A stretch of 64,000 nucleotides of DNA from Rhodoplanes tepidamans. Lineage in GTDB: Bacteria > Pseudomonadota > Alphaproteobacteria > Rhizobiales > Xanthobacteraceae. A program made the position numbers and the translations under genes. The notes beneath the pieces are model-generated. The model saw only the letters and a program-made list of their open reading frames with translations, made no database searches and was not told where the DNA came from. This document shows positions 1 to 64,000 of this stretch, piece after piece. The DNA lies in assembly GCF_030813915.1 (NCBI RefSeq), contig NZ_JAUSUJ010000033.1, positions 1 to 64,000 on the forward strand, in the 5' to 3' direction. The first letter of the stretch is position 1, and every line of letters starts with the position of its first letter.

Positions 1-119
1 CGCTACTCGCTACTCGCTACTCGCTACTCGCTACTCGCTACTCGCTACTCGCTACTCGCTACTCGCTACTCGCTACTCGCTACTCGCTACTCGCTGACCG
101 CTACCCGCCGACCGCCGCG
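1..119. repeat. 7-bp tandem repeat running into the 3' end of the DUF6456 gene
   Basis: The window opens inside a tandem array of the unit CGCTACT. Thirteen perfect copies fill positions 1-91, followed by degenerate units at 92-98, 99-105, 106-112 and 113-119. The array is cut by the window edge, so its full length is unknown. The degenerate copies overlap the end of the reverse-strand gene at 101-739, whose TAG stop (101-103) is part of a repeat unit read on the minus strand. A 7-bp unit is not a multiple of three, so copy-number change inside the coding part would shift the frame. Confidence 0.95.
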
Positions 120-739
120 TCGGCCTGCCAGGCCCGCAGCGGGGCGCCGGCGCGGCCGCGGGCCTCGGCGGCGAGGCCGTAGTGGCGGGCGAGCCGGTCG
201 AGGCCGAGCTGCAGCACCACCTTGGCGGAGCGCGGCGGCCAGCCGCGCTCGCGCTCGACGTCCTCCAGCCCCTTGAGGAAGCAGCAGACGTCGACCAGGA
301 GGCCGGCGAACTCGGTGCCGGCCGCCCGCAGCGCCGCGGCGAGCCGCTGGCGCGCCGCCAGGACGGCGTCGGTCATGCCGGCCGGCCCGCCGCCGCCGGC
401 GCTGCCCGGGGCGAGCGGCGCCGACCAGTCGACCGACAGGCGCGGCCCGATCTGGGCGAAGGTGAAATCGGCGCGCAGCCGCTCGCCGGCCAGGACCTGC
501 ACCGGCTCGATCATCGGCCGGCCGTCGCGGCCCTTGCGGCGGGCGAGCCAGGCGAGCGGGCTCTCGGCCTCGTTGACGACCACGGTGGCGGCCGGCCCGG
601 CGCCGGCCGCCGCGTCGGGGTCCGGCCGGCGGGCGAGCGCCAGCCGCCGGGCCCGGAACGGCCCGACCGCGGCGGCGTCCGCCGCCGCGAGCGGAGCGGC
701 GGCGCCCCGGGCGCGGCCCCGGCGGGCGGGGCGGCTCAT
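101..739 (-). CDS. DUF6456 domain protein
   Basis: A 212-residue protein. From about residue 55 it carries the block ESPLAWLARRKGRDGRP, then RLRADFT, then DVCCFLKGLEDVERERGWP and a final KVVLQLGLDRLARHYG. I recognise this as the DUF6456 domain typical of Hyphomicrobiales; its function is not established, although relatives often occur with helix-turn-helix segments. The first 50 residues are Arg/Ala-rich and low in complexity. I start at ATG 739 because the frame further upstream (to 1045) is arginine-rich and unlike the family, but a longer start cannot be excluded. The stop codon lies in degenerate copies of the 7-bp tandem repeat. Confidence 0.8.
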   Translation of the reverse strand: MSRPARRGRARGAAAPLAAADAAAVGPFRARRLALARRPDPDAAAGAGPAATVVVNEAESPLAWLARRKGRDGRPMIEPVQVLAGERLRADFTFAQIGPRLSVDWSAPLAPGSAGGGGPAGMTDAVLAARQRLAAALRAAGTEFAGLLVDVCCFLKGLEDVERERGWPPRSAKVVLQLGLDRLARHYGLAAEARGRAGAPLRAWQADAAVGG

Positions 740-1135
740 GCCGGCCCCCGGGTGGCAGCGGGGGCGGCGACACCCCGGTCCGGCGAAGCGAAGGACAGTT
801 CCCGATTCCCCATGGCGACCTCTCCAGAGACCCGATATAGGAATTTTTACCTTTTCGCGGGCCGCCGTCAAGCCGCCCCGAAGGATTTCACCCGCGGGGC
901 CGGCGTGACCGGCCGGGCATGCGCCGTCGCGGGCGGAATCGCGTGCGGCGCGGCGGGGATGCCGCGGCCGATCCCGCGGCCACGATAGGACTTCAGTCAG
1001 GCATCGGCCGGGCCGCATCCTTCGAGGCCCGGCTGCGCCGGGCACCTCAGGACGACGGGTCGGGTTCAGGGCCGTTGGTATCAGGTATCGGCCCGGGCCG
1101 GGCCTCGGGGGGCCGGGCCTCGGGAGGCCGGAGTC
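740..1135. other. Gap without a recognisable gene
   Basis: About 400 bases between the start of the DUF6456 gene and the putative mucR terminator. It contains an AT-richer patch near 836-858 that may belong to the promoter of the DUF6456 gene, and otherwise GC-rich sequence including a short direct repeat of CGGGCCTCGG near 1100-1125. No convincing coding region or RNA gene was seen. Confidence 0.5.
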
Positions 1136-1184
1136 GAAAAAGCCCCGCCCGACGAGAAAGCCCGCCGGGCAAGGACCCGGCGGG
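1136..1184 (-). terminator. Probable intrinsic terminator of mucR
   Basis: Arms CCCGCCGGG (1161-1169) and CCCGGCGGG (1176-1184) pair perfectly over 9 bp with a 6-base loop. Read on the minus strand, the hairpin is followed by CTTTCTC, a further GC stem-like stretch and a TTTTT run at 1136-1140. It sits about 115 bases past the mucR stop codon. Confidence 0.55.
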
Positions 1185-1297
1185 CGCGAACACGTCGATG
1201 CGTGCAGCCGGCCTCCGGCGCGCCGGAGGACCGGGCGCCGCGTTGCGGCACCGGGACGGCCCTACCGGGTCCCTGGGGGACCCGCGGGCCGTCCGGC

Positions 1298-1711
1298 TCA
1301 CTTCGCCCGGCGGCGGCGCTGCTGACCGAGGCCCATCTGCTTGGCGAGTTGGGACCGGGCCGCCGCGTAGTTCGGCGCCACCATCGGATAGTCCGGCGGC
1401 AGGCCCCATTTGTCGCGGTACTGCTCCGGGGTCATGTTGTACTGGGTCCGGAGGTGCCGCTTCAGCGACTTGAACTTTTTGCCGTCCTCGAGGCAGACGA
1501 TGTATTCCGGCGTGATCGACTTCTTGACCGAGACCGCCGGCTTCAGCGGTTCCACCGGGGCGTCGCTCTGCCCGCCCGAGACCCGCAGCAACGCCGAGTG
1601 AATCTGGTTGATCAGGCTGGGAATATCACCTGCCGATATGCTGTTGTTGCTGACATAGGCCGAGACGATGTCGGCGGTCAGCTCAATATAGTTCTGCGCG
1701 CTCTCGCCCAT
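1298..1711 (-). CDS. mucR: MucR/Ros family transcriptional regulator
   Basis: A 137-residue protein closely matching the MucR/Ros family, DNA-binding regulators of exopolysaccharide, motility and cell-cycle genes in alphaproteobacteria. The N-terminal half (residues 1-60) resembles the MucR oligomerisation region. The Ros-type finger runs over about residues 70-110, with KSLKRHLRTQYNMTPEQYR and the family C-terminal block PMVAPNYAAARSQLAKQMG. Cys73, Asp76 and His86 occupy three ligand positions, but the place of the last His pair holds Gln90-Tyr91. Single gene with its own probable terminator; the upstream gap has inverted repeats that might serve in autoregulation (inference). ATG at 1711 is the family-typical start (MGESAQNYIELTADIV). 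Confidence 0.93.
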   Translation of the reverse strand: MGESAQNYIELTADIVSAYVSNNSISAGDIPSLINQIHSALLRVSGGQSDAPVEPLKPAVSVKKSITPEYIVCLEDGKKFKSLKRHLRTQYNMTPEQYRDKWGLPPDYPMVAPNYAAARSQLAKQMGLGQQRRRRAK

Positions 1712-2262
1712 CTTAGTTTCATTTCTCTTTGGAATGACCCGATCGCTCCCGCCCGGATCTCCCGCCCCTCGGGGCCCGGCCGAGCCGTGAGGCCAGACGA
1801 CATCCCGGCCGACTCGCGAGAACTCTTCCTATGTATCGCCATTGCTCGGGAAAGCAAGAAGAGATTCGCCCGCTGTAGATGTGCGCGTGAACTCGAAAAC
1901 AGAAGCGGCCGACTATTCGACGGATCGACAAGGGAAAGTACAGCTTTGTACGTTCAAATCGGCATGCCTCGCATGCCGGGAGCGCGCCCCCGGGGCCGTC
2001 GCGAACCGCGACATGCCCCGCACCCGGCACCACAGAGGCTTGTTTTTGTGGCGCAACCCCGGCAGGCCGCGGCGGATCCGGGCGCCGGCGCGCGGGCCCT
2101 GTCCTCGACTTGAGCGAACCCGCGGTTCGACAGTCGACCACCTGCGATTTGCACCCGCCCGCCCGCCGCCTACATTGGGGCAAGTCTTCCGCGCCCGACC
2201 GGGCCGGACCCGCACCCGCCAGGGCCGGCCGATCGCGTCGCCCGAACCACCGAGAGCCACCG
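1712..2262. promoter_or_regulatory. Divergent mucR/ptrB intergenic region with inverted repeats
   Basis: Roughly 550 bases between two divergently transcribed genes. Two clear inverted repeats are visible: GTACA-4-TGTAC at 1938-1951, and CGGCATG-5-CATGCCG at 1960-1978. The part just upstream of mucR (1712-1735) is AT-rich, as expected for a promoter or a MucR-type binding site. No gene was recognised here. Assigning a regulator to these repeats would be guesswork. Confidence 0.4.
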
Positions 2263-4374
2263 ATGCTGGACCGCGTCTCCCGCCCCCCTGCCCCGCCCCG
2301 CGTCGAGGAGCGCCCGAGCGTCTCGGTGCACCACGGCGTCACCCTGACCGACGAGTACGCCTGGCTGCGCGCCCCCAACTGGCAGGCCGTGATGCGCGAC
2401 CCGAGCGTGCTGGATCCGGCGATCCGGGCCGTGCTGGAGGCCGAGAACGCCCATGCCGAGGCGGCGCTCGCCCCGACCGCCGCCCTGCAGGAGACGCTGT
2501 TCGCCGAGATGAAGGGCCGGATCAAGGAGGACGACGCCGGCGTGCCGGTGCCGGACGGCCCGTTCGCCTACTATTCGCGCCACCGCGAGGGCGGCGAGCA
2601 CCCGCTGCTCTGCCGCATCCCGCGCGACGGCGGGCCCGAGGAGATTCTGCTCGACGGCGACGCGCTCGCCGCCGGCAAGGCGTTCTTCAGCCTGGGCGGC
2701 GGCGAGCACTCGCCCGACCACCGGCTGATCGCCTGGAGCGCCGACGACCGCGGCTCGGAATTCTTCACCACCCGGGTGCGCGACGTCGTCGCCGGCACCG
2801 ACCTGCCGGACGTGGTGCCGGAGGCCTCCGGCGGCGTCGTCTGGACGGCGGACTCGCGCGCCTTCTACTACGTGAAGCTCGACGAGCAGCACCGGCCCAC
2901 CCGGGTGTTCCGCCACCGGCTCGGCACGCCGGCCGAGGCGGACGTGGAGGTGTTCCACACCGCCGATCCGGGCTTCTTCGTCTCGATCGCCGGCCTGCAG
3001 TCGCGCCGCTTCGCCGAGATCTCGGTGCACGACCACGAGTCGGCCGAGGCCTGGCTGATCGACCTCGAGGCCGCCGACGCGACGCCGACCCTGGTGACGC
3101 CGCGCGAGAAGCAGCTGCGCTACGACGTCGAGCACCATCCCGACCACGAGGGCGGCCCGGTGCTGTTCGTCCGCACCAATGCCGACGACGCCGAGGACTT
3201 CAAGATCGCGGTGGCGCCACTGGCGACGCCGGGCCGCGCCCACTGGCGCGACCTCGTCCCGCACCGGCCCGGCGTGTTCGTGCTCGGCTTCGCCGTGACG
3301 CGCGACTGGCTGGTGCGGCTGGAGCGGGTCGACGGCCTGCCGCGCATCGTGGTGCGCCGGCTCGCCACCGGCGACGAGCACGTGATCGCCTTCGACGAGG
3401 AGGCCTACTCGCTCGGCATGGCCGGCGGCTACGAGTTCGAGACCGACACGCTGCGCTTCAACTACTCGTCGATGACGACGCCGACCGAGACCTGGGACTA
3501 CGACTGCGCCACCCGGGCCCGGGTGCTGCGCAAGCGCCAGGAGGTGCCGAGCGGCCACGATCCGGCCGCCTACGTGACGCGCCGCCTGCTGGCGCCGGCG
3601 CACGACGGCGAGACCGTGCCGGTGTCGCTGCTCGCCCGCCGCGACACGCCGCTCGACGGCACCGCGCCGGCGCTGGTCTACGCCTACGGCTCCTACGGCA
3701 TGTCGACGCCGGCGGCGTTCTCGACCAGCCGGCTGTCGCTGGTCGACCGCGGCTTCGTCTACGCCATCGTCCACGCGCGCGGCGGCACCGAGAAGGGCTG
3801 GCGCTGGTACCGCGAGGGCAAGCTCGCCAACAAGCCGAACACCTTCAGGGACGTGATCTCGGCCACCGAGCATCTGGTGCGCGAGAAGATCGTGGCGCCC
3901 GACCGCGTCGTCGCGCATGGCGGCTCGGCCGGCGGCATGCTGATCGGCGCCCTCGCCAACATGCGGCCGGATCTGTTCGCGGGCCTCATTGCCGAGGTGC
4001 CGTTCGTCGACGTGCTCAACACCATGCTGGACGAGACGCTGCCGCTCACCCCGCCCGAGTGGCCGGAGTGGGGCGATCCGATCCGTGACGAGGCGGCGTT
4101 CCACACGATCCGGTCCTACTCGCCCTACGACAACGTCGGACGCCAAGCCTATCCGGCCATCCTGGCGCTCGCCGGGCTGACCGATCCGCGCGTCACCTAC
4201 TGGGAGCCGGCCAAGTGGGTGGCGCGGCTGCGCCGCCTGAAGACCAACGACGACCTCGTGCTGCTGCGGACCAATCTCGACGCCGGCCACGGCGGCGCCG
4301 CCGGCCGCTTCGAGCGCCTGCGCGAGGTCGCCCTCTCCTACGCCTTCGCCATCGCGGTGGCGGGACGGGAGTAG
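2263..4374 (+). CDS. ptrB: Oligopeptidase B (prolyl oligopeptidase family)
   Basis: A 703-residue serine peptidase of family S9A, the usual length for oligopeptidase B, which cleaves short peptides after basic residues, normally in the cytoplasm. There is no signal peptide. The N-terminal beta-propeller part includes HHGVTLTDEYAWLR. The C-terminal alpha/beta-hydrolase part carries the nucleophile in GGSAGG (Ser555), a probable acid in LTDPRV (Asp641) and the histidine in DAGHGG (His676). YAYGSYG and HARGGTEKGWRWY are family hallmarks. I start at ATG 2263 (MLDRVSRPPAPPRVEERPS) because the frame upstream is low-complexity. Monocistronic, followed by a dispersed palindromic element. Confidence 0.95.
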   Translation: MLDRVSRPPAPPRVEERPSVSVHHGVTLTDEYAWLRAPNWQAVMRDPSVLDPAIRAVLEAENAHAEAALAPTAALQETLFAEMKGRIKEDDAGVPVPDGPFAYYSRHREGGEHPLLCRIPRDGGPEEILLDGDALAAGKAFFSLGGGEHSPDHRLIAWSADDRGSEFFTTRVRDVVAGTDLPDVVPEASGGVVWTADSRAFYYVKLDEQHRPTRVFRHRLGTPAEADVEVFHTADPGFFVSIAGLQSRRFAEISVHDHESAEAWLIDLEAADATPTLVTPREKQLRYDVEHHPDHEGGPVLFVRTNADDAEDFKIAVAPLATPGRAHWRDLVPHRPGVFVLGFAVTRDWLVRLERVDGLPRIVVRRLATGDEHVIAFDEEAYSLGMAGGYEFETDTLRFNYSSMTTPTETWDYDCATRARVLRKRQEVPSGHDPAAYVTRRLLAPAHDGETVPVSLLARRDTPLDGTAPALVYAYGSYGMSTPAAFSTSRLSLVDRGFVYAIVHARGGTEKGWRWYREGKLANKPNTFRDVISATEHLVREKIVAPDRVVAHGGSAGGMLIGALANMRPDLFAGLIAEVPFVDVLNTMLDETLPLTPPEWPEWGDPIRDEAAFHTIRSYSPYDNVGRQAYPAILALAGLTDPRVTYWEPAKWVARLRRLKTNDDLVLLRTNLDAGHGGAAGRFERLREVALSYAFAIAVAGRE

Positions 4375-4388
4375 CGGGCGCTGTTCTT

Positions 4389-4536
4389 CACCTCTCCCCG
4401 CCGGGGAGAGGTCGGATCACGCGCGAGAGCGCGAGATCCGGGTGAGGGGGTGCCGAGGCCCGCCAACTGGCGCCGTAACCCCTCACCCCGGTGCGCGCTT
4501 CGCGCGCCCCGACCCTCTTCCTCAGGGAGAGGGTGA
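4389..4536. repeat. Composite dispersed palindromic element, family A, copy 1
   Basis: About 150 bases made of four hairpin modules joined by conserved connectors: CCTCTCCCCGCCGGGGAGAGG, a second hairpin around GCGCGAGAGCGCG, the connector GGTGAGGGG...CGCCGTAA, a third hairpin GTGCGCGCTTCGCGCGC, and CCCTCTTCCTCAGGGAGAGGG. The same arrangement in inverse orientation occurs at 59941-60083, and a one-hairpin remnant at 60842-60871. It lies between the convergent genes ptrB and the TctC-type gene and could also act as a bidirectional transcription stop. Confidence 0.85.
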
Positions 4537-4626
4537 AGGCGCCTGCGGCGGCCTCGACGCTCGGCCTGACAGCCGTGCGGCGAACCGGGCCTGACGGGTC
4601 AGACGGCGCGACAGTCGCCCGTCACC

Positions 4627-5631
4627 TCACTCCGCCCTGATGCCGGCGGACTTGACGATCGGCCACCACTTGTCGATCTCGGCCTTCTGGTAGGCGGCGA
4701 GCGCGGCCGGCGTCTGCTGGTCGGGCGGGAAGATCACCTGGGCGAGGTCCTCGAGCTTCTTCCTGGTCGCCGGGTCGGCGAGCGCGGTGCGCAGCGCGGC
4801 GTTGAGCCTGTCGATCGCCTCCTTGGGCGTGCCCTTGGGGGCCCACAGCGCGTGCCAGAACGTGTAGTAGAAGCCCGGCAGGCCGGCCTCGTCGGTGGTC
4901 GGCACGTCGGGCGCCACCTTCAGCCGCTCCTTGTTGGTCACCGCGTAGACCTTGATCAGGCCGGACTGGATGTGCGGCATCGAGGTGGCCGGCGTGTCGA
5001 GCTGGATGTCGGTGTTGCCGGCGATCAGATCCTGCATCGACTGGCCGGCGCCGCGATACGGCACCATGGTCCACTTCACGCCGAGCGTGTTCTGCAGCAG
5101 CACGCCGGAGATGTGGCTCGGCGTGCCGACCCCCGAGGTGCCCTCGGAGACCTTGCCGGGGTTCTCCTTGATCCACGCGACCAGCTCGGCGAGGTTCTTG
5201 GCCGGCATGGTCTTGCGCGCGACGATGAAGAACGGCTGGGTGGAGATCAGGCCGATCGGCTCGAAGTCGGCCATCAGGTCGTACTGCAGCGGGTAGATGG
5301 CGCCGTTGACCACGTTGGTGCCGGAATGGCCGATGCCGAACGTGTAGCCGTCCGGCGCGGCGCGGGCGACCCGCCCGACCCCGACCGTGCCGCCGGCGCC
5401 CGTCGTGTTCTCGACGATCACGGGCTGGCCGAGCGCCGCCCGCATGCCCTCGGCGACGACGCGGGCGATCACGTCGGTGGATCCGCCCGGACCGAGCGGC
5501 ACCACCATGGTGACGGGCCGCGTCGGGTAGGACTGCGCGAGCGCCTGGCTCGTGGGCAGCACGAAAGACGTCGGCAGCGCGCCAAGCGCCGCCGCCGCGG
5601 CCCAGGCCGCGGCCAGCAAGACCCTCTTCAT
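4627..5631 (-). CDS. Tripartite tricarboxylate transporter substrate-binding protein (Bug/TctC family)
   Basis: A 334-residue exported binding protein. The signal peptide spans about residues 1-34 (MKRVLLAAAWAAAAALGALP, cleavage near QALAQ-SYPTRPV). Family marks follow: YPTRPVTMVVPLGPGGSTDV, the loop GAGGTVGVGRVARAAPDGYT, and the PYRGAGQSMQDLIAGN segment. Such proteins bind carboxylates or other small organic anions in the periplasm and deliver them to a TctAB membrane pair, but solitary copies are very common and no tctAB lies here. The start at 5631 has a GAGGAAAC ribosome-binding site. It is transcribed divergently from the TRAP-type binding protein at 5879. Ligand unknown. Confidence 0.92.
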   Translation of the reverse strand: MKRVLLAAAWAAAAALGALPTSFVLPTSQALAQSYPTRPVTMVVPLGPGGSTDVIARVVAEGMRAALGQPVIVENTTGAGGTVGVGRVARAAPDGYTFGIGHSGTNVVNGAIYPLQYDLMADFEPIGLISTQPFFIVARKTMPAKNLAELVAWIKENPGKVSEGTSGVGTPSHISGVLLQNTLGVKWTMVPYRGAGQSMQDLIAGNTDIQLDTPATSMPHIQSGLIKVYAVTNKERLKVAPDVPTTDEAGLPGFYYTFWHALWAPKGTPKEAIDRLNAALRTALADPATRKKLEDLAQVIFPPDQQTPAALAAYQKAEIDKWWPIVKSAGIRAE

Positions 5632-5878
5632 TCCGTTTCCTCGACTGTTCTTGTCTGCGGCTTTGTATGCCGAGTTGAAGCGCCGCACTGTGGCGTCCCC
5701 CGGCCCGAAACACAAGCGCCGTCGTACCGCCGCGGTTGTCGCAGGCCAGGCGCGGTCCCCCACGCGGCCGATGCCGCGATCGCGCATTCGACACCCGCCC
5801 TGCGCCCCGTTAAGCTCGCGCCGGCAAGCCGCGCCGGAAGAAACGCGGCGATCCGGAAACGCAGACGCGAAAGTCCCC

Positions 5879-6802
5879 ATGAGCAAACCGATCGAGATCC
5901 GGATGGGCGGCTACGGACCGTCCACCACCTGCTTCAGCAAGGCCCTGAAGCTCGTCGGCGACCGCGTCGAGGCGCGGTTCGGCGACGCCGTCAGGGTGCG
6001 CTACGTCTGGAACATCATGGATCTCGGCTATCGGGCCGAGGACATCCTGTGGCTGGTCGAGTCGGGCGTGCTGAGCGTCGGCTACCAGTCGTCGAGCTAC
6101 CTGACCGACCGGGTGCCGGTGCTCGGCGTCGTCGACCTGCCCTTCGTGTTCGCCAGCAACGCGCAGGCGCGTGGCGCCATGGACGGCGCGCTCGGCGCCT
6201 TCCTGGCCGGCAAGATCGAGGAGACGGTCGACTACCGCATCCTCGGCTGGTTCGAGAACGGCTTCCGCCAGATCTCCAACCGCCTGCGGCCGGTGCGCAC
6301 CGCCGCCGACCTCGCCGGCATGAGCATCCGGGTCCTTCCAAGCGAGGTCCAGGCGAAGACCTTCGCGCTGCTCGGCGCGACGCCCCTGCGGCTCGATCTC
6401 ACCGAGGCGATCACCCGCATCAAGGCGGGCACGCTCGACGCGCAGGAGAACCCGCTCGCCAACACGGTGACGTATCACGTCCACGACTTCCACCGCTTCC
6501 ACACGGTGACCAACCACTTCTACGTCTCGCGCCCGGTGTTCTTCTGCCGGGCCCAGTTCGACGCCTGGCCGCGGGAGCTGCAGGAGACGATGCGCGAGGC
6601 GGTCGCGGAAGCCGTGGCGGCGCAGCGGGTGGCGACCGGCGAGGAGGACGACGACGCCCGCGAGGCGATCGCCGCGGCCGGCTGCGAGCTGATCACGCCG
6701 ACCGAGGCCGAGCACGCGACCTTCGTCGACGCGGTGGCCCCCCTGCTCGCCGAGGCGCGGGAGCGTTACGGCACCGAGGCGATGCGGCTGATCGGGCGCT
6801 GA
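5879..6802 (+). CDS. TRAP-type solute-binding (DctP family) protein without signal peptide
   Basis: A 307-residue protein with the DctP-type fold seen in LVESGVLSVGYQSSSYLTDR, LPFVFASNAQARGAMDG, GWFENGFRQISN, the helix-start motif AADLAGMSIRVLPS and the TRAP-specific block IKAGTLDAQENPLANTV. Normally such proteins are periplasmic receptors of TRAP transporters. This one begins MSKPIEIRMGGYGP directly at the first beta strand, with no hydrophobic leader. The upstream frame runs back into the opposite-strand gene and gives an Arg-rich peptide, not a signal sequence. No dctQ/dctM genes are adjacent. Either the protein acts in the cytoplasm, the leader has been lost, or the annotated start misses something. 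Confidence 0.85.
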   Translation: MSKPIEIRMGGYGPSTTCFSKALKLVGDRVEARFGDAVRVRYVWNIMDLGYRAEDILWLVESGVLSVGYQSSSYLTDRVPVLGVVDLPFVFASNAQARGAMDGALGAFLAGKIEETVDYRILGWFENGFRQISNRLRPVRTAADLAGMSIRVLPSEVQAKTFALLGATPLRLDLTEAITRIKAGTLDAQENPLANTVTYHVHDFHRFHTVTNHFYVSRPVFFCRAQFDAWPRELQETMREAVAEAVAAQRVATGEEDDDAREAIAAAGCELITPTEAEHATFVDAVAPLLAEARERYGTEAMRLIGR

Positions 6803-6832
6803 CGCGGCGCGCAGGCCGGGGACAGAAGCGTC

Positions 6833-6925
6833 ATGCGCGGGCTCGACCCGCGCACCCATCACCTTCACCGACAAGGCGCTTTGCTGCGAAGAGATGGGTC
6901 GCCGGGACGAGCCCGGCGACGACGT
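6833..6925. repeat. Paired inverted hairpins between convergent genes
   Basis: Two hairpin modules face each other: ATGCGCGGGCTCGACCCGCG (6833-6852) and ATGGGTCGCCGGGACGAGCC continuing to 6925. The second arm is roughly the reverse complement of the first, and each also folds on itself. The same GCCGGGACGAGCCCGGC core recurs at 56055-56091 and 56739-56771. It sits between the DctP-like gene and the convergent chemoreceptor gene. Confidence 0.7.
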
Positions 6926-6989
6926 CGGGAGACGTCGCGGGGACGCGCGGCTTCGGCCCGCACTCCTGCGCGAGCGGCCCACCCGCCGC

Positions 6990-9140
6990 TCAGGCGGCCC
7001 GCACCGTGCCGAGGAAGCGGACGACCTCGGCCTTCAGGCGGGCGCCGTTCTCGGCCAGCGCCTGCGCCGCGGTGAGCACCTGCTCGGAGGCCGTGCCGGT
7101 CTCGCTGGCGCCGCGCTGGACGTCGCCGACATGGGCGCTGACCTGCAGGGTGCCCTGCGCCGCCTGCTGGGCGTTGCGCGAGATCTCCTGGGTCGCGGCG
7201 CCCTGCTCCTCGACGGCGGCCGAGATGCCGGTCGCGATCTCCGACAGGCGGCCGATGGTGCCCGAGATCTCCTTGATGGCGGCGACGGACTCGCCCGTCG
7301 CCGTCTGCATGCCGGCGATCTGGCTGGCGATGTCGCCGGTCGCCTTGGCGGTCTGGGCGGCGAGCGCCTTCACCTCGGAGGCGACGACCGCGAAGCCCTT
7401 GCCGGCCTCGCCGGCCCGCGCCGCCTCGATGGTCGCGTTCAACGCCAGCAGATTGGTCTGCTCGGCGATCGCCGTGATCAGCTTGACCACGTCGCCGATC
7501 CGGGTCGCCGCCTGGGCCAGCTCGGCGACCTGCGCATTGGTGCGACCGGCCTGCTGCACGGCCCCGTCGGCGATGCGGCTCGACTCCTGCACCTGTCGAT
7601 TGATCTCGTGCACCGAGGCCGCCATCTGCTCGCTCGCCGAGGCGACCGACTGGACGTTGACGGCCGCCTCCTCCGAGGCGCTCGCCACCGTCGTCGTGAT
7701 CTCCTCGGTGCGCTGCGCCGTCGCGGTGAGCGTGTGGGCGGAGCTCTCGAGATCGGCGGACGTCGACGACACGGTCTCGATGATCTGGCCGAGTGCCGCC
7801 TCGAACCCGTCGGCGATCTTGTGGATCTCGTGCCGGCGCTGCACCGTCACCCGGCGCTCGGTGTCGGCCTGGAACTCGCGGTCGAAGGCGAGCTTGGACT
7901 GCATGGCCTGGATGTTGCGCAGCGCCTGGCCGATCTCGTCGTCGCGCTTGATCACGATGCGGCCGGTGAAGTCGCCACGGGCGATGCGGTCCATGGCGGC
8001 GTTGAGCCGCCCGAGCGGGCGCAGCGTCGCCTGGATGGTGCGCAGCCCCAGCCAGCCGCCGTAGACGAGCCCGATCGCGAGCATCGCGGCCATGAAGGCG
8101 AGCGCGAGGGTGTAGTCGCGATCGGAGGCGTCGAGCAGCAGCTTGGCCTCCTTGCCCTGGATGGCGACCAGCCGGTCGAGGTCGCTCTTGGCGGCGGCGT
8201 AGAGCGGCTCGACCGTGCCGATCAGCGACGCTCCGAGCTCGTCCTGCCTGCCCGCCGACAGGAGCGCCAGCGCCGGCGCGATGCCGGCCTCGAGGAAACG
8301 CTGCTGCTTGGGCGCGTAGGTGTCGGCGACCTCCTTCTCCTCGGGAGTCAGGTAGGTCGCGAGATAGGCCTTCCAGACCGTGTCGATCGCGTTGCGGTTG
8401 GCGGCGATGCGGCCGGCGACGTCGCCCGGCGCCTGCCCGGCGCGCGATCGCGCGATCGCGTCGTGGAGGGCGATCATGTCGTCCCTGAGCCGGTCGTTGA
8501 CGGTGAAGAGCTGCTGCAGCGGCACGACGCGGTCGTCGTACAGCGACTGCATCATCGCGGTGGTGTCGCGGGCGGCATACAGGCTGCCGACGCCGACCAG
8601 CAGGATGAAGCCGACCAGCACGGCGACCAGCGTGACGAGCCGCGCCTTCATGGTGCCGGTGAACAGCGAGAGCCGATCCCACAGGCTGCGCTCGCGCAGA
8701 AGGCCGGCGGCGAGCGTGAAGTCGCACCGTGTCTTGGCGCGGATCTGCGCATAGGCGCGCTCGGCGTCGGCGCGCTGCTCGGCGGTGAGCTTGGTGCGCA
8801 CCGACTGGAAGCCCGCGATCTGATCGTTCTCCCAGATCGGCGTGACGCTCGCCATCACCCAGTAGAAGTCGCCGTTCTTGCGCCGGTTCTTCACCGCGCC
8901 GGCCCACGGCTTGCCGGCCGCGATCGTGTCCCACAGATTGGCGTAGGCCTCGGCCGGCATGTCCGGATGCCGCACGATGTTGTGCGGCTGGCCCATCAGC
9001 TCGGCCTCCGAAAAGCCCGAGGCGGCGACGAACTGGTCGTTGACGTAGGTGATCTTCCCCTTCCGGTCGGTCTTCGACACGATCAGGGTGCCGTCGGGAA
9101 GCACATGCTCGGTGTTCGACACCGGAAGGTTCGAGCGCAT
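6990..9140 (-). CDS. Aer-like PAS-containing methyl-accepting chemotaxis (aerotaxis) receptor
   Basis: A 716-residue receptor. The N-terminal PAS domain (residues 15-118) matches Aer closely: [13 protein letters not shown] and [12 protein letters not shown]. Arg57, His58, Asp60 and Trp79 fall at the same numbers as residues implicated in FAD binding in E. coli Aer, so redox or oxygen sensing is likely. Two membrane helices (about 167-189 and 345-367) flank a roughly 150-residue extracytoplasmic helical domain that Aer itself lacks. A HAMP segment and a long MCP signalling domain follow, with the hairpin-tip block [17 protein letters not shown]. No che genes are near. Antisense reading frames of similar length are artefacts of GC-rich codon use. 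Confidence 0.93.
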
Positions 9141-9409
9141 GGGGCGGGATCCTCGGGAGCCTCGGTCGCGATGTCACGGGGAACGTGCACCGCTGCGGCC
9201 GCGGCCGCAGGCAAGGCCCGCGGCGACGAACCGGCAAGCAGAAAACTCTCATAAAAGATGCGTGATGGCCGTCTATCGAGCGTTAACGACGCGACCGCTC
9301 GCGTTGCGTAGAAACACAGAGGCTTAGGCGCTTCTTATAAGGTGGATTCGCTGATCCGGGGGATGCGCCTAGATCGAGCCGGCGAGGATGCATTCACCAG
9401 AGACGCACG

Positions 9410-9640
9410 AGGATGGCCTGGACGAGCCCCCTCGGCGCAAAGTTAGGAGTGAAGGCACCGCCTCTCGGTGGTCGTCGTCCGCGCAGGCGGACGACCCCGT
9501 ATCCACGGGCGTTCGCAGTTTCAGTCGAACTGCTGCGGCGTACCGGGTGCTCCGCCTTCGCGGAGCATGACCGAGGAAAGGCTTCGAACCTGAGCTCGGC
9601 GCCTTTGGGAACGAGCCCGGCCATGACAAAGAAAGACGGT
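9410..9640. repeat. Composite palindromic element, family B, copy 1
   Basis: About 230 bases with several hairpins (for example GTCGTCCGCGCAGGCGGACGAC, AGTTTCAGTCGAACT and GCTCCGCCTTCGCGGAGC). Blocks such as GACGAGCC..CTCGGCGC, CGCCTCTCGGTGGTCGTCGT and GGAGCATGACCGAGGAAAGG have counterparts in the same order at 55741-56040. The surrounding stretch 9141-9763 has no recognisable gene apart from this element. Confidence 0.7.
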
Positions 9641-9763
9641 CGTCGCCGAGAATGCCGACGTCACCCGGCGACGCGAGGCGTCCGCCGGGTCACGGTCGTT
9701 ATCACGATCCCTCCGGGAAGAGCTGATGGGGCCCTCCCCGGAGGGCGCGCCCACGCGACGCCC

Positions 9764-9883
9764 TTACGAGCGGCGCGTGGCGACGCGGCGGGCCGGGCTG
9801 CCGCGCAGGATCAGATAGAAGACGACGCCGAAGGACATCAGCGGGAGCAGGATCGGGGCGGCGACGGTGATGGAGTCGAACAT
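9764..9883 (-). CDS. Small single-helix membrane protein (39 aa), unknown function
   Basis: A 39-residue protein starting at ATG 9883, preceded on its strand by AGGAG at a good distance. It reads MFDSITVAAPILLPLMSFGV, continues with FYLILRG, and ends in a basic tail with several arginines, a pattern of one transmembrane helix with a positively charged cytoplasmic end. It lies 120 bases downstream of the hydrolase gene on the same strand. The ribosome-binding site, helix and basic tail together make translation likely. I do not recognise the family. Confidence 0.6.
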   Translation of the reverse strand: MFDSITVAAPILLPLMSFGVVFYLILRGSPARRVATRRS

Positions 9884-10005
9884 CGGTGGTCTCCTGTTCG
9901 GTTCGATACCGTGGTTACGGCGGCGTCTCCGGCGCGGATCACGTCGCGCGCGCCTTGGTGCTGCGACGTCCCGCCGCGCGACAGGTCGAGCTCGCCCGCC
10001 TTTTC

Positions 10006-10971
10006 TCACGCCGCCGCGGCGAGCCAGTCGCACACCGCCGCCGGCATCGCGTGCACGTGGCCCGGGAAGGCGCCGGTCGCGAAGCCGACATGGCCGCCCT
10101 CCGCGGGCTGCCACAGCGTCACGTGCGGGCCGACCGCGTCGCGGGTCGGCAGCGACCAGCCGGGCACGAAGGGATCGTTGCGGGCGTTGAGCACCAGGGT
10201 CGGCACCCGGATCGTGTTGAGATGCGGCTTCGCCGAGGCGCGCCGCCAGTAGTCGTCGACGCCCGAAAAGCCGTGCAGCGGCGCCGTGAAACAGTCGTCG
10301 AAGTCGCGCAGCATGCGAGCGGCGACGAGACGCTCGCGGTCGAACAGGCCGGGATGACGGGCGAGCGCCGCGAGCGCGCGAGGCTTCATGCTGCGCAGGA
10401 ACATGCGCGCATAGACGAGCCGGTTGAAGCCGCGGTCGATCGCCGCCCCGGCCGCGGCGAGATCGAGCGGCGCCGACACGGCTGCCACCGCCCGCACCAC
10501 CGTCGCCGCGCTGTTCCCCGCCTCCTCGGCGAAGCGCAGCAGCGCATTGCCGCCGAGCGAGACGCCGGCGGCGAGCAGCGGCGCGCCGGCGGCGGCGCGC
10601 AGCCGGGATAGCATCCAGCCGATCTCCTCGAAGTCGCCGGAGTGATAGCTGCGCGGCGCCAGGTTCGGCTCGCCCGAGCAGCCGCGGAAATGCGGCACGC
10701 TGAACCGCCAGCCGCGCGCCCGCGCCGCGAGCGCGAAGGCCACCGCGTAGCGGCTCGCCGAGCTGCTCTCCAGCCCGTGGAAGAGCACCAGCCACGGCGC
10801 ATCGGGCGGGCCCGGCAGGTGATCGACGTCGACGAAGTCGCCGTCCGGCGTCGTCCAGCGCTCGCGCCGGTAGGCGGGCATCGCGTCGGCGCGCGGGGCG
10901 GAGAACAGCGCCGGCCAGATGGTCTGGGCATTGCCGCCGGGAAGCCACCAGGGCGCGCGGTGATTCATCAT
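10006..10971 (-). CDS. YheT-type alpha/beta hydrolase
   Basis: A 321-residue hydrolase of the YheT/COG0429 group. The family opening WWLPGGNAQTIWPALF is present, followed by LVLFHGLESSSASRYA (oxyanion region) and RGCSGEPNLAPRSYHSGD. The nucleophile elbow is GVSLGGNALLRF. A probable acid lies in NARNDPFVP and the catalytic histidine in EGGHVGF. Relatives include bacterial YheT and eukaryotic ABHD1/3 proteins; their bacterial substrate is unknown, with esterase or lipase activity assumed. No signal peptide. A small membrane-protein gene follows on the same strand. Confidence 0.92.
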   Translation of the reverse strand: MMNHRAPWWLPGGNAQTIWPALFSAPRADAMPAYRRERWTTPDGDFVDVDHLPGPPDAPWLVLFHGLESSSASRYAVAFALAARARGWRFSVPHFRGCSGEPNLAPRSYHSGDFEEIGWMLSRLRAAAGAPLLAAGVSLGGNALLRFAEEAGNSAATVVRAVAAVSAPLDLAAAGAAIDRGFNRLVYARMFLRSMKPRALAALARHPGLFDRERLVAARMLRDFDDCFTAPLHGFSGVDDYWRRASAKPHLNTIRVPTLVLNARNDPFVPGWSLPTRDAVGPHVTLWQPAEGGHVGFATGAFPGHVHAMPAAVCDWLAAAA

Positions 10972-11363
10972 CGCATCCGCCTTCGCTGACGATGTGCGGG
11001 GCTCGCGGTCCGCTCGTCGCGGCGCAAGCGGGGGCCCGGGGGCGGCTCCTCGTGTGGCACCTGGAGGCCCGCTCGCGCGGGACCGAGCGGAGACCGGTGC
11101 CTGTTCGACGGAGACGATTCAGGAGCGCACATTGCGGGCGCACTGTACGCCGCCGGACCCGTCGCGCAATCGAACGAGGCGCCGCGCCGCCCGCGACGAC
11201 ACCTCCTTCCGTCGCGGCCCGCAACTACGCGCTGAAATTTCCGGGGCGCAGGCGTATCGTCACCGGTGTCCACAGGTTGCGCCGCACGGACCGAAGGCCG
11301 CGCGGGGCGCCGAGCATCCGGCGCGGCGGCGCGGGCCGCCCGCCCGGCCTCCAGGGGGCTCCG
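10972..11363. other. Divergent intergenic region, no gene seen
   Basis: About 390 bases between the hydrolase gene (minus) and the dehydrogenase gene (plus). Uniformly GC-rich with many Arg-coding frames. No convincing coding region, hairpin terminator or known operator was found; it presumably holds both promoters. Confidence 0.4.
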
Positions 11364-12296
11364 TTGAAGATATCGGTCATCGGCATGGGCGCCGTCGGCA
11401 CCGAGGTGGTGGGGCATCTGCTCGCCTCCACCGCGGCGAGCGAGATCGTCGCGGTCGACCGCAACGCCGAGAAGGCGCAGGCGGAGATCTGGGACTTCGC
11501 CCACACCACCTCGTTCATCTACGCCAAGAACCCCCGGCTGATCGCCGGCGGCTGGCCCGAGACGGTGAACAGCGACATCGTGGTGATCACGGCCGGGGCC
11601 CAGCTCAAGCAGGGCGAGAGCCGCGACACGCTGGTGGAGGTCAATGCCGGCGTGATCCGCGAGCTGATCGCCCGGGTGGAGGCGACCTCGCCGGGCGCCA
11701 TCGTGCTGATGGTGACCAACCCGGTCGACGTGATGGCGCAGGTGGCGGTGGCGCACTCGTCGTTCCCGAAGGAGCGGGTGATCTCGCTCGGCACCATCGT
11801 CGACACGGCGCGCTTCATGCGCATCGTCTCCGACCATGTCGGCATCGATCCGAAGAACATCTTCGGCTACGTGCTCGGCGACCACAGCCACACCGGCTTC
11901 ATCCCGTGGAGCCTGTGCAACGTCTGCGGGATCGACGTCGAGGCCTATTGCGCGCTCAACGGCGTCGCGCCGATCGACCGCGCCGCGGTGCGGGCCCGGG
12001 TGCTGCAGATCGGCCTCGACATCTTCGCCGGCAAGGGCAACACCAATCACGGCATCGCCGCGAGCGTGTTCCGCATCGTCCGGGCGATCGCCGGCAACGA
12101 GCGCTCGGTGCTGCCGGTCGGCACCCTGCTGGAGGGCGAGTACGGCGTCGACGGCGCCGTGATGAGCGTGCCCTGCGTGATCGGCCGGCGCGGCGTGCAG
12201 AAGATCATCGCCTGCCGCTTCGACGCCGACGAGCAGGCGGCGTTCGAGACCTCGCACGCGCATGTGCGCGAGCTGATGACGCTGGCGGGGCTGTAG
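11364..12296 (+). CDS. LDH/MDH-superfamily NAD-dependent 2-hydroxyacid dehydrogenase
   Basis: A 310-residue protein starting at TTG 11364, the family-typical beginning (MKISVIGMGAVG) after a GGGGGCT stretch. The NAD-binding glycines are at 7-12 and the adenosine-ribose aspartate is Asp32. Catalytic residues of the lactate/malate dehydrogenase fold are in place: Arg87 (GESRDTL), Asp147 and Arg150 (VDTARFMR), and His174 (LGDHSHTG). The specificity position, Gln in lactate and Arg in malate dehydrogenases, appears as Leu81 in GAQLKQG. The enzyme may therefore favour a 2-hydroxyacid with a hydrophobic side chain, as in hydroxyisocaproate dehydrogenase (inference). Monocistronic. Confidence 0.9.
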   Translation: MKISVIGMGAVGTEVVGHLLASTAASEIVAVDRNAEKAQAEIWDFAHTTSFIYAKNPRLIAGGWPETVNSDIVVITAGAQLKQGESRDTLVEVNAGVIRELIARVEATSPGAIVLMVTNPVDVMAQVAVAHSSFPKERVISLGTIVDTARFMRIVSDHVGIDPKNIFGYVLGDHSHTGFIPWSLCNVCGIDVEAYCALNGVAPIDRAAVRARVLQIGLDIFAGKGNTNHGIAASVFRIVRAIAGNERSVLPVGTLLEGEYGVDGAVMSVPCVIGRRGVQKIIACRFDADEQAAFETSHAHVRELMTLAGL

Positions 12297-12337
12297 GGGC
12301 GGCGCGGAAGACCTGCAGACGTCGGCCGGGAGAGGCT

Positions 12338-12483
12338 CGTGTCCCGGACGCGGTGCGACGCACCGCGAGCCGGGACCCAGGGCGACAGGACGAGGCGGTC
12401 CGAGCCCCCTTGCCGCGCCGCCCCTGGGCCCCGGCTCTGCGGCGCATCAGGCCTGCGGCCTGACGCGCCTTGTCCGGGGCACG
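12338..12483. repeat. Dispersed GC-rich inverted repeat pair
   Basis: Two self-pairing modules of the kind scattered in Bradyrhizobium-like genomes. The first is near 12338-12382 (GTGTCCCGGACGCGGTGCG with CACCGCGAGCCGGGAC). The second is near 12421-12483 (CCTGGGCCCCGGCTCTGCGG ... TTGTCCGGGGCACG). Roughly inverse to each other, they occupy the gap between two convergent genes. No gene is seen here. Confidence 0.65.
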
Positions 12484-12563
12484 CGGAGTCCGGGCAAATG
12501 GAGTCCGGGAGCGTGGGCCTGGAGCCTGAATGCACTCCCACCCGCCGAGTCACGCACCCGCGC

Positions 12564-13637
12564 CTAGCCGTTGCTCTGCTCGAGGTGGCGGCGCAGGTCC
12601 TCGATCGAGTCGAAGCGCAGGGTGCCGTGCTCGAAGGCGGCGTCGATCGAGCCGTCGGTGTAGAGCGTGTAGCCCATCCCGTCGATGACGCCCGACTTCA
12701 GCACCGTGACCGGGGCGGGCTCCTCCTCGGCCGCGGCGGGCGGCTCCGGCGCCGGCCGGGCGAGCGGCGGCGGTGCCAGCGGCGGCGGCGGCGCGCGCTC
12801 GGCGCCACGCTCGGGGCCGCGATCCGAGCCGCGCTCCGGGCCACGGTCTGAACCGCGATCGAGGCCGCGCTCGGGCCGCTCGAAGGGCGGCGGCGCCGTC
12901 TCGGCGTGCGGCGCCTCGGCGTCGGAGCTGACGGTCTGGCGGCGGCGGGTCCAGGCGAAGAAGCGCTTGCGCTCGCCGCCCGGCAGCGGCTCGCCGAGCG
13001 GGTCGCGGGTCCAGTCGGGCTCGGGCGGCGCCGGCTCGGGGCCGGCCAGCGGCGGCGGGCCATCGCGCCGATCGGCCGCGGGGCGCGGCGCGCGCAGCGA
13101 GTCCGGCAGGCCGATGTCGCTGCCCGGCGGCGGCGCCACCACGGGCGGCCGCCAGCCCGGCGGCTCGCCGGCGGGCTCGAGATCGGCGCGGCGCAGCGGC
13201 GGCGGAGTCGGCGGCGCCCGCAGCGGCGGCTGCGGCGGCAGGTCGCCGCGCTCCGGCGGCTGCCCGGTCGGGGTCGGATAAGAGGGGCGCGACGGCGCGG
13301 CGCGCAGCCGCTCGGCCGCGACCGCGGCGGAGGGCGGCTCGGGCGGCGGCGCGAGCGGCGGCTCGACCGGGCGCGAGCGCGGCGCGGGCCGCTCGGCGGG
13401 CGCCGCGGCGGCGCCCAGGGCGGCGCCGGCGCCGGCGCCGAGCGCGGCGCGGATCGCGATCAGCTCGCGCAGCACGAAGGACAGGGCGATCAGCAGCAGG
13501 CCGGCCGAGACGGCGGTGGTGCCGGTCTCGATGAGCGTGTTGCCGATCCCGAACTCGTTGTAGGGAATCCCATAGGCCACGCAGCCCAGACCGACCACCG
13601 CCAGCAGCCCGCCGACCGACAACAGGACCACGACCAT
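12564..13637 (-). CDS. Two-helix membrane protein with long proline-rich linker, unknown function
   Basis: A 357-residue protein in three parts. Residues 1-60 hold two transmembrane helices (VVVLLSVGGLLAVVGLGCVA and TTAVSAGLLLIALSFVLREL). Residues 65-300 are a Pro/Ala/Arg-rich linker, including a run of RGSDRGPE-type tetrapeptide repeats at about 250-285. The last 50 residues form a compact domain (VTVLKSGVIDGMGYTLYTDG, then FEHGTLRFDSIEDLRRHLE). Such proteins recur as hypotheticals in Hyphomicrobiales; the C-terminal block is the conserved part. The small domain is probably cytoplasmic, tethered by the linker. No function is proposed. Confidence 0.8.
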   Translation of the reverse strand: MVVVLLSVGGLLAVVGLGCVAYGIPYNEFGIGNTLIETGTTAVSAGLLLIALSFVLRELIAIRAALGAGAGAALGAAAAPAERPAPRSRPVEPPLAPPPEPPSAAVAAERLRAAPSRPSYPTPTGQPPERGDLPPQPPLRAPPTPPPLRRADLEPAGEPPGWRPPVVAPPPGSDIGLPDSLRAPRPAADRRDGPPPLAGPEPAPPEPDWTRDPLGEPLPGGERKRFFAWTRRRQTVSSDAEAPHAETAPPPFERPERGLDRGSDRGPERGSDRGPERGAERAPPPPLAPPPLARPAPEPPAAAEEEPAPVTVLKSGVIDGMGYTLYTDGSIDAAFEHGTLRFDSIEDLRRHLEQSNG

Positions 13638-13999
13638 CGCTTCGCCCTCTACGCCAACCCGGAAGCACGGCCACGTCGCCGGCGCCGCCCGCGGCGGCCC
13701 CGTCTCGCCGGATTCGGCCGGACGGACGCCCGTCGGAAGAAACGCGAGCCACTCGTCCGGTTCCGCGCGGAGATTACCCAGGCCTTTGACGCATCACAAC
13801 CATTTTGGCGGCAGCGCTGTCATCTGGATGGCCCGCCCGGGGCTCCGGCGAGGTGGTCCCGCGCACGACCGGCGGCATCCTGGCACCAGGGCGAGGTTGC
13901 GCGGAGGTCCGGCGATCTCTACCTGAGAGGGGTCGGACGCCGTTCTCAAGACCCGAATGGTCACCCCCGATTCCATCCGAACCCTCGAGGAGCAACGCG
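13638..13999. other. Divergent intergenic region before sodB
   Basis: About 360 bases between a minus-strand membrane-protein gene and sodB. A somewhat AT-richer patch lies at 13778-13815 (includes TTTGACGCATCACAACC). No regulator site or gene could be recognised. Confidence 0.4.
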
Positions 14000-14602
14000 A
14001 TGTCGTTTTCGCTGCCGGATCTGCCCTACGCCCACGACGCGCTCGCGCCCTACATGTCGCGCGAGACGCTCGAGTATCACCACGACAAGCACCACGCCGC
14101 CTATGTGAACACGGGCAACACCCTGCTCAAGGGCAGCGAGTGGGAAGGCAAGTCGCTCGAGGAGGTCGTCAAGGGCTCGTTCGGCAAGAACCAGGGGCTC
14201 TTCAACAATGCCGGGCAGCACTACAACCACACGCATTTCTGGAAGTGGATGAAGCCCGGCGGCGGCGGCGACAAGATCCCGGGCGCGCTGGAGAAGGCGA
14301 TCGTCTCCGACCTCGGCTCGGTGGCCAAGATGAAGGAGGACTTCGTCCAGGCCGGCGTCACCCAGTTCGGCTCCGGCTGGGCCTGGCTCGCCGTCAAGGA
14401 CGGCAAGATCGTCGTCACCAAGACGCCGAACGGCGAGAGCCCGCTGGTGCACGGCGCCACCCCGATCCTCGGCTGCGACGTGTGGGAGCACTCCTACTAC
14501 ATCGACTACCGCAACCGCCGTCCCGACTACCTCAAGGCGTTCCTCGACAGCCTGGTGAACTGGGACTACGTGGCGGAGCTCTACGCCGCCGCTTCCAAGT
14601 GA
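14000..14602 (+). CDS. sodB: Superoxide dismutase, Fe-type
   Basis: A 200-residue cytoplasmic Fe/Mn superoxide dismutase, converting superoxide to peroxide and oxygen. The metal ligands are His27 (EYHHDKHH), His77 (QHYNHTHFW), Asp160 and His164 (GCDVWEHSYY). Gln73, immediately before HYNH, is the active-site glutamine position of iron enzymes. The place where manganese enzymes carry their own glutamine (after PN, before ESPL) is Gly145. The protein is thus most likely an iron enzyme, though cambialistic use cannot be excluded. ATG 14000 follows GAGGAGCAACGCG, a good ribosome-binding site. Monocistronic; no Fur box was evident to me. Confidence 0.97.
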   Translation: MSFSLPDLPYAHDALAPYMSRETLEYHHDKHHAAYVNTGNTLLKGSEWEGKSLEEVVKGSFGKNQGLFNNAGQHYNHTHFWKWMKPGGGGDKIPGALEKAIVSDLGSVAKMKEDFVQAGVTQFGSGWAWLAVKDGKIVVTKTPNGESPLVHGATPILGCDVWEHSYYIDYRNRRPDYLKAFLDSLVNWDYVAELYAAASK

Positions 14603-14640
14603 CCGTACGGATGTGAGATGATCCGGCGCCGGCCTCGCGG

Positions 14641-16386
14641 GTGACGCGAGCGCCGGCGCCGACGCATCCGGGCCTCGCGGCCGACGGATGGGTCGCCGTC
14701 CCGCCCGCCCCGAGCCCTCCCGATGCCGGCCCGCCGATGCCCGTCGTGATCTCCGACGCCCCCGTCCGCCGGGCCGGGCCCCGCGCCCTGCATCCGGCCG
14801 ACATCGCCGCCGTCGTCGTGCTGGTGGTGGTCTGCGCCGTCTCGCTCGCCACCTTCCGCGACTTCGGCATGGGCTGGGACGACTACGCCCACGCCGAGTA
14901 CGGCGGCCTGCTGCTCAGGCTCTACGGCTCCGGCTTCACCGACCGGCGCGCCCTCTCCTTCGTCAATCTCTACGCCTATGGCGGCGGCTTCGACATGCTG
15001 GCGGCGCTCGCCGCCAAGGTGCTGCCGTTCCCGATCTTCGAGACGCGCCGGCTGGTCGGCGCGATCATCGGCATCGCCGGCCTGGCGATGACCTGGCGGA
15101 TCGCCCGCCGGCTCGGCGGCCCGCTCGCCGGCTTCGTCGGCGTGGCGCTGCTCGCCACCTGCCCGCTCTATGTCGGGCACATGTTCATCAACCCGAAGGA
15201 CGTGCCGTTCGCGGTGGCGATGCTGGCCGCGACGCTCGGCTTTGTGCGCGCCTTCTCCGAGTATCCGCACCCGACCGTGCCGACCACGGCGCTGCTCGGC
15301 CTCGGCCTCGGCCTCTCCTTCGGCACGCGCGTGATGGGGGCGCTCGCCGCGGTGCCGACCGCCGCCGCCTTCCTGCTGATCGTCGTCGCCGAGGCGCGCC
15401 GCCAGGGCGTTCGCCCGGCGCTGTGGCGGGCCGGCGAGTTCCTGCTCCGCCTGCTGCCGGCCGTGGTCGTCGCCTACGCCCTGATGGCGCTGATCTGGCC
15501 GTGGTCGGTGGTGTCGCCGCTCAACCCGGTGAAGGCGCTGCTCTACTTCTCGCACTTCTTCGAGAAGCCGTGGCGCGAGCTGTTCGAGGGCGAGCTCCTG
15601 TGGGTCGTCGACATGCCGCGGCGCTACGTGCCGGAGCTGTTCGCGCTCACCACGCCCGAGATCTTCTGGGCGCTCGGCATCGCCGGCGTGGTCGCCGCGC
15701 TGGCCTCCGCGGCGCATGCCGACCGGCCGCTGAACCGGCGCGCCAGCCTGGTGTTCCTGGCCGTCTCGGTGGTGTTCCCGATCGCCTTCACGGTGCTGAC
15801 CCGGCCGGCCATGTACAACGGGCTGCGCCACTTCGTCTTCGTGCTGCCGCCCGCCGCCGTGCTGGGCGGGCTGGTCGGCGCGCTGCTGGCGAACCGGGTG
15901 GCGGCGAGCGAGGGACGCCGGACCGCGATCGCGGCGGCCGTGCTGGCCGTGACGCTCGCCCACCCGGTCGTCACGATGATCCGCATCCACCCGTACCAGT
16001 ACACGTATTTCAACGCGACCGCCGGCGGGCTGCAGGGCGCCGACGGCCGCTACATGCGCGACTACTGGGGCCTGTCGATGAAGCAGGCGTCGCTGGCGCT
16101 GCGCGACGTGCTCGCGGCGCGCGGCGAGCTGGCGACGCCGAAGCACAAGCGCCACATCGCGATCTGCGGGCCGCAGCGGCCGGTGCGGGTCGAGCTCGGC
16201 CGGAACTATCCGACCGACTGGCAGCCGCAGGGCGGCGAGTTCGCGATCTCGCTGAACGAGTTCTACTGCGCCAAGCTGGACGCGCCCGTGCTCGCCGAGG
16301 TGGTGCGCGACGGCGTCGTCTACGCGCGCGTCTACGACATCCGCGGCCGCACGATCGACACGCTGCTGACGCCGATGCCGCCGTGA
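14641..16386 (+). CDS. Polytopic GT-C type (family 39-like) glycosyltransferase
   Basis: About 581 residues if GTG 14641 is used; ATG 14737 is an equally plausible start, giving 549 residues. Neither has an obvious ribosome-binding site. The N-terminal helix (IAAVVVLVVVCAVSLATF) is followed by FRDFGMGWDDYAHAEYG, an acidic motif in the first loop like that of GT-C glycosyltransferases (PMT/ArnT type). About ten more hydrophobic segments follow, with HMFINPKDVPFAVAML and NGLRHFVFVLPPAAVLGG. The C-terminal 120 residues are probably extracytoplasmic. Transfer of a sugar from a lipid carrier is the family expectation; the acceptor is unknown. No related genes flank it. Confidence 0.75.
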   Translation: MTRAPAPTHPGLAADGWVAVPPAPSPPDAGPPMPVVISDAPVRRAGPRALHPADIAAVVVLVVVCAVSLATFRDFGMGWDDYAHAEYGGLLLRLYGSGFTDRRALSFVNLYAYGGGFDMLAALAAKVLPFPIFETRRLVGAIIGIAGLAMTWRIARRLGGPLAGFVGVALLATCPLYVGHMFINPKDVPFAVAMLAATLGFVRAFSEYPHPTVPTTALLGLGLGLSFGTRVMGALAAVPTAAAFLLIVVAEARRQGVRPALWRAGEFLLRLLPAVVVAYALMALIWPWSVVSPLNPVKALLYFSHFFEKPWRELFEGELLWVVDMPRRYVPELFALTTPEIFWALGIAGVVAALASAAHADRPLNRRASLVFLAVSVVFPIAFTVLTRPAMYNGLRHFVFVLPPAAVLGGLVGALLANRVAASEGRRTAIAAAVLAVTLAHPVVTMIRIHPYQYTYFNATAGGLQGADGRYMRDYWGLSMKQASLALRDVLAARGELATPKHKRHIAICGPQRPVRVELGRNYPTDWQPQGGEFAISLNEFYCAKLDAPVLAEVVRDGVVYARVYDIRGRTIDTLLTPMPP

Positions 16387-16476
16387 GCGGAGCGGACCCG
16401 CGGTCCCGCTCCCGGGCATGATCTTGCGCGCGGCGGCGATTTCGTCAGGATGTCGCATCCGCGAAGGGGAACGGCC

Positions 16477-17148
16477 ATGCCCGTGTTCGTGTTCGATGCC
16501 TACGGCACCCTGTTCGACGTCCATGCGGCGATCGCGCGCCATCGCGACGCGATCGGCCCCGAGGCCGACCGGCTCTCCGACCTGTGGCGCACCAAGCAGC
16601 TCGAATACACCTGGACGCTGTCGCTCGCGGGGCGCTTCGTCGACTTCTGGACGCTGACCGAGCGGGCGCTCGATTTCTCGCTCGCGCGGTTTCCGTCGGT
16701 GGACCCGGCGATGCGGCCGCGTCTCCTCGACGCCTACCGGGTGCTCGACGCCTATCCGGACGCGCGCGAGACGCTGCAGGCCCTGAAGGCCGCCGGCAAG
16801 CGCACCGCGATCCTGTCCAACGGCACGTTCCGCATGCTGGCGAGCGCGGTCGAGGCGGCCGGGCTCGGGCCCTGTCTCGACGCCGTGCTGTCGGTCGAGT
16901 CGGTCGGCGTCTACAAGCCGCGGCCGGAGGTCTACCGGCTGGTGATCGACACCTTCGCGGTGGCGCCGGCCGAGGTCGCGTTCGTCTCGTCGAACCGCTG
17001 GGACGTGATGGGCGCCGCCGCCTACGGCTTCCGCACCGCCTGGATCAACCGGGCCGGGCTGCCCGAGGAGTATCACGACCTCGCGCCGCGATGCGTCCTG
17101 ACGACGCTCGCCGAGCTGCCGGGACCGAGGATCGCCGACCCGGCCTGA
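16477..17148 (+). CDS. Type II haloacid dehalogenase (L-2-haloacid dehalogenase family)
   Basis: A 223-residue HAD-superfamily protein. The nucleophile is Asp7 in VFVFDAYGTLFD. The block LWRTKQLEYTWTLSL carries the arginine that binds the halide/carboxylate in type II dehalogenases. SNGTFRML gives motif II, YKPRPEVYRLVID the lysine motif III, and SSNRWDVMGAAAYGF motif IV; this order and the 220-residue length fit L-2-haloacid dehalogenases. Such enzymes hydrolyse 2-chloro acids to D-2-hydroxyacids, although many homologues have untested substrates. ATG 16477 follows AAGGGGAACGGCC. Convergent with lrgB. Confidence 0.92.
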   Translation: MPVFVFDAYGTLFDVHAAIARHRDAIGPEADRLSDLWRTKQLEYTWTLSLAGRFVDFWTLTERALDFSLARFPSVDPAMRPRLLDAYRVLDAYPDARETLQALKAAGKRTAILSNGTFRMLASAVEAAGLGPCLDAVLSVESVGVYKPRPEVYRLVIDTFAVAPAEVAFVSSNRWDVMGAAAYGFRTAWINRAGLPEEYHDLAPRCVLTTLAELPGPRIADPA

Positions 17149-17160
17149 CGGCCGGGTGCG

Positions 17161-17877
17161 TCACTTCAGCAGGAACGGCAGCAGTATCGGCACCAGCACG
17201 GCGGTCAGCAGGCCGTTGAGGCCGAGCGCGATGCCGGCGAAGGTGCCGGCCAGCGGATCGACCTGGAAGGCGCGCGCCGTGCCGATGCCGTGCGAGGCGA
17301 GGCCGGCCGCGAAGCCGCGCGCCGCGTAGTTCGTCAGGCCGAGCGCGTTCATCAGCGGCGTCACCACGATGGCGCCGACGATGCCGGTGAGGATCACCAG
17401 CACGGCCGTGAGGGCCGGATCGGCGCCGATCGCCTCGGCCGTGCCCATGGCGATCGGGGTCGTCGCGCTCTTCGGCGCCAGCGCCCGGGCCGTCGAGGCG
17501 TCGAGCCCGAAGGCGCGCGCGAGCAGCACGGCCGAGACGATCGCCGTCACCGAGCCGACGACCAGCGCCACCACCATGGGCACCAGCAGCCGCCGCACCT
17601 GCGGCAGGTAGCGCACCAGCGGCACGGCGAGCGCCACGGTGGCCGGGCCGAGCAGGAAATGAACGAACTGCGCCCCGGCGAAATAGGCCGGGAACGGCGT
17701 GCCGGTGACCACCAGCACGGCCGACACCATCAGGATGGCGATCAGCACCGGATTGGCGAGCGGCCGCCGGCCGCAGGCGACGAAGATCGCGTCCGCCGCC
17801 ACATAGGCGACGAGCGTGGTGGTGAGCCACAGCAGCGGCCCGCCGGAGAGATAGACCCAGAGATCGACGAGGCTCAC
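17161..17877 (-). CDS. lrgB: LrgB family membrane protein (antiholin-like partner / plastidal glycolate-type transporter)
   Basis: A 238-residue polytopic protein starting at GTG 17877. Its start overlaps the lrgA stop by four bases (GTGA), implying translational coupling. Family marks are FLLGPATVALAVPLV, the LAPKSATTPIAMG segment and GLASHGIGTARAFQVDP. LrgB/CidB proteins act with LrgA/CidA in control of murein hydrolase activity, and more recently in organic-acid (pyruvate, glycolate) transport; which role applies here is unknown. A GC-rich inverted repeat (ACCCGGCC-4-GGCCGGGT) lies between its stop and the convergent dehalogenase gene. Confidence 0.93.
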   Translation of the reverse strand: MSLVDLWVYLSGGPLLWLTTTLVAYVAADAIFVACGRRPLANPVLIAILMVSAVLVVTGTPFPAYFAGAQFVHFLLGPATVALAVPLVRYLPQVRRLLVPMVVALVVGSVTAIVSAVLLARAFGLDASTARALAPKSATTPIAMGTAEAIGADPALTAVLVILTGIVGAIVVTPLMNALGLTNYAARGFAAGLASHGIGTARAFQVDPLAGTFAGIALGLNGLLTAVLVPILLPFLLK

Positions 17878-18266
17878 GGCTCGTCCTCCACGGCCCCGGT
17901 CTCCGGCTCGCCGCGGTCGGCCGCGACGCCCATCAGCCGGGCGACGCCGGCGAACACCACGGCCGTGACGGCGAGCGTCACCACGGTGGAGAGCACCAGG
18001 ACGATCAGGATGCGAAAGCCCTCGTCGCCGACCCGGCCGAGATGCTGGACGATGCCGACGCCGGCCGGAACGAACAGCAGCGAGAGATGCTTCAGGAGGC
18101 CGCCCGACACGTCGCCGACCTCGGAGGGCAGCGGCATGCGGGCGAGCATCAGCACGGCCAGCAGGACCATGCCGACCACCGGGCCCGGCACGGGAAGCAC
18201 GAAGGCCCGCACGAACGCCTCCCCCAGGAGCTGGCAGCCGAGCAGAATGACGAAGCCTTGCAGCAT
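17874..18266 (-). CDS. lrgA: CidA/LrgA family holin-like protein
   Basis: A 130-residue protein with four hydrophobic segments. The start at ATG 18266 (MLQGFVILLGCQLLGEAFV) is preceded by GAGGTGCC. The family motif LPVPGPVVGMVLLAVLML lies near residues 24-41, followed by LLFVPAGVGIVQHLGR. First gene of a two-gene operon with lrgB (four-base overlap). The last twenty residues are acidic and hydrophilic. No LytSR-type regulator is adjacent. Confidence 0.92.
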   Translation of the reverse strand: MLQGFVILLGCQLLGEAFVRAFVLPVPGPVVGMVLLAVLMLARMPLPSEVGDVSGGLLKHLSLLFVPAGVGIVQHLGRVGDEGFRILIVLVLSTVVTLAVTAVVFAGVARLMGVAADRGEPETGAVEDEP

Positions 18267-18475
18267 GGCACCTCGCGCCGTGTGGTCGGGATCGAAAGAG
18301 GGGGCGCAATCTCGCCGGTCGGCCTGTTCGACGCAAGCGCGGCAGAGGCGAGGCATTGCCGGGTTGCGGAGCGACATGCACGGCCCCGTCGGACCTGCAG
18401 ACGGCTATCCCGATCCCGGGTTGCAGCCTCTCCGGAGGCTCGTACAGTAGGAAGCCACCGAACGAGAGGCGCGCG

Positions 18476-18679
18476 ACGAAGATCAAGGCCGTCGTGCACG
18501 AGGCGGACGAGGGCGGCTTCTGGGCGGAGGTGCCGGCCATTTCCGGCTGCGCGACGCAGGGCGAGACAATCGAAGAGCTCATGCAGAACCTGCACGAGGC
18601 GATCGAAGGCTGCCTGTCGGTGGACGTCGAGATTCCGAAGGCCGGCGGCAATCCCAAGGTCGTGGAAATCGCCTTGTGA
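18476..18679 (+). CDS. hicB: HicB-like antitoxin, start codon degraded (ACG)
   Basis: Codes KIKAVVHEADEGGFWAEVPA, ISGCATQGETIEELMQNLHE and AIEGCLSVDV, a clear short-form HicB antitoxin of about 68 residues. Where the family starts with MKIKAVVHEA, the codon here is ACG (18476-18478), seven bases after a good GAGAGG ribosome-binding site. Translation could use ACG inefficiently, begin at an in-frame GTG (18494) and lose six residues, or no longer occur. The stop overlaps the beginning of a frameshifted hicA remnant (GTGA). Normal HicB binds HicA and represses the operon; here the module looks decayed. Confidence 0.75.
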   Translation, partial: TKIKAVVHEADEGGFWAEVPAISGCATQGETIEELMQNLHEAIEGCLSVDVEIPKAGGNPKVVEIAL

Positions 18680-18884
18680 CGCCGCTCTCCGGCCGTGAGC
18701 TTGCCGCCTTCCCGAGCGGCACGGCTGGATGCATCTACGGATTCACGGAGGTCATCACGTCTATGGAAAGCCGGGCATCATCGTCCGGCTCTCGATATCG
18801 GTTCACGGCAATCAGCCGCTGAAGCTCGGGCTGCTCAAGCACCTTCTGAAAGCGGCCGGCTCGTCCGAGGCCGACATGCGATGA
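18676..18884 (+). pseudogene. hicA: HicA mRNA-interferase toxin, frameshifted
   Basis: Read from GTG 18676 the frame gives TPLSGRELAAF, the usual HicA opening. It then loses one base within 18709-18714 (TTC CC GAG). In the shifted frame it continues RHGWMHLRIHGGHHVYGKPG, VRLSISVHGNQPLKLG and LLKHLLKAAG to a TGA at 18882-18884. That second part contains the GGHHVY motif bearing the catalytic histidine of HicA. The toxin is complete apart from the single missing base. Either a recent inactivating deletion or a sequencing error in a pyrimidine run would explain it. It directly overlaps the hicB stop. Confidence 0.85.
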
Positions 18885-18890
18885 GCACTC

Positions 18891-20273
18891 CTACCCCGCC
18901 AGCGCCGACAGAATCCGGGCCCAGCTGCGGATGCCCTTGTGGAACGACACGAGGTCGTACTTCTCGTTGGGCGAGTGGATGCGGTCGTCGTCGAGGGCGA
19001 AGCCGATCAGCAGCGTGTCCATGCCGACGAGCCGCTTGAAGTCGGCGACGATCGGGATCGAGGCGCCGGAGCCGACCAGCAGCGCGTCGCGGCCCCACTC
19101 CTCGGTGAGCGCCTTTCGCGCGGCGGCGAGCTGCTTCAGGTCCCACGGCACGGCGACGGCCGGCGCGCCGGTGTGGTCCTCGAACCGCGCCGTGCAGTCG
19201 GACGGCAGCTTCTCACGCACGAAGGCGCGGAACGCCTGGCGGATGGTGTCCGGATCCTGGCCGGCGACCAGGCGGAACGACACCTTGGCGAACGCCTTCG
19301 CCGGGATCACGGTCTTCGAGCCGGCGCCCGTGTAGCCGCCCCAGATGCCGTTGATGTCGCAGGACGGCCGGCAGAACAGCTGCTCGATGACGGTGCGGCT
19401 GCGCTCGCCGGCCGGCTCGGCGAGGCCGACCGGCTTCAGGAAGTTGTCGGGCGTCAGATCGAGGCTGCGCCAGGCGGCCAGCACGTCGGCGGGCGGATCC
19501 GTGATGCCGTCGTAGAAGCCCGGGATGGTGACGCGGCCGTCGGCATCGTGAAGCCCGCCGAGGATGCTCGTCAGCACCCGGATCGGGTTGCGGGCGGGAC
19601 CGCCGTAGAGACCCGAATGCAGGTCGCGGTCGGCCGCCGTGATCTCGACCTCCTCGTAGAGCAGGCCGCGCAGCGCCGTGGTGATGGCGGGCGTGGAGGC
19701 GTCCCACATGCCGGTGTCGCAGACGAGCGCGAGGTCGGCCGAGAGCGCGCCGCGGTTCTGCTCGATCCAGTCCGGCAGGCTCTTGGAGCCGCACTCCTCC
19801 TCGCCCTCGATCAGCATGGTGACGGGCAGCGGCAGCGCGCCGGTGACGGCGACGAAGGCGCGGCACGCCTCGACGAAGGTCATCACCTGGCCCTTGTCGT
19901 CGGAGGCGCCGCGGGCGACGATCGCCCGGCGGCCGTCCGCCAGCGTCTTCAGGCGCGGCTCGAAGGGCGGGCTGTCCCAGAGGTCGAGCGGATCGACCGG
20001 CTGGACGTCGTAGTGGCCGTAGAACAGCACGCCGCGGGCGTCGCCGCCGCCGCCGCAGCCGAGCACCACCGGATGCCCGGCCGTCTCCGACAGGTCGGCC
20101 GCGATGCCGAGGCCGCGCAGGTCGGCGGCGAGATGCGCGGCGGCGGCCCGGCAGTCGGCCGCATGGCTCGGGTCGGTCGAGATCGACGGGATGCGCAGGA
20201 AGGCGAAGAGGCGGTCGAGGCTGGCGTCGAGGTCGGCGTCGATGCGGGCGAGAACCTGGTCGAGAACGGTCAT
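18891..20273 (-). CDS. M20 family metallo-dipeptidase
   Basis: A 460-residue cytoplasmic M20 peptidase of the M20/ArgE/DapE-like dipeptidase group. Metal and catalytic residues are recognisable: GHYDVQPVDP (first metal His and catalytic Asp), ARGASDDKGQ (bridging Asp), and LIEGEEECGS (catalytic and metal Glu). The dimerisation insert begins near DLHSGLYGGPARNP. A late histidine motif is in RIHSPNEKYDL. Relatives hydrolyse dipeptides or amino-acyl amides; the exact substrate is not predictable. No leader peptide. Thirty bases separate its start from the stop of the upstream HerA-like gene, so the two are probably co-transcribed. Confidence 0.93.
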   Translation of the reverse strand: MTVLDQVLARIDADLDASLDRLFAFLRIPSISTDPSHAADCRAAAAHLAADLRGLGIAADLSETAGHPVVLGCGGGGDARGVLFYGHYDVQPVDPLDLWDSPPFEPRLKTLADGRRAIVARGASDDKGQVMTFVEACRAFVAVTGALPLPVTMLIEGEEECGSKSLPDWIEQNRGALSADLALVCDTGMWDASTPAITTALRGLLYEEVEITAADRDLHSGLYGGPARNPIRVLTSILGGLHDADGRVTIPGFYDGITDPPADVLAAWRSLDLTPDNFLKPVGLAEPAGERSRTVIEQLFCRPSCDINGIWGGYTGAGSKTVIPAKAFAKVSFRLVAGQDPDTIRQAFRAFVREKLPSDCTARFEDHTGAPAVAVPWDLKQLAAARKALTEEWGRDALLVGSGASIPIVADFKRLVGMDTLLIGFALDDDRIHSPNEKYDLVSFHKGIRSWARILSALAG

Positions 20274-20303
20274 TCCGAAGGAGTCCCTGGTCGAGAAGAC
20301 GGA

Positions 20304-21983
20304 TCAGCGGCGCGGCGGGCGCTGCGGGGTGCCGAACAGGCCGCGCTCGGCGGCCGTGCCGGTCTCGGCGCCGCCGTCGTCGAGCAGCCCGTAGGGGGTG
20401 CGGCTGCGGCTCGTGCGGGCGTAGCTGCGCCGCGACGACGGCGACATGCCGATGCGCTTCATCGCCTCCTGGGTGGCGGTGCGGGCCACCACGGCGGCGA
20501 CCGAGCGGCCGAACTGGCGCACCGCCGGATGGGCGAAGAAGGCGCCGATGCCGCCGAGGATGCGGCTGCCGAGCCCGGGCTGCTCCGCCGGCGCGCCGTT
20601 GCCGGTGCGCCCGTCCCGGCCGCCGCCGTTGCGGCCGGAGCCGTTGCGCGGCGCCGCCTCGCCCTCGCCCGACGGCGCGGCGCCGCCGGCGAGGAGATCG
20701 GTCAGCGGCCGGTGCGGCTGTGCCCTGTCGTAGCGGCCGCGCAGCGGGCTCGCCGCCAGCATCGCCTGGCGCTCCTGCGGGGTGAGCGGGCCGACGCGCG
20801 CCGCCGGCGGCCGGATCAGGGCGCGCTCGACCATCGAGGGCGTGCCGTTGCCCTCCAGGAACGACACCAGCGCCTCGCCCTTGCCGAGCTCGGTGATCAC
20901 CGCCGCGGTGTCGAGCTTCGGGTTCGGCCGGAACGTCTCGGCGGCGGAGCGCACCGCCTTCTGGTCGCGCGGCGTGAAGGCGCGCAGCGCGTGCTGCACC
21001 CGGTTGCCGAGCTGGGCCAGCACGGTGTCGGGCACGTCGAGCGGGTTCTGGGTGACGAAATAGATGCCGACGCCCTTGGAGCGGATCAGCCGCACCACCT
21101 GCTCGATGCGGTCGAGCAGCGCCTTCGGGGCCTCGTTGAACAGGAGATGCGCCTCGTCGAAGAAGAAGACGAGCTTCGGCTTGTCGAGGTCGCCGACCTC
21201 GGGCAGCCGCTCGAACAGCTCGGCGATCAGCCACAAGAGGAAAGTGGCGTAGAGCCTGGGGCTCTGCATCAGCCTGTCGGCGGCCAGGATGTTGATGCGG
21301 CCGCGACCCTGCGCGTCGACCGCCATGAAGTCGGCGAGGTCGAGGTCGGGCAGGCCGAAGAACTTCTCGCCGCCCTGGTTCTCGATCACCAGGAGCTGGC
21401 GCTGCACCGCACCGATGGTGGCCGGCGCCACGTTGCCGTAGCGGTTGCCGATGTCCTTGGCGTTCTGGCCCAGGAAGGCGAGCAGCTCGCGCAGATTGCC
21501 GAGATCGACGAGATCGCGGGCGACCCCGTCGGCGGTGCCGTCCGCCTCGTCCATCACCTTGAAGGCGATGTTGATCACGCCCTCCTGGACGTCGTTGAGG
21601 TCGAGCATGCGGGCGAGCAGCAGCGGGCCCAGCTCGTGCACGGTGGCGCGGATCGGATGGCCCTGCTCGCCGAACAGGTCCCAGAAGACCACGGGGAACT
21701 GATCGGGCGCGTAGTCGTAGCCCATCAGTCTCGCCCGCTCGACGAAGGCGGGCCTGGCCTCGCCGCGCGCCGCGACGCCCGACAGGTCGCCCTTGATGTC
21801 GGCGGCGAACACCGGAACGCCGGCGCGCGAGAAGCCTTCCGCCAGCACCTGCAGCGTGACGGTCTTGCCGGTGCCGGTGGCGCCGGTGATCAGCCCGTGC
21901 CGGTTGCCGAGCGCGAGGGTGAGGTATTCCGGCTTGTCGCTCCTGCCGACGAGGATTTTTCCGTCCTGATCCAGGGTGCCCAT
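20304..21983 (-). CDS. HerA-like DUF853 ATPase (YjgR type)
   Basis: A 559-residue ATPase. Walker A is GATGTGKT (residues 34-41) and Walker B lies in KLVFFFDEAHLLFN. Other family blocks are FAADIKGDLSG, NIAFKVMDEADG, and KGVGIYFVTQNPLDVPDTVL, a sensor-like segment. The C-terminal 130 residues become Gly/Arg/Ala-rich and low in complexity. These proteins form a helicase/translocase-like family related to HerA; their cellular role is undefined, perhaps in DNA repair or processing. Length fits the family. Not next to nurA or a defence gene, so a HerA-NurA or anti-phage pairing is not indicated here. Confidence 0.9.
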   Translation of the reverse strand: MGTLDQDGKILVGRSDKPEYLTLALGNRHGLITGATGTGKTVTLQVLAEGFSRAGVPVFAADIKGDLSGVAARGEARPAFVERARLMGYDYAPDQFPVVFWDLFGEQGHPIRATVHELGPLLLARMLDLNDVQEGVINIAFKVMDEADGTADGVARDLVDLGNLRELLAFLGQNAKDIGNRYGNVAPATIGAVQRQLLVIENQGGEKFFGLPDLDLADFMAVDAQGRGRINILAADRLMQSPRLYATFLLWLIAELFERLPEVGDLDKPKLVFFFDEAHLLFNEAPKALLDRIEQVVRLIRSKGVGIYFVTQNPLDVPDTVLAQLGNRVQHALRAFTPRDQKAVRSAAETFRPNPKLDTAAVITELGKGEALVSFLEGNGTPSMVERALIRPPAARVGPLTPQERQAMLAASPLRGRYDRAQPHRPLTDLLAGGAAPSGEGEAAPRNGSGRNGGGRDGRTGNGAPAEQPGLGSRILGGIGAFFAHPAVRQFGRSVAAVVARTATQEAMKRIGMSPSSRRSYARTSRSRTPYGLLDDGGAETGTAAERGLFGTPQRPPRR

Positions 21984-22406
21984 GGTCGCCTCCCGATCGC
22001 CTCCGCCGCCGCCGCGGCCCGCCGGCCGCGCGCCGCCGGACCCGTCTGATCGCTTCAGGCTTATACTGAGTGCAGCTTACCGGCGCGAGCGGCGCGGTGT
22101 CCGACATGGCTCGCCCGAATGTCGCATAGCGGCGAGCCGCGGTGGTCGTTGCGGGATCGCAACACAGGCCTTCAACATCGCCTTGGCAATCCGGGCCGCA
22201 TTGTGTTTCGATCCCGGGATGTCAGAATGATGACCGACAAGGCCGGGGCGAGAGGGGGCCATGGTTTTCGTTGCCAGCCGAATCGCTGCCTGGTCCGGCG
22301 CGATGTGCGATGCCGCGCAGAGGCCGGAGCGAGGCTCGAACCACACCCAGATCCGCTGCAGGAGGCCGCAGGTCCGCTGCCGGGTGCCGGCGCGCGGGGC
22401 CGCGCC
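21984..22406. other. Intergenic stretch, no gene seen
   Basis: About 420 bases between the HerA-like gene (minus) and the DUF4332 gene (plus). It has an AT-richer patch near 22060-22080 and ordinary GC-rich sequence. I found no convincing coding region; reading frames here lack recognisable features. Confidence 0.4.
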
Positions 22407-22814
22407 ATGAGATACTCGATCGCGGAGCTCGACGGCATCGTGCCGGGCGTCGCCGCCGCCCTGAAGGCGGCCGGCATCCGCACCACCAGCCGGCTGCTCG
22501 AGGCCGCCAAGGACCCGAAGGGGCGCAAGCTGCTCGCCGAGCGTACCGGGCTGACGCCGCAGTGCCTGCTGCGCATCGCCAACTTCGCCGACAAGATGCG
22601 GATCAAGGGGGTCGGCGAGGATTATGCCGAGCTGCTCGAGGCGGCCGGCGTCGACACGGTGCGCGAGCTGAAATACCGCAACCCGGCCAACCTGGCGAAG
22701 CGCATGGCCGAGGTGAACCGCCACCGCAAGCTGGTGCGCACGCTGCCCACCGAGAAGGCGATCGAGCGCTGGATCGAGACCGCCAAGGATCTGCCGGTCA
22801 AGATCAGCTACTGA
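22407..22814 (+). CDS. DUF4332 helix-hairpin-helix protein
   Basis: A 135-residue protein matching DUF4332. It appears to contain two helix-hairpin-helix units: residues about 12-30 (VAAALKAAGIRTTSRLLEAA) and residues 63-85 (IKGVGEDYAELLEAAGVDTV). HhH units bind DNA backbone non-specifically, so a DNA- or nucleic-acid-related role is possible, but the family is uncharacterised. ATG 22407 is the natural start (MRYSIAELDGI). Stands alone upstream of the folate operon. Confidence 0.85.
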   Translation: MRYSIAELDGIVPGVAAALKAAGIRTTSRLLEAAKDPKGRKLLAERTGLTPQCLLRIANFADKMRIKGVGEDYAELLEAAGVDTVRELKYRNPANLAKRMAEVNRHRKLVRTLPTEKAIERWIETAKDLPVKISY

Positions 22815-22995
22815 GGTCCGGTCGCAGCAGCCCGCATGCAGCCCGCGTGACGTCGTAGCCCGCATTCAGCGCAGCGGCATGCGGGAGCGGTGGCCCCGCA
22901 TTCCGCTGCCGCTCCATGCAGGCAACGGAGACGGCCGCGACGGAGAACCGCCGCGGCGCTTGACTCCGCCCCGGCGTCGCGCAAAGCCCCTGCGC

Positions 22996-23831
<836 letters not shown>

Positions 23832-23835
<4 letters not shown>

Positions 23836-24209
23836 CCTCCGCCCTCGATACCGTCTTCGTCACCGGCCTCGCGGTCCACGCCTATCACGGCGTGATGGAG
23901 CACGAGCGCACCGTCGGCCAGACCTTCCTGCTCGACCTCACCCTGCTGGCCGACCTCTCCGAGGCGTCGCGCACCGACAAGCACTCGACCACGGTGTCGT
24001 ACGACCAGGTGGTGGACTGCGCCACGCGCGCCTTCGCGGCGAAGCGCTTCCGGCTCGTCGAGGCGGCGGGGGGCGCCGTGTGCGAGGCGATCCTCGCGAC
24101 GTTCCCGCGGGTCGAGGAGGTGCGGGTCACGGTGCACAAGCCGCACGCGCCGATCCCGGCGACCTTCACGGATGTCGGCGTGTCGATCCTGCGCCGGCGG
24201 CATGGCTGA
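23832..24209 (+). CDS. folB: Dihydroneopterin aldolase
   Basis: A 125-residue enzyme converting dihydroneopterin to 6-hydroxymethyl-dihydropterin. Typical segments are VFVTGLAVHAYHGVMEHER, VGQTFLLDLTLL, STTVSYDQVV and the C-terminal VRVTVHKPHAPIPATF with the conserved lysine. It starts four bases inside folP and overlaps folK by eight bases, a tightly coupled operon. Confidence 0.95.
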
Positions 24210-24702
24210 CGCCGTCCTGTCGCTCGGCGGCAATCTGGGCGAGCCGCGCGCGACGCTCGCCCGCGCGCTCGACCTCCTGTGCGCCGACGGCACGGTGCGG
24301 CTCGTCGCGCGCTCCGCCGACTACCGGACGCCGCCGTGGGGCGACCCCGACCAGCCGGACTTCGTCAATCTCTGCGCCGTCGTCGCGACGACTCGCACGC
24401 CGCGCGACCTGCTCGCCCTCGCCCGCACGGTCGAGACGGCGCTCGGCCGCGACCGCGGCCGCGAACGGCGCTGGGGCCCGCGGACCGTCGACATCGACAT
24501 CGTCTCGTACCGCGACGCGGCCGGCGAGGTCGTGATGGACGCTCCCGATCTCGCGCTGCCGCATCCGCGTGCGGTGGAGCGCGCCTTCGTGCTGGTGCCG
24601 CTCGCCGAGATCGCACCGGATCGTCTGATCGGCGACACGAGAGTCCGCGATCTCGCGGCCCGTATCGACGCCGGCGGCATCGTGCGGCTGCCGAGCAAAT
24701 GA
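24202..24702 (+). CDS. folK: 6-hydroxymethyl-7,8-dihydropterin pyrophosphokinase
   Basis: A 166-residue HPPK, which transfers pyrophosphate from ATP to the pterin that FolP then uses. Family marks are LSLGGNLGEPRATL near the start, DYRTPPWGDPDQPDFVN, the ATP/pterin loop ALGRDRGRERRWGPRT, the metal-binding VDIDIVSYRD and LPHPRAVERAFVLVPLAEIA. Last gene of the folate operon, with eight bases of overlap with folB. Confidence 0.95.
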   Translation: MADAVLSLGGNLGEPRATLARALDLLCADGTVRLVARSADYRTPPWGDPDQPDFVNLCAVVATTRTPRDLLALARTVETALGRDRGRERRWGPRTVDIDIVSYRDAAGEVVMDAPDLALPHPRAVERAFVLVPLAEIAPDRLIGDTRVRDLAARIDAGGIVRLPSK

Positions 24703-24875
24703 TCAGAACTCCGTAGATTGCCGGAGGCCGGGGCGGCGTGAATGCTTACCGACGCCATCAGCATCCGGACCTATACTTATGCGCTGCTGCCCAGACCAAC
24801 TAACGGCATGGGTCCAGCCATGCGGAGGCGATCGATTCCTTGGCGAAACGGTCCAGTCGTGGCATCTTCCGCGCC

Positions 24876-26759
24876 ATGACCCAGACCGCCGAAGACCTCA
24901 CGCTCGCCGGCGAGTTTCCGCCGGCCACCCGCGAGCAGTGGCTCGCGCTCGTCGAGGGCACGCTGAAAGGCGCGCCCTTCGAGAAACGGCTCGTCTCCAA
25001 GACCTATGACGGGCTGCGCATCGAGCCGCTGTATCCGAGCGCCCGCACCGCCCATCCGGTGGCGGCGCGCGCCAGCGGCGCGCCATGGCTGGTGCTGCAG
25101 CGGGTCGACCATCCCGATCCGAAGGCGGCCAATGCGGAGGCGCTGCACGATCTGGAGAACGGCGCGACGGGCCTCTCGCTGGTGTTCGCCGGCAGCCTCG
25201 GCGCCCGCGGCTACGGCATCGCGGCCGACGCCGACACGCTCGCCAAGGTGCTCGACGAGATCCGGCTCGACGCCATCGCGCTCGAGCTGCAGCTCTCGCC
25301 GCAGGCCCGCGAGGCGCCGCAGCGGCTCGCCGATCTGGTCGCGGCGCGCGGGCTCTCGCCGGCGGCGCTCGACATCCGTTTCGGCATCGACCCGATCGGC
25401 GCGATGGCGGCGTTCGGATCGGCGCGCATCGCCTGGCCCGACATGACGAAGGAATTCGTCGTGCGGGTGCGCGACCTCGCCGCGCGCGGCTTCAAGGGAC
25501 CGTTCGCGGTGGCCGACGGCCGCGTCGTGCACGACGCCGGCGGCTCGGAGGCGCAGGAGCTCGCCTTCATGCTCAGCGTCGCGCTCGCCTATGTGCGGGC
25601 GCTCGAGGCCGAAGGCATCCCGCTCGACGCGGCGCGCAAGACCGTGTCGTTCCGGGTCGCGGCCGACGCCGACCAGTTCCTCACCATCGCGAAGATCCGC
25701 GCGCTGCGGAAGCTGTGGGCGCGGGTCGAGACGGCCTGCGGCCTCGCCCCGGCCCACATCGTCGTCTCGGCCGAGACGGCGTGGCGCATGATGACGAAGC
25801 GCGATCCCGCCGTGAACATGCTGCGCGCGACCGTCGCGGTGTTCTCGGCCGGCGTCGGCGGTGCCGACGCGCTGACCGTGCTGCCGTGGACGGCGCCGCT
25901 CGGCCTGCCCGACCGCGCCGCGCGCCGCATCGCCCGCAACACCCAGCTGATCCTGCTGGAGGAGTCGTATCTCGCCAAGGTCACCGATCCGGCCGCCGGG
26001 GCCGGCGGCATCGAGGCGCTGACCGGGCAGCTCTGCGACACCGCCTGGACGCTGTTCCAGGAGATCGAGAGCGCCGGCGGCATCTGGGCCGCGCTGACCC
26101 AGGGGCTCCTGCAGAAGAAGGTGGCCGGTGTCCGGGCGGCGCGCGAAAAGGCCGCGGCCGGCCGGCGCGATCCGATCACCGGCGTGAGCGAGTTCCCCAA
26201 CATCGCGGAGGCCGCTCCGGCCGTGCTCGACGTCGCCCCGCCCGCCGTGGCGCCGCTGCCGGCGGGCGTGACGCTGACGCCGCTCGCGCCGATGCGCACC
26301 GCCGCCGCCTTCGAGGCGCTGCGCGACGCCTCCGACGCGGCGCTGGCGAAGACCGGCTCGCGGCCGAAGGTGTTCCTGGCCAATCTGGGCAGGCTCGCCG
26401 GCTTCACGGCGCGCGCCACCTTCACCAAGAACTTCTTCGAGGCGGGCGGCATCCAGGCGGTGAGCAACGACGGCTTCTTCGCCGACGGCAAGACCGACCT
26501 CGCGGCGCTCGCCGCCGCGTACAAGGCCTCCGGCGCGACGCTCGCGTGTCTGTGCTCGTCCGACGACGGCTACGCCGCCGAGGCGGTCGAGGCCGCCAAG
26601 GCGCTGACCGCGGCGGGCTGCCCGCACATCTATCTCGCCGGACGTCCCGGCGAGCGCGAACAGGAGTTCAAGGCCGCCGGCATCGGCCATGCGATCTTCA
26701 TGGGCTGCGACGTGCTCGCGACCCTGCAAGAGGCGCAGACGCTCGCCGGAACCGCCTGA
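24876..26759 (+). CDS. mutA: Methylmalonyl-CoA mutase small subunit
   Basis: A 627-residue homologue of the small, non-catalytic mutase subunit. It keeps the TIM-barrel architecture ([68 protein letters not shown]). The C-terminal domain reads [20 protein letters not shown] in place of the cobalamin-ligand motif, as expected for this subunit. It pairs with ScpA encoded 260 bases downstream, interconverting methylmalonyl-CoA and succinyl-CoA. ATG 24876 ([20 protein letters not shown]) fits the family. No cobalamin riboswitch is seen upstream. Confidence 0.94.
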
Positions 26760-26920
26760 GCACGCGACGACACGGCGCCGTGCGGAGCGCGAGCCCGCAC
26801 CGCGCCGCGGTCGCGGCGACTGTCGACGACATGACGACGCAGCACGTGGCGACGGACGCAACGACAGGTGGCCGAACGACGGATCGGCGCGCTACACTCC
26901 CGGAAGGCCCTCTCGGACGG

Positions 26921-26979
26921 CCGATCTCCGGGACCGATCCCGGAGCCCCGATGCCGGGGACCGATCTCCGGGGACTGAT
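26921..26979. repeat. Short repeated motif before scpA
   Basis: The motif CCGATCTCCGGGACCGAT (26921-26938) recurs as CCGATCTCCGGGGACTGAT (26961-26979), separated by CCCGGAGCCCCGATGCCGGGGA, which can pair with parts of both. The stretch lies in the 259-base mutA-scpA gap and may fold in the transcript. No regulatory role is known. Confidence 0.55.
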
Positions 26980-27018
26980 TTGGCGGCCGGCGGGTCGCAT
27001 CTCGCACGAGGCTCGAAC

Positions 27019-29187
<2,169 letters not shown>

Positions 29188-29191
29188 CAGA

Positions 29192-29755
29192 TTGAGCGAA
29201 CACGCCACTTGGTTGGATAAAGCGGATTTATTAGTCAAGGTCGTCGGCTTTTCGGCGACGGCCTTTTCGCTCTTGATCACGGCGCGGCAGATTGAAAATA
29301 CCAACAAATGGAAGAGAAAGGAATTCGCGAACACCTCCATCACGAAGTTCTTCGAAGAACCATTGGTACGAAACGCACTTCTTATGATGGACTGGCGTGA
29401 ACGCCTGCTCGTCCTAAGTGAAGAGCATAAGGCTATGGTCGGCGCGCCGACCATAGAGTATAATGAAGCAATGCTCGTTTCCGCTCTGCGAAAAATAAGC
29501 AAATTTTCCAACAAAGACGTTGTTATTCGGGACTGCTTTGATAATTTTTTCGCGGACGTTGGGCGCTTCAATGATCTCGTTGAATCTCGCATAATGGATT
29601 ATTCTGATTTCAGACCATATTTCGGGTATTGGTCAAAAATCGTGCTGGGGGAGACCAATCACAAAAGTCTCACGGTAATTGAAGCGATAAATTTCTATAT
29701 AAAAACATATTTTGATGAAAGAAAAATAATGAAATTCTTATTGTCTATTAAATAG
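29192..29755 (+). CDS. AT-rich single-helix membrane protein, unknown, probably acquired
   Basis: A 187-residue protein from TTG 29192, preceded by GGAG that lies in the last codons of scpA. The N-terminal part has one hydrophobic helix (LVKVVGFSATAFSLLITARQ), then ENTNKWKRKEF and a cytoplasmic-looking remainder with FFEEPLVRNALLMMDWRERL. This resembles uncharacterised bacterial proteins with an N-terminal helix and a WKRxEF-type juxtamembrane segment. Base composition is sharply lower in G+C than everything around it (TTA, ATA, AAT and AAA codons abound), a strong sign of recent transfer. It interrupts an otherwise GC-rich metabolic region as a single gene. Confidence 0.75.
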   Translation: MSEHATWLDKADLLVKVVGFSATAFSLLITARQIENTNKWKRKEFANTSITKFFEEPLVRNALLMMDWRERLLVLSEEHKAMVGAPTIEYNEAMLVSALRKISKFSNKDVVIRDCFDNFFADVGRFNDLVESRIMDYSDFRPYFGYWSKIVLGETNHKSLTVIEAINFYIKTYFDERKIMKFLLSIK

Positions 29756-30076
29756 ATATATTATTTAAGCGAACATAAGCCACTAGATGAAATAGATGGA
29801 ACCTCAAGAACAACAAGCCTGTGGCGGAAGACTTTCTGCCGAAGACTGATCGATCTGCCAAACGACATCAAAATACCTTCACGCTACGTGTCCTCATCCT
29901 GGGGTGTACTCGCCTTCGATGCCGTGGCGCTTCGCCCGCCAGGTTCCTGAGCGCTACCGGCGCCAGTTCGCCCGCGAGCCGAAGCCCTCTACGCGATGTG
30001 GAACGCCTCATTGCCAAGCGCGAGGCCTTGCTGCAGACGAACGGCACCCTGGCCCTGTGATCCGGATCCCTCCTCG
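29756..30076. other. Junction from AT-rich insert back to GC-rich DNA
   Basis: The first 60-130 bases remain AT-rich (to about 29880); the rest is again GC-rich. Short frames here do not resemble known proteins. No integrase, inverted repeats or tRNA mark the boundary, so the mode of insertion is unclear. Confidence 0.45.
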
Positions 30077-30853
30077 ATGCACCTCCCCCGTCTCCTCACC
30101 GCTGCCGCCGTCGCGCTGCTGGTCGGCATCGCACCCGCCGCCGCCGACACCGTGATGGCGGTCCAGACGAAATATCTCGACCTCAAGGTCGAGGTCGACG
30201 CCGGCCTGAAGAGCGCGCCCGGGCTGTTCGAGAACCTCTCGGCCGAGGGGAAAAAATGGGGCGAGGCGAACCGGCGCGATGCCGACAAGGCGTGGCGGCA
30301 GGACCCGTCCGACTTCTCCGACGGGCGGAGCTGGGGCTTCGAGCGCAGCTATACCGAGGTGTCGCGCTTCTCGCATTATGTCGGGGTGCTGCGCCGCGAC
30401 TACGCCTTCACGGGCGGGGCGCACCCCAACACCGTGGTCGACACCATCCTGTGGGACACGCAGGCCAAGAAGCAGGTGAGCGTGCGGCCGTTCTTCACCG
30501 AGACGGCCGACAACGGCCCGACCCTGCGGGCGCTGGCGACGCTGGTCCGCGCCGCGGTCGCGAAGGAGAAGAAGGCGCGCGACGTGCCGGTCGCCGCCGA
30601 TCCGGCCAAGGACGAGTGGCTGAAGGAGATCCGGCCCTCGCTCCTCAAGCTCGGCCCGCTGGTGCCGGCGCCGTCGAACGAGCCCGGCCGGAGCGGCGGC
30701 CTCGAGGTGCATTTCTCCCCCTATGCGGTCGGCGCCTATGCCGAGGGGCTCTACACCGTGGTGATCCCGTGGCGCGCCTTCGAACAGTACCTGTCGCCCG
30801 AGGGCCGCGCCGTGTTCGGCGGCGAGCCGCCGCCGCCCAGGAAGGACGATTGA
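30077..30853 (+). CDS. Exported DUF3298/DUF4163-type protein
   Basis: A 258-residue secreted protein. The signal peptide is MHLPRLLTAAAVALLVGIAP with cleavage near AAADT. The mature part resembles the RsiV-like DUF3298 fold: RDYAFTGGAHPNTVVDTILW, then VRPFF, LEVHFSPYAVGAYAEGLYTV and VIPWRAFEQYLSPEG. These domains occur in periplasmic or surface proteins of unclear function; in Bacillus RsiV a related domain binds lysozyme. Single gene; the start codon follows CCTCCTCG, a poor ribosome-binding site. Confidence 0.85.
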   Translation: MHLPRLLTAAAVALLVGIAPAAADTVMAVQTKYLDLKVEVDAGLKSAPGLFENLSAEGKKWGEANRRDADKAWRQDPSDFSDGRSWGFERSYTEVSRFSHYVGVLRRDYAFTGGAHPNTVVDTILWDTQAKKQVSVRPFFTETADNGPTLRALATLVRAAVAKEKKARDVPVAADPAKDEWLKEIRPSLLKLGPLVPAPSNEPGRSGGLEVHFSPYAVGAYAEGLYTVVIPWRAFEQYLSPEGRAVFGGEPPPPRKDD

Positions 30854-30909
30854 CCGCCGCTGCGCGGGAGCCGCTGGCCGCCGGCCCAGGACCGGCAGTA
30901 TGATGGGCC

Positions 30910-31207
30910 ATGACCCGCGACGAGATCATCGCGACGCTGCGCGCCAGGGCCGGGGTCATCCGGGCCGAGGGCGTGACGGCGCTCGCCATCTTCGGCTCGC
31001 GGGCGCGCGGCGACGCCCGGCCGGACAGCGACCTCGACGTGCTGATCGAGGTCGATCCCGACGCCGCCTTCTCGCTCCTCGACCTCTCGGGCGTGGCGCT
31101 GGCGATCGAGGCGGCGACCGGCATCCCCCACCCAGGTGACGATGCGCCGGTCGCTCGAGCCGCAGATGGCCGAGCGGATCGCCGACGACGTGATCGCGGT
31201 GTTCTGA
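30910..31207 (+). pseudogene. mntA: MntA-type nucleotidyltransferase antitoxin, frameshifted
   Basis: The frame from ATG 30910 gives ALAIFGSRARGDARPDSDLD and VLIEVDPDAAFSLLDLSGVA, the MNT nucleotidyltransferase core with its GS and DxD motifs. At a five-C run (31125-31129) the frame breaks. With one C fewer it would read GIPTQVTMRRSLEPQMAERI and end at TGA 31205-31207, the normal family C-terminus, two bases before hepT. As written, translation leaves the family sequence there and runs on inside hepT. In intact systems MntA AMPylates HepT and neutralises it. Confidence 0.85.
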
Positions 31208-31208
31208 C

Positions 31209-31556
31209 ATGCCGCCCACCGTCGCCGACCGCGTCCGCCACATCCTCCAGGCGATCGCCGACGTCGAGTTCCTGCTGCGAGGCAAGTCGCGGGACGACTA
31301 CGCCGCCGATCGCTTCCTCCAGTTCGCCACCGAGCGCGCGCTGGAGATCGTCTGCGAAGCGTCGCGCCATCTTCCGGCGGATGTGAAGGCGCGTGCGCCC
31401 GACATCCCGTGGCCGAAGCTCGTGGGTTTCGGCAACCGCCTGCGTCGCGCCTATCACCGAATCGACACGGCGATCGTCTGGACCGTGGTCGAGGCCGACC
31501 TTCCGCCGCTGAAGGCATTCGTAGTGCAGGTGATGCGGGACGAGAGCGCGGGCTGA
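31209..31556 (+). CDS. hepT: HepT-like (DUF86) toxin with altered active-site motif
   Basis: A 115-residue helical HEPN-domain protein of the HepT/DUF86 family, partner of the mntA remnant directly upstream. Segments such as DRVRHILQAIADVEFLLRGK and IPWPKLVGFGNRLRRAYHRI fit the family. The HEPN RNase motif is R-x4-6-H-x-Y; the family position usually read as HEY or HAY is R80-A81-Y82 here, so the catalytic histidine appears replaced by arginine (CGC instead of CAC). The protein is probably inactive as a ribonuclease, consistent with survival beside a broken antitoxin. Confidence 0.85.
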   Translation: MPPTVADRVRHILQAIADVEFLLRGKSRDDYAADRFLQFATERALEIVCEASRHLPADVKARAPDIPWPKLVGFGNRLRRAYHRIDTAIVWTVVEADLPPLKAFVVQVMRDESAG

Positions 31557-31560
31557 CGAC

Positions 31561-32148
31561 TCACCCGAGATCGGCGAGGCGGAACGCGAAGCCCGGGACG
31601 GCGGCGCAGGCGAGCATCGCCTCGGCCGGGCGGGTCACGACCGACGCCCAGCCGTCGCCCGCCGGACCGGTGTGGACGACCGTCACCCGCTCGGCCGCGT
31701 CGATGACCCAGTACTCGCGGATGCCGTGGCGGGCGTAGAGCCGCGCCTTGACCTTGCGGTCGTAGGCCGTGCTGCTGACGGCGACCTCGATCAGCAGCCG
31801 CACGTCCTCGGCGCGCGGCTGGGCGAAGCTCTTCGGATCGGCGTCGTAGACGGACTGCGCGATGACACACAGATCCGGCTCGACGAGAACGTCGCGGGCG
31901 AGCTGAACCGTAGCCTCGATCCCGACATAGAGGCCGGGTCCGACGGCCCGCGCCAACGCGAGATTGAGAGAGTTCTTGACCCGGTCGTGCGCGACGCTCT
32001 TCGCCCGCATCGGGACGATCTCCCCCTCGATGAGCTCGAAATTCTCCTCGGGGCCGATCAGCCCCACCTCGATCATCAGGCGGATGTCGTCGACCGTGAA
32101 GGCACGGCGGGGGAAGCCTTCGGCACCTCGGGTGACGGCGACGGTCAT
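31561..32148 (-). CDS. Uma2 family (DUF820) putative endonuclease
   Basis: A 195-residue protein with the PD-(D/E)xK-like Uma2 fold. Visible marks are FTVDDIRLMIEVGLIGPEEN, FELIEGEIVPM, the EPDLCVI active-site region, and LLIEVAVSSTAYDRKVKARL with YARHGIREYWVID. The E..K arrangement (IEVAVSS...DRKVKAR) and EPD supply a plausible nuclease site. Uma2 proteins are abundant in cyanobacteria and scattered in proteobacteria; function is unknown. Convergent with hepT, whose stop lies four bases away. Confidence 0.9.
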   Translation of the reverse strand: MTVAVTRGAEGFPRRAFTVDDIRLMIEVGLIGPEENFELIEGEIVPMRAKSVAHDRVKNSLNLALARAVGPGLYVGIEATVQLARDVLVEPDLCVIAQSVYDADPKSFAQPRAEDVRLLIEVAVSSTAYDRKVKARLYARHGIREYWVIDAAERVTVVHTGPAGDGWASVVTRPAEAMLACAAVPGFAFRLADLG

Positions 32149-32209
32149 CAGCGAGCCCTCGTTCGACCCGGTGACTATAGGCCTGCCGCTGCCGAACGGC
32201 GAGCCGGCC

Positions 32210-33325
32210 TCAATGCGCCCCGGCGGTCGGCCGGGGGCCGAGCAGCGCGCGAAACCACGGCTCGCCGCGCACGGCGGCGAGATCCTCGTCGCCGGCGAGG
32301 TGCTCGGGCGGCGGCAGGGTGGCGGCGAGGGCCGCCGCCTCCAGGGCCTCGCGGCAGTCCTCGGTGCGGCCGCGCAGCGCCGCGATGCAGGCGAGCGTGT
32401 AGGTCTCGGTCGGGGCGATGGTCAGCGCGGCGCGGCACACCGTCTCGGCGCGGTCGAGCAGCGCGTCGCTCTCGTCGAGATCGTCGGTGATCGCGGCCCA
32501 GGCGATCAGCGCGGCGGCGCGGTCGCACAGCGCGTCGTAGTCGCCGGGCGCGACGCGCAGCGCCTGCGCGAAGACGTCGTCGGCCTCGGCGTGGAGCGGC
32601 GCCGCCTCCTCCGGATCGCCGGCCGCCGCGGCGCGCGCGACGAGACGGCCGGCCCAGGCGACCAGCGCGTCGCCGCGCCCGGGCTGCCGTCGCGCCGCCT
32701 CGGAGAACCGCTCGGCGGCCAGCCGCCACAGCCGGTCGGCCTCGGCCGGCGTCTCGGCCCGGCGGGCGAGCGCCGCCGTCACCTCGGCCCAGACGATCAG
32801 GCCGTCCGCCGGCAGCGGAGCGACGGCGCCGGCGGCGGCGAGCTTCACGTCCGCCTCGGCGAGCAGGTGCCGCGCCGCCGCGCCCGCGAGGTCGCCGGCC
32901 CGCGCCGCGAGGGCGCCCGCCCAGTCGATCAGCACCGGGACCGGATCGGCGGCGCCGCGCAGCCGCGCCGCGAAGTGTCCTGCGACGGCGCGTCGGGCCG
33001 CCTCGGCCGGGTCGGTCACGGCGTACGCCATCGAATGCCCCGCCCGGTCGGCCGGTCCTTCGGACGCCGGCGGGGCGTCACGGGGCGGGCCGGCCGCATG
33101 AACCGCGAGGCCGGCACGGCGCTGAGGCCGATCCATCGCCGCCGTCTCGGCCGGCCGGCGGGCCCGGGCGATCGGGCCGTCGCCCCAGCTGCGCGGATCA
33201 CCGGCGCGCGCCTCGCGGGCGCCGCGACGCCGGGCCGGGTGATCGTCCCGCGGCTCGGGCGGATCGGCGCTGCGCCGGTCCGGGACGGGCCGGTCGGCGT
33301 CCGCCGACCCCGCACGGTCGTCCAT
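32210..33325 (-). CDS. TPR-like alpha-helical repeat protein
   Basis: About 371 residues. The N-terminal 98 residues are Arg/Pro/Ala-rich and disordered-looking. From MAYAVTDPAEAARRAVAGHF on, the protein is an array of Ala-rich helix pairs with TPR-like spacing (for example FSEAARRQPGRGDALVAWAG and FAQALRVAPGDYDALCDRAA). The end is EDLAAVRGEPWFRALLG. I use ATG 33325 because GAGGCGCCACC precedes it; ATG 33031 would drop the disordered part and has no ribosome-binding site. TPR arrays mediate protein contacts; no specific role can be given. Divergent from the pst operon. Confidence 0.65.
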   Translation of the reverse strand: MDDRAGSADADRPVPDRRSADPPEPRDDHPARRRGAREARAGDPRSWGDGPIARARRPAETAAMDRPQRRAGLAVHAAGPPRDAPPASEGPADRAGHSMAYAVTDPAEAARRAVAGHFAARLRGAADPVPVLIDWAGALAARAGDLAGAAARHLLAEADVKLAAAGAVAPLPADGLIVWAEVTAALARRAETPAEADRLWRLAAERFSEAARRQPGRGDALVAWAGRLVARAAAAGDPEEAAPLHAEADDVFAQALRVAPGDYDALCDRAAALIAWAAITDDLDESDALLDRAETVCRAALTIAPTETYTLACIAALRGRTEDCREALEAAALAATLPPPEHLAGDEDLAAVRGEPWFRALLGPRPTAGAH

Positions 33326-33624
33326 GGTGGCGCCTCGTCGGCCGCACCGCGCCCGCTCCCGCGCCGATGCGGGCCGCCGGGGGTGCGCGGCATCTCGTTC
33401 ACGAGGTTATCATTGCCGCCGCCTGCCCGACAACGCACCGCAGGTCGCCGTGCCACGTCCCGCCGAGGGACCAATGACAGCGTCCGTGTCACCGGCTGCG
33501 GACGCGACGGCATTCGGCCCGTGGCGACGATCGCGCCTCCGAGAGCCGGTCGGCCGCTCACGTGTCGGTGATCCGGCCCGACAACGCCGTCCTGCCGGCG
33601 TTCCAAGGCAGGCGGGCGCCGCCA

Positions 33625-33642
33625 CTGTCATCCAGCCTTTAT
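33625..33642 (+). promoter_or_regulatory. Candidate Pho box upstream of pstS
   Basis: CTGTCATCCAGCCTTTAT at 33625-33642 matches the PhoB direct-repeat pattern: the first half is a perfect CTGTCAT, and the second half, 11 bases on, keeps four of seven positions. It lies about 190 bases ahead of pstS1. Phosphate-starvation control by PhoB is the usual regime for pst operons; the site itself is only a motif match. Confidence 0.45.
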
Positions 33643-33833
33643 ACACCGGACAGTAACTATCGCTCATGGGAAGGGGCGCCGCTGCAACGACCGGCGGAGC
33701 CCCCGACCGGAGACGAGCATCGCACAGGGTTCCGGAGCCGTTGCTCCGTGGCCATGTCGGCCGACCGACGTGTCTGACGAGCACCACCTCGCCCACCCTG
33801 ACCGCTGTGCGAGACAGTGAAAGAGCCGCAAAC

Positions 33834-34871
33834 ATGACATCCTTCCGCGCTTCCGTCACGGCGACCGCCGCACTCGCCGTCGGCCTGATCCTTGCCGGCG
33901 TGTCCTCGCCCGCACAGGCGCAGGAGATGCGCCTGATCGGCTCGGGGGCCAGCTTCCCGTTCCCGATCTACTCGGCCTGGTTCAAGCAGTTCAGCAAGGA
34001 CAACAAGGTCATCGTCGACTACCAGGCGAAGGGCTCGGGCGCCGGCATCCAGGACTTCGTCAACAAGACCGTGGATTTCGCGGCCAGCGACGCCGCCATG
34101 ACTGACGCCGAGATCGCCAAGGTCGACGGCGGCGTGGTGCTGATCCCGATCACGGCCGGCGAGATCGTGCTGGCCTACAACCTGCCCGGCAACCCGCCGA
34201 ACCTGAAGCTGCCGCGCGACGTCTACCCGAAGATCTTCGCCGGCAAGATCACCAAGTGGAACGACCCCAAGATCGTCGCCGCCAATCCCGACCTCAAGCT
34301 GCCCGACCTGCCGATCACGGTGGTGCGGCGCTCCGACTCGAGCGGCACGACCTTCGTGTTCACCAAGCACCTCTCGGCGATCGACGCCGACTTCGCCAAG
34401 GCGATCGGCAGCGGCACCACGGTCGAGTGGCCGAAGAGCGACAAGATCGTCGGCGCGCCGAAGAACGACGGCGTCACCGCCACGGTGAAGCAGACGCCCG
34501 GCGCGATCGGCTACATCGAGTACGGCTACGCCAAGCTGACCAAGACCAACGCGGCGCTGTTGCAGAACAAGGCCGGCCGGTACGTCGCGCCGAGCGACAA
34601 GTCCGGCGCCGCGACGCTCGCGGCCGCCAAGCTCGGCCCCGACCTCCGCGGCTGGATCGAGGATCCGGAGGGCGCCGAGTCCTACCCGATCGCGACCTTC
34701 ACCTGGCTCCTGTTCTACAAGAAGCAGGATCCGAAGAAGGCCGAGGTGCTGCGCAACCTGGTCGAGTACGCCGTGACCAAGGGCCAGACGATCGCCGACA
34801 GCATGGGCTACATCCCGCTCCCGGCCCCGGTGATCGAGAAGATCCGCGCCGCCGCCAAGGACATCCAGTAA
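33834..34871 (+). CDS. pstS: Phosphate-binding protein PstS
   Basis: A 345-residue periplasmic phosphate receptor. The signal peptide is about residues 1-29 (ALAVGLILAGVSSPAQA-QEM). Phosphate-binding segments are LIGSGASFPFPIYSAWF, SGAGIQDFVNKTVDFAASDA, RRSDSSGTTFVFTKHL and GAIGYIEYGYA. First gene of pstS-pstC-pstA-pstB-pstS2. A candidate Pho box lies upstream. Ninety bases separate it from pstC, as often seen where pstS is expressed more than the rest. Confidence 0.97.
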   Translation: MTSFRASVTATAALAVGLILAGVSSPAQAQEMRLIGSGASFPFPIYSAWFKQFSKDNKVIVDYQAKGSGAGIQDFVNKTVDFAASDAAMTDAEIAKVDGGVVLIPITAGEIVLAYNLPGNPPNLKLPRDVYPKIFAGKITKWNDPKIVAANPDLKLPDLPITVVRRSDSSGTTFVFTKHLSAIDADFAKAIGSGTTVEWPKSDKIVGAPKNDGVTATVKQTPGAIGYIEYGYAKLTKTNAALLQNKAGRYVAPSDKSGAATLAAAKLGPDLRGWIEDPEGAESYPIATFTWLLFYKKQDPKKAEVLRNLVEYAVTKGQTIADSMGYIPLPAPVIEKIRAAAKDIQ

Positions 34872-34961
34872 CCGTCGCACGCGCCCCGGCGGCCCGCGAT
34901 CCGGCGGGCTGCCGGACGCAGGCGCGAGCCGCAACGCCCATCGATCCCGCCGCACGCCTGG

Positions 34962-35948
34962 ATGTCGAGCATGTCGGACCATCCTTTCGCCCTCGCCGCC
35001 CCGCGCGGTGCCGTCAGCCAGGCCCCGTCGGGCCCCGAATACATCGTCGACCGCGGCTTCCGGGCGCTCGCCTGGTTCGCCGCCGCCCTCATCCTGGTGT
35101 TGGTCGCCTACATCGTCTGGAAGATCGGCGGCCAGGCCATGCCGGCGATCCGCGACTACCATCTCGACTTCCTCACCGGGTCGAGCTGGAACGTGCAGGA
35201 GAAGCGTTTCGGCATCCTGCCGGCCATCTGGGGCACGCTCTACTCGTCGCTGCTGGCGCTGACGCTCGGCGGCTTCTTCGGGCTGACCGTCGCGATCTTC
35301 CTGACTCAGGGCTTCCTGCCGGCCCGGCTCGCCTTTCTGTTCCGCCTGATCGTCGAGATGCTGGCCGCGATCCCGAGCGTGGTGTTCGGCCTGTGGGGCA
35401 TCTTTGTCGTCATCCCGGCGATCCGCCCGGCCGCCAACTGGCTCAACGAGACCCTCGGCTTCATCCCGTTCTTCGGCACCTCGCTGTCCGGCCCCGGCCT
35501 GCTGCCCGCCGCCATCGTGCTCGCCATCATGGTGCTGCCGACCGTCGCGGCGATCTCCCAGGACGCGCTCAATGCCGTGCCCTACCGCACCAAGGAAGCG
35601 GCGTTCGGCATGGGCGCCACCAAGTGGGAGGTGATCCTCAAGGTGATGGTCCCGACCGCCGCCGGCGGCATCTTCTCGGCCATGGTGCTGGGCTTCGGCC
35701 GGGCGCTCGGCGAGACGATGGCCCTCGCCATGCTGATCGGCAACTCGAACCAGCTCACCCTGTCGCTGTTCGCTCCCGCCGAGACGCTCGCCGCGCTGCT
35801 CGCCTCGCACTTCCCCGAGGCCGGCCCGGTCGAGGTCGAGGCGCTGATGTACGCGGCGCTCGTCCTCCTCGCCATCACGCTCCTCGTCAACATCGCCGGC
35901 ATCGGCCTGCTCACCATCACGCAGCGGAAAATCTCGGGTAAGGCATGA
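34962..35948 (+). CDS. pstC: Phosphate ABC transporter permease PstC
   Basis: A 328-residue inner-membrane permease with about six helices. After an N-terminal cytoplasmic tail and the first helix (FAAALILVLVAYIVWKI) comes a periplasmic loop with TGSSWNVQEKRFGILPAIWG. Family marks are IPSVVFGLWGIFV and the EAA loop KEAAFGMGATKWEVILKVMV-P with GFGRALGETMALAML. ATG 34962 or 34971 could start it. Its stop overlaps the pstA start by four bases. Confidence 0.96.
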   Translation: MSSMSDHPFALAAPRGAVSQAPSGPEYIVDRGFRALAWFAAALILVLVAYIVWKIGGQAMPAIRDYHLDFLTGSSWNVQEKRFGILPAIWGTLYSSLLALTLGGFFGLTVAIFLTQGFLPARLAFLFRLIVEMLAAIPSVVFGLWGIFVVIPAIRPAANWLNETLGFIPFFGTSLSGPGLLPAAIVLAIMVLPTVAAISQDALNAVPYRTKEAAFGMGATKWEVILKVMVPTAAGGIFSAMVLGFGRALGETMALAMLIGNSNQLTLSLFAPAETLAALLASHFPEAGPVEVEALMYAALVLLAITLLVNIAGIGLLTITQRKISGKA

Positions 35949-36853
35949 CCGACCTCGCCGCCCAAACCGGACGCGTCCCGCCGATCTCCGGCGATACCTC
36001 CACGCCCGACCTCGCCCATTCGTGGTCGGACGGCCGTGCCGTCGCCAACGTACTCCTGACCGGCGGCGCTTGGCTGATCGCCCTGTTGGCCGCCGTGCCG
36101 CTCGTCTCGGTGCTCTACATGCTCATCGTCGAGGGCGGCTCACGCCTCTCGCTCGAACTGTTGACCGACCTGCCGCCGGCCGGCTTCGAGACGGGCGGCG
36201 GCTTCGGCAACGCCATCGTCGGCACCCTGGTGATGGTCGGCATCGCCGCCGCGATCAGCATCCCGTTCGGCGTGCTCGCCGCCGTCTACCTCTCCGAGCT
36301 CGGGCCCGACGCCCGGCTCGGCCGAGCCGCCCGCTTCCTCTCCAAGGTGCTGACCGGCTTCCCGTCGATCCTCGCGGGCGTCTTCGTCTACGCCGTCGTG
36401 GTGCTGGCGATGGGCACCTACTCGGCGCTGGCCGGCGGCATCGCCCTGTCGCTGCTGATGCTGCCGACCGTGATCCTCACCGCCGAGGAGGCGATGAAGA
36501 TGGTCCCTCGCAAGATGAAGGATGCGGCGCTCGGCATCGGCTGCACGCAGACCCAGATGATCTGGAAGGTGGTGCTTCCGACCGCCCTGCCCGGCATCGT
36601 CACGGGCGTGATGCTCGGGGTCGCGCGTGTCGCCGGCGAGTCGGCGCCCCTCCTGTTCACGGCGCTGTTCAGCAACTACTGGCTGAGCCGGGTCAGCGAG
36701 CCGACCGCGTCGCTGTCGATCCTCATCTTCAACTTCTCCAGCATGCCGTTCGAGAACCAGATCCAGCTCGCCTGGGCCGCGTCGCTCGTCCTCGTGCTGA
36801 TCGTTCTGGTGTTCAACTTGCTGAGCCGTCTACTCGGTCGACCGAAGTACTAG
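35945..36853 (+). CDS. pstA: Phosphate ABC transporter permease PstA
   Basis: A 302-residue permease, partner of PstC. Visible marks are GGGFGNAIVGTLVMVGIAAA, FPSILAGVFVYAVVV, the EAA loop DAALGIGCTQTQMIWKVVLP and ARVAGESAPLLFTALFSNYW, where the Arg-Glu region is thought to matter for transport. Start overlaps pstC by four bases, and pstB follows ten bases after the stop. Confidence 0.96.
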   Translation: MTDLAAQTGRVPPISGDTSTPDLAHSWSDGRAVANVLLTGGAWLIALLAAVPLVSVLYMLIVEGGSRLSLELLTDLPPAGFETGGGFGNAIVGTLVMVGIAAAISIPFGVLAAVYLSELGPDARLGRAARFLSKVLTGFPSILAGVFVYAVVVLAMGTYSALAGGIALSLLMLPTVILTAEEAMKMVPRKMKDAALGIGCTQTQMIWKVVLPTALPGIVTGVMLGVARVAGESAPLLFTALFSNYWLSRVSEPTASLSILIFNFSSMPFENQIQLAWAASLVLVLIVLVFNLLSRLLGRPKY

Positions 36854-36862
36854 GAGGTGATC

Positions 36863-37693
36863 ATGAGCGCCGTGGAAGCCATCCAGGATCCGGGTCCCTC
36901 GGCCGTACGGGCCGGCAGCAACGACATCGCCATCGACTGCCGTGTCGAGAAGATCATGTACGGTCAATTCCTCGCCGTCCGCGACAGCCATGTGCCCATC
37001 CAGAAAGGCAAGATCACCGGATTCATCGGCCCGTCCGGCTGCGGCAAGAGCACGGTGCTGCGCAGCCTCAACCGCATGAACGACCTGATCGACGGGTTTA
37101 AGCTGGAGGGCAACGTCCAGTTCCTCGGCCAGGACATCTACGACAAGTCGGTCGACCCGGTCGTGGTGCGTCGCTACATCGGCATGGTGTTCCAGCAACC
37201 GAACCCGTTCGCGATGAGCATCTTCGACAACGTCGCCTTCGGTCTTCGGCTGAACAAGTTCAAGGGCGACGTGGCCGGTCGCGTCGAGCACGCCCTCCGG
37301 CGTGCCGCCCTGTGGGACGAGGTGAAGGACAAGCTCAAGGCGAGCGGCCTGTCGCTCTCGGGCGGCCAGCAGCAGCGCCTGTGCATCGCCCGCGCGGTCG
37401 CCACCGAACCGACCGTGCTCCTGATGGACGAGCCCTGCTCCGCCCTCGACCCGATCGCCACGCGGCGCATCGAGGAGCTGATGCTGGAGCTGCGCAAGGA
37501 CTACACGATCGCGCTGGTCACCCACAACATGCAGCAGGCGACCCGCGTCGCCGACATCACGGCGTTCTTCGCCGTCGACATCTCCAAGGGCGGCCGCACC
37601 GGCTACCTGGTCGAGATGGACGAGACGGCGCGGGTGTTCGAGGACCCGCGCGAGCAGCTCACCAAGGACTACATCGGCGGCAAGTTCAGCTGA
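36863..37693 (+). CDS. pstB: Phosphate ABC transporter ATPase PstB
   Basis: A 276-residue ABC ATPase. Walker A is GPSGCGKST (56-64), the Q-loop sits in [20 protein letters not shown], the signature is [16 protein letters not shown], Walker B is [12 protein letters not shown] and the H-loop is [15 protein letters not shown]. The start is ATG 36863 after AGGAGGTGATC rather than the nearer in-frame GTG. Followed 20 bases later by a second pstS, where many genomes have phoU. Confidence 0.97.
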
Positions 37694-37713
37694 TCTCCGC
37701 GAGGGAGGCTCCC

Positions 37714-38775
37714 ATGGGTGCGTCACGTCGCACGATGATCGTCGCCGCGGCCGTGGGGATGGCCGTGGCCGTCGCACCGGCCGCCGGCCTCGCCCAGCAA
37801 TCCGCCACCGGCTCCTCCGGCCCGGCCGTCGCCGGCGCCGGCGCCACCTTCCCGGCGCCGCTCTACGAGCGATGGATCGCCGCCTACAAGGCAGAACGCG
37901 GCGCCGCCGTGACGTACCAGTCGGTCGGCTCCGGCGAGGGCGTAAAGCGCTTCCTCGCCGGCACGGTCGACTTCGGGGCCAGCGACGAGGTGCTGTCGGC
38001 GGCCGACGCCGCCAAGGTGCCGGGCGGCGCCGTGGCGGTGCCGGTCACGGCCGGCATGATCGTGCTCGCCTACAACCTGCCGGGCCTCGGCGGCGCACTG
38101 AAGCTGCCGCGCGACGTCTATGTCGGCATCTTCGCCGGCACGGTCACGCGCTGGGACGATCCGCGCATCAAGGCCGCCAATCCGGACCTCAAACTGCCGC
38201 CCCGCGACATCGCGCTGGTCACGCGGCGCGACTCGAGCGGCACCACGGCTGCCTTCACGCGCCACCTCGCCGCCGCCGATCCGGCGTGGCGGAGCGCCGG
38301 CCTGGTCGCCGGCAAGATGGTGTCGTGGCCGGGCCGGGCCATGCTGGCCGCCGGCAACGAAGGCGTCGCGGCGCGCATCAAGATGAGCGAAGGCTCGATC
38401 GGCTATGTCGAGTACGGCTTCGCCAAGCGCCTCGGCCTTCCGGTCGCGGCGCTGCAGAACCGGTCCGGCAGCGTCGTCGCGCCGTCCGCCGAGGCGGCGC
38501 AGCTCGCGCTCTCCGCCCGCTCGGGCCAGACGGGCGAGCTCGAGGCCTCGGTGGTCGACCCGACGGCAGCCAACGCCTATCCGATCGTCTCCTACAGCTG
38601 GCTGTTCCTCTACCGCGAGCCACGCGACGCCGCCAAGGGCCGGGCGGCCCGCGACTTCGTCGCCTGGGGCCTGGGCCAGCAGGGGCAGGCCCTGGCGCGC
38701 GAGCTGGGCTATGTTCCGCTGACCGCCGACATCGTCTCGCTCGGTCGCGACGCGCTCGGCGCCCTCTCGCAATAG
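37714..38775 (+). CDS. Second phosphate-binding protein (PstS-like)
   Basis: A 353-residue PstS paralogue with its own leader (MIVAAAVGMAVAVAPAAGLA) and a short Gly/Ser spacer. Binding segments parallel the first PstS: GAGATFPAPLYERWIAAYK, GSGEGVKRFLAGTVDFGASD, TRRDSSGTTAAFTRHL and EGSIGYVEYGFAKRLG. Strong ribosome-binding site GAGGGAGG. Being last in the transport block, it probably supplies a second affinity or specificity for the same permease (inference). Sequence differs clearly from the first copy, so this is not a recent duplication. Confidence 0.93.
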   Translation: MGASRRTMIVAAAVGMAVAVAPAAGLAQQSATGSSGPAVAGAGATFPAPLYERWIAAYKAERGAAVTYQSVGSGEGVKRFLAGTVDFGASDEVLSAADAAKVPGGAVAVPVTAGMIVLAYNLPGLGGALKLPRDVYVGIFAGTVTRWDDPRIKAANPDLKLPPRDIALVTRRDSSGTTAAFTRHLAAADPAWRSAGLVAGKMVSWPGRAMLAAGNEGVAARIKMSEGSIGYVEYGFAKRLGLPVAALQNRSGSVVAPSAEAAQLALSARSGQTGELEASVVDPTAANAYPIVSYSWLFLYREPRDAAKGRAARDFVAWGLGQQGQALARELGYVPLTADIVSLGRDALGALSQ

Positions 38776-38826
38776 ACAGAACCGGAGCAGCCTCCCATTT
38801 CGGACGCTCTCGACCTGGCCGGTCCG

Positions 38827-39510
38827 GTGCCTTGCGCGCCGGATACCGGTGTAGTGCTCGACCTCGCGGCGATCGAGGCCTCGCTGCGCGTCGTCGCGCA
38901 CGCGTTCGCCCGCCTGAACCTCTCGCTGCGGGATCCGCGCGAGAATCCCGACGAGGGCTGGATCGACCGGATGATGGCGGGCTACGCCGCCGTCGACCGC
39001 CTCGTCGCCGACGAGGTCGATCTCTTCTCGTTCGGTCGATCGCGCGACTGGCTCGAGCTCAACGCGCTGGTGCTGTGCGGCACCGACACGACCGTTCGGG
39101 CCGAGGCGGCCGGGCATCTCGCCGCCACCGAGCACCGCTTCTACGAGCGCTCCGAGGGCGGCGTCCGCGATATCGTCGAGTGGCACGCGCTGCACGCCCA
39201 CGAATCCCCGTGGCGGCGCGCCGCCGGCGTCTACATCCGGATGCTCAGCACGCCCGAGCTGTTCGTCGAGGGCAACCATCGCACCGGCACGCTGATCATG
39301 AGCTGGCTGCTCGCCCGCGAGGGCCTGCCGCCCGTGGTGCTGACGCTCGACGACGCCAAGCCGCTGCTCGACTGGTCCGGCGTGTTCAAGGCGCGCAGCA
39401 AGACCGGCCTGCGGCTGCGCCTGGAGATGCCCTGGCAGAAGCGACGTTTCGCGGCGTTCCTGCAGCGCAGCGCGTGCCGGGCGTTCCTGCGGGAGCCGCG
39501 CGCCCGCTGA
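38827..39510 (+). CDS. Fic/DOC-like protein with degenerate motif
   Basis: About 227 residues, alpha-helical. The segment STPELFVEGNHRTGTLIMSW resembles the Fic motif HPFx(D/E)GNGRxGR: F146, E148-G149-N150, R152 and G154 align, but the catalytic histidine position holds Glu144. Fic proteins usually transfer AMP or phosphate-containing groups to hydroxyls; without the histidine such activity is doubtful. Start uncertain: GTG 38827 lacks a ribosome-binding site, while an in-frame ATT at 38797 lies just after GGAG. It sits 50 bases behind the second pstS and probably belongs to the pst transcript. Confidence 0.65.
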   Translation: MPCAPDTGVVLDLAAIEASLRVVAHAFARLNLSLRDPRENPDEGWIDRMMAGYAAVDRLVADEVDLFSFGRSRDWLELNALVLCGTDTTVRAEAAGHLAATEHRFYERSEGGVRDIVEWHALHAHESPWRRAAGVYIRMLSTPELFVEGNHRTGTLIMSWLLAREGLPPVVLTLDDAKPLLDWSGVFKARSKTGLRLRLEMPWQKRRFAAFLQRSACRAFLREPRAR

Positions 39511-39597
39511 CACCGGCGAGCCGGCGGACCGCGCCGCAGGCTCGGGAGTGAGAAACGGCCGACGGCCGCATCGCCCGCTGTCGGCGACTGCCTCCCC

Positions 39598-41844
39598 CTA
39601 CCGCGCATCCACGATCGCGCGGCGGTCGACGATGTCGCGGGCGTGGCGGACCACGGTATCGGCGACGATGGCGTGGCCTTCGGCGGTCGGGTGGAAGGCG
39701 CCGGAATAGAGCGCCGCGTAGGCGGGCTGCAGGATGTCGAAGGGCGAGATGCCCTCGCGGTGGGTGTTGGCGGTCAGGAACGCGTCGTTAGGGCTGTGGA
39801 TCAGCCGCCAGCGCTTGCCGTAGGGCAGCGCCGCCGCCGGCGAGTAGGGCTGGAAGTCGTCGGTGCGCAGCGACAGGCGCGGCATCGCCATGTTGACCTG
39901 GTCGGCGAGCGCGCGCTGCGGATCGCGGGCGCAGACGCCGCGCTTGGCGAACAGGTTGGTGTGCTCGGTGACGAAGCGGAAGCCGGTGCCGGCCCCGGTG
40001 GCGAGCCGCGGGCAGCCGGGCCGCTTGCGGGCGTCGGCGATGCACTCCTGGCGGGCGCGCAGCTCGCGGGTGAAGTCGGACACCTGCTGGACGCGGGCCT
40101 GGCTGTACTGGAGCTTGGGATGCACGTCGAGGCCGAGGGTCGGCTGGAGGCCGCAGACGCGGCCGGACTCGTCGAACTCCACCGGCTCGTAGGCGTTGTG
40201 CAGCACGGTCGACGGATCGATCCCGAAGCCGTCGACGAAGGCGTCCTTGACGGCCTTCATGCGGCGGTCGAGCACGTCGAGATAGGCGCGGGCCACCGGC
40301 GGTTCGAAGCGCAGCGTGCGGCCGACCAGGCCGGCGATCGGCGCGAGGTCGGCGGCGCTCTCGGTGATGCCGTAGGCGACCAGGGCGCCGAAGCCGACGT
40401 CGTTGCCGCCGATCGACAGCAGCACCAGGTCGATCGGCCGCTTGCGGCTCTCCGGCGGGCACCAGAACTTGGTGAAGGTCTGCGACGAGATCGACGTCGA
40501 GCCGATCGAGTAGGTCGGCAGCGTGTAGGTGACGTCGCGCGAGCGCGGGGCGCCCGGCCGGCAGATCAGCTCGGTGAGCTGGTCGAGCTGCGGCACGACG
40601 CTCTTCTGGGCGTTCGGGCCGGTGGTCTGCTCGCGCGGCTCGCGCGGGCCGAACAGGCCCTCGACCGTGTCGGAGCCCGAGCAGGCGAGGCTGACGAAGC
40701 TGACGGCGCGGTGGCGGTTCTCCAGCGCGAGCTGGATGCCGACCCGGAACGGGTAACCGTACTGCGAGCGGTGGCAGTCGGCGGAGAGCCACTGGGCGCG
40801 GCTCCTGTCGAAGGCGGCCTGGAACTCGGCCGAGGTCGGGCGGAAGATCAGGCCCTTGACCTCGTCCTCCATCAGGCGCTTGGGCAGCGCCTTCGGGTTG
40901 GTGCCCTCGGGCGCCGAGGCGACGCCGTAGACGGGCGCCCGCATCGAGCGGGTCGCCACGTCGTCGCGGGTGTTGACCGGGTCGTAGACCATCTCGCGGC
41001 CGGCGCTGAACACGACCGGACGGTCCGGATTGCTCTCGCCGGAGGCGAAGCTGTCGCCCATGGCGACGACCAGCACGTCCTCGACGACGACGTTCGGATC
41101 GGCGAGCTCGCGCCCGTCCGGCAGCCTGACCGCGACCGAAGCGCCCGAGGCGGCGCGGCTGGTCGAGAACGGCACCCGCTTGATCACGAACGGACGGCCG
41201 CAGGCCTGGCGGACCGTCTCGCCGGCGCCGCCGCGGCGCGGCTGCCACGTCCAGGTGCAGTCGCCCGTCGCGGTCGCGAGATGCTCGGGGGCGAGCCGCA
41301 CGATCACGGTATGGGCGTCGGGCAGGATGGTGTCTTCCTTGGCGCGGCCCCAGGAGTACTGGCGCTCGCACACGGTCGGATAGCGGCGCGGCCGCGCGTC
41401 GCGGTCGTAGCAGGTGAAATCGAGGGTCTGGGCGGCCCAGCCGAGCCGGCTCTTCTCGTAGCCACGGCCGGCCGTGGCGGCGCAGGAGGTCGGGGACGAG
41501 CGGTCGCGGCAGTCCGGATCGTTGAGCCGGCGCTCGGTGCGCCAGACGATGTTGCCGGGGACCGGATCCTCGGCGGCGCCGCGCACCGCCTTGTAGGCCC
41601 GCTCGTGCAGATCGAAGGCGCTGGTGCGCTTGAAGAAGCGGAAGGGGTTCTCGACCTCCCAGACGAGGTCGGCGGCGGCCGCCGTCCCGAACGGCGCCGA
41701 CAGGACGAGGGCGGTCGCCGCGACCGCGCCGGCCACGGCCATTCTGGAGGCCAGAACCGTCTTGGAGCGCAGAACCGCCTTGGCGCGCAGAACCGTGTCG
41801 AAGCGCAGAATCGTCTCGAAGCGCAGAACCGCACTGGAGCGCAT
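39598..41844 (-). CDS. Secreted SGNH/GDSL hydrolase
   Basis: A 748-residue exported protein. ATG 41844 has a strong GGAGGGGGG site. Residues 1-34 are five hexapeptide repeats (VLRFET, ILRFDT, VLRAKA, VLRSKT, VLASRM) forming an unusually long basic n-region, then the hydrophobic core MAVAGAVAATALVLSAPFG and cleavage near AAAA-DLVWE. The SGNH set is visible: Ser265 in AMGDSFASGE, the glycine block in FVSLACSGSD, IGGNDVGFG, and the late FHPTAEGH near residue 718. Many cysteines suggest disulfides. Substrate unknown; lipase or esterase activity on an extracellular ester is expected. Divergent from meaB. Confidence 0.9.
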   Translation of the reverse strand: MRSSAVLRFETILRFDTVLRAKAVLRSKTVLASRMAVAGAVAATALVLSAPFGTAAAADLVWEVENPFRFFKRTSAFDLHERAYKAVRGAAEDPVPGNIVWRTERRLNDPDCRDRSSPTSCAATAGRGYEKSRLGWAAQTLDFTCYDRDARPRRYPTVCERQYSWGRAKEDTILPDAHTVIVRLAPEHLATATGDCTWTWQPRRGGAGETVRQACGRPFVIKRVPFSTSRAASGASVAVRLPDGRELADPNVVVEDVLVVAMGDSFASGESNPDRPVVFSAGREMVYDPVNTRDDVATRSMRAPVYGVASAPEGTNPKALPKRLMEDEVKGLIFRPTSAEFQAAFDRSRAQWLSADCHRSQYGYPFRVGIQLALENRHRAVSFVSLACSGSDTVEGLFGPREPREQTTGPNAQKSVVPQLDQLTELICRPGAPRSRDVTYTLPTYSIGSTSISSQTFTKFWCPPESRKRPIDLVLLSIGGNDVGFGALVAYGITESAADLAPIAGLVGRTLRFEPPVARAYLDVLDRRMKAVKDAFVDGFGIDPSTVLHNAYEPVEFDESGRVCGLQPTLGLDVHPKLQYSQARVQQVSDFTRELRARQECIADARKRPGCPRLATGAGTGFRFVTEHTNLFAKRGVCARDPQRALADQVNMAMPRLSLRTDDFQPYSPAAALPYGKRWRLIHSPNDAFLTANTHREGISPFDILQPAYAALYSGAFHPTAEGHAIVADTVVRHARDIVDRRAIVDAR
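41744..41840 (-). repeat. 18-bp tandem repeat encoding the signal-peptide n-region
   Basis: Five imperfect 18-bp units (around GGTTCTGCGCTTCGAGAC on the coding strand) encode the hexapeptides at the N-terminus of the SGNH hydrolase. Because the unit is a multiple of three, copy-number changes would lengthen or shorten the leader without breaking the frame. Confidence 0.85.
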
Positions 41845-42150
41845 GAGTGTCCCCCCTCCGGCGCCGGAATTTCGCCAATGATATCCGTTTGGTCGCCGGT
41901 GAGGAGCGGAAAGTTCATTCTTCGTTAACCACAACCGTAAACCATTGTTTCTTCTCGTGAACAGTCCCGCGCGGCCGGCCGGCGCGGCGCCGGCTGCCCG
42001 CCCCTGCGGCACGCCGTGATGGCTCATTATCGCGGACAGCGAAACGGGCCTCCGCCCGCCGCCGCCCGGGGCGGGTGCGGCGACCGGCGCATGGCCCGGT
42101 CGAGCCGGCGGGCGTTCCTCCGCGGCCCGTCCTGCTCTACACAGGGAGGC
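41845..42150. promoter_or_regulatory. Divergent promoter region, SGNH hydrolase / meaB
   Basis: About 300 bases. The stretch 41915-41965 is AT-rich for this genome (contains TTCGTTAACCACAACCG and TAAACCATTGTTTCTTC) and is the best place for promoters. No known operator was recognised. Confidence 0.4.
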
Positions 42151-43155
42151 ATGAGTCCGCGCCCCGCTTTCGCCTCGTCGGCTTCCGACATCGACCGCCT
42201 CGTCGCCGGCGTCCGGGCCGGCGAGCGCGCCCTGCTGGCCCGCGCCATCACGCTGGCCGAATCCAAGCGCCCCGACCACCAGCGCGCCGCCCGCACCCTG
42301 GTGCAGGAGCTGCTGCCGGCCACCGGCAAGGCGATGCGGGTCGGCATCACCGGCGCGCCCGGGGTGGGCAAGTCCACCACCATCGACGCGCTGGGCAGCT
42401 ACCTGACCGGCCTCGGCCACAAGGTCGCGGTGCTGGCGGTCGACCCCTCCTCGGCCCGCACCGGCGGCTCGATCCTCGGCGACAAGACCCGGATGGCGCG
42501 GCTCTCGGCCGACCCGAACGCCTTCATCCGGCCGTCGCCCTCGGCCGGCACGCTCGGCGGCGTCGCGGCGAAGACGCGCGAGACCATGCTGATCTGCGAG
42601 GCGGCCGGCTACGACGTGATGCTGGTCGAGACGGTCGGCATCGGCCAGTCGGAGACGGCGGTCGCCGACATGACCGACATGTTCCTCGCCCTGATGCTGC
42701 CCGGCGCCGGCGACGAGCTGCAGGGCATCAAGAAGGGCCTGGTCGAGCTCGCCGACATGATCGCGGTGAACAAGGCGGACGGCGACAATCTCCCGCGCGC
42801 CCGCACCGCGGCGGCCGAGTACCGGGCCGCCCTGCACATCCTGTCGCCGCGCTCGCCGAACTGGCAGGTGCCGGTCGTCACCTACTCGGCCTACACGGGC
42901 GACGGCCTCGCGGCGCTGTGGAACAAGGTGGTGGAGCACCGCGACACCATGACGAAGACCGGCGAGCTCGCGGCGCGCCGCCGCGACCAGCAGGTCAAGT
43001 GGATGTGGTCGATGGTGGAGGACCGCATGCGGACCCGCATCGCCTCCGACCCGGCGCTCGCCGCCGAGCTGCCGCGGATCGAATCCGACGTCGCCGACGG
43101 CCGCCTCTCGCCGGCCGTCGCGGTCGATCAGATCTTCGCGTCGCTCGGGTGGTGA
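42151..43155 (+). CDS. meaB: Methylmalonyl-CoA mutase-associated GTPase MeaB
   Basis: A 334-residue P-loop GTPase (ArgK/MeaB). Walker A is GAPGVGKST (68-76). Switch and base motifs include VLAVDPSSARTGGSILGDKT, RPSPSAGTLGGVA, VETVGIGQSE and NKADGDN. MeaB loads and protects the adenosylcobalamin of methylmalonyl-CoA mutase (encoded here at 24.9-29.2 kb). The start MSPRPAF is family-typical in position, though the GGGAGG site is unusually close to the ATG. Monocistronic as far as can be seen. Confidence 0.96.
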   Translation: MSPRPAFASSASDIDRLVAGVRAGERALLARAITLAESKRPDHQRAARTLVQELLPATGKAMRVGITGAPGVGKSTTIDALGSYLTGLGHKVAVLAVDPSSARTGGSILGDKTRMARLSADPNAFIRPSPSAGTLGGVAAKTRETMLICEAAGYDVMLVETVGIGQSETAVADMTDMFLALMLPGAGDELQGIKKGLVELADMIAVNKADGDNLPRARTAAAEYRAALHILSPRSPNWQVPVVTYSAYTGDGLAALWNKVVEHRDTMTKTGELAARRRDQQVKWMWSMVEDRMRTRIASDPALAAELPRIESDVADGRLSPAVAVDQIFASLGW

Positions 43156-43249
43156 CGACGACGGGCGGCGCGACACGATGTGCGCCGTCGACGGCCACCG
43201 CGAGGCGTCCCAGGGCCGAAGGCCGTCTGTCTCGGACTCCGTGGTCCCG

Positions 43250-43891
43250 ATGACGCGAACCCTCCTCCTCACCGGCTTCGGACGCTTTCCCGGCGCGGCC
43301 CACAATCCGACGGCGGATCTCGTGCGCGATCTGATCAGGAGGCGGCGGCCGGCGCTCGCCGGGGTGCGGATCGTCGGTCACGTGTTCGAGACGCGCTGGG
43401 ATGCGGTCGACCGCGACCTCCCCGCCCTGCTGGCCCGCGAGACGCCGGACGTGATCGTGCTGCTCGGCGTCGCGACGCGGGCCGACCGCGTCCGGCTGGA
43501 GCTCGTCGCCCGCAACCGCAACACCGTGCTGTTTCCCGATGCGGGCGGAGCGCGCAGCCCCGTGACGAGCATCGCGCCCGGCGCGCCGTTCCTGTCCCGC
43601 GGCCGCTTTCCGGTGGCGCGTCTCGCCGCGGCGCTGCGGCAGGCCGGGATCGCGCCGGCAGTGTCGCGCAACGCCGGCGGCTATCTGTGCAACTATTCTT
43701 ACTGGCGGGCCCTGGAAGCCGCCGACCGGCCGGGCGGACCGCGCCGCGTCGTGTTCGTGCACGTGCCGCCGCTGCATCGTCTCGGCCGCGGCGGACGGGT
43801 AGCGTCACGTCGTCGTCACGTCGCGCGAGAGCGGGCCCGTCTCGTCGCCGCGCTCGAGCAGCTGATCGTCGCCGCAGCACGCTCCCGTTAG
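43250..43891 (+). CDS. Pyroglutamyl-peptidase I family protein (C15)
   Basis: A 213-residue cysteine peptidase homologue. LLLTGFGRFPGAAHNPT is the family opening. The catalytic cysteine is Cys147 in RNAGGYLCNYSYW, the acid is probably Glu84 in VRLELVARN, and the histidine is in VVFVHVPPL. Such enzymes remove N-terminal pyroglutamate from peptides. Several family positions differ and the C-terminus is Arg-rich, so substrate preference may have shifted. It lies 95 bases after meaB on the same strand. Confidence 0.85.
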   Translation: MTRTLLLTGFGRFPGAAHNPTADLVRDLIRRRRPALAGVRIVGHVFETRWDAVDRDLPALLARETPDVIVLLGVATRADRVRLELVARNRNTVLFPDAGGARSPVTSIAPGAPFLSRGRFPVARLAAALRQAGIAPAVSRNAGGYLCNYSYWRALEAADRPGGPRRVVFVHVPPLHRLGRGGRVASRRRHVARERARLVAALEQLIVAAARSR

Positions 43892-43929
43892 AGCGGTTTC
43901 CACTGAAGTCGGCCCACACTCCGCTCAGT

Positions 43930-44010
43930 CCCGCGGAAGCGGAACCCCAGGGCGCCGCGACCTGCGGCCCTGGGTCCCCGCCTCCGCGGGGACGAGCGGA
44001 ATCGAGTCGG
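43930..44010. repeat. Dispersed palindromic repeat (TCCCCGC/GCGGGGA type)
   Basis: Contains CAGTCCCGCGGAAGCGG, a GGGCGCCGCGACCTGCGGCCC hairpin and GGGTCCCCGCCTCCGCGGGG-ACGAGCGG. Related blocks occur at 50204-50300 (CAGTCCCGCGAAAGCGGGG) and 56850-56883 (GGGTCCCCGCCTTCGCGGGG). It lies between the peptidase and csbD genes; no coding region is seen there. Confidence 0.65.
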
Positions 44011-44152
44011 ACTCATCCCAACCGAAGGCCGCTCCAGGTCGCGCCGGCGCGGGATCAAGAGCCCGGCGGGCCGGCCAATCGCCGCGCCGGCATGCGGAAC
44101 CGCGCCCCGACGCCCGGGTTACCTCGGCATCAGCGTCAACGGAGGTACCGCC

Positions 44153-44353
44153 ATGAACTGGGATCGCATCGAAGGCAACTGGAAGCAGGTGCAGGGCAAG
44201 ATCAAGGAGCAGTGGGGCAAGCTGACCGACGACGACCTCACCGCGATCGACGGCAAGCGCGACCAGCTCGAGGGCAAGCTGCAGGACCGCTACGGCTACA
44301 CCCGCGACCAGGTGAAGAAGGACGTCGACGACTGGCTCGGCCGTCACTCCTGA
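44153..44353 (+). CDS. CsbD family stress-associated protein
   Basis: A 66-residue CsbD-like protein: MNWDRIEGNWKQVQGKIKEQ, then WGKLTDDDL, QLEGKLQDRYGYTRDQVKKD and VDDWL. Highly charged, helical and soluble. Family members are induced by general stress, but their molecular role is unknown. Good ribosome-binding site CGGAGG eight bases upstream. A near-perfect intrinsic terminator follows 47 bases after the stop, so it is probably expressed alone and strongly. Confidence 0.95.
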   Translation: MNWDRIEGNWKQVQGKIKEQWGKLTDDDLTAIDGKRDQLEGKLQDRYGYTRDQVKKDVDDWLGRHS

Positions 44354-44399
44354 TCACGATCACGTCCACATCACGTCTGCGTCACGTCCGAATGGACGC

Positions 44400-44437
44400 A
44401 AGGGCGTCCGGGGCTCCCGCCCCGGACGCCCTTGTTT
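44400..44437 (+). terminator. Intrinsic terminator of the csbD-like gene
   Basis: A 15-bp perfect stem (AAGGGCGTCCGGGGC at 44400-44414 with GCCCCGGACGCCCTT at 44419-44433), a 4-base loop TCCC, then GTTTTC. This is the best rho-independent terminator in the window. Confidence 0.9.
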
Positions 44438-44488
44438 TCGCGCCGGGTGGCAAACTGGCGACGCAATCCCATCTATGATGACGCCGCC

Positions 44489-45334
44489 ATGAGCCCACCG
44501 TCCCCGTCAGCACCGTCACCGTCCGAACCGCCCTCCCCCGAGCCGCCGGCGAAGGCCCGCCGGCCGCGCCGCCGTCGCCGATTGATGATCCTCGCCGTCC
44601 TCGCCGTCTTCCTGCTGCCGCTCGCCGTGCGGGCCGTCCTCCACGCCGCCGGCGAGACGCCGCGCAGCTGGCGCGACGCCGACTGGTCGAGCATCGGCAG
44701 CCTGCCGCCGGCCGCCGCCCATCCGGACGCGCGCGTGCTCGTCCTGACCGGCCGCACCGGCGGCTGGAAGGGCGTCGTCGCCGTGCACAGCTGGGTCGTC
44801 CTGAAGGAGAAGGACGCGAGAAGCTGGTCGCGCTGGGACGTGGTCGGCTGGGGCAATCCGGTGCGGATGAACGGCTGGGCGCCGGACGGCCGCTGGTACG
44901 GCAATCCGCCGATCGTCGTCGCCGACGTCTCGGGCGAGGCGGCCGAGGCGCTGATCCCGAAGATCCGCGCGGCGATCCGCGGCTATCAGTGGGCCAATGC
45001 CGGCGACTACCGGGTGTGGCCGGGCCCCAACAGCAACACCTTCGTGGCGAGCGTGCTGCGCGCCGTCCCCGAGCTCGCGGCGCTGCTGCCGGCGAACGCC
45101 ATCGGCCGCGACTTCCGCCCCGGCGCCTATGTGGGGCCGAGCGACAGCGGCACCGGCGTCGAGGCGAGCGCCTGGGGCGTGGTCGGGGTCAAGGCCGGCT
45201 GGGTCGAAGGGCTCGAGCTGAACCTGCTCGGCCTCGTCGTCGGGCTCGACGTCCGCCGTCCCGCCCTCAAGCTGCCGGGCTACGGCCGCATCGGTCTCGA
45301 TCCGCTGCCCAGCGCCGCGGCCGCCGGCCGCTGA
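44489..45334 (+). CDS. DUF3750 membrane-anchored protein
   Basis: A 281-residue protein. A Pro/Ser-rich cytoplasmic tail (residues 1-22) and a basic cluster (ARRPRRRRRLM) precede one transmembrane helix (LMILAVLAVFLLPLAVRAVL), followed by a periplasmic domain matching DUF3750: VLTGRTGGWKGVVAVHSWVV, WDVVGWGNPVRMNGWAPDGR, YRVWPGPNSNTFVASVLRAV and DSGTGVEASAWGVVGVKAG. The pattern HSWVV ... NSNTF recalls papain-like (NlpC-type) folds, but catalytic function is unproven. Monocistronic. Confidence 0.88.
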   Translation: MSPPSPSAPSPSEPPSPEPPAKARRPRRRRRLMILAVLAVFLLPLAVRAVLHAAGETPRSWRDADWSSIGSLPPAAAHPDARVLVLTGRTGGWKGVVAVHSWVVLKEKDARSWSRWDVVGWGNPVRMNGWAPDGRWYGNPPIVVADVSGEAAEALIPKIRAAIRGYQWANAGDYRVWPGPNSNTFVASVLRAVPELAALLPANAIGRDFRPGAYVGPSDSGTGVEASAWGVVGVKAGWVEGLELNLLGLVVGLDVRRPALKLPGYGRIGLDPLPSAAAAGR

Positions 45335-45458
45335 CGCCCCGTCGCGCCGCGGCGCCCCCGCGGGGCGACAAGTCGCCGGATGACGCCCCGGCGCGACTGT
45401 GCGAGGCTCACCGCCGGTTCCACCTGCACGCAAGTTTCACCTGCACGCAAGACGGTCC

Positions 45459-46465
<1,007 letters not shown>

Positions 46466-46469
<4 letters not shown>

Positions 46470-47161
46470 TGCTGTCCGTCGTCGTCCCGGTGCTCGACGA
46501 GGAGGCCGGCATCGTCGCGACGCTCGACCGGCTGGCGCCGCTCCGGGCCCGCGGCGCCGAGGTGATCGTCGTCGACGGCGGCAGCCGCGACACGACCGCG
46601 ACGCGCGCCGCCCCGCGGGCCGACCGCCTGATCGCCGCGCCGCGCGGCCGCGCGCTGCAGATGAACGCCGGCGCGGCGGCCGCCCGCGGCGACGTGCTCC
46701 TGTTCCTGCACGCCGACACGCGGCTTCCCGACGACGCCGACCGGCTGATCGCCACGGCGCTCGACCGGCCGGGGCGCGTGTGGGGCCGCTTCGACGTGAT
46801 CATCTCCGGATCGCATCCGCTGCTCGCCGTGATCGCCACGATGATGAATCTCCGCTCGCGCCTGACCGGCATCGCCACCGGCGACCAGGCGATCTTCGTG
46901 CGGCGTGACGCGTTCGAGCGGCTCGGTGGCTTCCCGCCGATCGCCCTGATGGAGGACGTCGCGATGTCGCGCGCGCTCAAGCGCGTCGCCCGCCCCGCCT
47001 GCCTGCGGGCGCGCGTGATCACGTCGGGCCGGCGCTGGGAGACGCACGGCGTGCTGCGCACCGTGCTCCTGATGTGGCGGCTGCGCCTCGCCTACTGGCT
47101 CGGCGCCCCGCCGGCGCGGCTCGCCCGCGCCTATGGCCGGGAGCCCGCCCGCCGTGGCTGA
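46466..47161 (+). CDS. TIGR04283-type arsenosugar cluster glycosyltransferase (GT2)
   Basis: A 231-residue GT-A glycosyltransferase. Nucleotide-sugar residues are in SVVVPVLDEEAGIVATL, EVIVVDGGSRDTT and LLFLHADTRLP (the DxD). The acceptor side carries GDQAIFVRRDAFERLGGFPP and LMEDVAMSRALKR. It matches the family that travels with arsS, supporting an arsenosugar or related glycoside pathway. Start overlaps arsS by four bases; the C-terminus overlaps the next gene. Confidence 0.88.
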
Positions 47162-47816
47162 GCCGGTCGCGATCGCGATCCTGGCCAAGGCGCCGGTCGC
47201 CGGGCTCGCCAAGACGCGGCTGATCCCGGCGCTCGGGCCGGAGGGTGCCGCGGCCCTGCAGGCGCGCCTCACCGCCCAGGCCGTGCGGACCGCGGCGGCC
47301 GCCGGCACCGGCCCGCTCGCGCTGTGGGCGACGCCGGACGCCACGCATCCGAGCTTCGCGGACCTCGCCCGCGGCCACCGGCTGACGCTCGCCTGCCAGC
47401 CCGACGGCGATCTCGGCACCCGCATGCTGGCGGCGGTCGCGGCGGCCTCCGGCCCGGCGCTGGTGATCGGCACCGACTGCCCGGCGCTCACGCCGGCGCA
47501 TCTCGCCGCCTGCGCCGCGACGCTGCGCGACGGCATCGACGCGGTGGCGATCCCGGCCGAGGACGGCGGCTATGTGCTGATCGGCCTGCGCCGCCCCGAG
47601 CCGGCGCCCTTCGCCGGCATGACCTGGGGCACCGCCGCGGTGATGGCGGAGACGCGCCGGCGCCTCGCCCGCGCCGGACTGTCGTGGCGCGAGCCGGCGC
47701 GGCTGTGGGACGTCGATCGCCCCGCGGATCTCGTCCGGCTGTCGCGCGGGCCGATCCTGCCGGAGCCCGACCTACGTAGTGGCACCGACGCGGCGGCCTG
47801 CCCTGCGGCGCGATAG
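47133..47816 (+). CDS. TIGR04282-type (DUF2064) glycosyltransferase-like protein
   Basis: About 227 residues, GT-A-like fold of the DUF2064/TIGR04282 group. Key blocks are IAILAKAPVAGLAKTRLIPA, PDGDLGTRMLAA, VIGTDCPALTPAHL and EDGGYVLIGLRRPEPAPF. Third member of the arsS cluster. ATG 47133 gives a 29-base overlap with the previous gene; GTG 47154 (8-base overlap) is an alternative. Last gene of this translationally coupled set. Confidence 0.88.
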   Translation: MAGSPPAVAEPVAIAILAKAPVAGLAKTRLIPALGPEGAAALQARLTAQAVRTAAAAGTGPLALWATPDATHPSFADLARGHRLTLACQPDGDLGTRMLAAVAAASGPALVIGTDCPALTPAHLAACAATLRDGIDAVAIPAEDGGYVLIGLRRPEPAPFAGMTWGTAAVMAETRRRLARAGLSWREPARLWDVDRPADLVRLSRGPILPEPDLRSGTDAAACPAAR

Positions 47817-47908
47817 TGTGGGCCACAGCCCAAAAGCAGCGCCCCCGTTCCCGTGACCAGCACCTCGCCACCCGTCATCGCGCACGCGCCGCCGCCACGG
47901 AGGCGGCC

Positions 47909-48115
47909 GTGAAGATCGTCATGGCCCGCTGCCCCTATCGCGGGCAGCCGGTGTCGACCGGGATCGAGATCGAGGAGGCGACCTATTCGCGCCTGCCCGA
48001 GACGCTGATCCTGTCGCGCTGCCCGCTGTGCGGGCTGGAGCACGTCTGGTGGAAGGCGGAGGCGTGGCTCGAGGAGGCCCGCTACGACAGCACGCCCGAC
48101 GCGCCGCGCGACTGA
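47909..48115 (+). CDS. Small zinc-ribbon-like protein with one ligand changed
   Basis: A 68-residue protein from GTG 47909, preceded by GGAGG at five bases. It has two knuckle-like segments: MARCPYRGQPVSTGIEIEE and LSRCPLCGLEHVWWKAEAWL. The second is CxxC; the first reads C8-P-Y-R11 where a paired CxxC would be expected, a single-base change (CGC against TGC). Similar short proteins are conserved hypotheticals in Hyphomicrobiales. Its 3' end overlaps the convergent gene by 34 bases. Confidence 0.7.
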   Translation: MKIVMARCPYRGQPVSTGIEIEEATYSRLPETLILSRCPLCGLEHVWWKAEAWLEEARYDSTPDAPRD

Positions 48116-48468
48116 TCCGGGGCGATCTCGCCTAGCACGCCGGCCGGCACGACCACCCCGTGCGCCGCGGCGCCGGGTGCCGGCTCGGCGGCGGCCGCGA
48201 TGCGGAACTCCGGCCCGGCGGCCGCGGCCGGCGCGGAGGTGTCCGGCGGCGCGGCGGACGGCTCGTCCCACGGCGCCATCGCGGCGGTCCAGAGCTCGAC
48301 CTCGTGCACGGCCTCGCGCATGCGCGACAGGAACTCGTGCTCGTCGAAGTAGCGCTTCCAGCGGCCCGTCTTGTAGAGCTCGACCAAGTGGGCTCGGCGC
48401 CGCTCGGCCAGCATCAGGCCCCTGCGGCTGATCGCGGCCGATATGGCGCGCGGAATCATCGAGTGCAT
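48082..48468 (-). CDS. TIGR03809-like conserved protein
   Basis: A 128-residue protein with the conserved segment LAERRRAHLVELYKTGRWKR, then YFDEHEFLSRMREAVHEVEL. This recalls the TIGR03809 family of Bradyrhizobium relatives, of unknown function. The C-terminal half is Ala/Pro-rich and variable. ATG 48468 is chosen (MHSMIPRAISAAISRRG); an upstream frame to 48540 exists. Overlaps the tail of the convergent zinc-ribbon gene. Confidence 0.7.
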   Translation of the reverse strand: MHSMIPRAISAAISRRGLMLAERRRAHLVELYKTGRWKRYFDEHEFLSRMREAVHEVELWTAAMAPWDEPSAAPPDTSAPAAAAGPEFRIAAAAEPAPGAAAHGVVVPAGVLGEIAPDQSRGASGVLS

Positions 48469-48785
48469 AGGGGGTCGCCCCGTCCTCTGTGACGATCCTG
48501 AAGGCTTGGAAACGCGTACAGGAAGGCGACCGAATCGCAACGCGCCGCAATGGCGACTTTATGGCGGTATCTTTGTCCAGTGCGATAGTATTTTCCACAG
48601 TGGCGATTCGGCACCAGAAAGTGGTGCAGATAGGCAACACTCCCGCCCGCGCAGGCTGAGGGTCAGCCGGATGCGCAACCGGACATGATCAGATCGGAAA
48701 AGCTGGGAGGGAGCGGGGCCGCGATCCGCGGACAGTTCGGAGCGGCAGAGGGACGGCGGACGCGGGCCCCGGGCGCGAGGCGCGC
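48469..48785. other. Gap without a recognised gene
   Basis: About 315 bases between two minus-strand genes. AT-richer around 48560-48600 (TTTATGGCGGTATCTTTG, TAGTATTTTCCACAG), a probable promoter area for the TIGR03809-like gene. No coding region was seen. Confidence 0.4.
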
Positions 48786-49475
48786 CTACTGCGACTTGGC
48801 GACGAAGCCGACCACGCCCTTCTCGGCCTGCAGGGCGGCGAGCAGGCGGCCGAGCTCGTCCTCGGTGAGCACGTGATCGGCGAGGCGGATCCGGAAGAGG
48901 CCGCCCGGCTTCGGCCCGTCGACGATCGAGACCTTGCGGGCCTCCAGCACCCGGGCGACGTCACCGGCGCTCGCCTGCGGCTGGAAGCGGATCAGCGCGT
49001 AGGTGGCGGGCGCCTCGGCGGCGGCGCCGTCGTAGGAGGCCATCTCCAGCCGGCCGCCCTCCTGCGGGCCGAGGCTCAGCCCGGCGATGACGCTCGCCTG
49101 CGCGACGATGACGATCGCGGCGGCGGCGCCCGCCCAGGCGACCGCCCGCGGCGACAGCGCCTCGAAGAAGTCGGTCAGCCGGCGGGCGAGAAAGCCGCCG
49201 GCGCGGGGCTTGCGGGCCGGGCCGTCCTCCGCCGCGATGGCGGCCAGCACCCGGTCCATGGCGCGGGCGGAAGGAGCGCCGAGGCTCTCGTTGAGGTGGA
49301 TGGTCTCGGCGAGCTCCTCGCGGACCAGCTCGTAGCGATGGGCGAGCTCGGGGTCGCGGGCCAGCGCCGCCTCGACCGCCTCGGACTCGTCCCGGCTCAG
49401 CGTGCCGGCGGCGTGCCACGGCAGCATCTCTTCGAGCGCGGCGCGGTCGAGACCTCGTCTGTCCGTCGTCATCAT
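48786..49475 (-). CDS. Membrane anti-sigma factor
   Basis: A 229-residue protein. The N-terminal anti-sigma domain (residues 10-60, EEMLPWHAAGTLSRDESEAV and ALARDPELAHRYELVREEL) resembles zf-HC2/ASD domains but has no zinc cysteines. One transmembrane helix lies near residues 112-137 (AWAGAAAAIVIVAQASVIAG). The periplasmic C-terminal domain ends ALIRFQPQASAGDVARVLEA and RLLAALQAEKGVVGFVAKSQ. Its ATG overlaps the stop of the upstream sigma gene (ATGA), the standard sigma/anti-sigma coupling. It should hold the ECF sigma factor at the membrane until a signal releases it. Confidence 0.88.
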   Translation of the reverse strand: MMTTDRRGLDRAALEEMLPWHAAGTLSRDESEAVEAALARDPELAHRYELVREELAETIHLNESLGAPSARAMDRVLAAIAAEDGPARKPRAGGFLARRLTDFFEALSPRAVAWAGAAAAIVIVAQASVIAGLSLGPQEGGRLEMASYDGAAAEAPATYALIRFQPQASAGDVARVLEARKVSIVDGPKPGGLFRIRLADHVLTEDELGRLLAALQAEKGVVGFVAKSQ

Positions 49476-50041
49476 GGCCAACCTCGCTCGACACCGGCCG
49501 CCTTCAGCAGCTCGCCCAGCTTCTTGCGCGCATAGAACATGCGCGTCTTGACGGTGTTCTCCGGGATGCCGACGATGCTCGCCACCTCCTCCACGGACTT
49601 CTCGTGGTAGTAGACGAGATCGATGATCTCCCGGTGCTCCGGGCTCAGCGACTGCAGGCACTGCCGCAACACCGCACCCTTGTCCTTCTTCTGCATGGCG
49701 ATCTCGGGATCGTCGGACGGATCCTCGATCGCCGCTGCCGCCTCGTCGTCCAGCGCCTCGTCGCTCCTGCGACGCACCGCCGACAACGCCTTGAACCGCG
49801 CGATGGCGAGGAGCCACGTCGACACGGCGCTGCGTCCTTCGAACCGGTCCGCCTGCCGCCACACGTCGAGAAACACCTCGCCGATCAGGTCCTCCGCCAC
49901 CGTCTGGCTGCCCACGATCCGCAGAACGAACCGGTAGACCCGCACATGGTGCCGGGAGAACAGAACCTGCATGGCGAGCCGGTCGCCGTCGGCGATCCGA
50001 GCGATCAGGTCGGCGTCCGAATGACTTGGATCGGCTTTCAA
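49472..50041 (-). CDS. ECF-type RNA polymerase sigma factor
   Basis: A 189-residue sigma-70 family ECF factor. Region 2 is AMQVLFSRHHVRVYRFVLRI with VAEDLIGEVFLDVWRQADRF; region 4 is LQSLSPEHREIIDLVYYHEK and VEEVASIVGIPENTVKTRMF-YARKKL. An acidic linker (EALDDEAAAAIEDPSDDPE) lies between. Co-transcribed with the membrane anti-sigma gene. A GAACCC / CGACTA pair upstream might be its own promoter, which would make the operon autoregulated, as is common for ECF systems (inference). Confidence 0.93.
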   Translation of the reverse strand: MKADPSHSDADLIARIADGDRLAMQVLFSRHHVRVYRFVLRIVGSQTVAEDLIGEVFLDVWRQADRFEGRSAVSTWLLAIARFKALSAVRRRSDEALDDEAAAAIEDPSDDPEIAMQKKDKGAVLRQCLQSLSPEHREIIDLVYYHEKSVEEVASIVGIPENTVKTRMFYARKKLGELLKAAGVERGWP

Positions 50042-50057
50042 CGGTCGGCTCGTGTGG

Positions 50058-50085
50058 GTAGTCGCGCGGAAAAAGGCACGGGTTC
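50058..50085 (-). promoter_or_regulatory. Possible ECF-type promoter of the sigma operon
   Basis: On the minus strand GAACCC (50085-50080) and CGACTAC (50064-50058) are 15 bases apart, 17 bases ahead of the sigma start codon. GAAC-type -35 boxes are usual for ECF promoters. Only a motif match. Confidence 0.3.
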
Positions 50086-50594
50086 AAACTCGTTGGGCAT
50101 GGAACGGAGCCACCGCGTCGATGCCGGGCGAGTGCGGCTGATTTGCAACACTCCGGAGGAGCTGGCCAGAACGATTTTCACCGGTGTCGTCCCAAACCTG
50201 GATCAGTCCCGCGAAAGCGGGGCTCCGCCGCCGCCCGCGAGCGGCCGCCCGGCCCCGCCGGCGCGGCGAAGAGCGGACGATCGGGTGCGGTCCATCGTCG
50301 CCGAAAGCAGATCCCGGCCGAACGCCGCTCCAGCCGAACGTCGCGCCACCACGGCGTGGTGGCGCCGCGACGCCCGCCGGTTCGATCGCCGCGCGGATTT
50401 CCCGCTCCGCCGGATGACAATGTCCGTCCACGGCCGCACGTCCCGCCCACGATCCTTAGCACGTCCGGCCCGATTCCGGCACGGCGCCGACGGCCCTCCC
50501 GCACCGGCGCGGCCCACCGTAACGGCGCTTTATCACATCACGCCATTCGGGGATGATCGGCCCCGAGAAAACGGCACGGGGGGAGTCGCGGCGC
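50086..50594. other. Divergent intergenic region with palindromic repeat fragments
   Basis: About 500 bases between the sigma operon and the molybdenum hydroxylase gene. It holds repeat-like blocks (GATCAGTCCCGCGAAAGCGG near 50202, GCCCGGCCCCGCCGGCGCGG near 50250) related to those at 43930-44010. No gene was recognised. Confidence 0.5.
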
Positions 50595-52919
50595 ATGGGC
50601 GAGTACGGAATCGGGCAGCCGGTCCGGCGCGAGGAGGACCCCTACCTGCTGCGCGGCCAGGGCCGCTATGTCGGCGACGTGGCGGTCGCGGGGGAGCTGC
50701 GGGCCGTGGTGCTGCGCTCGCCGCACGCCCACGCCGACATTCTCGCGATCGACGTCGAGGCGGCCCGGGCCATGCCGGGGGTGGTCCTGGTGCTGACCGG
50801 GCGGGATCCGGCCGCGGCGGCGCTCGGCACCCAGGTTCCGCACACCCGCCGCAGCCGCCGCGACGGGTCGCCGGCCTTCGTCACGCCGCAGCCGATGCTG
50901 GCGACCGACCGGGTCCGCCATGTCGGCGAGGCGGTCGCCTTCGTGGTCGCCGAGACCCTGAACCAGGCCAAGGACGCGGCCGAGGCGATCGCGGTCGACT
51001 ACGCGCCGCTCCCGGCGGTGCCGAGCCTCGCCGCCGCGATCGCCCCGGACGCTCCCGCCGTGCACGACGGCTGTCCCGGCAACGACGCCTTCTGTCATGC
51101 GCTCGGCGATGCCGAGGCGACCGAACGGGGAATCGCCGGCGCCGCCCGGGTGGTCCGCCGGCGGCTGACCATCAGCCGGGTGCTCGCCAACCCGATGGAG
51201 CCGCGCGGCTGCCTCGCCGAGCACGACCCGCGCGGCGGCCGGCTGACGCTCCGCTGCACCACCCAGGCGCCGCACACGCTGCGCCGGATCCTCGCCGGCG
51301 AGATCCTGCACATTCCGGAGGCACGGCTGCGGGTGATCTCGGAGAATGTCGGCGGCGGCTTCGGGGCGCGCGGCCAGATCGCGCCCGAATACGCGCTGGC
51401 CTGCCTGGCGGCGAAGCTCACCGGCCGGCCGGTGCGCTGGAGCGCCGACCGCAGCGAGACGTTTCTCTCCGACGAGCACCACCGCGACAACATCACCGAC
51501 GCCGAGATCGCCCTCGACGCCGACGGCCGCGTCCTCGCGCTCCGGGTGAAGACCTTCGCCAATCTCGGCGCCTATTACGGCGCCGACCGCACCGCCGGGC
51601 CGCCGATCAACAATCTCGGCGTGCTGGCCGGCACCTATGTGATCCCGGCGATCCGGGTCGAGGTCACGGGCGTGCTGTCCAACACGATGACGACCGGCCC
51701 CTATCGCGGCGCCGGCCGGCCGGAGGCCGCCTATGTGATCGAGACCATGATGGACGCCGCCGCCCGCGAGCTCGGGCTCGATCCGGTGGCGCTGCGCCGG
51801 CGCAACACGATTCCGGCGGAGGCGATGCCGCACAGGACGGCGCTCGTCTACACCTACGACTGCGGCGACTTCGGCAAGAACATCGAGGACGCGCTGGCGC
51901 TCGCCGACATCGACGGCTTCACGCGGCGGCTGGAGGAGTCCCGGGCGCGGGGACAGCTGCGCGGCATCGGGGTGTCGAGCACGGTCGAGGCCTCCAATGC
52001 CGGGCTGATCGAGCACGCCGACATCCGCTTCGACCCGGGCGGCTCGGTCACCGTGTCGGTCGGCACCCACGACCACGGCCAGGGCCACCAGACGACGTTC
52101 CGCCAGATCGTCGCCGACCGGCTCGGCCTGCCGCCGGACCAGATCGAGCTCCGCTTCGGCGACACCGCCGAGGTCGACATCGGAACCGGCACGTTCGGCT
52201 CGCGCTCGACCGTGACGGCGGGCAGCGCCATCGTCGCGGCCGCCGACAAGATCATCGCCAAGGCGAAGCGGATCGCGGCCGCGCTGCTGGAGGCCGACCC
52301 GGCCGATCTGGACTTCGCCGCCGGCCGCTTCACGGTGGCGGGCACCGACCGCAGCGTCGCGCTGTCGGATGTCGCCCGCGCATCGTTCTCGCCGGCGCGT
52401 CTGCCGCCGGGCGTCGAGCCCGGCCTGTTCGAGCAGCACACATCGGACGGCGGCGTGCGCACCTATCCGAACGGCTGTCACGTCAGCGAGGTGGAGATCG
52501 ACCGGGAGACCGGCGTCGTCCGGCTGGTCCGCCATGTGGCGGTCGACGACGTCGGGCGGATGATCAACCCGCTGCTGGTCGAGGGGCAGATCCACGGCGG
52601 CATCGCCCAGGGCGCCGGCCAGGCCCTGATGGAGGCCATCGTCTACGACGCCGAAGGCCAGCTCGTCACCGGCTCCTTCACCGACTCCTGCATGCCGCGC
52701 GCCGGCGACCTCCCGCCCTTCGTGCTCGGCGAGAACGAGGTGCCGACCGCGACCAATCCGCTCGGCGTCAAGGGCGCGGGCGAGTCCGGCACGGTCGGTG
52801 CATTGTCGTCGATCACGAGTGCCGTCGCCGACGCGCTCGCCCGCGTCGGCGCGGCCCCGGTCACCATGCCGGCGACCCCCGAAAAGGTATGGCGGGCCAT
52901 GCGTGACGCTGCGTCATAG
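50595..52919 (+). CDS. Molybdopterin-binding subunit, xanthine/aldehyde/CO dehydrogenase family (form II)
   Basis: A 774-residue molybdenum hydroxylase large subunit. The N-terminal [20 protein letters not shown] and [13 protein letters not shown] are typical. Moco-binding segments include [20 protein letters not shown] and [20 protein letters not shown]. The active-site loop is [13 protein letters not shown], the form II signature AYRGAGR, not the form I AYXCSFR of true CO dehydrogenase. The base glutamate is in [12 protein letters not shown]. The FAD (M) and Fe-S (S) subunits normally encoded alongside are absent here, so partners must come from elsewhere. Substrate: an aldehyde or N-heterocycle, not predictable. 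GGGGGGAG lies ten bases before ATG 50595. Confidence 0.92.
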
Positions 52920-53146
52920 CGGCTGCCCACCGCGGTCCACTCCGGATCAGTGCTTATTGATTTGGCTTGGTTTTTGGCGCTGATGCAGAGGTGCCGCGGA
53001 GGCCGGGGAGATTCGACGAGAACGCGGGCTTATGATGTAGTCGCTCCGGCTGCGGTCGCGGGGTGACTGGAGCGAAGGCCGCGTTCGATCCGGTGGACTG
53101 CACGACACGCGTCATCCATCAGGCATCGGTGGAGAAGGGGGCGAGC

Positions 53147-54709
<1,563 letters not shown>

Positions 54710-54773
54710 CGCTCCGACCACCGATCGCAACGACACCGACCAGCATGCCGCAGCCAAACGGAGTCCTTCGGAC

Positions 54774-55139
54774 ATGACTCAGGAGATGCTCGGGGGCCTT
54801 CTCCTCCAGCTCTACGGCTCTTTCCTGGTGAGCGCCGTGGTGGCCGCCCTGACAGCGGTCGTCACGGTCAGGCTCATGACCCGCCGCCAGGCGGACGCGC
54901 CTGCGGTTCCGGCCGTCGCCCACGCGCCGGCCGTCCCGGCGCCGGCGCCGGCCGGTCCGATCCTCGGTCCCGGCGTCGGCGCCGACGACCTCGCCGTGAT
55001 CGCGGCGATCGCGGCGGCCGCCTTCGGCGCGCATCGCGTCGTCTATATCGGCGAGGCGCGGCCCGGCTCCGGCTGGACCTCGCAGATCCGGACGCGGCAC
55101 CACGCGTCGCATGCCCCCCACAAAGCCAACCACCACTGA
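54774..55139 (+). CDS. mmdD: OadG/MmdD-like small membrane subunit
   Basis: A 121-residue protein with one N-terminal helix (LLQLYGSFLVSAVVAALTAV), an Ala/Pro linker, and a C-terminal segment DDLAVIAAIAAAAFGAHRVV-YIGEARPGSGWTSQIRTRHH ending in ASHAPH. The tail matches OadG-family proteins, whose C-terminus contacts the carboxytransferase and whose helix contacts the sodium-pump beta subunit. It sits between the carboxytransferase and biotin-carrier genes, with 29 bases shared with the longest reading of the latter. Confidence 0.82.
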   Translation: MTQEMLGGLLLQLYGSFLVSAVVAALTAVVTVRLMTRRQADAPAVPAVAHAPAVPAPAPAGPILGPGVGADDLAVIAAIAAAAFGAHRVVYIGEARPGSGWTSQIRTRHHASHAPHKANHH

Positions 55140-55167
55140 CATCGCGCCGTTCGGGACGAGACCAATC

Positions 55168-55614
55168 ATGATGAGACACCTGCGGATCACTGTCGACGGC
55201 CGGGTTTTCGACGTCGTCGTCGAGGACATCACCGAGGCCGGCGCGTACACGCCCGCCCCGATTCCGGCGCCCGTCGCCCACGCACCGGTCGCCGCGCCGC
55301 GGCCCGCACCGGCCCCGGCTCCGGCGGCTCCGCCGCCCGCGGCCGCTCCGGCGCCCGCCGCGGCGGCGCCCGCCTCCAAGGGCGGCGCTCCGTCGGGCGG
55401 GGCGGACGACCGGCTGGCGCCGCTCGCCGGTGTCGTGCTCGAGGTCAGCGTGAGCGTCGGCGACAAGGTCGACGTCGACGACCAGGTCGTCGTGCTCGAG
55501 GCGATGAAGATGAAGACCGTGATCGGCGCCCACAAGGCCGGCACCGTCACGGGCATCCACGTGAAGGAAGGCGACGCGGTCGACGCCGACCAGCCGCTGG
55601 TGACGATCAGCTGA
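55168..55614 (+). CDS. mmdC: Biotin carboxyl carrier protein of the decarboxylase-like complex
   Basis: A 148-residue protein in three parts: an N-terminal strand-rich piece (MMRHLRITVDGRVFDVVVED), a Pro/Ala-rich swinging linker (residues 28-70), and a biotinyl domain (80-148) with LAPLAGVVLEVSVSVGDKVD and the biotin site EAMKMK, Lys114 being the expected attachment point. Typical of MmdC/GcdC-type carriers. ATG 55168 follows GGGACGAG; a start at 55111 inside the upstream gene is possible. A strong terminator follows 35 bases after the stop, so no beta-subunit gene belongs to this operon. Confidence 0.88.
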   Translation: MMRHLRITVDGRVFDVVVEDITEAGAYTPAPIPAPVAHAPVAAPRPAPAPAPAAPPPAAAPAPAAAAPASKGGAPSGGADDRLAPLAGVVLEVSVSVGDKVDVDDQVVVLEAMKMKTVIGAHKAGTVTGIHVKEGDAVDADQPLVTIS

Positions 55615-55648
55615 TTTCGTCCGCGGCGCCTCCCCGCGCGGGACGACG

Positions 55649-55677
55649 AACGGCCGGGCCTCGCGCCCGGCCGTTTT
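55649..55677 (+). terminator. Intrinsic terminator closing the mmdA-D-C operon
   Basis: Perfect 11-bp stem AACGGCCGGGC (55649-55659) with GCCCGGCCGTT (55665-55675), 5-base loop CTCGC, and a T run ending at 55677. Confidence 0.88.
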
Positions 55678-55740
55678 GCCGTGTGGCCGGACGCTGCGGG
55701 ATGCGGCCGATCATACCAACGGCCGCTGACGCCGACTCGC

Positions 55741-56091
55741 CATGCCCGGCCTCGTGCCCATGGGCGCCGAGACACGGTCGAAGGTCCAGCCTCTCGATCG
55801 TCGTCGTCCGCGCGGGCGAGGGCTTTGCATAATCCGTCATTCCGGGGCGCGCCGAAGGCGCGAACCCGGAATCCAGCTCCGAACTCGGCATTCTGGGCTG
55901 GATTCCGGGTCCGGCGCTCCGCGCCGGCCCGGAATGACCGGACTATGCAAAGCCGTCGCCTTCGCGAAGCACGACGGAGGAGAGGCTCCGGACCTCAAGT
56001 CGACGCCTGTGGGCCTTGTGCCGGGCATCCACGTCCTGAACGTCGTTCGACGACAAGGACGTGGATGGCCGGGACGAGCCCTGCCACGACG
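55741..56091. repeat. Large composite palindrome, family B copy 2, with extra modules
   Basis: A nested inverted repeat. The core pairs GTCATTCCGGGGCGCGCC...CCGGAATCCAGC (55836-55877) with GCTGGATTCCGGG...CCCGGAATGAC (55897-55938). Outside it GGCTTTGCATAATCC pairs with GGACTATGCAAAGCC, and further out blocks around CAGCCTCTCGATCGTCGTCG match GACGGAGGAGAGGCTCCGG in inverse orientation. The outer parts parallel 9410-9640. It ends with a GTGGATGGCCGGGACGAGCC hairpin at about 56060-56091. The 550-base gap has no gene. Confidence 0.8.
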
Positions 56092-56165
56092 GGCGGAGGG
56101 TCGTTGTCGCCAGGTCGAGGCTTTCTCCCTCCCCGCGATGGGAGGAAGTTCGGAGCCCGCCCGGC

Positions 56166-56696
56166 TCAGCGCCCGGTGCGGCCGCTCGCCTTGTCGACCA
56201 GGGCGATCAGGCCCTGCAGCAGGTCGATCGGCCGCGGCGGGCAGCCGCGCAGCGTCAGGTCGACCGGGATCACCTGGTCGACCGATCCGACCACGGCGTA
56301 GCTCTCGCCGAACACGCCGCAGCCGGCCGCGCAGTCACCGACCGCCACGACGAATTTCGGATCTGGCGTCGCCGCGAAGGTGCGCTCCAGCGCGACCTTC
56401 ATGTTGCGGGCGACCGGCCCGGTGACCATCAGGACGTCGGCGTGGCGCGGCGAGGCGACGAACTTGAGGCCGAAGCGCTCGCAGTCGTAGACGGCGTTGT
56501 TGAGGGCGTGGATCTCCAGCTCGCAGCCGTTGCACGAGCCGGCGTCGACCTCGCGGATCGACAGCGAGCGGCCGTAGACGCGCCGCACCCGGTCCTCCAG
56601 CGCGCGCCCGACCTCGTCGAGCGCCGCCGCCGACGCGTCCGGCGCCGGCACCGTCACGGGCTTCGCGAACAGCGACTTCAGGATCAGGGTGCGCAT
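56166..56696 (-). CDS. HyfI/NuoB-like small Fe-S subunit of a complex-I-related membrane complex
   Basis: A 176-residue homologue of hydrogenase-4 small subunit and NuoB. Cys55 and Cys58 (GSCNGCELEIHALNNAVYDC), Cys122 (VAVGDCAAGCGVFGESYAV) and Cys152 (LRGCPPRPIDLLQGL) provide the ligands of the proximal 4Fe-4S (N2-type) cluster, so an electron path is retained. It is the last gene of the reverse-strand operon HyfB-C-E-F-G-I. A 199-base gap filled with palindromic repeats separates it from the large-subunit gene. ATG 56696 (MRTLILKSL) is the family-like start. Confidence 0.92.
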   Translation of the reverse strand: MRTLILKSLFAKPVTVPAPDASAAALDEVGRALEDRVRRVYGRSLSIREVDAGSCNGCELEIHALNNAVYDCERFGLKFVASPRHADVLMVTGPVARNMKVALERTFAATPDPKFVVAVGDCAAGCGVFGESYAVVGSVDQVIPVDLTLRGCPPRPIDLLQGLIALVDKASGRTGR

Positions 56697-56738
56697 GGGG
56701 GCGAGGTCCCTTCCTTCGGTCGCGACCATCCTCCGCGT

Positions 56739-56883
56739 CCGTCGTGGCCGGGCTCGTCCCGGCCATCCACGGCCGTGCGCGCGACAGGGTCCGAAACGCG
56801 TGGATGCCCGGGACGGGCCCGGGCATGACGGGTCTGTGCGTGCCGCTCCCGGGTCCCCGCCTTCGCGGGGACGCGCGGAACGA
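56739..56883. repeat. Palindromic repeats inside the Hyf-like operon
   Basis: CGTCGTGGCCGGGCTCGTCC-CGGCCATCCACG (56739-56770) and its approximate inverse CGTGGATGCCCGGGACGGGC-CCGGGCATGACG (56800-56831) form a long inverted repeat whose arms also fold individually. A TCCCCGCCTTCGCGGGGA hairpin follows at 56850-56883. All lie between the large- and small-subunit genes. Confidence 0.8.
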
Positions 56884-56895
56884 GGGGGGCCGGCC

Positions 56896-58422
56896 TCACA
56901 GATCCGCTCCCGAGTACGAGCAGTTGAACGACTTGTTGCAGAGCGGGAAGTCGGCGACGATGTTGTTCTCGATCGCCGCCTCGAGCAGCGGCCACTGGAA
57001 CCAGGACGCGTCGCGCACGTGGCAGCGCGCCACCTTGCGGCCGGGCAGCAGGCGCAGCCAGACGAGCAGGTCGCCGCGGAACGCCTCGGTCACGGCGATG
57101 CCTTCGGCGGGCGCGGCGGCGTCCGGCACCGGCGCCAGCGTCGGCCCCTCGGGCAGCGCGCGCAGCCATTCGCGGATCAGCTTCATCGACGCGGCGACCT
57201 CGCGGATGCGGATCTGCACCCGCGCGTCGACGTCGCCGGCGGTCAGCACCGGCACCTCGAAGGCGTGGCCCGCATAGGGCGCGTAGGCGAGATCGCGGCG
57301 GGCGTCGAAGTCGCGCGCCGAGGCGCGGCCGACCGGCCCGCCGGCGGCGAAGCGCACCGCGAGGTCGGCGGCGAGATGCCCGGTGCCGCAGGTGCGGTCC
57401 TGGATCGACGGCGTGTCCTCGTAGAGCCGGACGATCTCCTCGAAGGCCGGCGTGATCTCGTCGAGGGTCGCGACGATCAGCCTCGCGCCCTCGGCCGTGA
57501 TGTTGGCGGTGACGCCGCCCGGCACGATGGTGTCCATCATCAGCCGGTGGGCGAACACGGCCGCCGAGGCGGCCAGGATCTTCTCGCGGAAGATGCCGCA
57601 ATGGGCCAGCATGATGGCGAAGGCGGCGTCGTTGCAGATCGCGCCGATGTCGCCGAAGTGATTGGCGAGCCGCTCGAGCTCGGCCATCACGCCGCGGATC
57701 ACCGTGGCGCGGCGCGGCACGTCGAGCCCGAGCGCCGCCTCGACGGCGCGGGCGAAGGCGAAGCTCGCCGCCACGGTCGAGTCGCCGGAGACGCGCGCCA
57801 CCACCTTGCCGGCGCGCTCCAGCGGGACGTCGGTGAGCAGCCCGTCGATGCCCTTGTGGACGTAGCCGAGCCGCTCCTCCAGCCGCACCACGGTCTCGCC
57901 GTTGGCCGTGAAGCGGAAGTGGCCGGGCTCGATGATGCCGGCATGCACCGGGCCGACCGGGATCTCGTGCAGGCCGTCGCCGGTCACCGGCAGCATCGGG
58001 TAGTCGGCCGGATGGCGCGGCACCGGATCGCCGCGGCGGCCGAGCGGGCCGGCGAGCGTCCAGGCGCCGTGATCGAGCCAGGGCCGCAGGTCCGGCGCGT
58101 CGACCGGCTCGTAGCCGAAGAGGTCGCGGATCGCCCGCTCCGGCCGGATCGCCGGCGCGTGACGGACGCCGACCGACGGGAAGCGGCCGTCGATCACGGC
58201 GGTGGAGACGACGCACGGCGCCTCGCCGATGCGACGCACGGCGAGATGCACCATGCCGGACTCGGCCCACAGCCCCAGCATCTCGCGCTCGCCCTGGCCG
58301 AGCGCCTGGGCGATCGCCTCGAACGCCATGGTCTCGACCTCGTAGCGCGACCACGGCCGCATCGGCACCACGGCGAGGGCGTCGGCGAGCAGCGCGGCGA
58401 TGCGGTCTTCGCTGGTGGTCAT
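56896..58422 (-). CDS. HyfG/NuoCD-like large subunit lacking the NiFe-site cysteines
   Basis: A 508-residue fusion of a NuoC-like N-terminal part (1-145) and a NuoD/hydrogenase-large-subunit part. RLGYVHKGIDGLL aligns with the HycE region before the first metal motif. Where HycE has RVCGICG the sequence is RVSGDST (210-216), with both cysteines gone. The C-terminal DPCxxC motif is replaced by DFPLCNKSFNCSYSGADL at the very end, leaving a lone cysteine, and no cleavable extension follows. The NiFe centre therefore cannot be built as in hydrogenases. The fold otherwise looks intact (ELERLANHFGDIGAICNDAA). Seven bases after the HyfF stop. Confidence 0.92.
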   Translation of the reverse strand: MTTSEDRIAALLADALAVVPMRPWSRYEVETMAFEAIAQALGQGEREMLGLWAESGMVHLAVRRIGEAPCVVSTAVIDGRFPSVGVRHAPAIRPERAIRDLFGYEPVDAPDLRPWLDHGAWTLAGPLGRRGDPVPRHPADYPMLPVTGDGLHEIPVGPVHAGIIEPGHFRFTANGETVVRLEERLGYVHKGIDGLLTDVPLERAGKVVARVSGDSTVAASFAFARAVEAALGLDVPRRATVIRGVMAELERLANHFGDIGAICNDAAFAIMLAHCGIFREKILAASAAVFAHRLMMDTIVPGGVTANITAEGARLIVATLDEITPAFEEIVRLYEDTPSIQDRTCGTGHLAADLAVRFAAGGPVGRASARDFDARRDLAYAPYAGHAFEVPVLTAGDVDARVQIRIREVAASMKLIREWLRALPEGPTLAPVPDAAAPAEGIAVTEAFRGDLLVWLRLLPGRKVARCHVRDASWFQWPLLEAAIENNIVADFPLCNKSFNCSYSGADL

Positions 58423-58429
58423 GGGGCGA

Positions 58430-59890
58430 TCATCCGAGCAGGGCCGCGACGCCGCGGAACCAGCGCACCAGCGCCTCGGGCAGCCACAGGCCGGCGACGA
58501 GGGCCAGCAGCAGATGGACGAAGAGCGGCACGTAGGAGGCCTTGACCGGGTCCGACTTGCCGCGCGGCTCGCCGAACACGACCTGCTGCATCCGCATCAG
58601 CAGCGCACCGAGCGCGAGGATCAGGCCGGCGACCAGCACCACGGTGAGCAGCGGCTGGCGGCCGAAGGCGGTGGAGACGAGCAGGAACTCGCTCATGAAC
58701 ACGCCGAAGGGCGGCAGGCCGACGATGGCGATCACGCCGAGCGCGAAGCCGACGGCGAGCACCGGATGGGTCGACGACAGGCCGGAGATGTCGGCGAGCC
58801 GCTGCGTGCCCTTGGCCTGGGCGACGTGGCCGACGGCGAAGAAGATCGCCGACTTGACCAGGGAGTGCATGGTCATGTGCAGGAGGCCGGCGAAGTTGGC
58901 GAGCGGCCCGCCGATGCCGAACGCGAAGGTGGCGATGCCCATGTGCTCGATCGACGAGTAGGCGAACAGCCGCTTGATGTCGCGCCGCCGGTACAGCATG
59001 AACGCCGCGAACAGCAGGCTGACGAGGCCGAGCGTCATCAGGATGGCGCCGACGTCGATCGCCAGCGGATTGCCGGCCAGCACCATCTTGAAGCGCAGCA
59101 GCGCGTAGAGCGCGACGTTGAGGAGCAGGCCCGACAGCACCGCCGAGATCGGCGTCGGGCCCTCGGCATGGGCGTCGGGCAGCCAGGCGTGGAACGGCGC
59201 CAGCCCCACCTTGGTGCCGTAGCCGACCAGCAGGAACACGAAGGCGAGCGACAGCAGCTTGGGATCGAGCGCCGCGGCGTTGCGGACGATCTCGTCCCAC
59301 GCCATCGCCGGCACGCCGGCGCCGATGACCGTGGACGACACCATGTAGATCAGGATGGTGCCGAAGAAGGCGAGCCCGATGCCGACGCTGCCGAGGATGA
59401 AGTACTTCCACGCCGCCTCGATCGCCTCGGGCGTGCGGTAGATGCCGACCATCATGACGGTCGCGAGGGTCGCCACCTCGAGCCCCACCCACATCAGGCC
59501 GATGTTGTTGGAGACGAGCGCCAGGTTCATGGCGCCCATCATGGCCTGGTACATGGCGTGGTAGAAGCGCAGGAAGGCCGGGGTGAGCTTGCCGGTCTCC
59601 AGCTCGTGGCCGATGTAGCTCGCGCTGTAGACGCTGGTGGTGAAGCCGACGAAGGTCGTCAGCACGATCAGGAAGATGTTGAAGTCGTCGATGATCAGGA
59701 AGTCGCCGCGCTCGTGCGGGGCGGCGAGCAGCAGGAGGCCGGCCGCGAAGGTGAGGCCGGAGACCAGCATGTTGAGGCCGGCGCTGAGCCGGTAGTCGGA
59801 GATCACGGCCAGCACGGGAATCGCGAGCGTCGGCACCAGCAGCACCAGCGCCACGGGCGACAGCGGCAGCGCGGCGACGAGGTCGGTCAT
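58430..59890 (-). CDS. HyfF/NuoM-N-like antiporter subunit
   Basis: A 486-residue polytopic protein with about fourteen helices of the Mrp-antiporter/NuoL-M-N family. The conserved proton-channel blocks are MWVGLEVATLATVMMVGIYR (glutamate on TM5), KVGLAPFHAWLPDAHAEGPT with PISAVLSGLLLNVALYALLR, and RRRDIKRLFAYSSIEHMGIA. It should translocate protons or sodium ions. Followed after seven bases by the large-subunit gene. A composite repeat of about 150 bases separates it from the preceding HyfE gene. Confidence 0.93.
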   Translation of the reverse strand: MTDLVAALPLSPVALVLLVPTLAIPVLAVISDYRLSAGLNMLVSGLTFAAGLLLLAAPHERGDFLIIDDFNIFLIVLTTFVGFTTSVYSASYIGHELETGKLTPAFLRFYHAMYQAMMGAMNLALVSNNIGLMWVGLEVATLATVMMVGIYRTPEAIEAAWKYFILGSVGIGLAFFGTILIYMVSSTVIGAGVPAMAWDEIVRNAAALDPKLLSLAFVFLLVGYGTKVGLAPFHAWLPDAHAEGPTPISAVLSGLLLNVALYALLRFKMVLAGNPLAIDVGAILMTLGLVSLLFAAFMLYRRRDIKRLFAYSSIEHMGIATFAFGIGGPLANFAGLLHMTMHSLVKSAIFFAVGHVAQAKGTQRLADISGLSSTHPVLAVGFALGVIAIVGLPPFGVFMSEFLLVSTAFGRQPLLTVVLVAGLILALGALLMRMQQVVFGEPRGKSDPVKASYVPLFVHLLLALVAGLWLPEALVRWFRGVAALLG

Positions 59891-59940
59891 GGCACCCTCG
59901 CCGGGCTTCGAGCCGTCATGCCGGGCGCCGCGGACGTCGT

Positions 59941-60083
59941 CACCCTCTCCCTCAGGGAGAGGGTCGACGCGCGCAGCGCGTCGGGGTGAGTGTTTACGGC
60001 GCCGGTTGGATGCCTCGGCCCCCCCTCACCCTGATCTCGCGCGGATGCGCGAGATCCGACCTCTCCCCTCGGGGGAGAGGTGA
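59941..60083. repeat. Composite palindromic element, family A, copy 2 (inverse orientation)
   Basis: Reverse-complement version of the element at 4389-4536: CACCCTCTCCCTCAGGGAGA, hairpin GACGCGCGCAGCGCGTC, connector GTGAGTGTTTACGGCGCCGG, then CCCTCACC, hairpin ATCTCGCGCGGATGCGCGAGAT and CCTCTCCCCTCGGGGGAGAG. It occupies the gap between the HyfE-like and HyfF-like genes. Confidence 0.88.
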
Positions 60084-60152
60084 GACGGAGAGTGCGGCAC
60101 CGATGGCCCTCGGTCGCAGAGGACGGCATTTTCGGGTCGGCGACGCCCCCCA

Positions 60153-60824
60153 TCACAGATGCTCCCGTCGCTCGCCGCGGAAGCGGTCGAGCACGTTGAC
60201 GTCGACGGTGTCGAAGCGCTCGCGGATGCGGAAGACGAAGACGCCGAACACGATGAAGGCGATCAGCACCGAGAAGGCGACCGACACCTCGACGACCAGC
60301 GGCATGCCCTTGGCGCCGGTGGCGGCGAGGACGAGGCCGTTCTCCAGCGACATGAAGCCGACCACCTGGGTGACGGCGTTGCGCCGGGTGATCATCAGCA
60401 GGAGGCCGAGCAGCACCACGGCGAGCGCGAAGGCGAAGTCCTCGCGGGCGACCGGGTCGGCGGTCTCGACCACCGGCTGCACCAGCAGGATCGACAGGGC
60501 GATCAGGCCGAGACCGGCCAGCATGGTCGGCCCGCCCGACACCACCCGCTCGACCTCGCGGTGGACGTCGAGCTTGCGGACGATCCGGTGCAGCGCGGTC
60601 GGGATGACGATCCCCTTGGCGACCAGCGCGATGAAGGCGGTGGCGAGCAGATGCGGCGCCCCCTGCACCACCGACTGCCAGCCGACCGACAGCGACAGCA
60701 CCACGGCCTGCAGGGCGAACACGTTGATCACCGCGGTGATGCGGTCCTGGTAGAGCAGCATCAGGCTGAGCACCAGCACGCCGGCGGCGAGCAGATGGGC
60801 GATGTCGAACCACAGCGCGTTCAT
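60153..60824 (-). CDS. HyfE-like membrane subunit
   Basis: A 223-residue protein with about six helices, resembling HyfE, a NuoK-like small channel subunit plus extra helices. Recognisable parts are LMLLYQDRITAVINVFALQA, ATAFIALVAKGIVIPTALHR, and ITRRNAVTQVVGFMSLENGL. The two membrane glutamate/lysine positions (AKG and SLEN) fit the NuoK-like proton path. The C-terminal tail is charged (VNVLDRFRGERREHL). Confidence 0.9.
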   Translation of the reverse strand: MNALWFDIAHLLAAGVLVLSLMLLYQDRITAVINVFALQAVVLSLSVGWQSVVQGAPHLLATAFIALVAKGIVIPTALHRIVRKLDVHREVERVVSGGPTMLAGLGLIALSILLVQPVVETADPVAREDFAFALAVVLLGLLLMITRRNAVTQVVGFMSLENGLVLAATGAKGMPLVVEVSVAFSVLIAFIVFGVFVFRIRERFDTVDVNVLDRFRGERREHL

Positions 60825-60841
60825 GCCGGCCTCGGCGATGC

Positions 60842-60871
60842 GTCACCCTCTCCCCGGCGGGGAGAGGTGAA
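60842..60871. repeat. Family A palindrome remnant (single hairpin)
   Basis: CACCCTCTCCCCGGCGGGGA-GAGGTGAAGG between the HyfE-like and HyfC-like genes repeats only the terminal hairpin of the family A element. Confidence 0.75.
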
Positions 60872-60903
60872 GGAAGAGCCGATCCGCAGGTGGCCCGCAC
60901 GCA

Positions 60904-61878
60904 TCAGAACCCCCGCGAGACGAAGCGCAGGAACACGGCGAGCGCCGCGGCCGCGAAGGCGCTGCCGAGGAACGCCGGATAGCGGAACACCCGCATCTTG
61001 GCGACCGTGGTCTCGGCGATCGGCAGCAGCACGGCGAAGACGAGCAGCTTGGCGAGCCAGGTGGCGAGGCCGAGCGCCAGCGCGGCCCAGCTCTTGTCGC
61101 CGGCCGCCATGCCGAACGGCGCGAACAGGCAGGCGACCAGCGAGAAGTAGAGCACCAGCTTGACCTGGGCGGCGGCCTCGATCATCGCCAGATGGCGCCC
61201 CGAATATTCGAGGATCATCGCCTCGTGCACCATGGTCAGCTCGAGATGCGTGGCCGGGTTGTCGACCGGAATGCGGGCGTTCTCGGCGATGCCGACGATG
61301 ATCAGAGCGAGCAGCGCCAGCCCGAGCGAGACCCGCACGCCGACATCGCCGGTCGCGAACAGCGCCGCGATGGCGGAGAGCTGCGTCGTCCCGGCGATCA
61401 GCGCCACCGCGAAGGCGATCAGCAGCATGGCCGGCTCGGCGAGCGACGCGATCATCATCTCGCGCGACGAGCCGAGGCCGCCGAACGCGGTGCCGACATC
61501 CATGCCGGCGAGCGCCAGGGCGAAGCGCGCGGTGCCGAGCAGCGCGACGACCGCGATCAGGTCGGCCGACCAGGAGAACAGCAGCCCGGTGGCGTAGGTC
61601 GGCACCAGGCCGGCCGCCACCCAGGTGGCGGCGAAGATCACGTAGGGGGCGCGGCGGTACACCCACGACGCGTTGTCGGCGACCACCGCCTCCTTGTGGA
61701 ACAGCTTCCACAGGTCGAGATAGGGCTGCAGCAGCGGCGGCCCGCGCCGGCGCAGCAGCCGCGCCCGCACCTTGCGGGTGAGGCCCATGATCAGCGGCGC
61801 GATCGCCACCACCAGGGTGATCTGCAGGAGCTGCAGCGCGAGCCCGACGGCCAGCGCCGTGTCGACGGTCAGCGCCAT
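60904..61878 (-). CDS. HyfC/NuoH-like membrane subunit
   Basis: A 324-residue membrane protein with about eight helices, homologous to HyfC/HycD and NuoH, the subunit linking the Fe-S arm to the antiporter-like subunits. Key segments are PPLLQPYLDLWKLFHKEAVV, GMDVGTAFGGLGSSREMMIA, AENARIPVDNPATHLELTMV-HEAMILEYSG (with the conserved Glu cluster) and LPIAETTVAKMRVFRYP. Its start lies ten bases inside the HyfB-like gene. Confidence 0.93.
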   Translation of the reverse strand: MALTVDTALAVGLALQLLQITLVVAIAPLIMGLTRKVRARLLRRRGPPLLQPYLDLWKLFHKEAVVADNASWVYRRAPYVIFAATWVAAGLVPTYATGLLFSWSADLIAVVALLGTARFALALAGMDVGTAFGGLGSSREMMIASLAEPAMLLIAFAVALIAGTTQLSAIAALFATGDVGVRVSLGLALLALIIVGIAENARIPVDNPATHLELTMVHEAMILEYSGRHLAMIEAAAQVKLVLYFSLVACLFAPFGMAAGDKSWAALALGLATWLAKLLVFAVLLPIAETTVAKMRVFRYPAFLGSAFAAAALAVFLRFVSRGF

Positions 61879-63881
61879 ATCGCCACCACCAGCATGAGGA
61901 CGATCAGGGCGGCGAAGACCAGCGCCAGATAGCGCCGGATGGTGAGGAACTGCAGCCGGTTCAGCCGCACCGCGCCGCGCAGCACGCCGCGGGCGAGCGG
62001 CCCGTAGACGAACCGCCAGGCGGGATCGCGCACCCGCATGCGGAAGCGGCCGGCCCGCGTCTCGCCGGGCCGCGGCATATCGACGGTCTCGTGCACGCCG
62101 AACAGCACGGTGCCGAAGACGCGGCGGATCGGCTGGGCGAAGCTCGAGCTCGAATACTGGGTGACCGGGCTGTCGAGCGGATAGCCGCAGTCCCAGATCG
62201 GGCTCTTGCGGGTGCTGCGCGAGGCGAGCCGGTGGACCACGGCGGCCGTCATCGTGCCGGAGGCGACCAGGAAGAAGAAGATCACGAGGCCGTTGTAGGA
62301 GCTGCGGCTGTCGGCGATCGGCACCAGCGAGAGCCAGGGCAGGCCGGCCTGGGGCGGCAGCGCCACGAAGGCGAGCTGGCGGGCGACGGGCGCCAGCGCG
62401 TCGACCACGAGGCCGGGCAGCGTGCCGGCCAGGATGCAGATCCAGGCCAGCGTCAGCATGGCGGTGAGGGCGAAGCCGTCGACCTCGGTCGCCTGCGCGG
62501 CGGCGGGCGAGCGCGGCCGGCTCAGGAACACCACGCCGAACGCCTTGACGAAGCAGGCGCCGGCCAGTGCCGCGGCGAGCGCCAGCATGGCGCCGACCGC
62601 CGGCACGGCGAACTTCAGCCCCCATTGCGGCAGCTGCGGGCTGAGCAGGATCGCCTGGAAGGTCAGCCACTCGGAGACGAAGCCGTTGAGCGGCGGCAGC
62701 GCCGCGATCGACATGCAGCCGATCAGGAACACCACCGCGGTCTGCGGCATGCGGTGGATCAGGCCGCCGAGCTTCTCGGTGTCGCGCTCGCCGGTCGCGG
62801 TCAGCACGGCGCCGGCGCCGAAGAACAGCAGGCTCTTGAACACCGAGTGGTTGAACACGTGGAACAGCGCCGCGGTGAGCGCCAGCGCCGCCGCCGGCCC
62901 CTGCCCGTTCGCCCGGAAGGCGAGCGCGAGGCCGAGCCCGATGAACACGATGCCGATGTTCTCGACCGTCGAGTAGGCGAGCAGCCGCTTGAGGTCGCGC
63001 TGCATCACCGCATAGAGCACGCCGAGCACCGCGGTGGCCCCGCCGGCCAGCACGACGACCAGCCCGGCCCAGGACGAGAAGTCGCCGACCACGTCGAAGA
63101 CGATGCGGATGAAGCCGTAGACGCCGACCTTGGTCATCACCCCGCTGAGCAGCGCCGAGACGTGGCTCGGGGCGGCCGGATGGGCGAGCGGGAGCCAGAC
63201 GTGCAGCGGCACCAGGCCGGCCTTGGAGCCGGCCCCGACCAGCGCCAGCAGGGTGGCCAGGGCGGCGGCCGACCCGCCGACCGTGGCGCCCCGCATGCCC
63301 GCGAAGGTGAAGTCGCCGCCCGGCGCGGCGAGCAGTCCGAAGGCGAGCAGCAGGCACAGGGTGCCGAAGCTCGCCATGGCGAGATAGATGAAGCCGGCCC
63401 GGATGTTGGCCGGCTCGCGGTGGTGCGCGACGACGAGCGTCCACGAGGCGAGCGACATGAACTCCCAGGACAGCAGGAACGAGAAGGCGTCGGCGGCGAG
63501 CAGCACCAGGTTCATGCCGGCCAGGAACGGGCCGAAGAACGGCAGCACCCGCATCGGCGAATGCTCGTGGCGGCCGTAGCCGATGCCGTAGAGGCTCGCG
63601 GCGGCAGCGCCCAGATTGACCACCAGCATGAAGAAGGCGGAGAGCGCGTCGAGGCGGAAATGGGCGCCGATCCCGGGCAGGCCGATCGGCAGCACCACGG
63701 TGCTCGGCGCGGCGCCGCCCAGGAGGGTGGTCAGCGCCAGCAGCACGGCACCGAGCGCAACCAGCAGGGTGGCGCCGTAGACCAGCGGGGTCGCGATCGC
63801 GCGGCCCCCGAGGATCGTCGCCGCGACGCCGATCCCGAGAAAGCCCGCGATGCACCACAGACCGATCGCGACCTCCGGCAT
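61869..63881 (-). CDS. HyfB/NuoL-like antiporter subunit
   Basis: A 670-residue polytopic protein of the HyfB/HycC type. Conserved blocks are FSFLLSWEFMSLASWTLVVA (TM5 glutamate), GSKAGLVPLHVWLPLAHPAA, SHVSALLSGVMTKVGVYGFI, RDLKRLLAYSTVENIGIVFI and LPPLNGFVSEWLTFQAILL. The C-terminal extension contains WDCGYPLDSPVTQYSSSSFA, typical of HyfB. First gene of the operon visible in the window; ATG 63881 (MPEVAIGLW) is preferred to a start further upstream. Only 119 bases remain upstream in the window, so a ferredoxin (HyfA) gene beyond the edge cannot be excluded. Confidence 0.93.
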   Translation of the reverse strand: MPEVAIGLWCIAGFLGIGVAATILGGRAIATPLVYGATLLVALGAVLLALTTLLGGAAPSTVVLPIGLPGIGAHFRLDALSAFFMLVVNLGAAAASLYGIGYGRHEHSPMRVLPFFGPFLAGMNLVLLAADAFSFLLSWEFMSLASWTLVVAHHREPANIRAGFIYLAMASFGTLCLLLAFGLLAAPGGDFTFAGMRGATVGGSAAALATLLALVGAGSKAGLVPLHVWLPLAHPAAPSHVSALLSGVMTKVGVYGFIRIVFDVVGDFSSWAGLVVVLAGGATAVLGVLYAVMQRDLKRLLAYSTVENIGIVFIGLGLALAFRANGQGPAAALALTAALFHVFNHSVFKSLLFFGAGAVLTATGERDTEKLGGLIHRMPQTAVVFLIGCMSIAALPPLNGFVSEWLTFQAILLSPQLPQWGLKFAVPAVGAMLALAAALAGACFVKAFGVVFLSRPRSPAAAQATEVDGFALTAMLTLAWICILAGTLPGLVVDALAPVARQLAFVALPPQAGLPWLSLVPIADSRSSYNGLVIFFFLVASGTMTAAVVHRLASRSTRKSPIWDCGYPLDSPVTQYSSSSFAQPIRRVFGTVLFGVHETVDMPRPGETRAGRFRMRVRDPAWRFVYGPLARGVLRGAVRLNRLQFLTIRRYLALVFAALIVLMLVVAIWR

Positions 63882-64000
63882 GCCCCACCCCGTGTACCGA
63901 TCCGGAGGCGGGCCAGGAACCACGGTCAGGGTCACGCGAGGGTGACGGTCACCGCAAGGCACCGCGAGGCGACGACAGGCGCCGCACGCGCCGGACCCGG

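Follow-up and report, generated by a model that had tools for sequence, protein, structure and literature searches.

A Hyf-like operon without NiFe ligands in Rhodoplanes tepidamans: an Ehr complex and possible proton pump

Introduction

The six-gene operon found in the 64,000-nucleotide stretch of Rhodoplanes tepidamans DNA analysed here (the window) is an ordinary member of the energy-converting-hydrogenase-related (Ehr) complexes, a class already known from the literature, frequent among related bacteria and functionally unassigned. What might a hydrogenase-like complex do with no metal to hold? From sequence, and at slightly under an even chance, we favour a membrane-bound proton pump of six subunits, driven by redox chemistry and with no metal in its pocket, within the superfamily of complex I and group 4 hydrogenases. 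As read from the alignments, the [NiFe] ligands have gone, and the cysteines of the proximal [4Fe-4S] cluster, the proton-delivery residues, most of the E-channel carboxylates and the key antiporter residues are kept. Since HyfH/NuoI, the subunit that usually serves as the wire, is missing, a soluble one-electron carrier of the ferredoxin or flavodoxin type would in such a pump dock on HyfI itself. The single cluster would then hand the electron on to a metal-free polar pocket in the place once taken by the NiFe centre; a small acceptor would be reduced and protonated in this pocket, and the energy would drive proton translocation via HyfC, HyfF and HyfB.

Organization and distribution of the operon

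The six open reading frames at 56166-63881 are co-directional on the minus strand and are homologues of HyfB, C, E, F, G and I, with two antiporter-like subunits among them, just as a preliminary description of this DNA had read them:

61869..63881, minus strand: HyfB-type antiporter-like subunit, 670 aa (NCBIfam NF005086, 848.7 bits, above cut-off)
60904..61878, minus strand: HyfC/NuoH-type membrane anchor subunit, 324 aa (Pfam PF00146, 136.8 bits)
60153..60824, minus strand: HyfE-type small membrane subunit, 223 aa (NCBIfam NF008556, E 1.5e-24, below cut-off)
58430..59890, minus strand: HyfF-type antiporter-like subunit, 486 aa (NCBIfam NF005043, 783.2 bits, above cut-off)
56896..58422, minus strand: HyfG-type large subunit without NiFe ligands, 508 aa (Pfam PF00346)
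56166..56729, minus strand: HyfI-type small subunit with four hydrogenase-type proximal-cluster Cys, 187 aa (Pfam PF01058, 105.1 bits)

The ATG of the HyfC gene overlaps the end of the HyfB gene. Five of the six proteins exceed a curated NCBIfam or Pfam cut-off, the exception being HyfE, whose match (NF008556) is the NCBIfam hydrogenase 4 membrane subunit. The N-terminal part of HyfG aligns with the NuoC-like domain of HycE.

The earlier assignment to the Ehr complexes is borne out by a group 4-type large subunit in which the CxxC pairs are absent and by the HyfB, HyfC, HyfE and HyfF membrane subunits, of antiporter-like and NuoH-like types among others, that share the locus with HyfG. Ehr complexes have been described in Sulfobacillus, comammox Nitrospira and Margulisbacteria (PMC4378227, PMC10284858, PMC6349859), and in the accessible parts of these papers they likewise consist of a group 4-like large subunit without CxxC pairs and of NuoH-, NuoL/HyfB- and HyfE-like genes; no excluding difference was found there, the match being one of descriptions and not of aligned sequences. 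Compared with E. coli hydrogenase 4 (hyfA-J), the homologues of HyfB, C, E, F, G and I stand in the same relative order, but the window operon is without HyfA, HyfD (the third antiporter-like subunit of E. coli Hyf) and HyfH, and the four NiFe ligands are replaced. In M. tuberculosis, Rv0081-Rv0088 form a similar HyfB/C/E/F/G/I-like set, which stands alone and includes an HTH regulator.

How widely is this arrangement spread? The large subunit is present in 62 of the 398 Pseudomonadota genomes sampled. All six genes occur in each of 17 further long loci, always with a HyfE homologue between C and F, and by tblastn in 63 of 80 genome-contig loci, the remainder being mostly short contigs; within the 63, the HyfB match of L023 and L052 is only a cross-hit to HyfF. 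Three Acetobacteraceae genomes have no HyfI beside HyfG and carry a homologue elsewhere in the genome, possibly that of a second copy. Actinomycetota, Bacillota and Deinococcota are represented by plasmid records only.

A conserved pocket at the former NiFe site

It had been proposed that the large subunit has lost the NiFe ligands, and indeed RVSGDST stands at the place of HycE RVCGICG, and SFNCSYSG at that of HycE SLDPCYSC. Of the 129 rows in an alignment of Ehr large subunits, 127 can be read at the positions of the four NiFe cysteines, and 112 of these show Ser-Ser-Ser-Gly in the ligand columns, including the window's HyfG (S212, S215, S502 and G505 for HycE C241, C244, C531 and C534). Two ligand cysteines occur together in none of the 127 and a single one in only two; Cys fills each of the four columns in six hydrogenase controls, including HycE, HyfG and the hydrogenase on contig C1 of the same genome. 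The absence of the ligands therefore stands, but not the degeneration that the word "lost" implies, since the ligand site appears instead as a new conserved pocket. Conservation of the proton-delivery residues, of the cluster cysteines of HyfI and of the proton-path residues in HyfB and HyfF points to replacement rather than decay. Equivalents of HycE His188, Glu193, Arg478, Glu437 and Arg395, to which the accessible part of PMC9474812 gives roles in proton delivery to the active site, are found in 127/127 Ehr rows each, and that of His284 in 127/129. The residue signature of these rows is SGDST, ND, GHR and NKSFNxSYSG. The canopy residue Asp529 of HycE is Asn in the window and in 126 of 127 rows altogether, which speaks against a redox pump.

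Of the solved structures, HycE of E. coli FHL-1 (7Z0S) is closest to HyfG both by sequence (top phmmer match, 1.5e-49) and by predicted fold (top Foldseek match 7z0s_E, E 1.8e-26, TMq 0.83), and the proton-path residues are shared. Is the complex still a hydrogenase or formate hydrogenlyase, using alternative ligands? This nearest relative would suit such an activity, but no row offers two ligand cysteines, HyfG ends directly after its last motif, and HyfH and HyfA are wanting in the further loci described below, so that the idea is hardly tenable. The AlphaFold model of HyfG, made from an input alignment of 33 rows, has a mean pLDDT of 75.5, with residues 146-189 and 484-508 below 50; many residues of the pocket fall in these stretches, and we therefore draw no conclusions on its geometry.

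Binding of a quinone in the manner of complex I also appears unlikely, as the canonical ligands of the quinone head group are wanting: the equivalents of NuoD His38 and Tyr87 (Nqo4 numbering), which we take to be quinone-site residues, are Ile and Gly/Ala in 127/127 rows, and both NuoD controls have His and Tyr. Respiratory complex I shares homologous subunits (NuoB/C/D/H/L/M) and antiporter residues with the window operon, which in contrast is without NuoE/F/G/I. A ferredoxin- or flavodoxin-driven complex I that reduces a membrane quinone in a non-canonical binding mode might still be considered, because HyfG Asp265, the equivalent of NuoD Asp139, is kept in all 127 rows, and the hosts include Bradyrhizobium and other aerobic bacteria. 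However, besides the exchange of His38 and Tyr87, the beta1-beta2 loop is of the hydrogenase type (EPGHFR) and not of the NuoD type, and the cluster motif of HyfI is CNGC, a CxxC in place of the tandem Cys-Cys of complex I N2. We regard this possibility as improbable.

Pyrococcus MBS (6U8Y) is likewise an MBH relative without a NiFe site, and its large subunit 6u8y_L ranks 27 among the fold matches of HyfG. According to the accessible part of PMC7684303, MBS lacks two of the four NiFe cysteines and has no proton path to its pocket, and the motif of its proximal cluster holds three Cys and is shorter by three residues. Could the window's complex be a sulfane sulfur reductase of this sort, with the proximal cluster as the catalyst? 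The four Cys in CxxC register and the intact proton path make this very doubtful, and 10 of 127 rows have neither of the extra pocket cysteines, Cys495 and Cys501. This pair is CC in 103/127 rows, prominently in the alpha clade; the rows without both (9 IL, 1 TL) are of Burkholderia/Variovorax type and Rhodococcus, and 14 others have one replaced. A redox-active dithiol as the mechanism of the family is ruled out by these rows.

The small subunit and the membrane arm

All the proximal-cluster cysteines reported for the small subunit are there: C66, C69, C133 and C163 of HyfI show no variation across 12 aligned rows, and 111 of 114 extracted small subunits have them in register, the three misses being two mis-extracted yet intact proteins and one cut by a contig end after the third Cys. 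Among the fully readable small subunits of Pseudomonadota loci, 113 of 113 keep the four. In the membrane arm, the TM5 Glu, TM7 Lys, TM8 Lys and TM12 Glu of HyfB are kept in 72/72 rows (from loci L006-L097, at 50% identity or more), Glu138, Lys227 and Glu401 of HyfF in 82/82, and the E-channel residues Glu148, Glu199 and Glu219 of HyfC in 77/77, with Glu140 in 76/77.

In the main rival to the redox pump, the complex would have ceased to be an oxidoreductase and would work as a translocator of protons (or cations). The old pocket would then be a proton-loading or ligand-sensing gate, the Fe-S cluster would only sense the redox state, and the complex would adjust pmf or internal pH under stress. 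We consider this rival unlikely, though with appreciable weight. A mere gate need not keep four cysteines as the Pseudomonadota small subunits do.

Two relatives, Allomeiothermus silvanus and M. branderi, are without any proximal-cluster Cys. In A. silvanus, the NKSFD-SYAG stretch and the antiporter and E-channel residues remain after all four cysteines have gone, and Cys-less relatives with pump residues count for the translocator and against the redox pump. On the other hand, the SGDST stretch of A. silvanus is altered too (GGE with a gap), and a CxxCxxC was read by eye further upstream in its HyfI, in which a Pfam ferredoxin match was looked for and not found. Similarly, the Cys-less HyfI of M. 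branderi has a single-cluster ferredoxin match, and several E-channel residues are lost there. A converse and less sure case is that of L151 and L152, which have the proximal Cys without the pump residues; the presumed membrane subunits of this lineage have no Pfam match. Electron supply and pumping may thus be separable in the wider class, as A. silvanus and, less surely, L151 and L152 suggest.

Search for electron partners

If the complex is a redox-driven pump, from where does it receive electrons? The HyfH/HyfA ferredoxin said to be missing from the window is indeed not encoded in the operon, and a HyfH query had no match on the window's contig. The 2183 bases of this contig past 64000 code for an L,D-transpeptidase (Pfam YkuD) and take in the end of one further gene, with no ferredoxin-like ORF seen, and the only strong HyfH match in the Rhodoplanes genome belongs to the separate, intact hydrogenase operon on C1. 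HyfH- and HyfA-type ferredoxins are absent from the 17 further related loci (12.8-19.5 kb) as well; the same locus comparison found HyfH in the true Hyf locus L154.

Neighbourhood clustering of 92 and 113 loci, based on a crude gene caller that a small partner could escape, gave no recurring partner oxidoreductase or carrier gene adjoining the operon among the clusters listed, and a conserved partner enzyme was discarded as a candidate. Those clusters comprise the six subunits, small HTH regulators, antisense shadow ORFs and lineage-limited neighbours such as branched-chain ABC transporter genes. Pocket and channels conserved with no recurring electron partner among them argue for the translocator, and the same result is a point against the redox pump.

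Fluoride riboswitches

In a related Ehr subgroup, fluoride riboswitches lie upstream in five plasmid loci. The riboswitch subgroup in Burkholderia adjoins CrcB, enolase, pyrophosphatase and MutS, and distant Ehr loci adjoin enolase, CrcB, MutS or DUF190 genes. The fluoride setting is one of lowered pH and pmf in the accessible part of PMC11139923, which would suit a translocator, and a "formate hydrogen lyase" is named there as a fluoride-response enzyme. Judged from their genes, the five riboswitch-linked loci cannot be the [NiFe] formate hydrogenlyase of the fluoride literature, because the NiFe ligands are absent.

Does fluoride concern the window's complex? The fluoride riboswitch (RF01734) has no match in the window, and the single one of this genome precedes a crcB gene (Pfam CRCB) on contig C6. 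A model from 11 riboswitches, searched against 98 sources, matched the plasmid loci L099, L100 and L102 (its own sources), the crcB locus of the same genome (L105) and L021 (E 0.49). Near the complex, none was found in 62 Pseudomonadota loci, one search having stricter filters, which tells against the translocator; 11 of the 62 complex-bearing genomes have a riboswitch (below the cut-off in G324), on another contig or, in G139, 1.58 Mb off. A fluoride function for the window's complex is rejected for this clade.

Concluding remarks

Ehr complexes are widespread, and the published descriptions, in their accessible parts, assign them no reaction. It is a rather unlikely but broader idea that Ehr is a hydrogenase rebuilt into a metal-free proton-coupled gate, whose former active site would load protons or bind a ligand and which would move protons (or cations) in defence of pmf and internal pH, with redox chemistry as an option. 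If this is true, the Cys-less lineages, the possible reverse lineages and the fluoride-riboswitch subgroup would be different outcomes of such an uncoupling. The "formate hydrogen lyase" of the fluoride response (PMC11139923) is not a [NiFe] hydrogenase, at least in the five loci read. With a conserved pocket signature, a kept proton path and natural Cys-less variants, the question of what these complexes do can be reduced to tests of single residues, and if the pocket works without metal, this would bear on how complex I evolved from hydrogenases.

The Operon and Its Genome

The Hyf-type genes of the window, and the second group 4 enzyme of the same genome, lie as follows.

63881 down to 56166, minus strand: HyfB, HyfC, HyfE, HyfF, HyfG and HyfI homologues, six co-directional ORFs
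L007:2900-16705 (own contig C1): group 4 hydrogenase distinct from the operon, its ligands intact, adjoining a HypB-type gene (Pfam cobW)

NCBIfam and Pfam back membership in the complex I/hydrogenase-4 superfamily for all six subunits, HyfE only below the curated cut-off; the six-gene operon with two antiporter-like subunits given in the preliminary description is present in full. Its claim that the window has no HyfH or HyfA ferredoxin also stands. The source contig has 66183 bases, of which the window covers the first 64000, and no ferredoxin-like ORF is seen in the remaining 2183. The 6.86 Mb genome also encodes NuoD (contig C19), and the C1 hydrogenase, whose large subunit has all four ligand cysteines (CSLC, DPCVSC), has a HyfH-like ferredoxin of its own, which belongs to that separate enzyme; NuoD and this hydrogenase were used as internal controls. 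The nearest loci are from Rhodoplanes (HyfG identity 84 and 86%).

Some features of the surroundings may be recorded here. HypA-, XdhC- and xanthine-dehydrogenase-like ORFs (by eye) lie beside the C1 hydrogenase. The internal gaps of the operon (59891-60152, 56730-56895, 60825-60903) contain interspersed repeats; for example, one stretch of roughly 160 bases in the E-F gap has an inverted copy at 4388-4553 (82% identity). Biotin-dependent carboxyltransferase and biotin-carrier genes, with an OadG-like ORF (by eye) in between, are convergent with the operon at 53063-55614; the same arrangement converges on the operon of a relative (L013:12175-17621), plus an OadB-like ORF (by eye), which is absent at the window locus, and three OAD_beta genes are located elsewhere in the genome.

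The Former NiFe Pocket and the Proton Path

What has become of the large subunit? Window HyfG was aligned with its relatives, E. coli HycE, HyfG and NuoCD, and the two internal controls. Of the 129 rows in the Ehr alignment, L066 and L068 have gaps where the ligands would stand, which leaves 127 readable ones; the controls (hydrogenases and NuoD), L151, L152, L154, Mycobacterium branderi and Alicyclobacillus were excluded from the ligand count. Among the readable rows, 112 have SSSG at the four ligand positions. Eleven other patterns make up the remaining 15 rows, and two of these patterns, SCSG and CSAG, contain just one cysteine each. As the ligand cysteines are replaced and none of the 127 rows has two together, a NiFe centre cannot, judging from the alignment, form in these subunits. 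The equivalents of HycE His188, Glu193, Arg478, Glu437 and Arg395 are kept in 127/127 rows and that of His284 in 127/129, all six being named as proton-delivery residues in PMC9474812. The canopy Asp529 of HycE is Asn in 126/127 rows. At the quinone site of NuoD (Nqo4 numbering), His38 is replaced by Ile and Tyr87 by Gly or Ala in all 127 rows, while none of them has lost Asp265, the counterpart of Asp139. Residues found in at least 97% of the rows and differing from both control groups include Ile164, Asp214, Asn264, His292, Asn496, Lys497 and Asn500; the alpha clade typically has two additional cysteines, Cys495 and Cys501 (CC in 103/127). The predicted HyfG fold, its pocket loops at low confidence, has HycE as its top match (Foldseek E 1.8e-26, TMq 0.83).

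In HyfI, the four hydrogenase-type cluster cysteines are in register in 111 of 114 extracted subunits; two of the three misses are extraction errors and actually intact, and the third is cut by a contig end. Membrane residues were counted in rows from loci L006-L097 with identity of at least 50%. At positions corresponding to those of NuoM, HyfB keeps TM5 Glu, TM7 Lys, TM8 Lys and TM12 Glu (72/72) and HyfF keeps Glu, Lys and Glu (82/82), its TM8 position being Asn as in E. coli HyfF. Most E-channel carboxylates are kept in HyfC, where HycD Glu199 is replaced by Ala or Ser and Glu201 by His (HycD positions from PMC9474812).

The complex is a new member of the Ehr class, which PMC6349859, PMC4378227, PMC10284858 and PMC10432482 describe as of unknown function. 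The preliminary assignment to this group, with a large subunit devoid of NiFe ligands and a small subunit retaining all proximal-cluster cysteines, is borne out. In the open-licence literature searched, we found no report of the residue signature, of Ehr variants without cluster cysteines, or of a fluoride-controlled 'formate hydrogen lyase' identified as Ehr.

Distribution and Neighbourhood

Of 398 evenly drawn Pseudomonadota genomes, 62, the own genome among them, encode a close homologue with E no higher than 1.6e-164, one match truncated at a contig end (G144) being left outside the count; the full-length matches that follow lie around 1e-97. A genome-contig scan gave 251 relatives. Among the best 80 of these, tblastn places all six subunits in 63 loci, two with HyfB only as a cross-hit, and the loci falling short are mostly short contigs. 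All 17 further loci (12.8-19.5 kb) have six subunits and none has a HyfH or HyfA match, while the true Hyf locus L154, tested alike, shows both. In 42 of the 74 loci with HyfB called, the gene immediately ahead of HyfB encodes a small HTH regulator, and no dehydrogenase or carrier gene recurs beside the operon in the neighbourhood comparison. Three Acetobacteraceae genomes (L047, L059, L064) have no HyfI next to HyfG, a homologue being encoded elsewhere in each.

Several loci carry additional genes. A second, tandem 670-aa antiporter-like gene of one family (f38) lies between HyfB and HyfC at L149:13727-15739 (Pfam Proton_antipo_M), L153:3509-5521 and L155:3587-5599. Downstream of the operon there is an enolase-like gene (by eye) in Bradyrhizobium (L038, L041, L044), and a methyltransferase/spermidine-synthase-like gene (names by eye) in L034, L036, L037, L040, L085 and L096, annotated methyltransferase in L096; most of these six also have a second HTH regulator. 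The Rhodococcus HyfF-like subunit (L098:10280-11797) lacks the usual Glu/Lys residues in the alignment, which may be a misalignment.

A Side Branch under Fluoride Riboswitches

Fluoride riboswitches were found upstream of Ehr-like genes at five loci.

L168:10563-10633: B. cenocepacia, upstream of an Ehr-like operon
L169:10576-10646: B. multivorans, upstream of an Ehr-like operon
L170:10386-10456: Caballeronia, upstream of an Ehr-like operon (genes placed by tblastn)
L099:8061-8134: M. branderi, upstream of an Ehr-like operon, with a NUDIX gene in between
L100:11537-11597: Alicyclobacillus, upstream of a lone large-subunit gene

The two Burkholderia operons (L168, L169) lie among pyrophosphatase, enolase, MutS, DUF190, CrcB and chloride-channel-type genes. 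The fluoride-regulon enzyme called 'formate hydrogen lyase' (PMC11139923) may correspond to these riboswitch-linked genes; the enzyme reading of that name does not hold at any of the five loci, as the ligand cysteine pairs are missing from their large subunits as well. The HyfI genes at L168:15505-16305, L169:15513-16325 and L101:2487-3236, the last in the second Ehr locus of Variovorax where no riboswitch was found, encode a ferredoxin-type domain fused at the N-terminus; this domain may take the place of HyfH. An IQ-TREE tree with 60 rows groups the five riboswitch loci together (100/99) next to the split toward true hydrogenases and NuoD, a placement made unsure by long branches. No riboswitch link was found in the window's clade, nor at distant Ehr loci of Rhodococcus, Variovorax, Allomeiothermus, Streptomyces, B. 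stagnalis and Methylocalor; at B. multivorans L102 the riboswitch lies only upstream of an enolase gene, not of the Ehr operon.

Natural Variants and Possible Function

The conserved pocket, proton path, cluster and channels argue for a machine that works and is coupled to protons. Does it need electrons at all? A proton translocator merely gated by redox, the main rival, seems less likely to us, although natural variants lend it support. In Allomeiothermus silvanus (HyfI at L173:9815-10687; two places on the plasmid score equally), HyfI has all four proximal-cluster cysteines replaced, yet the pump residues and the NKSFD-SYAG stretch are still there, as such a translocator would allow. Two observations count against this: the SGDST stretch of this species is altered as well, and its HyfI retains, closer to the N-terminal side, a CxxCxxC read by eye, for which Pfam gives no ferredoxin match. 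All four are likewise replaced in M. branderi (L099:13309-14103), where a single-cluster ferredoxin match is present, and one of four in a Streptomyces plasmid (L174). The reverse loss may be represented in small alphaproteobacterial genomes.

L151:8375-15167 and L152:9102-15301: divergent HyfG and HyfI, with four membrane-protein-like genes at the HyfF, E, C and B places

Here HyfI keeps its four cysteines, and the proteins at the HyfB and HyfF places align with none of the tested proton residues; the suggestion that pump residues were lost is weak, because the membrane-protein-like genes tested have no Pfam match, and in the subunit comparison a faint hit came only from L152 HyfF. In the window's clade, both cluster cysteines and proton residues are kept. 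The reading we favour, giving it not quite an even chance, is a pump: a soluble one-electron carrier would dock on HyfI and drive it, and the acceptor site would be free of metal.
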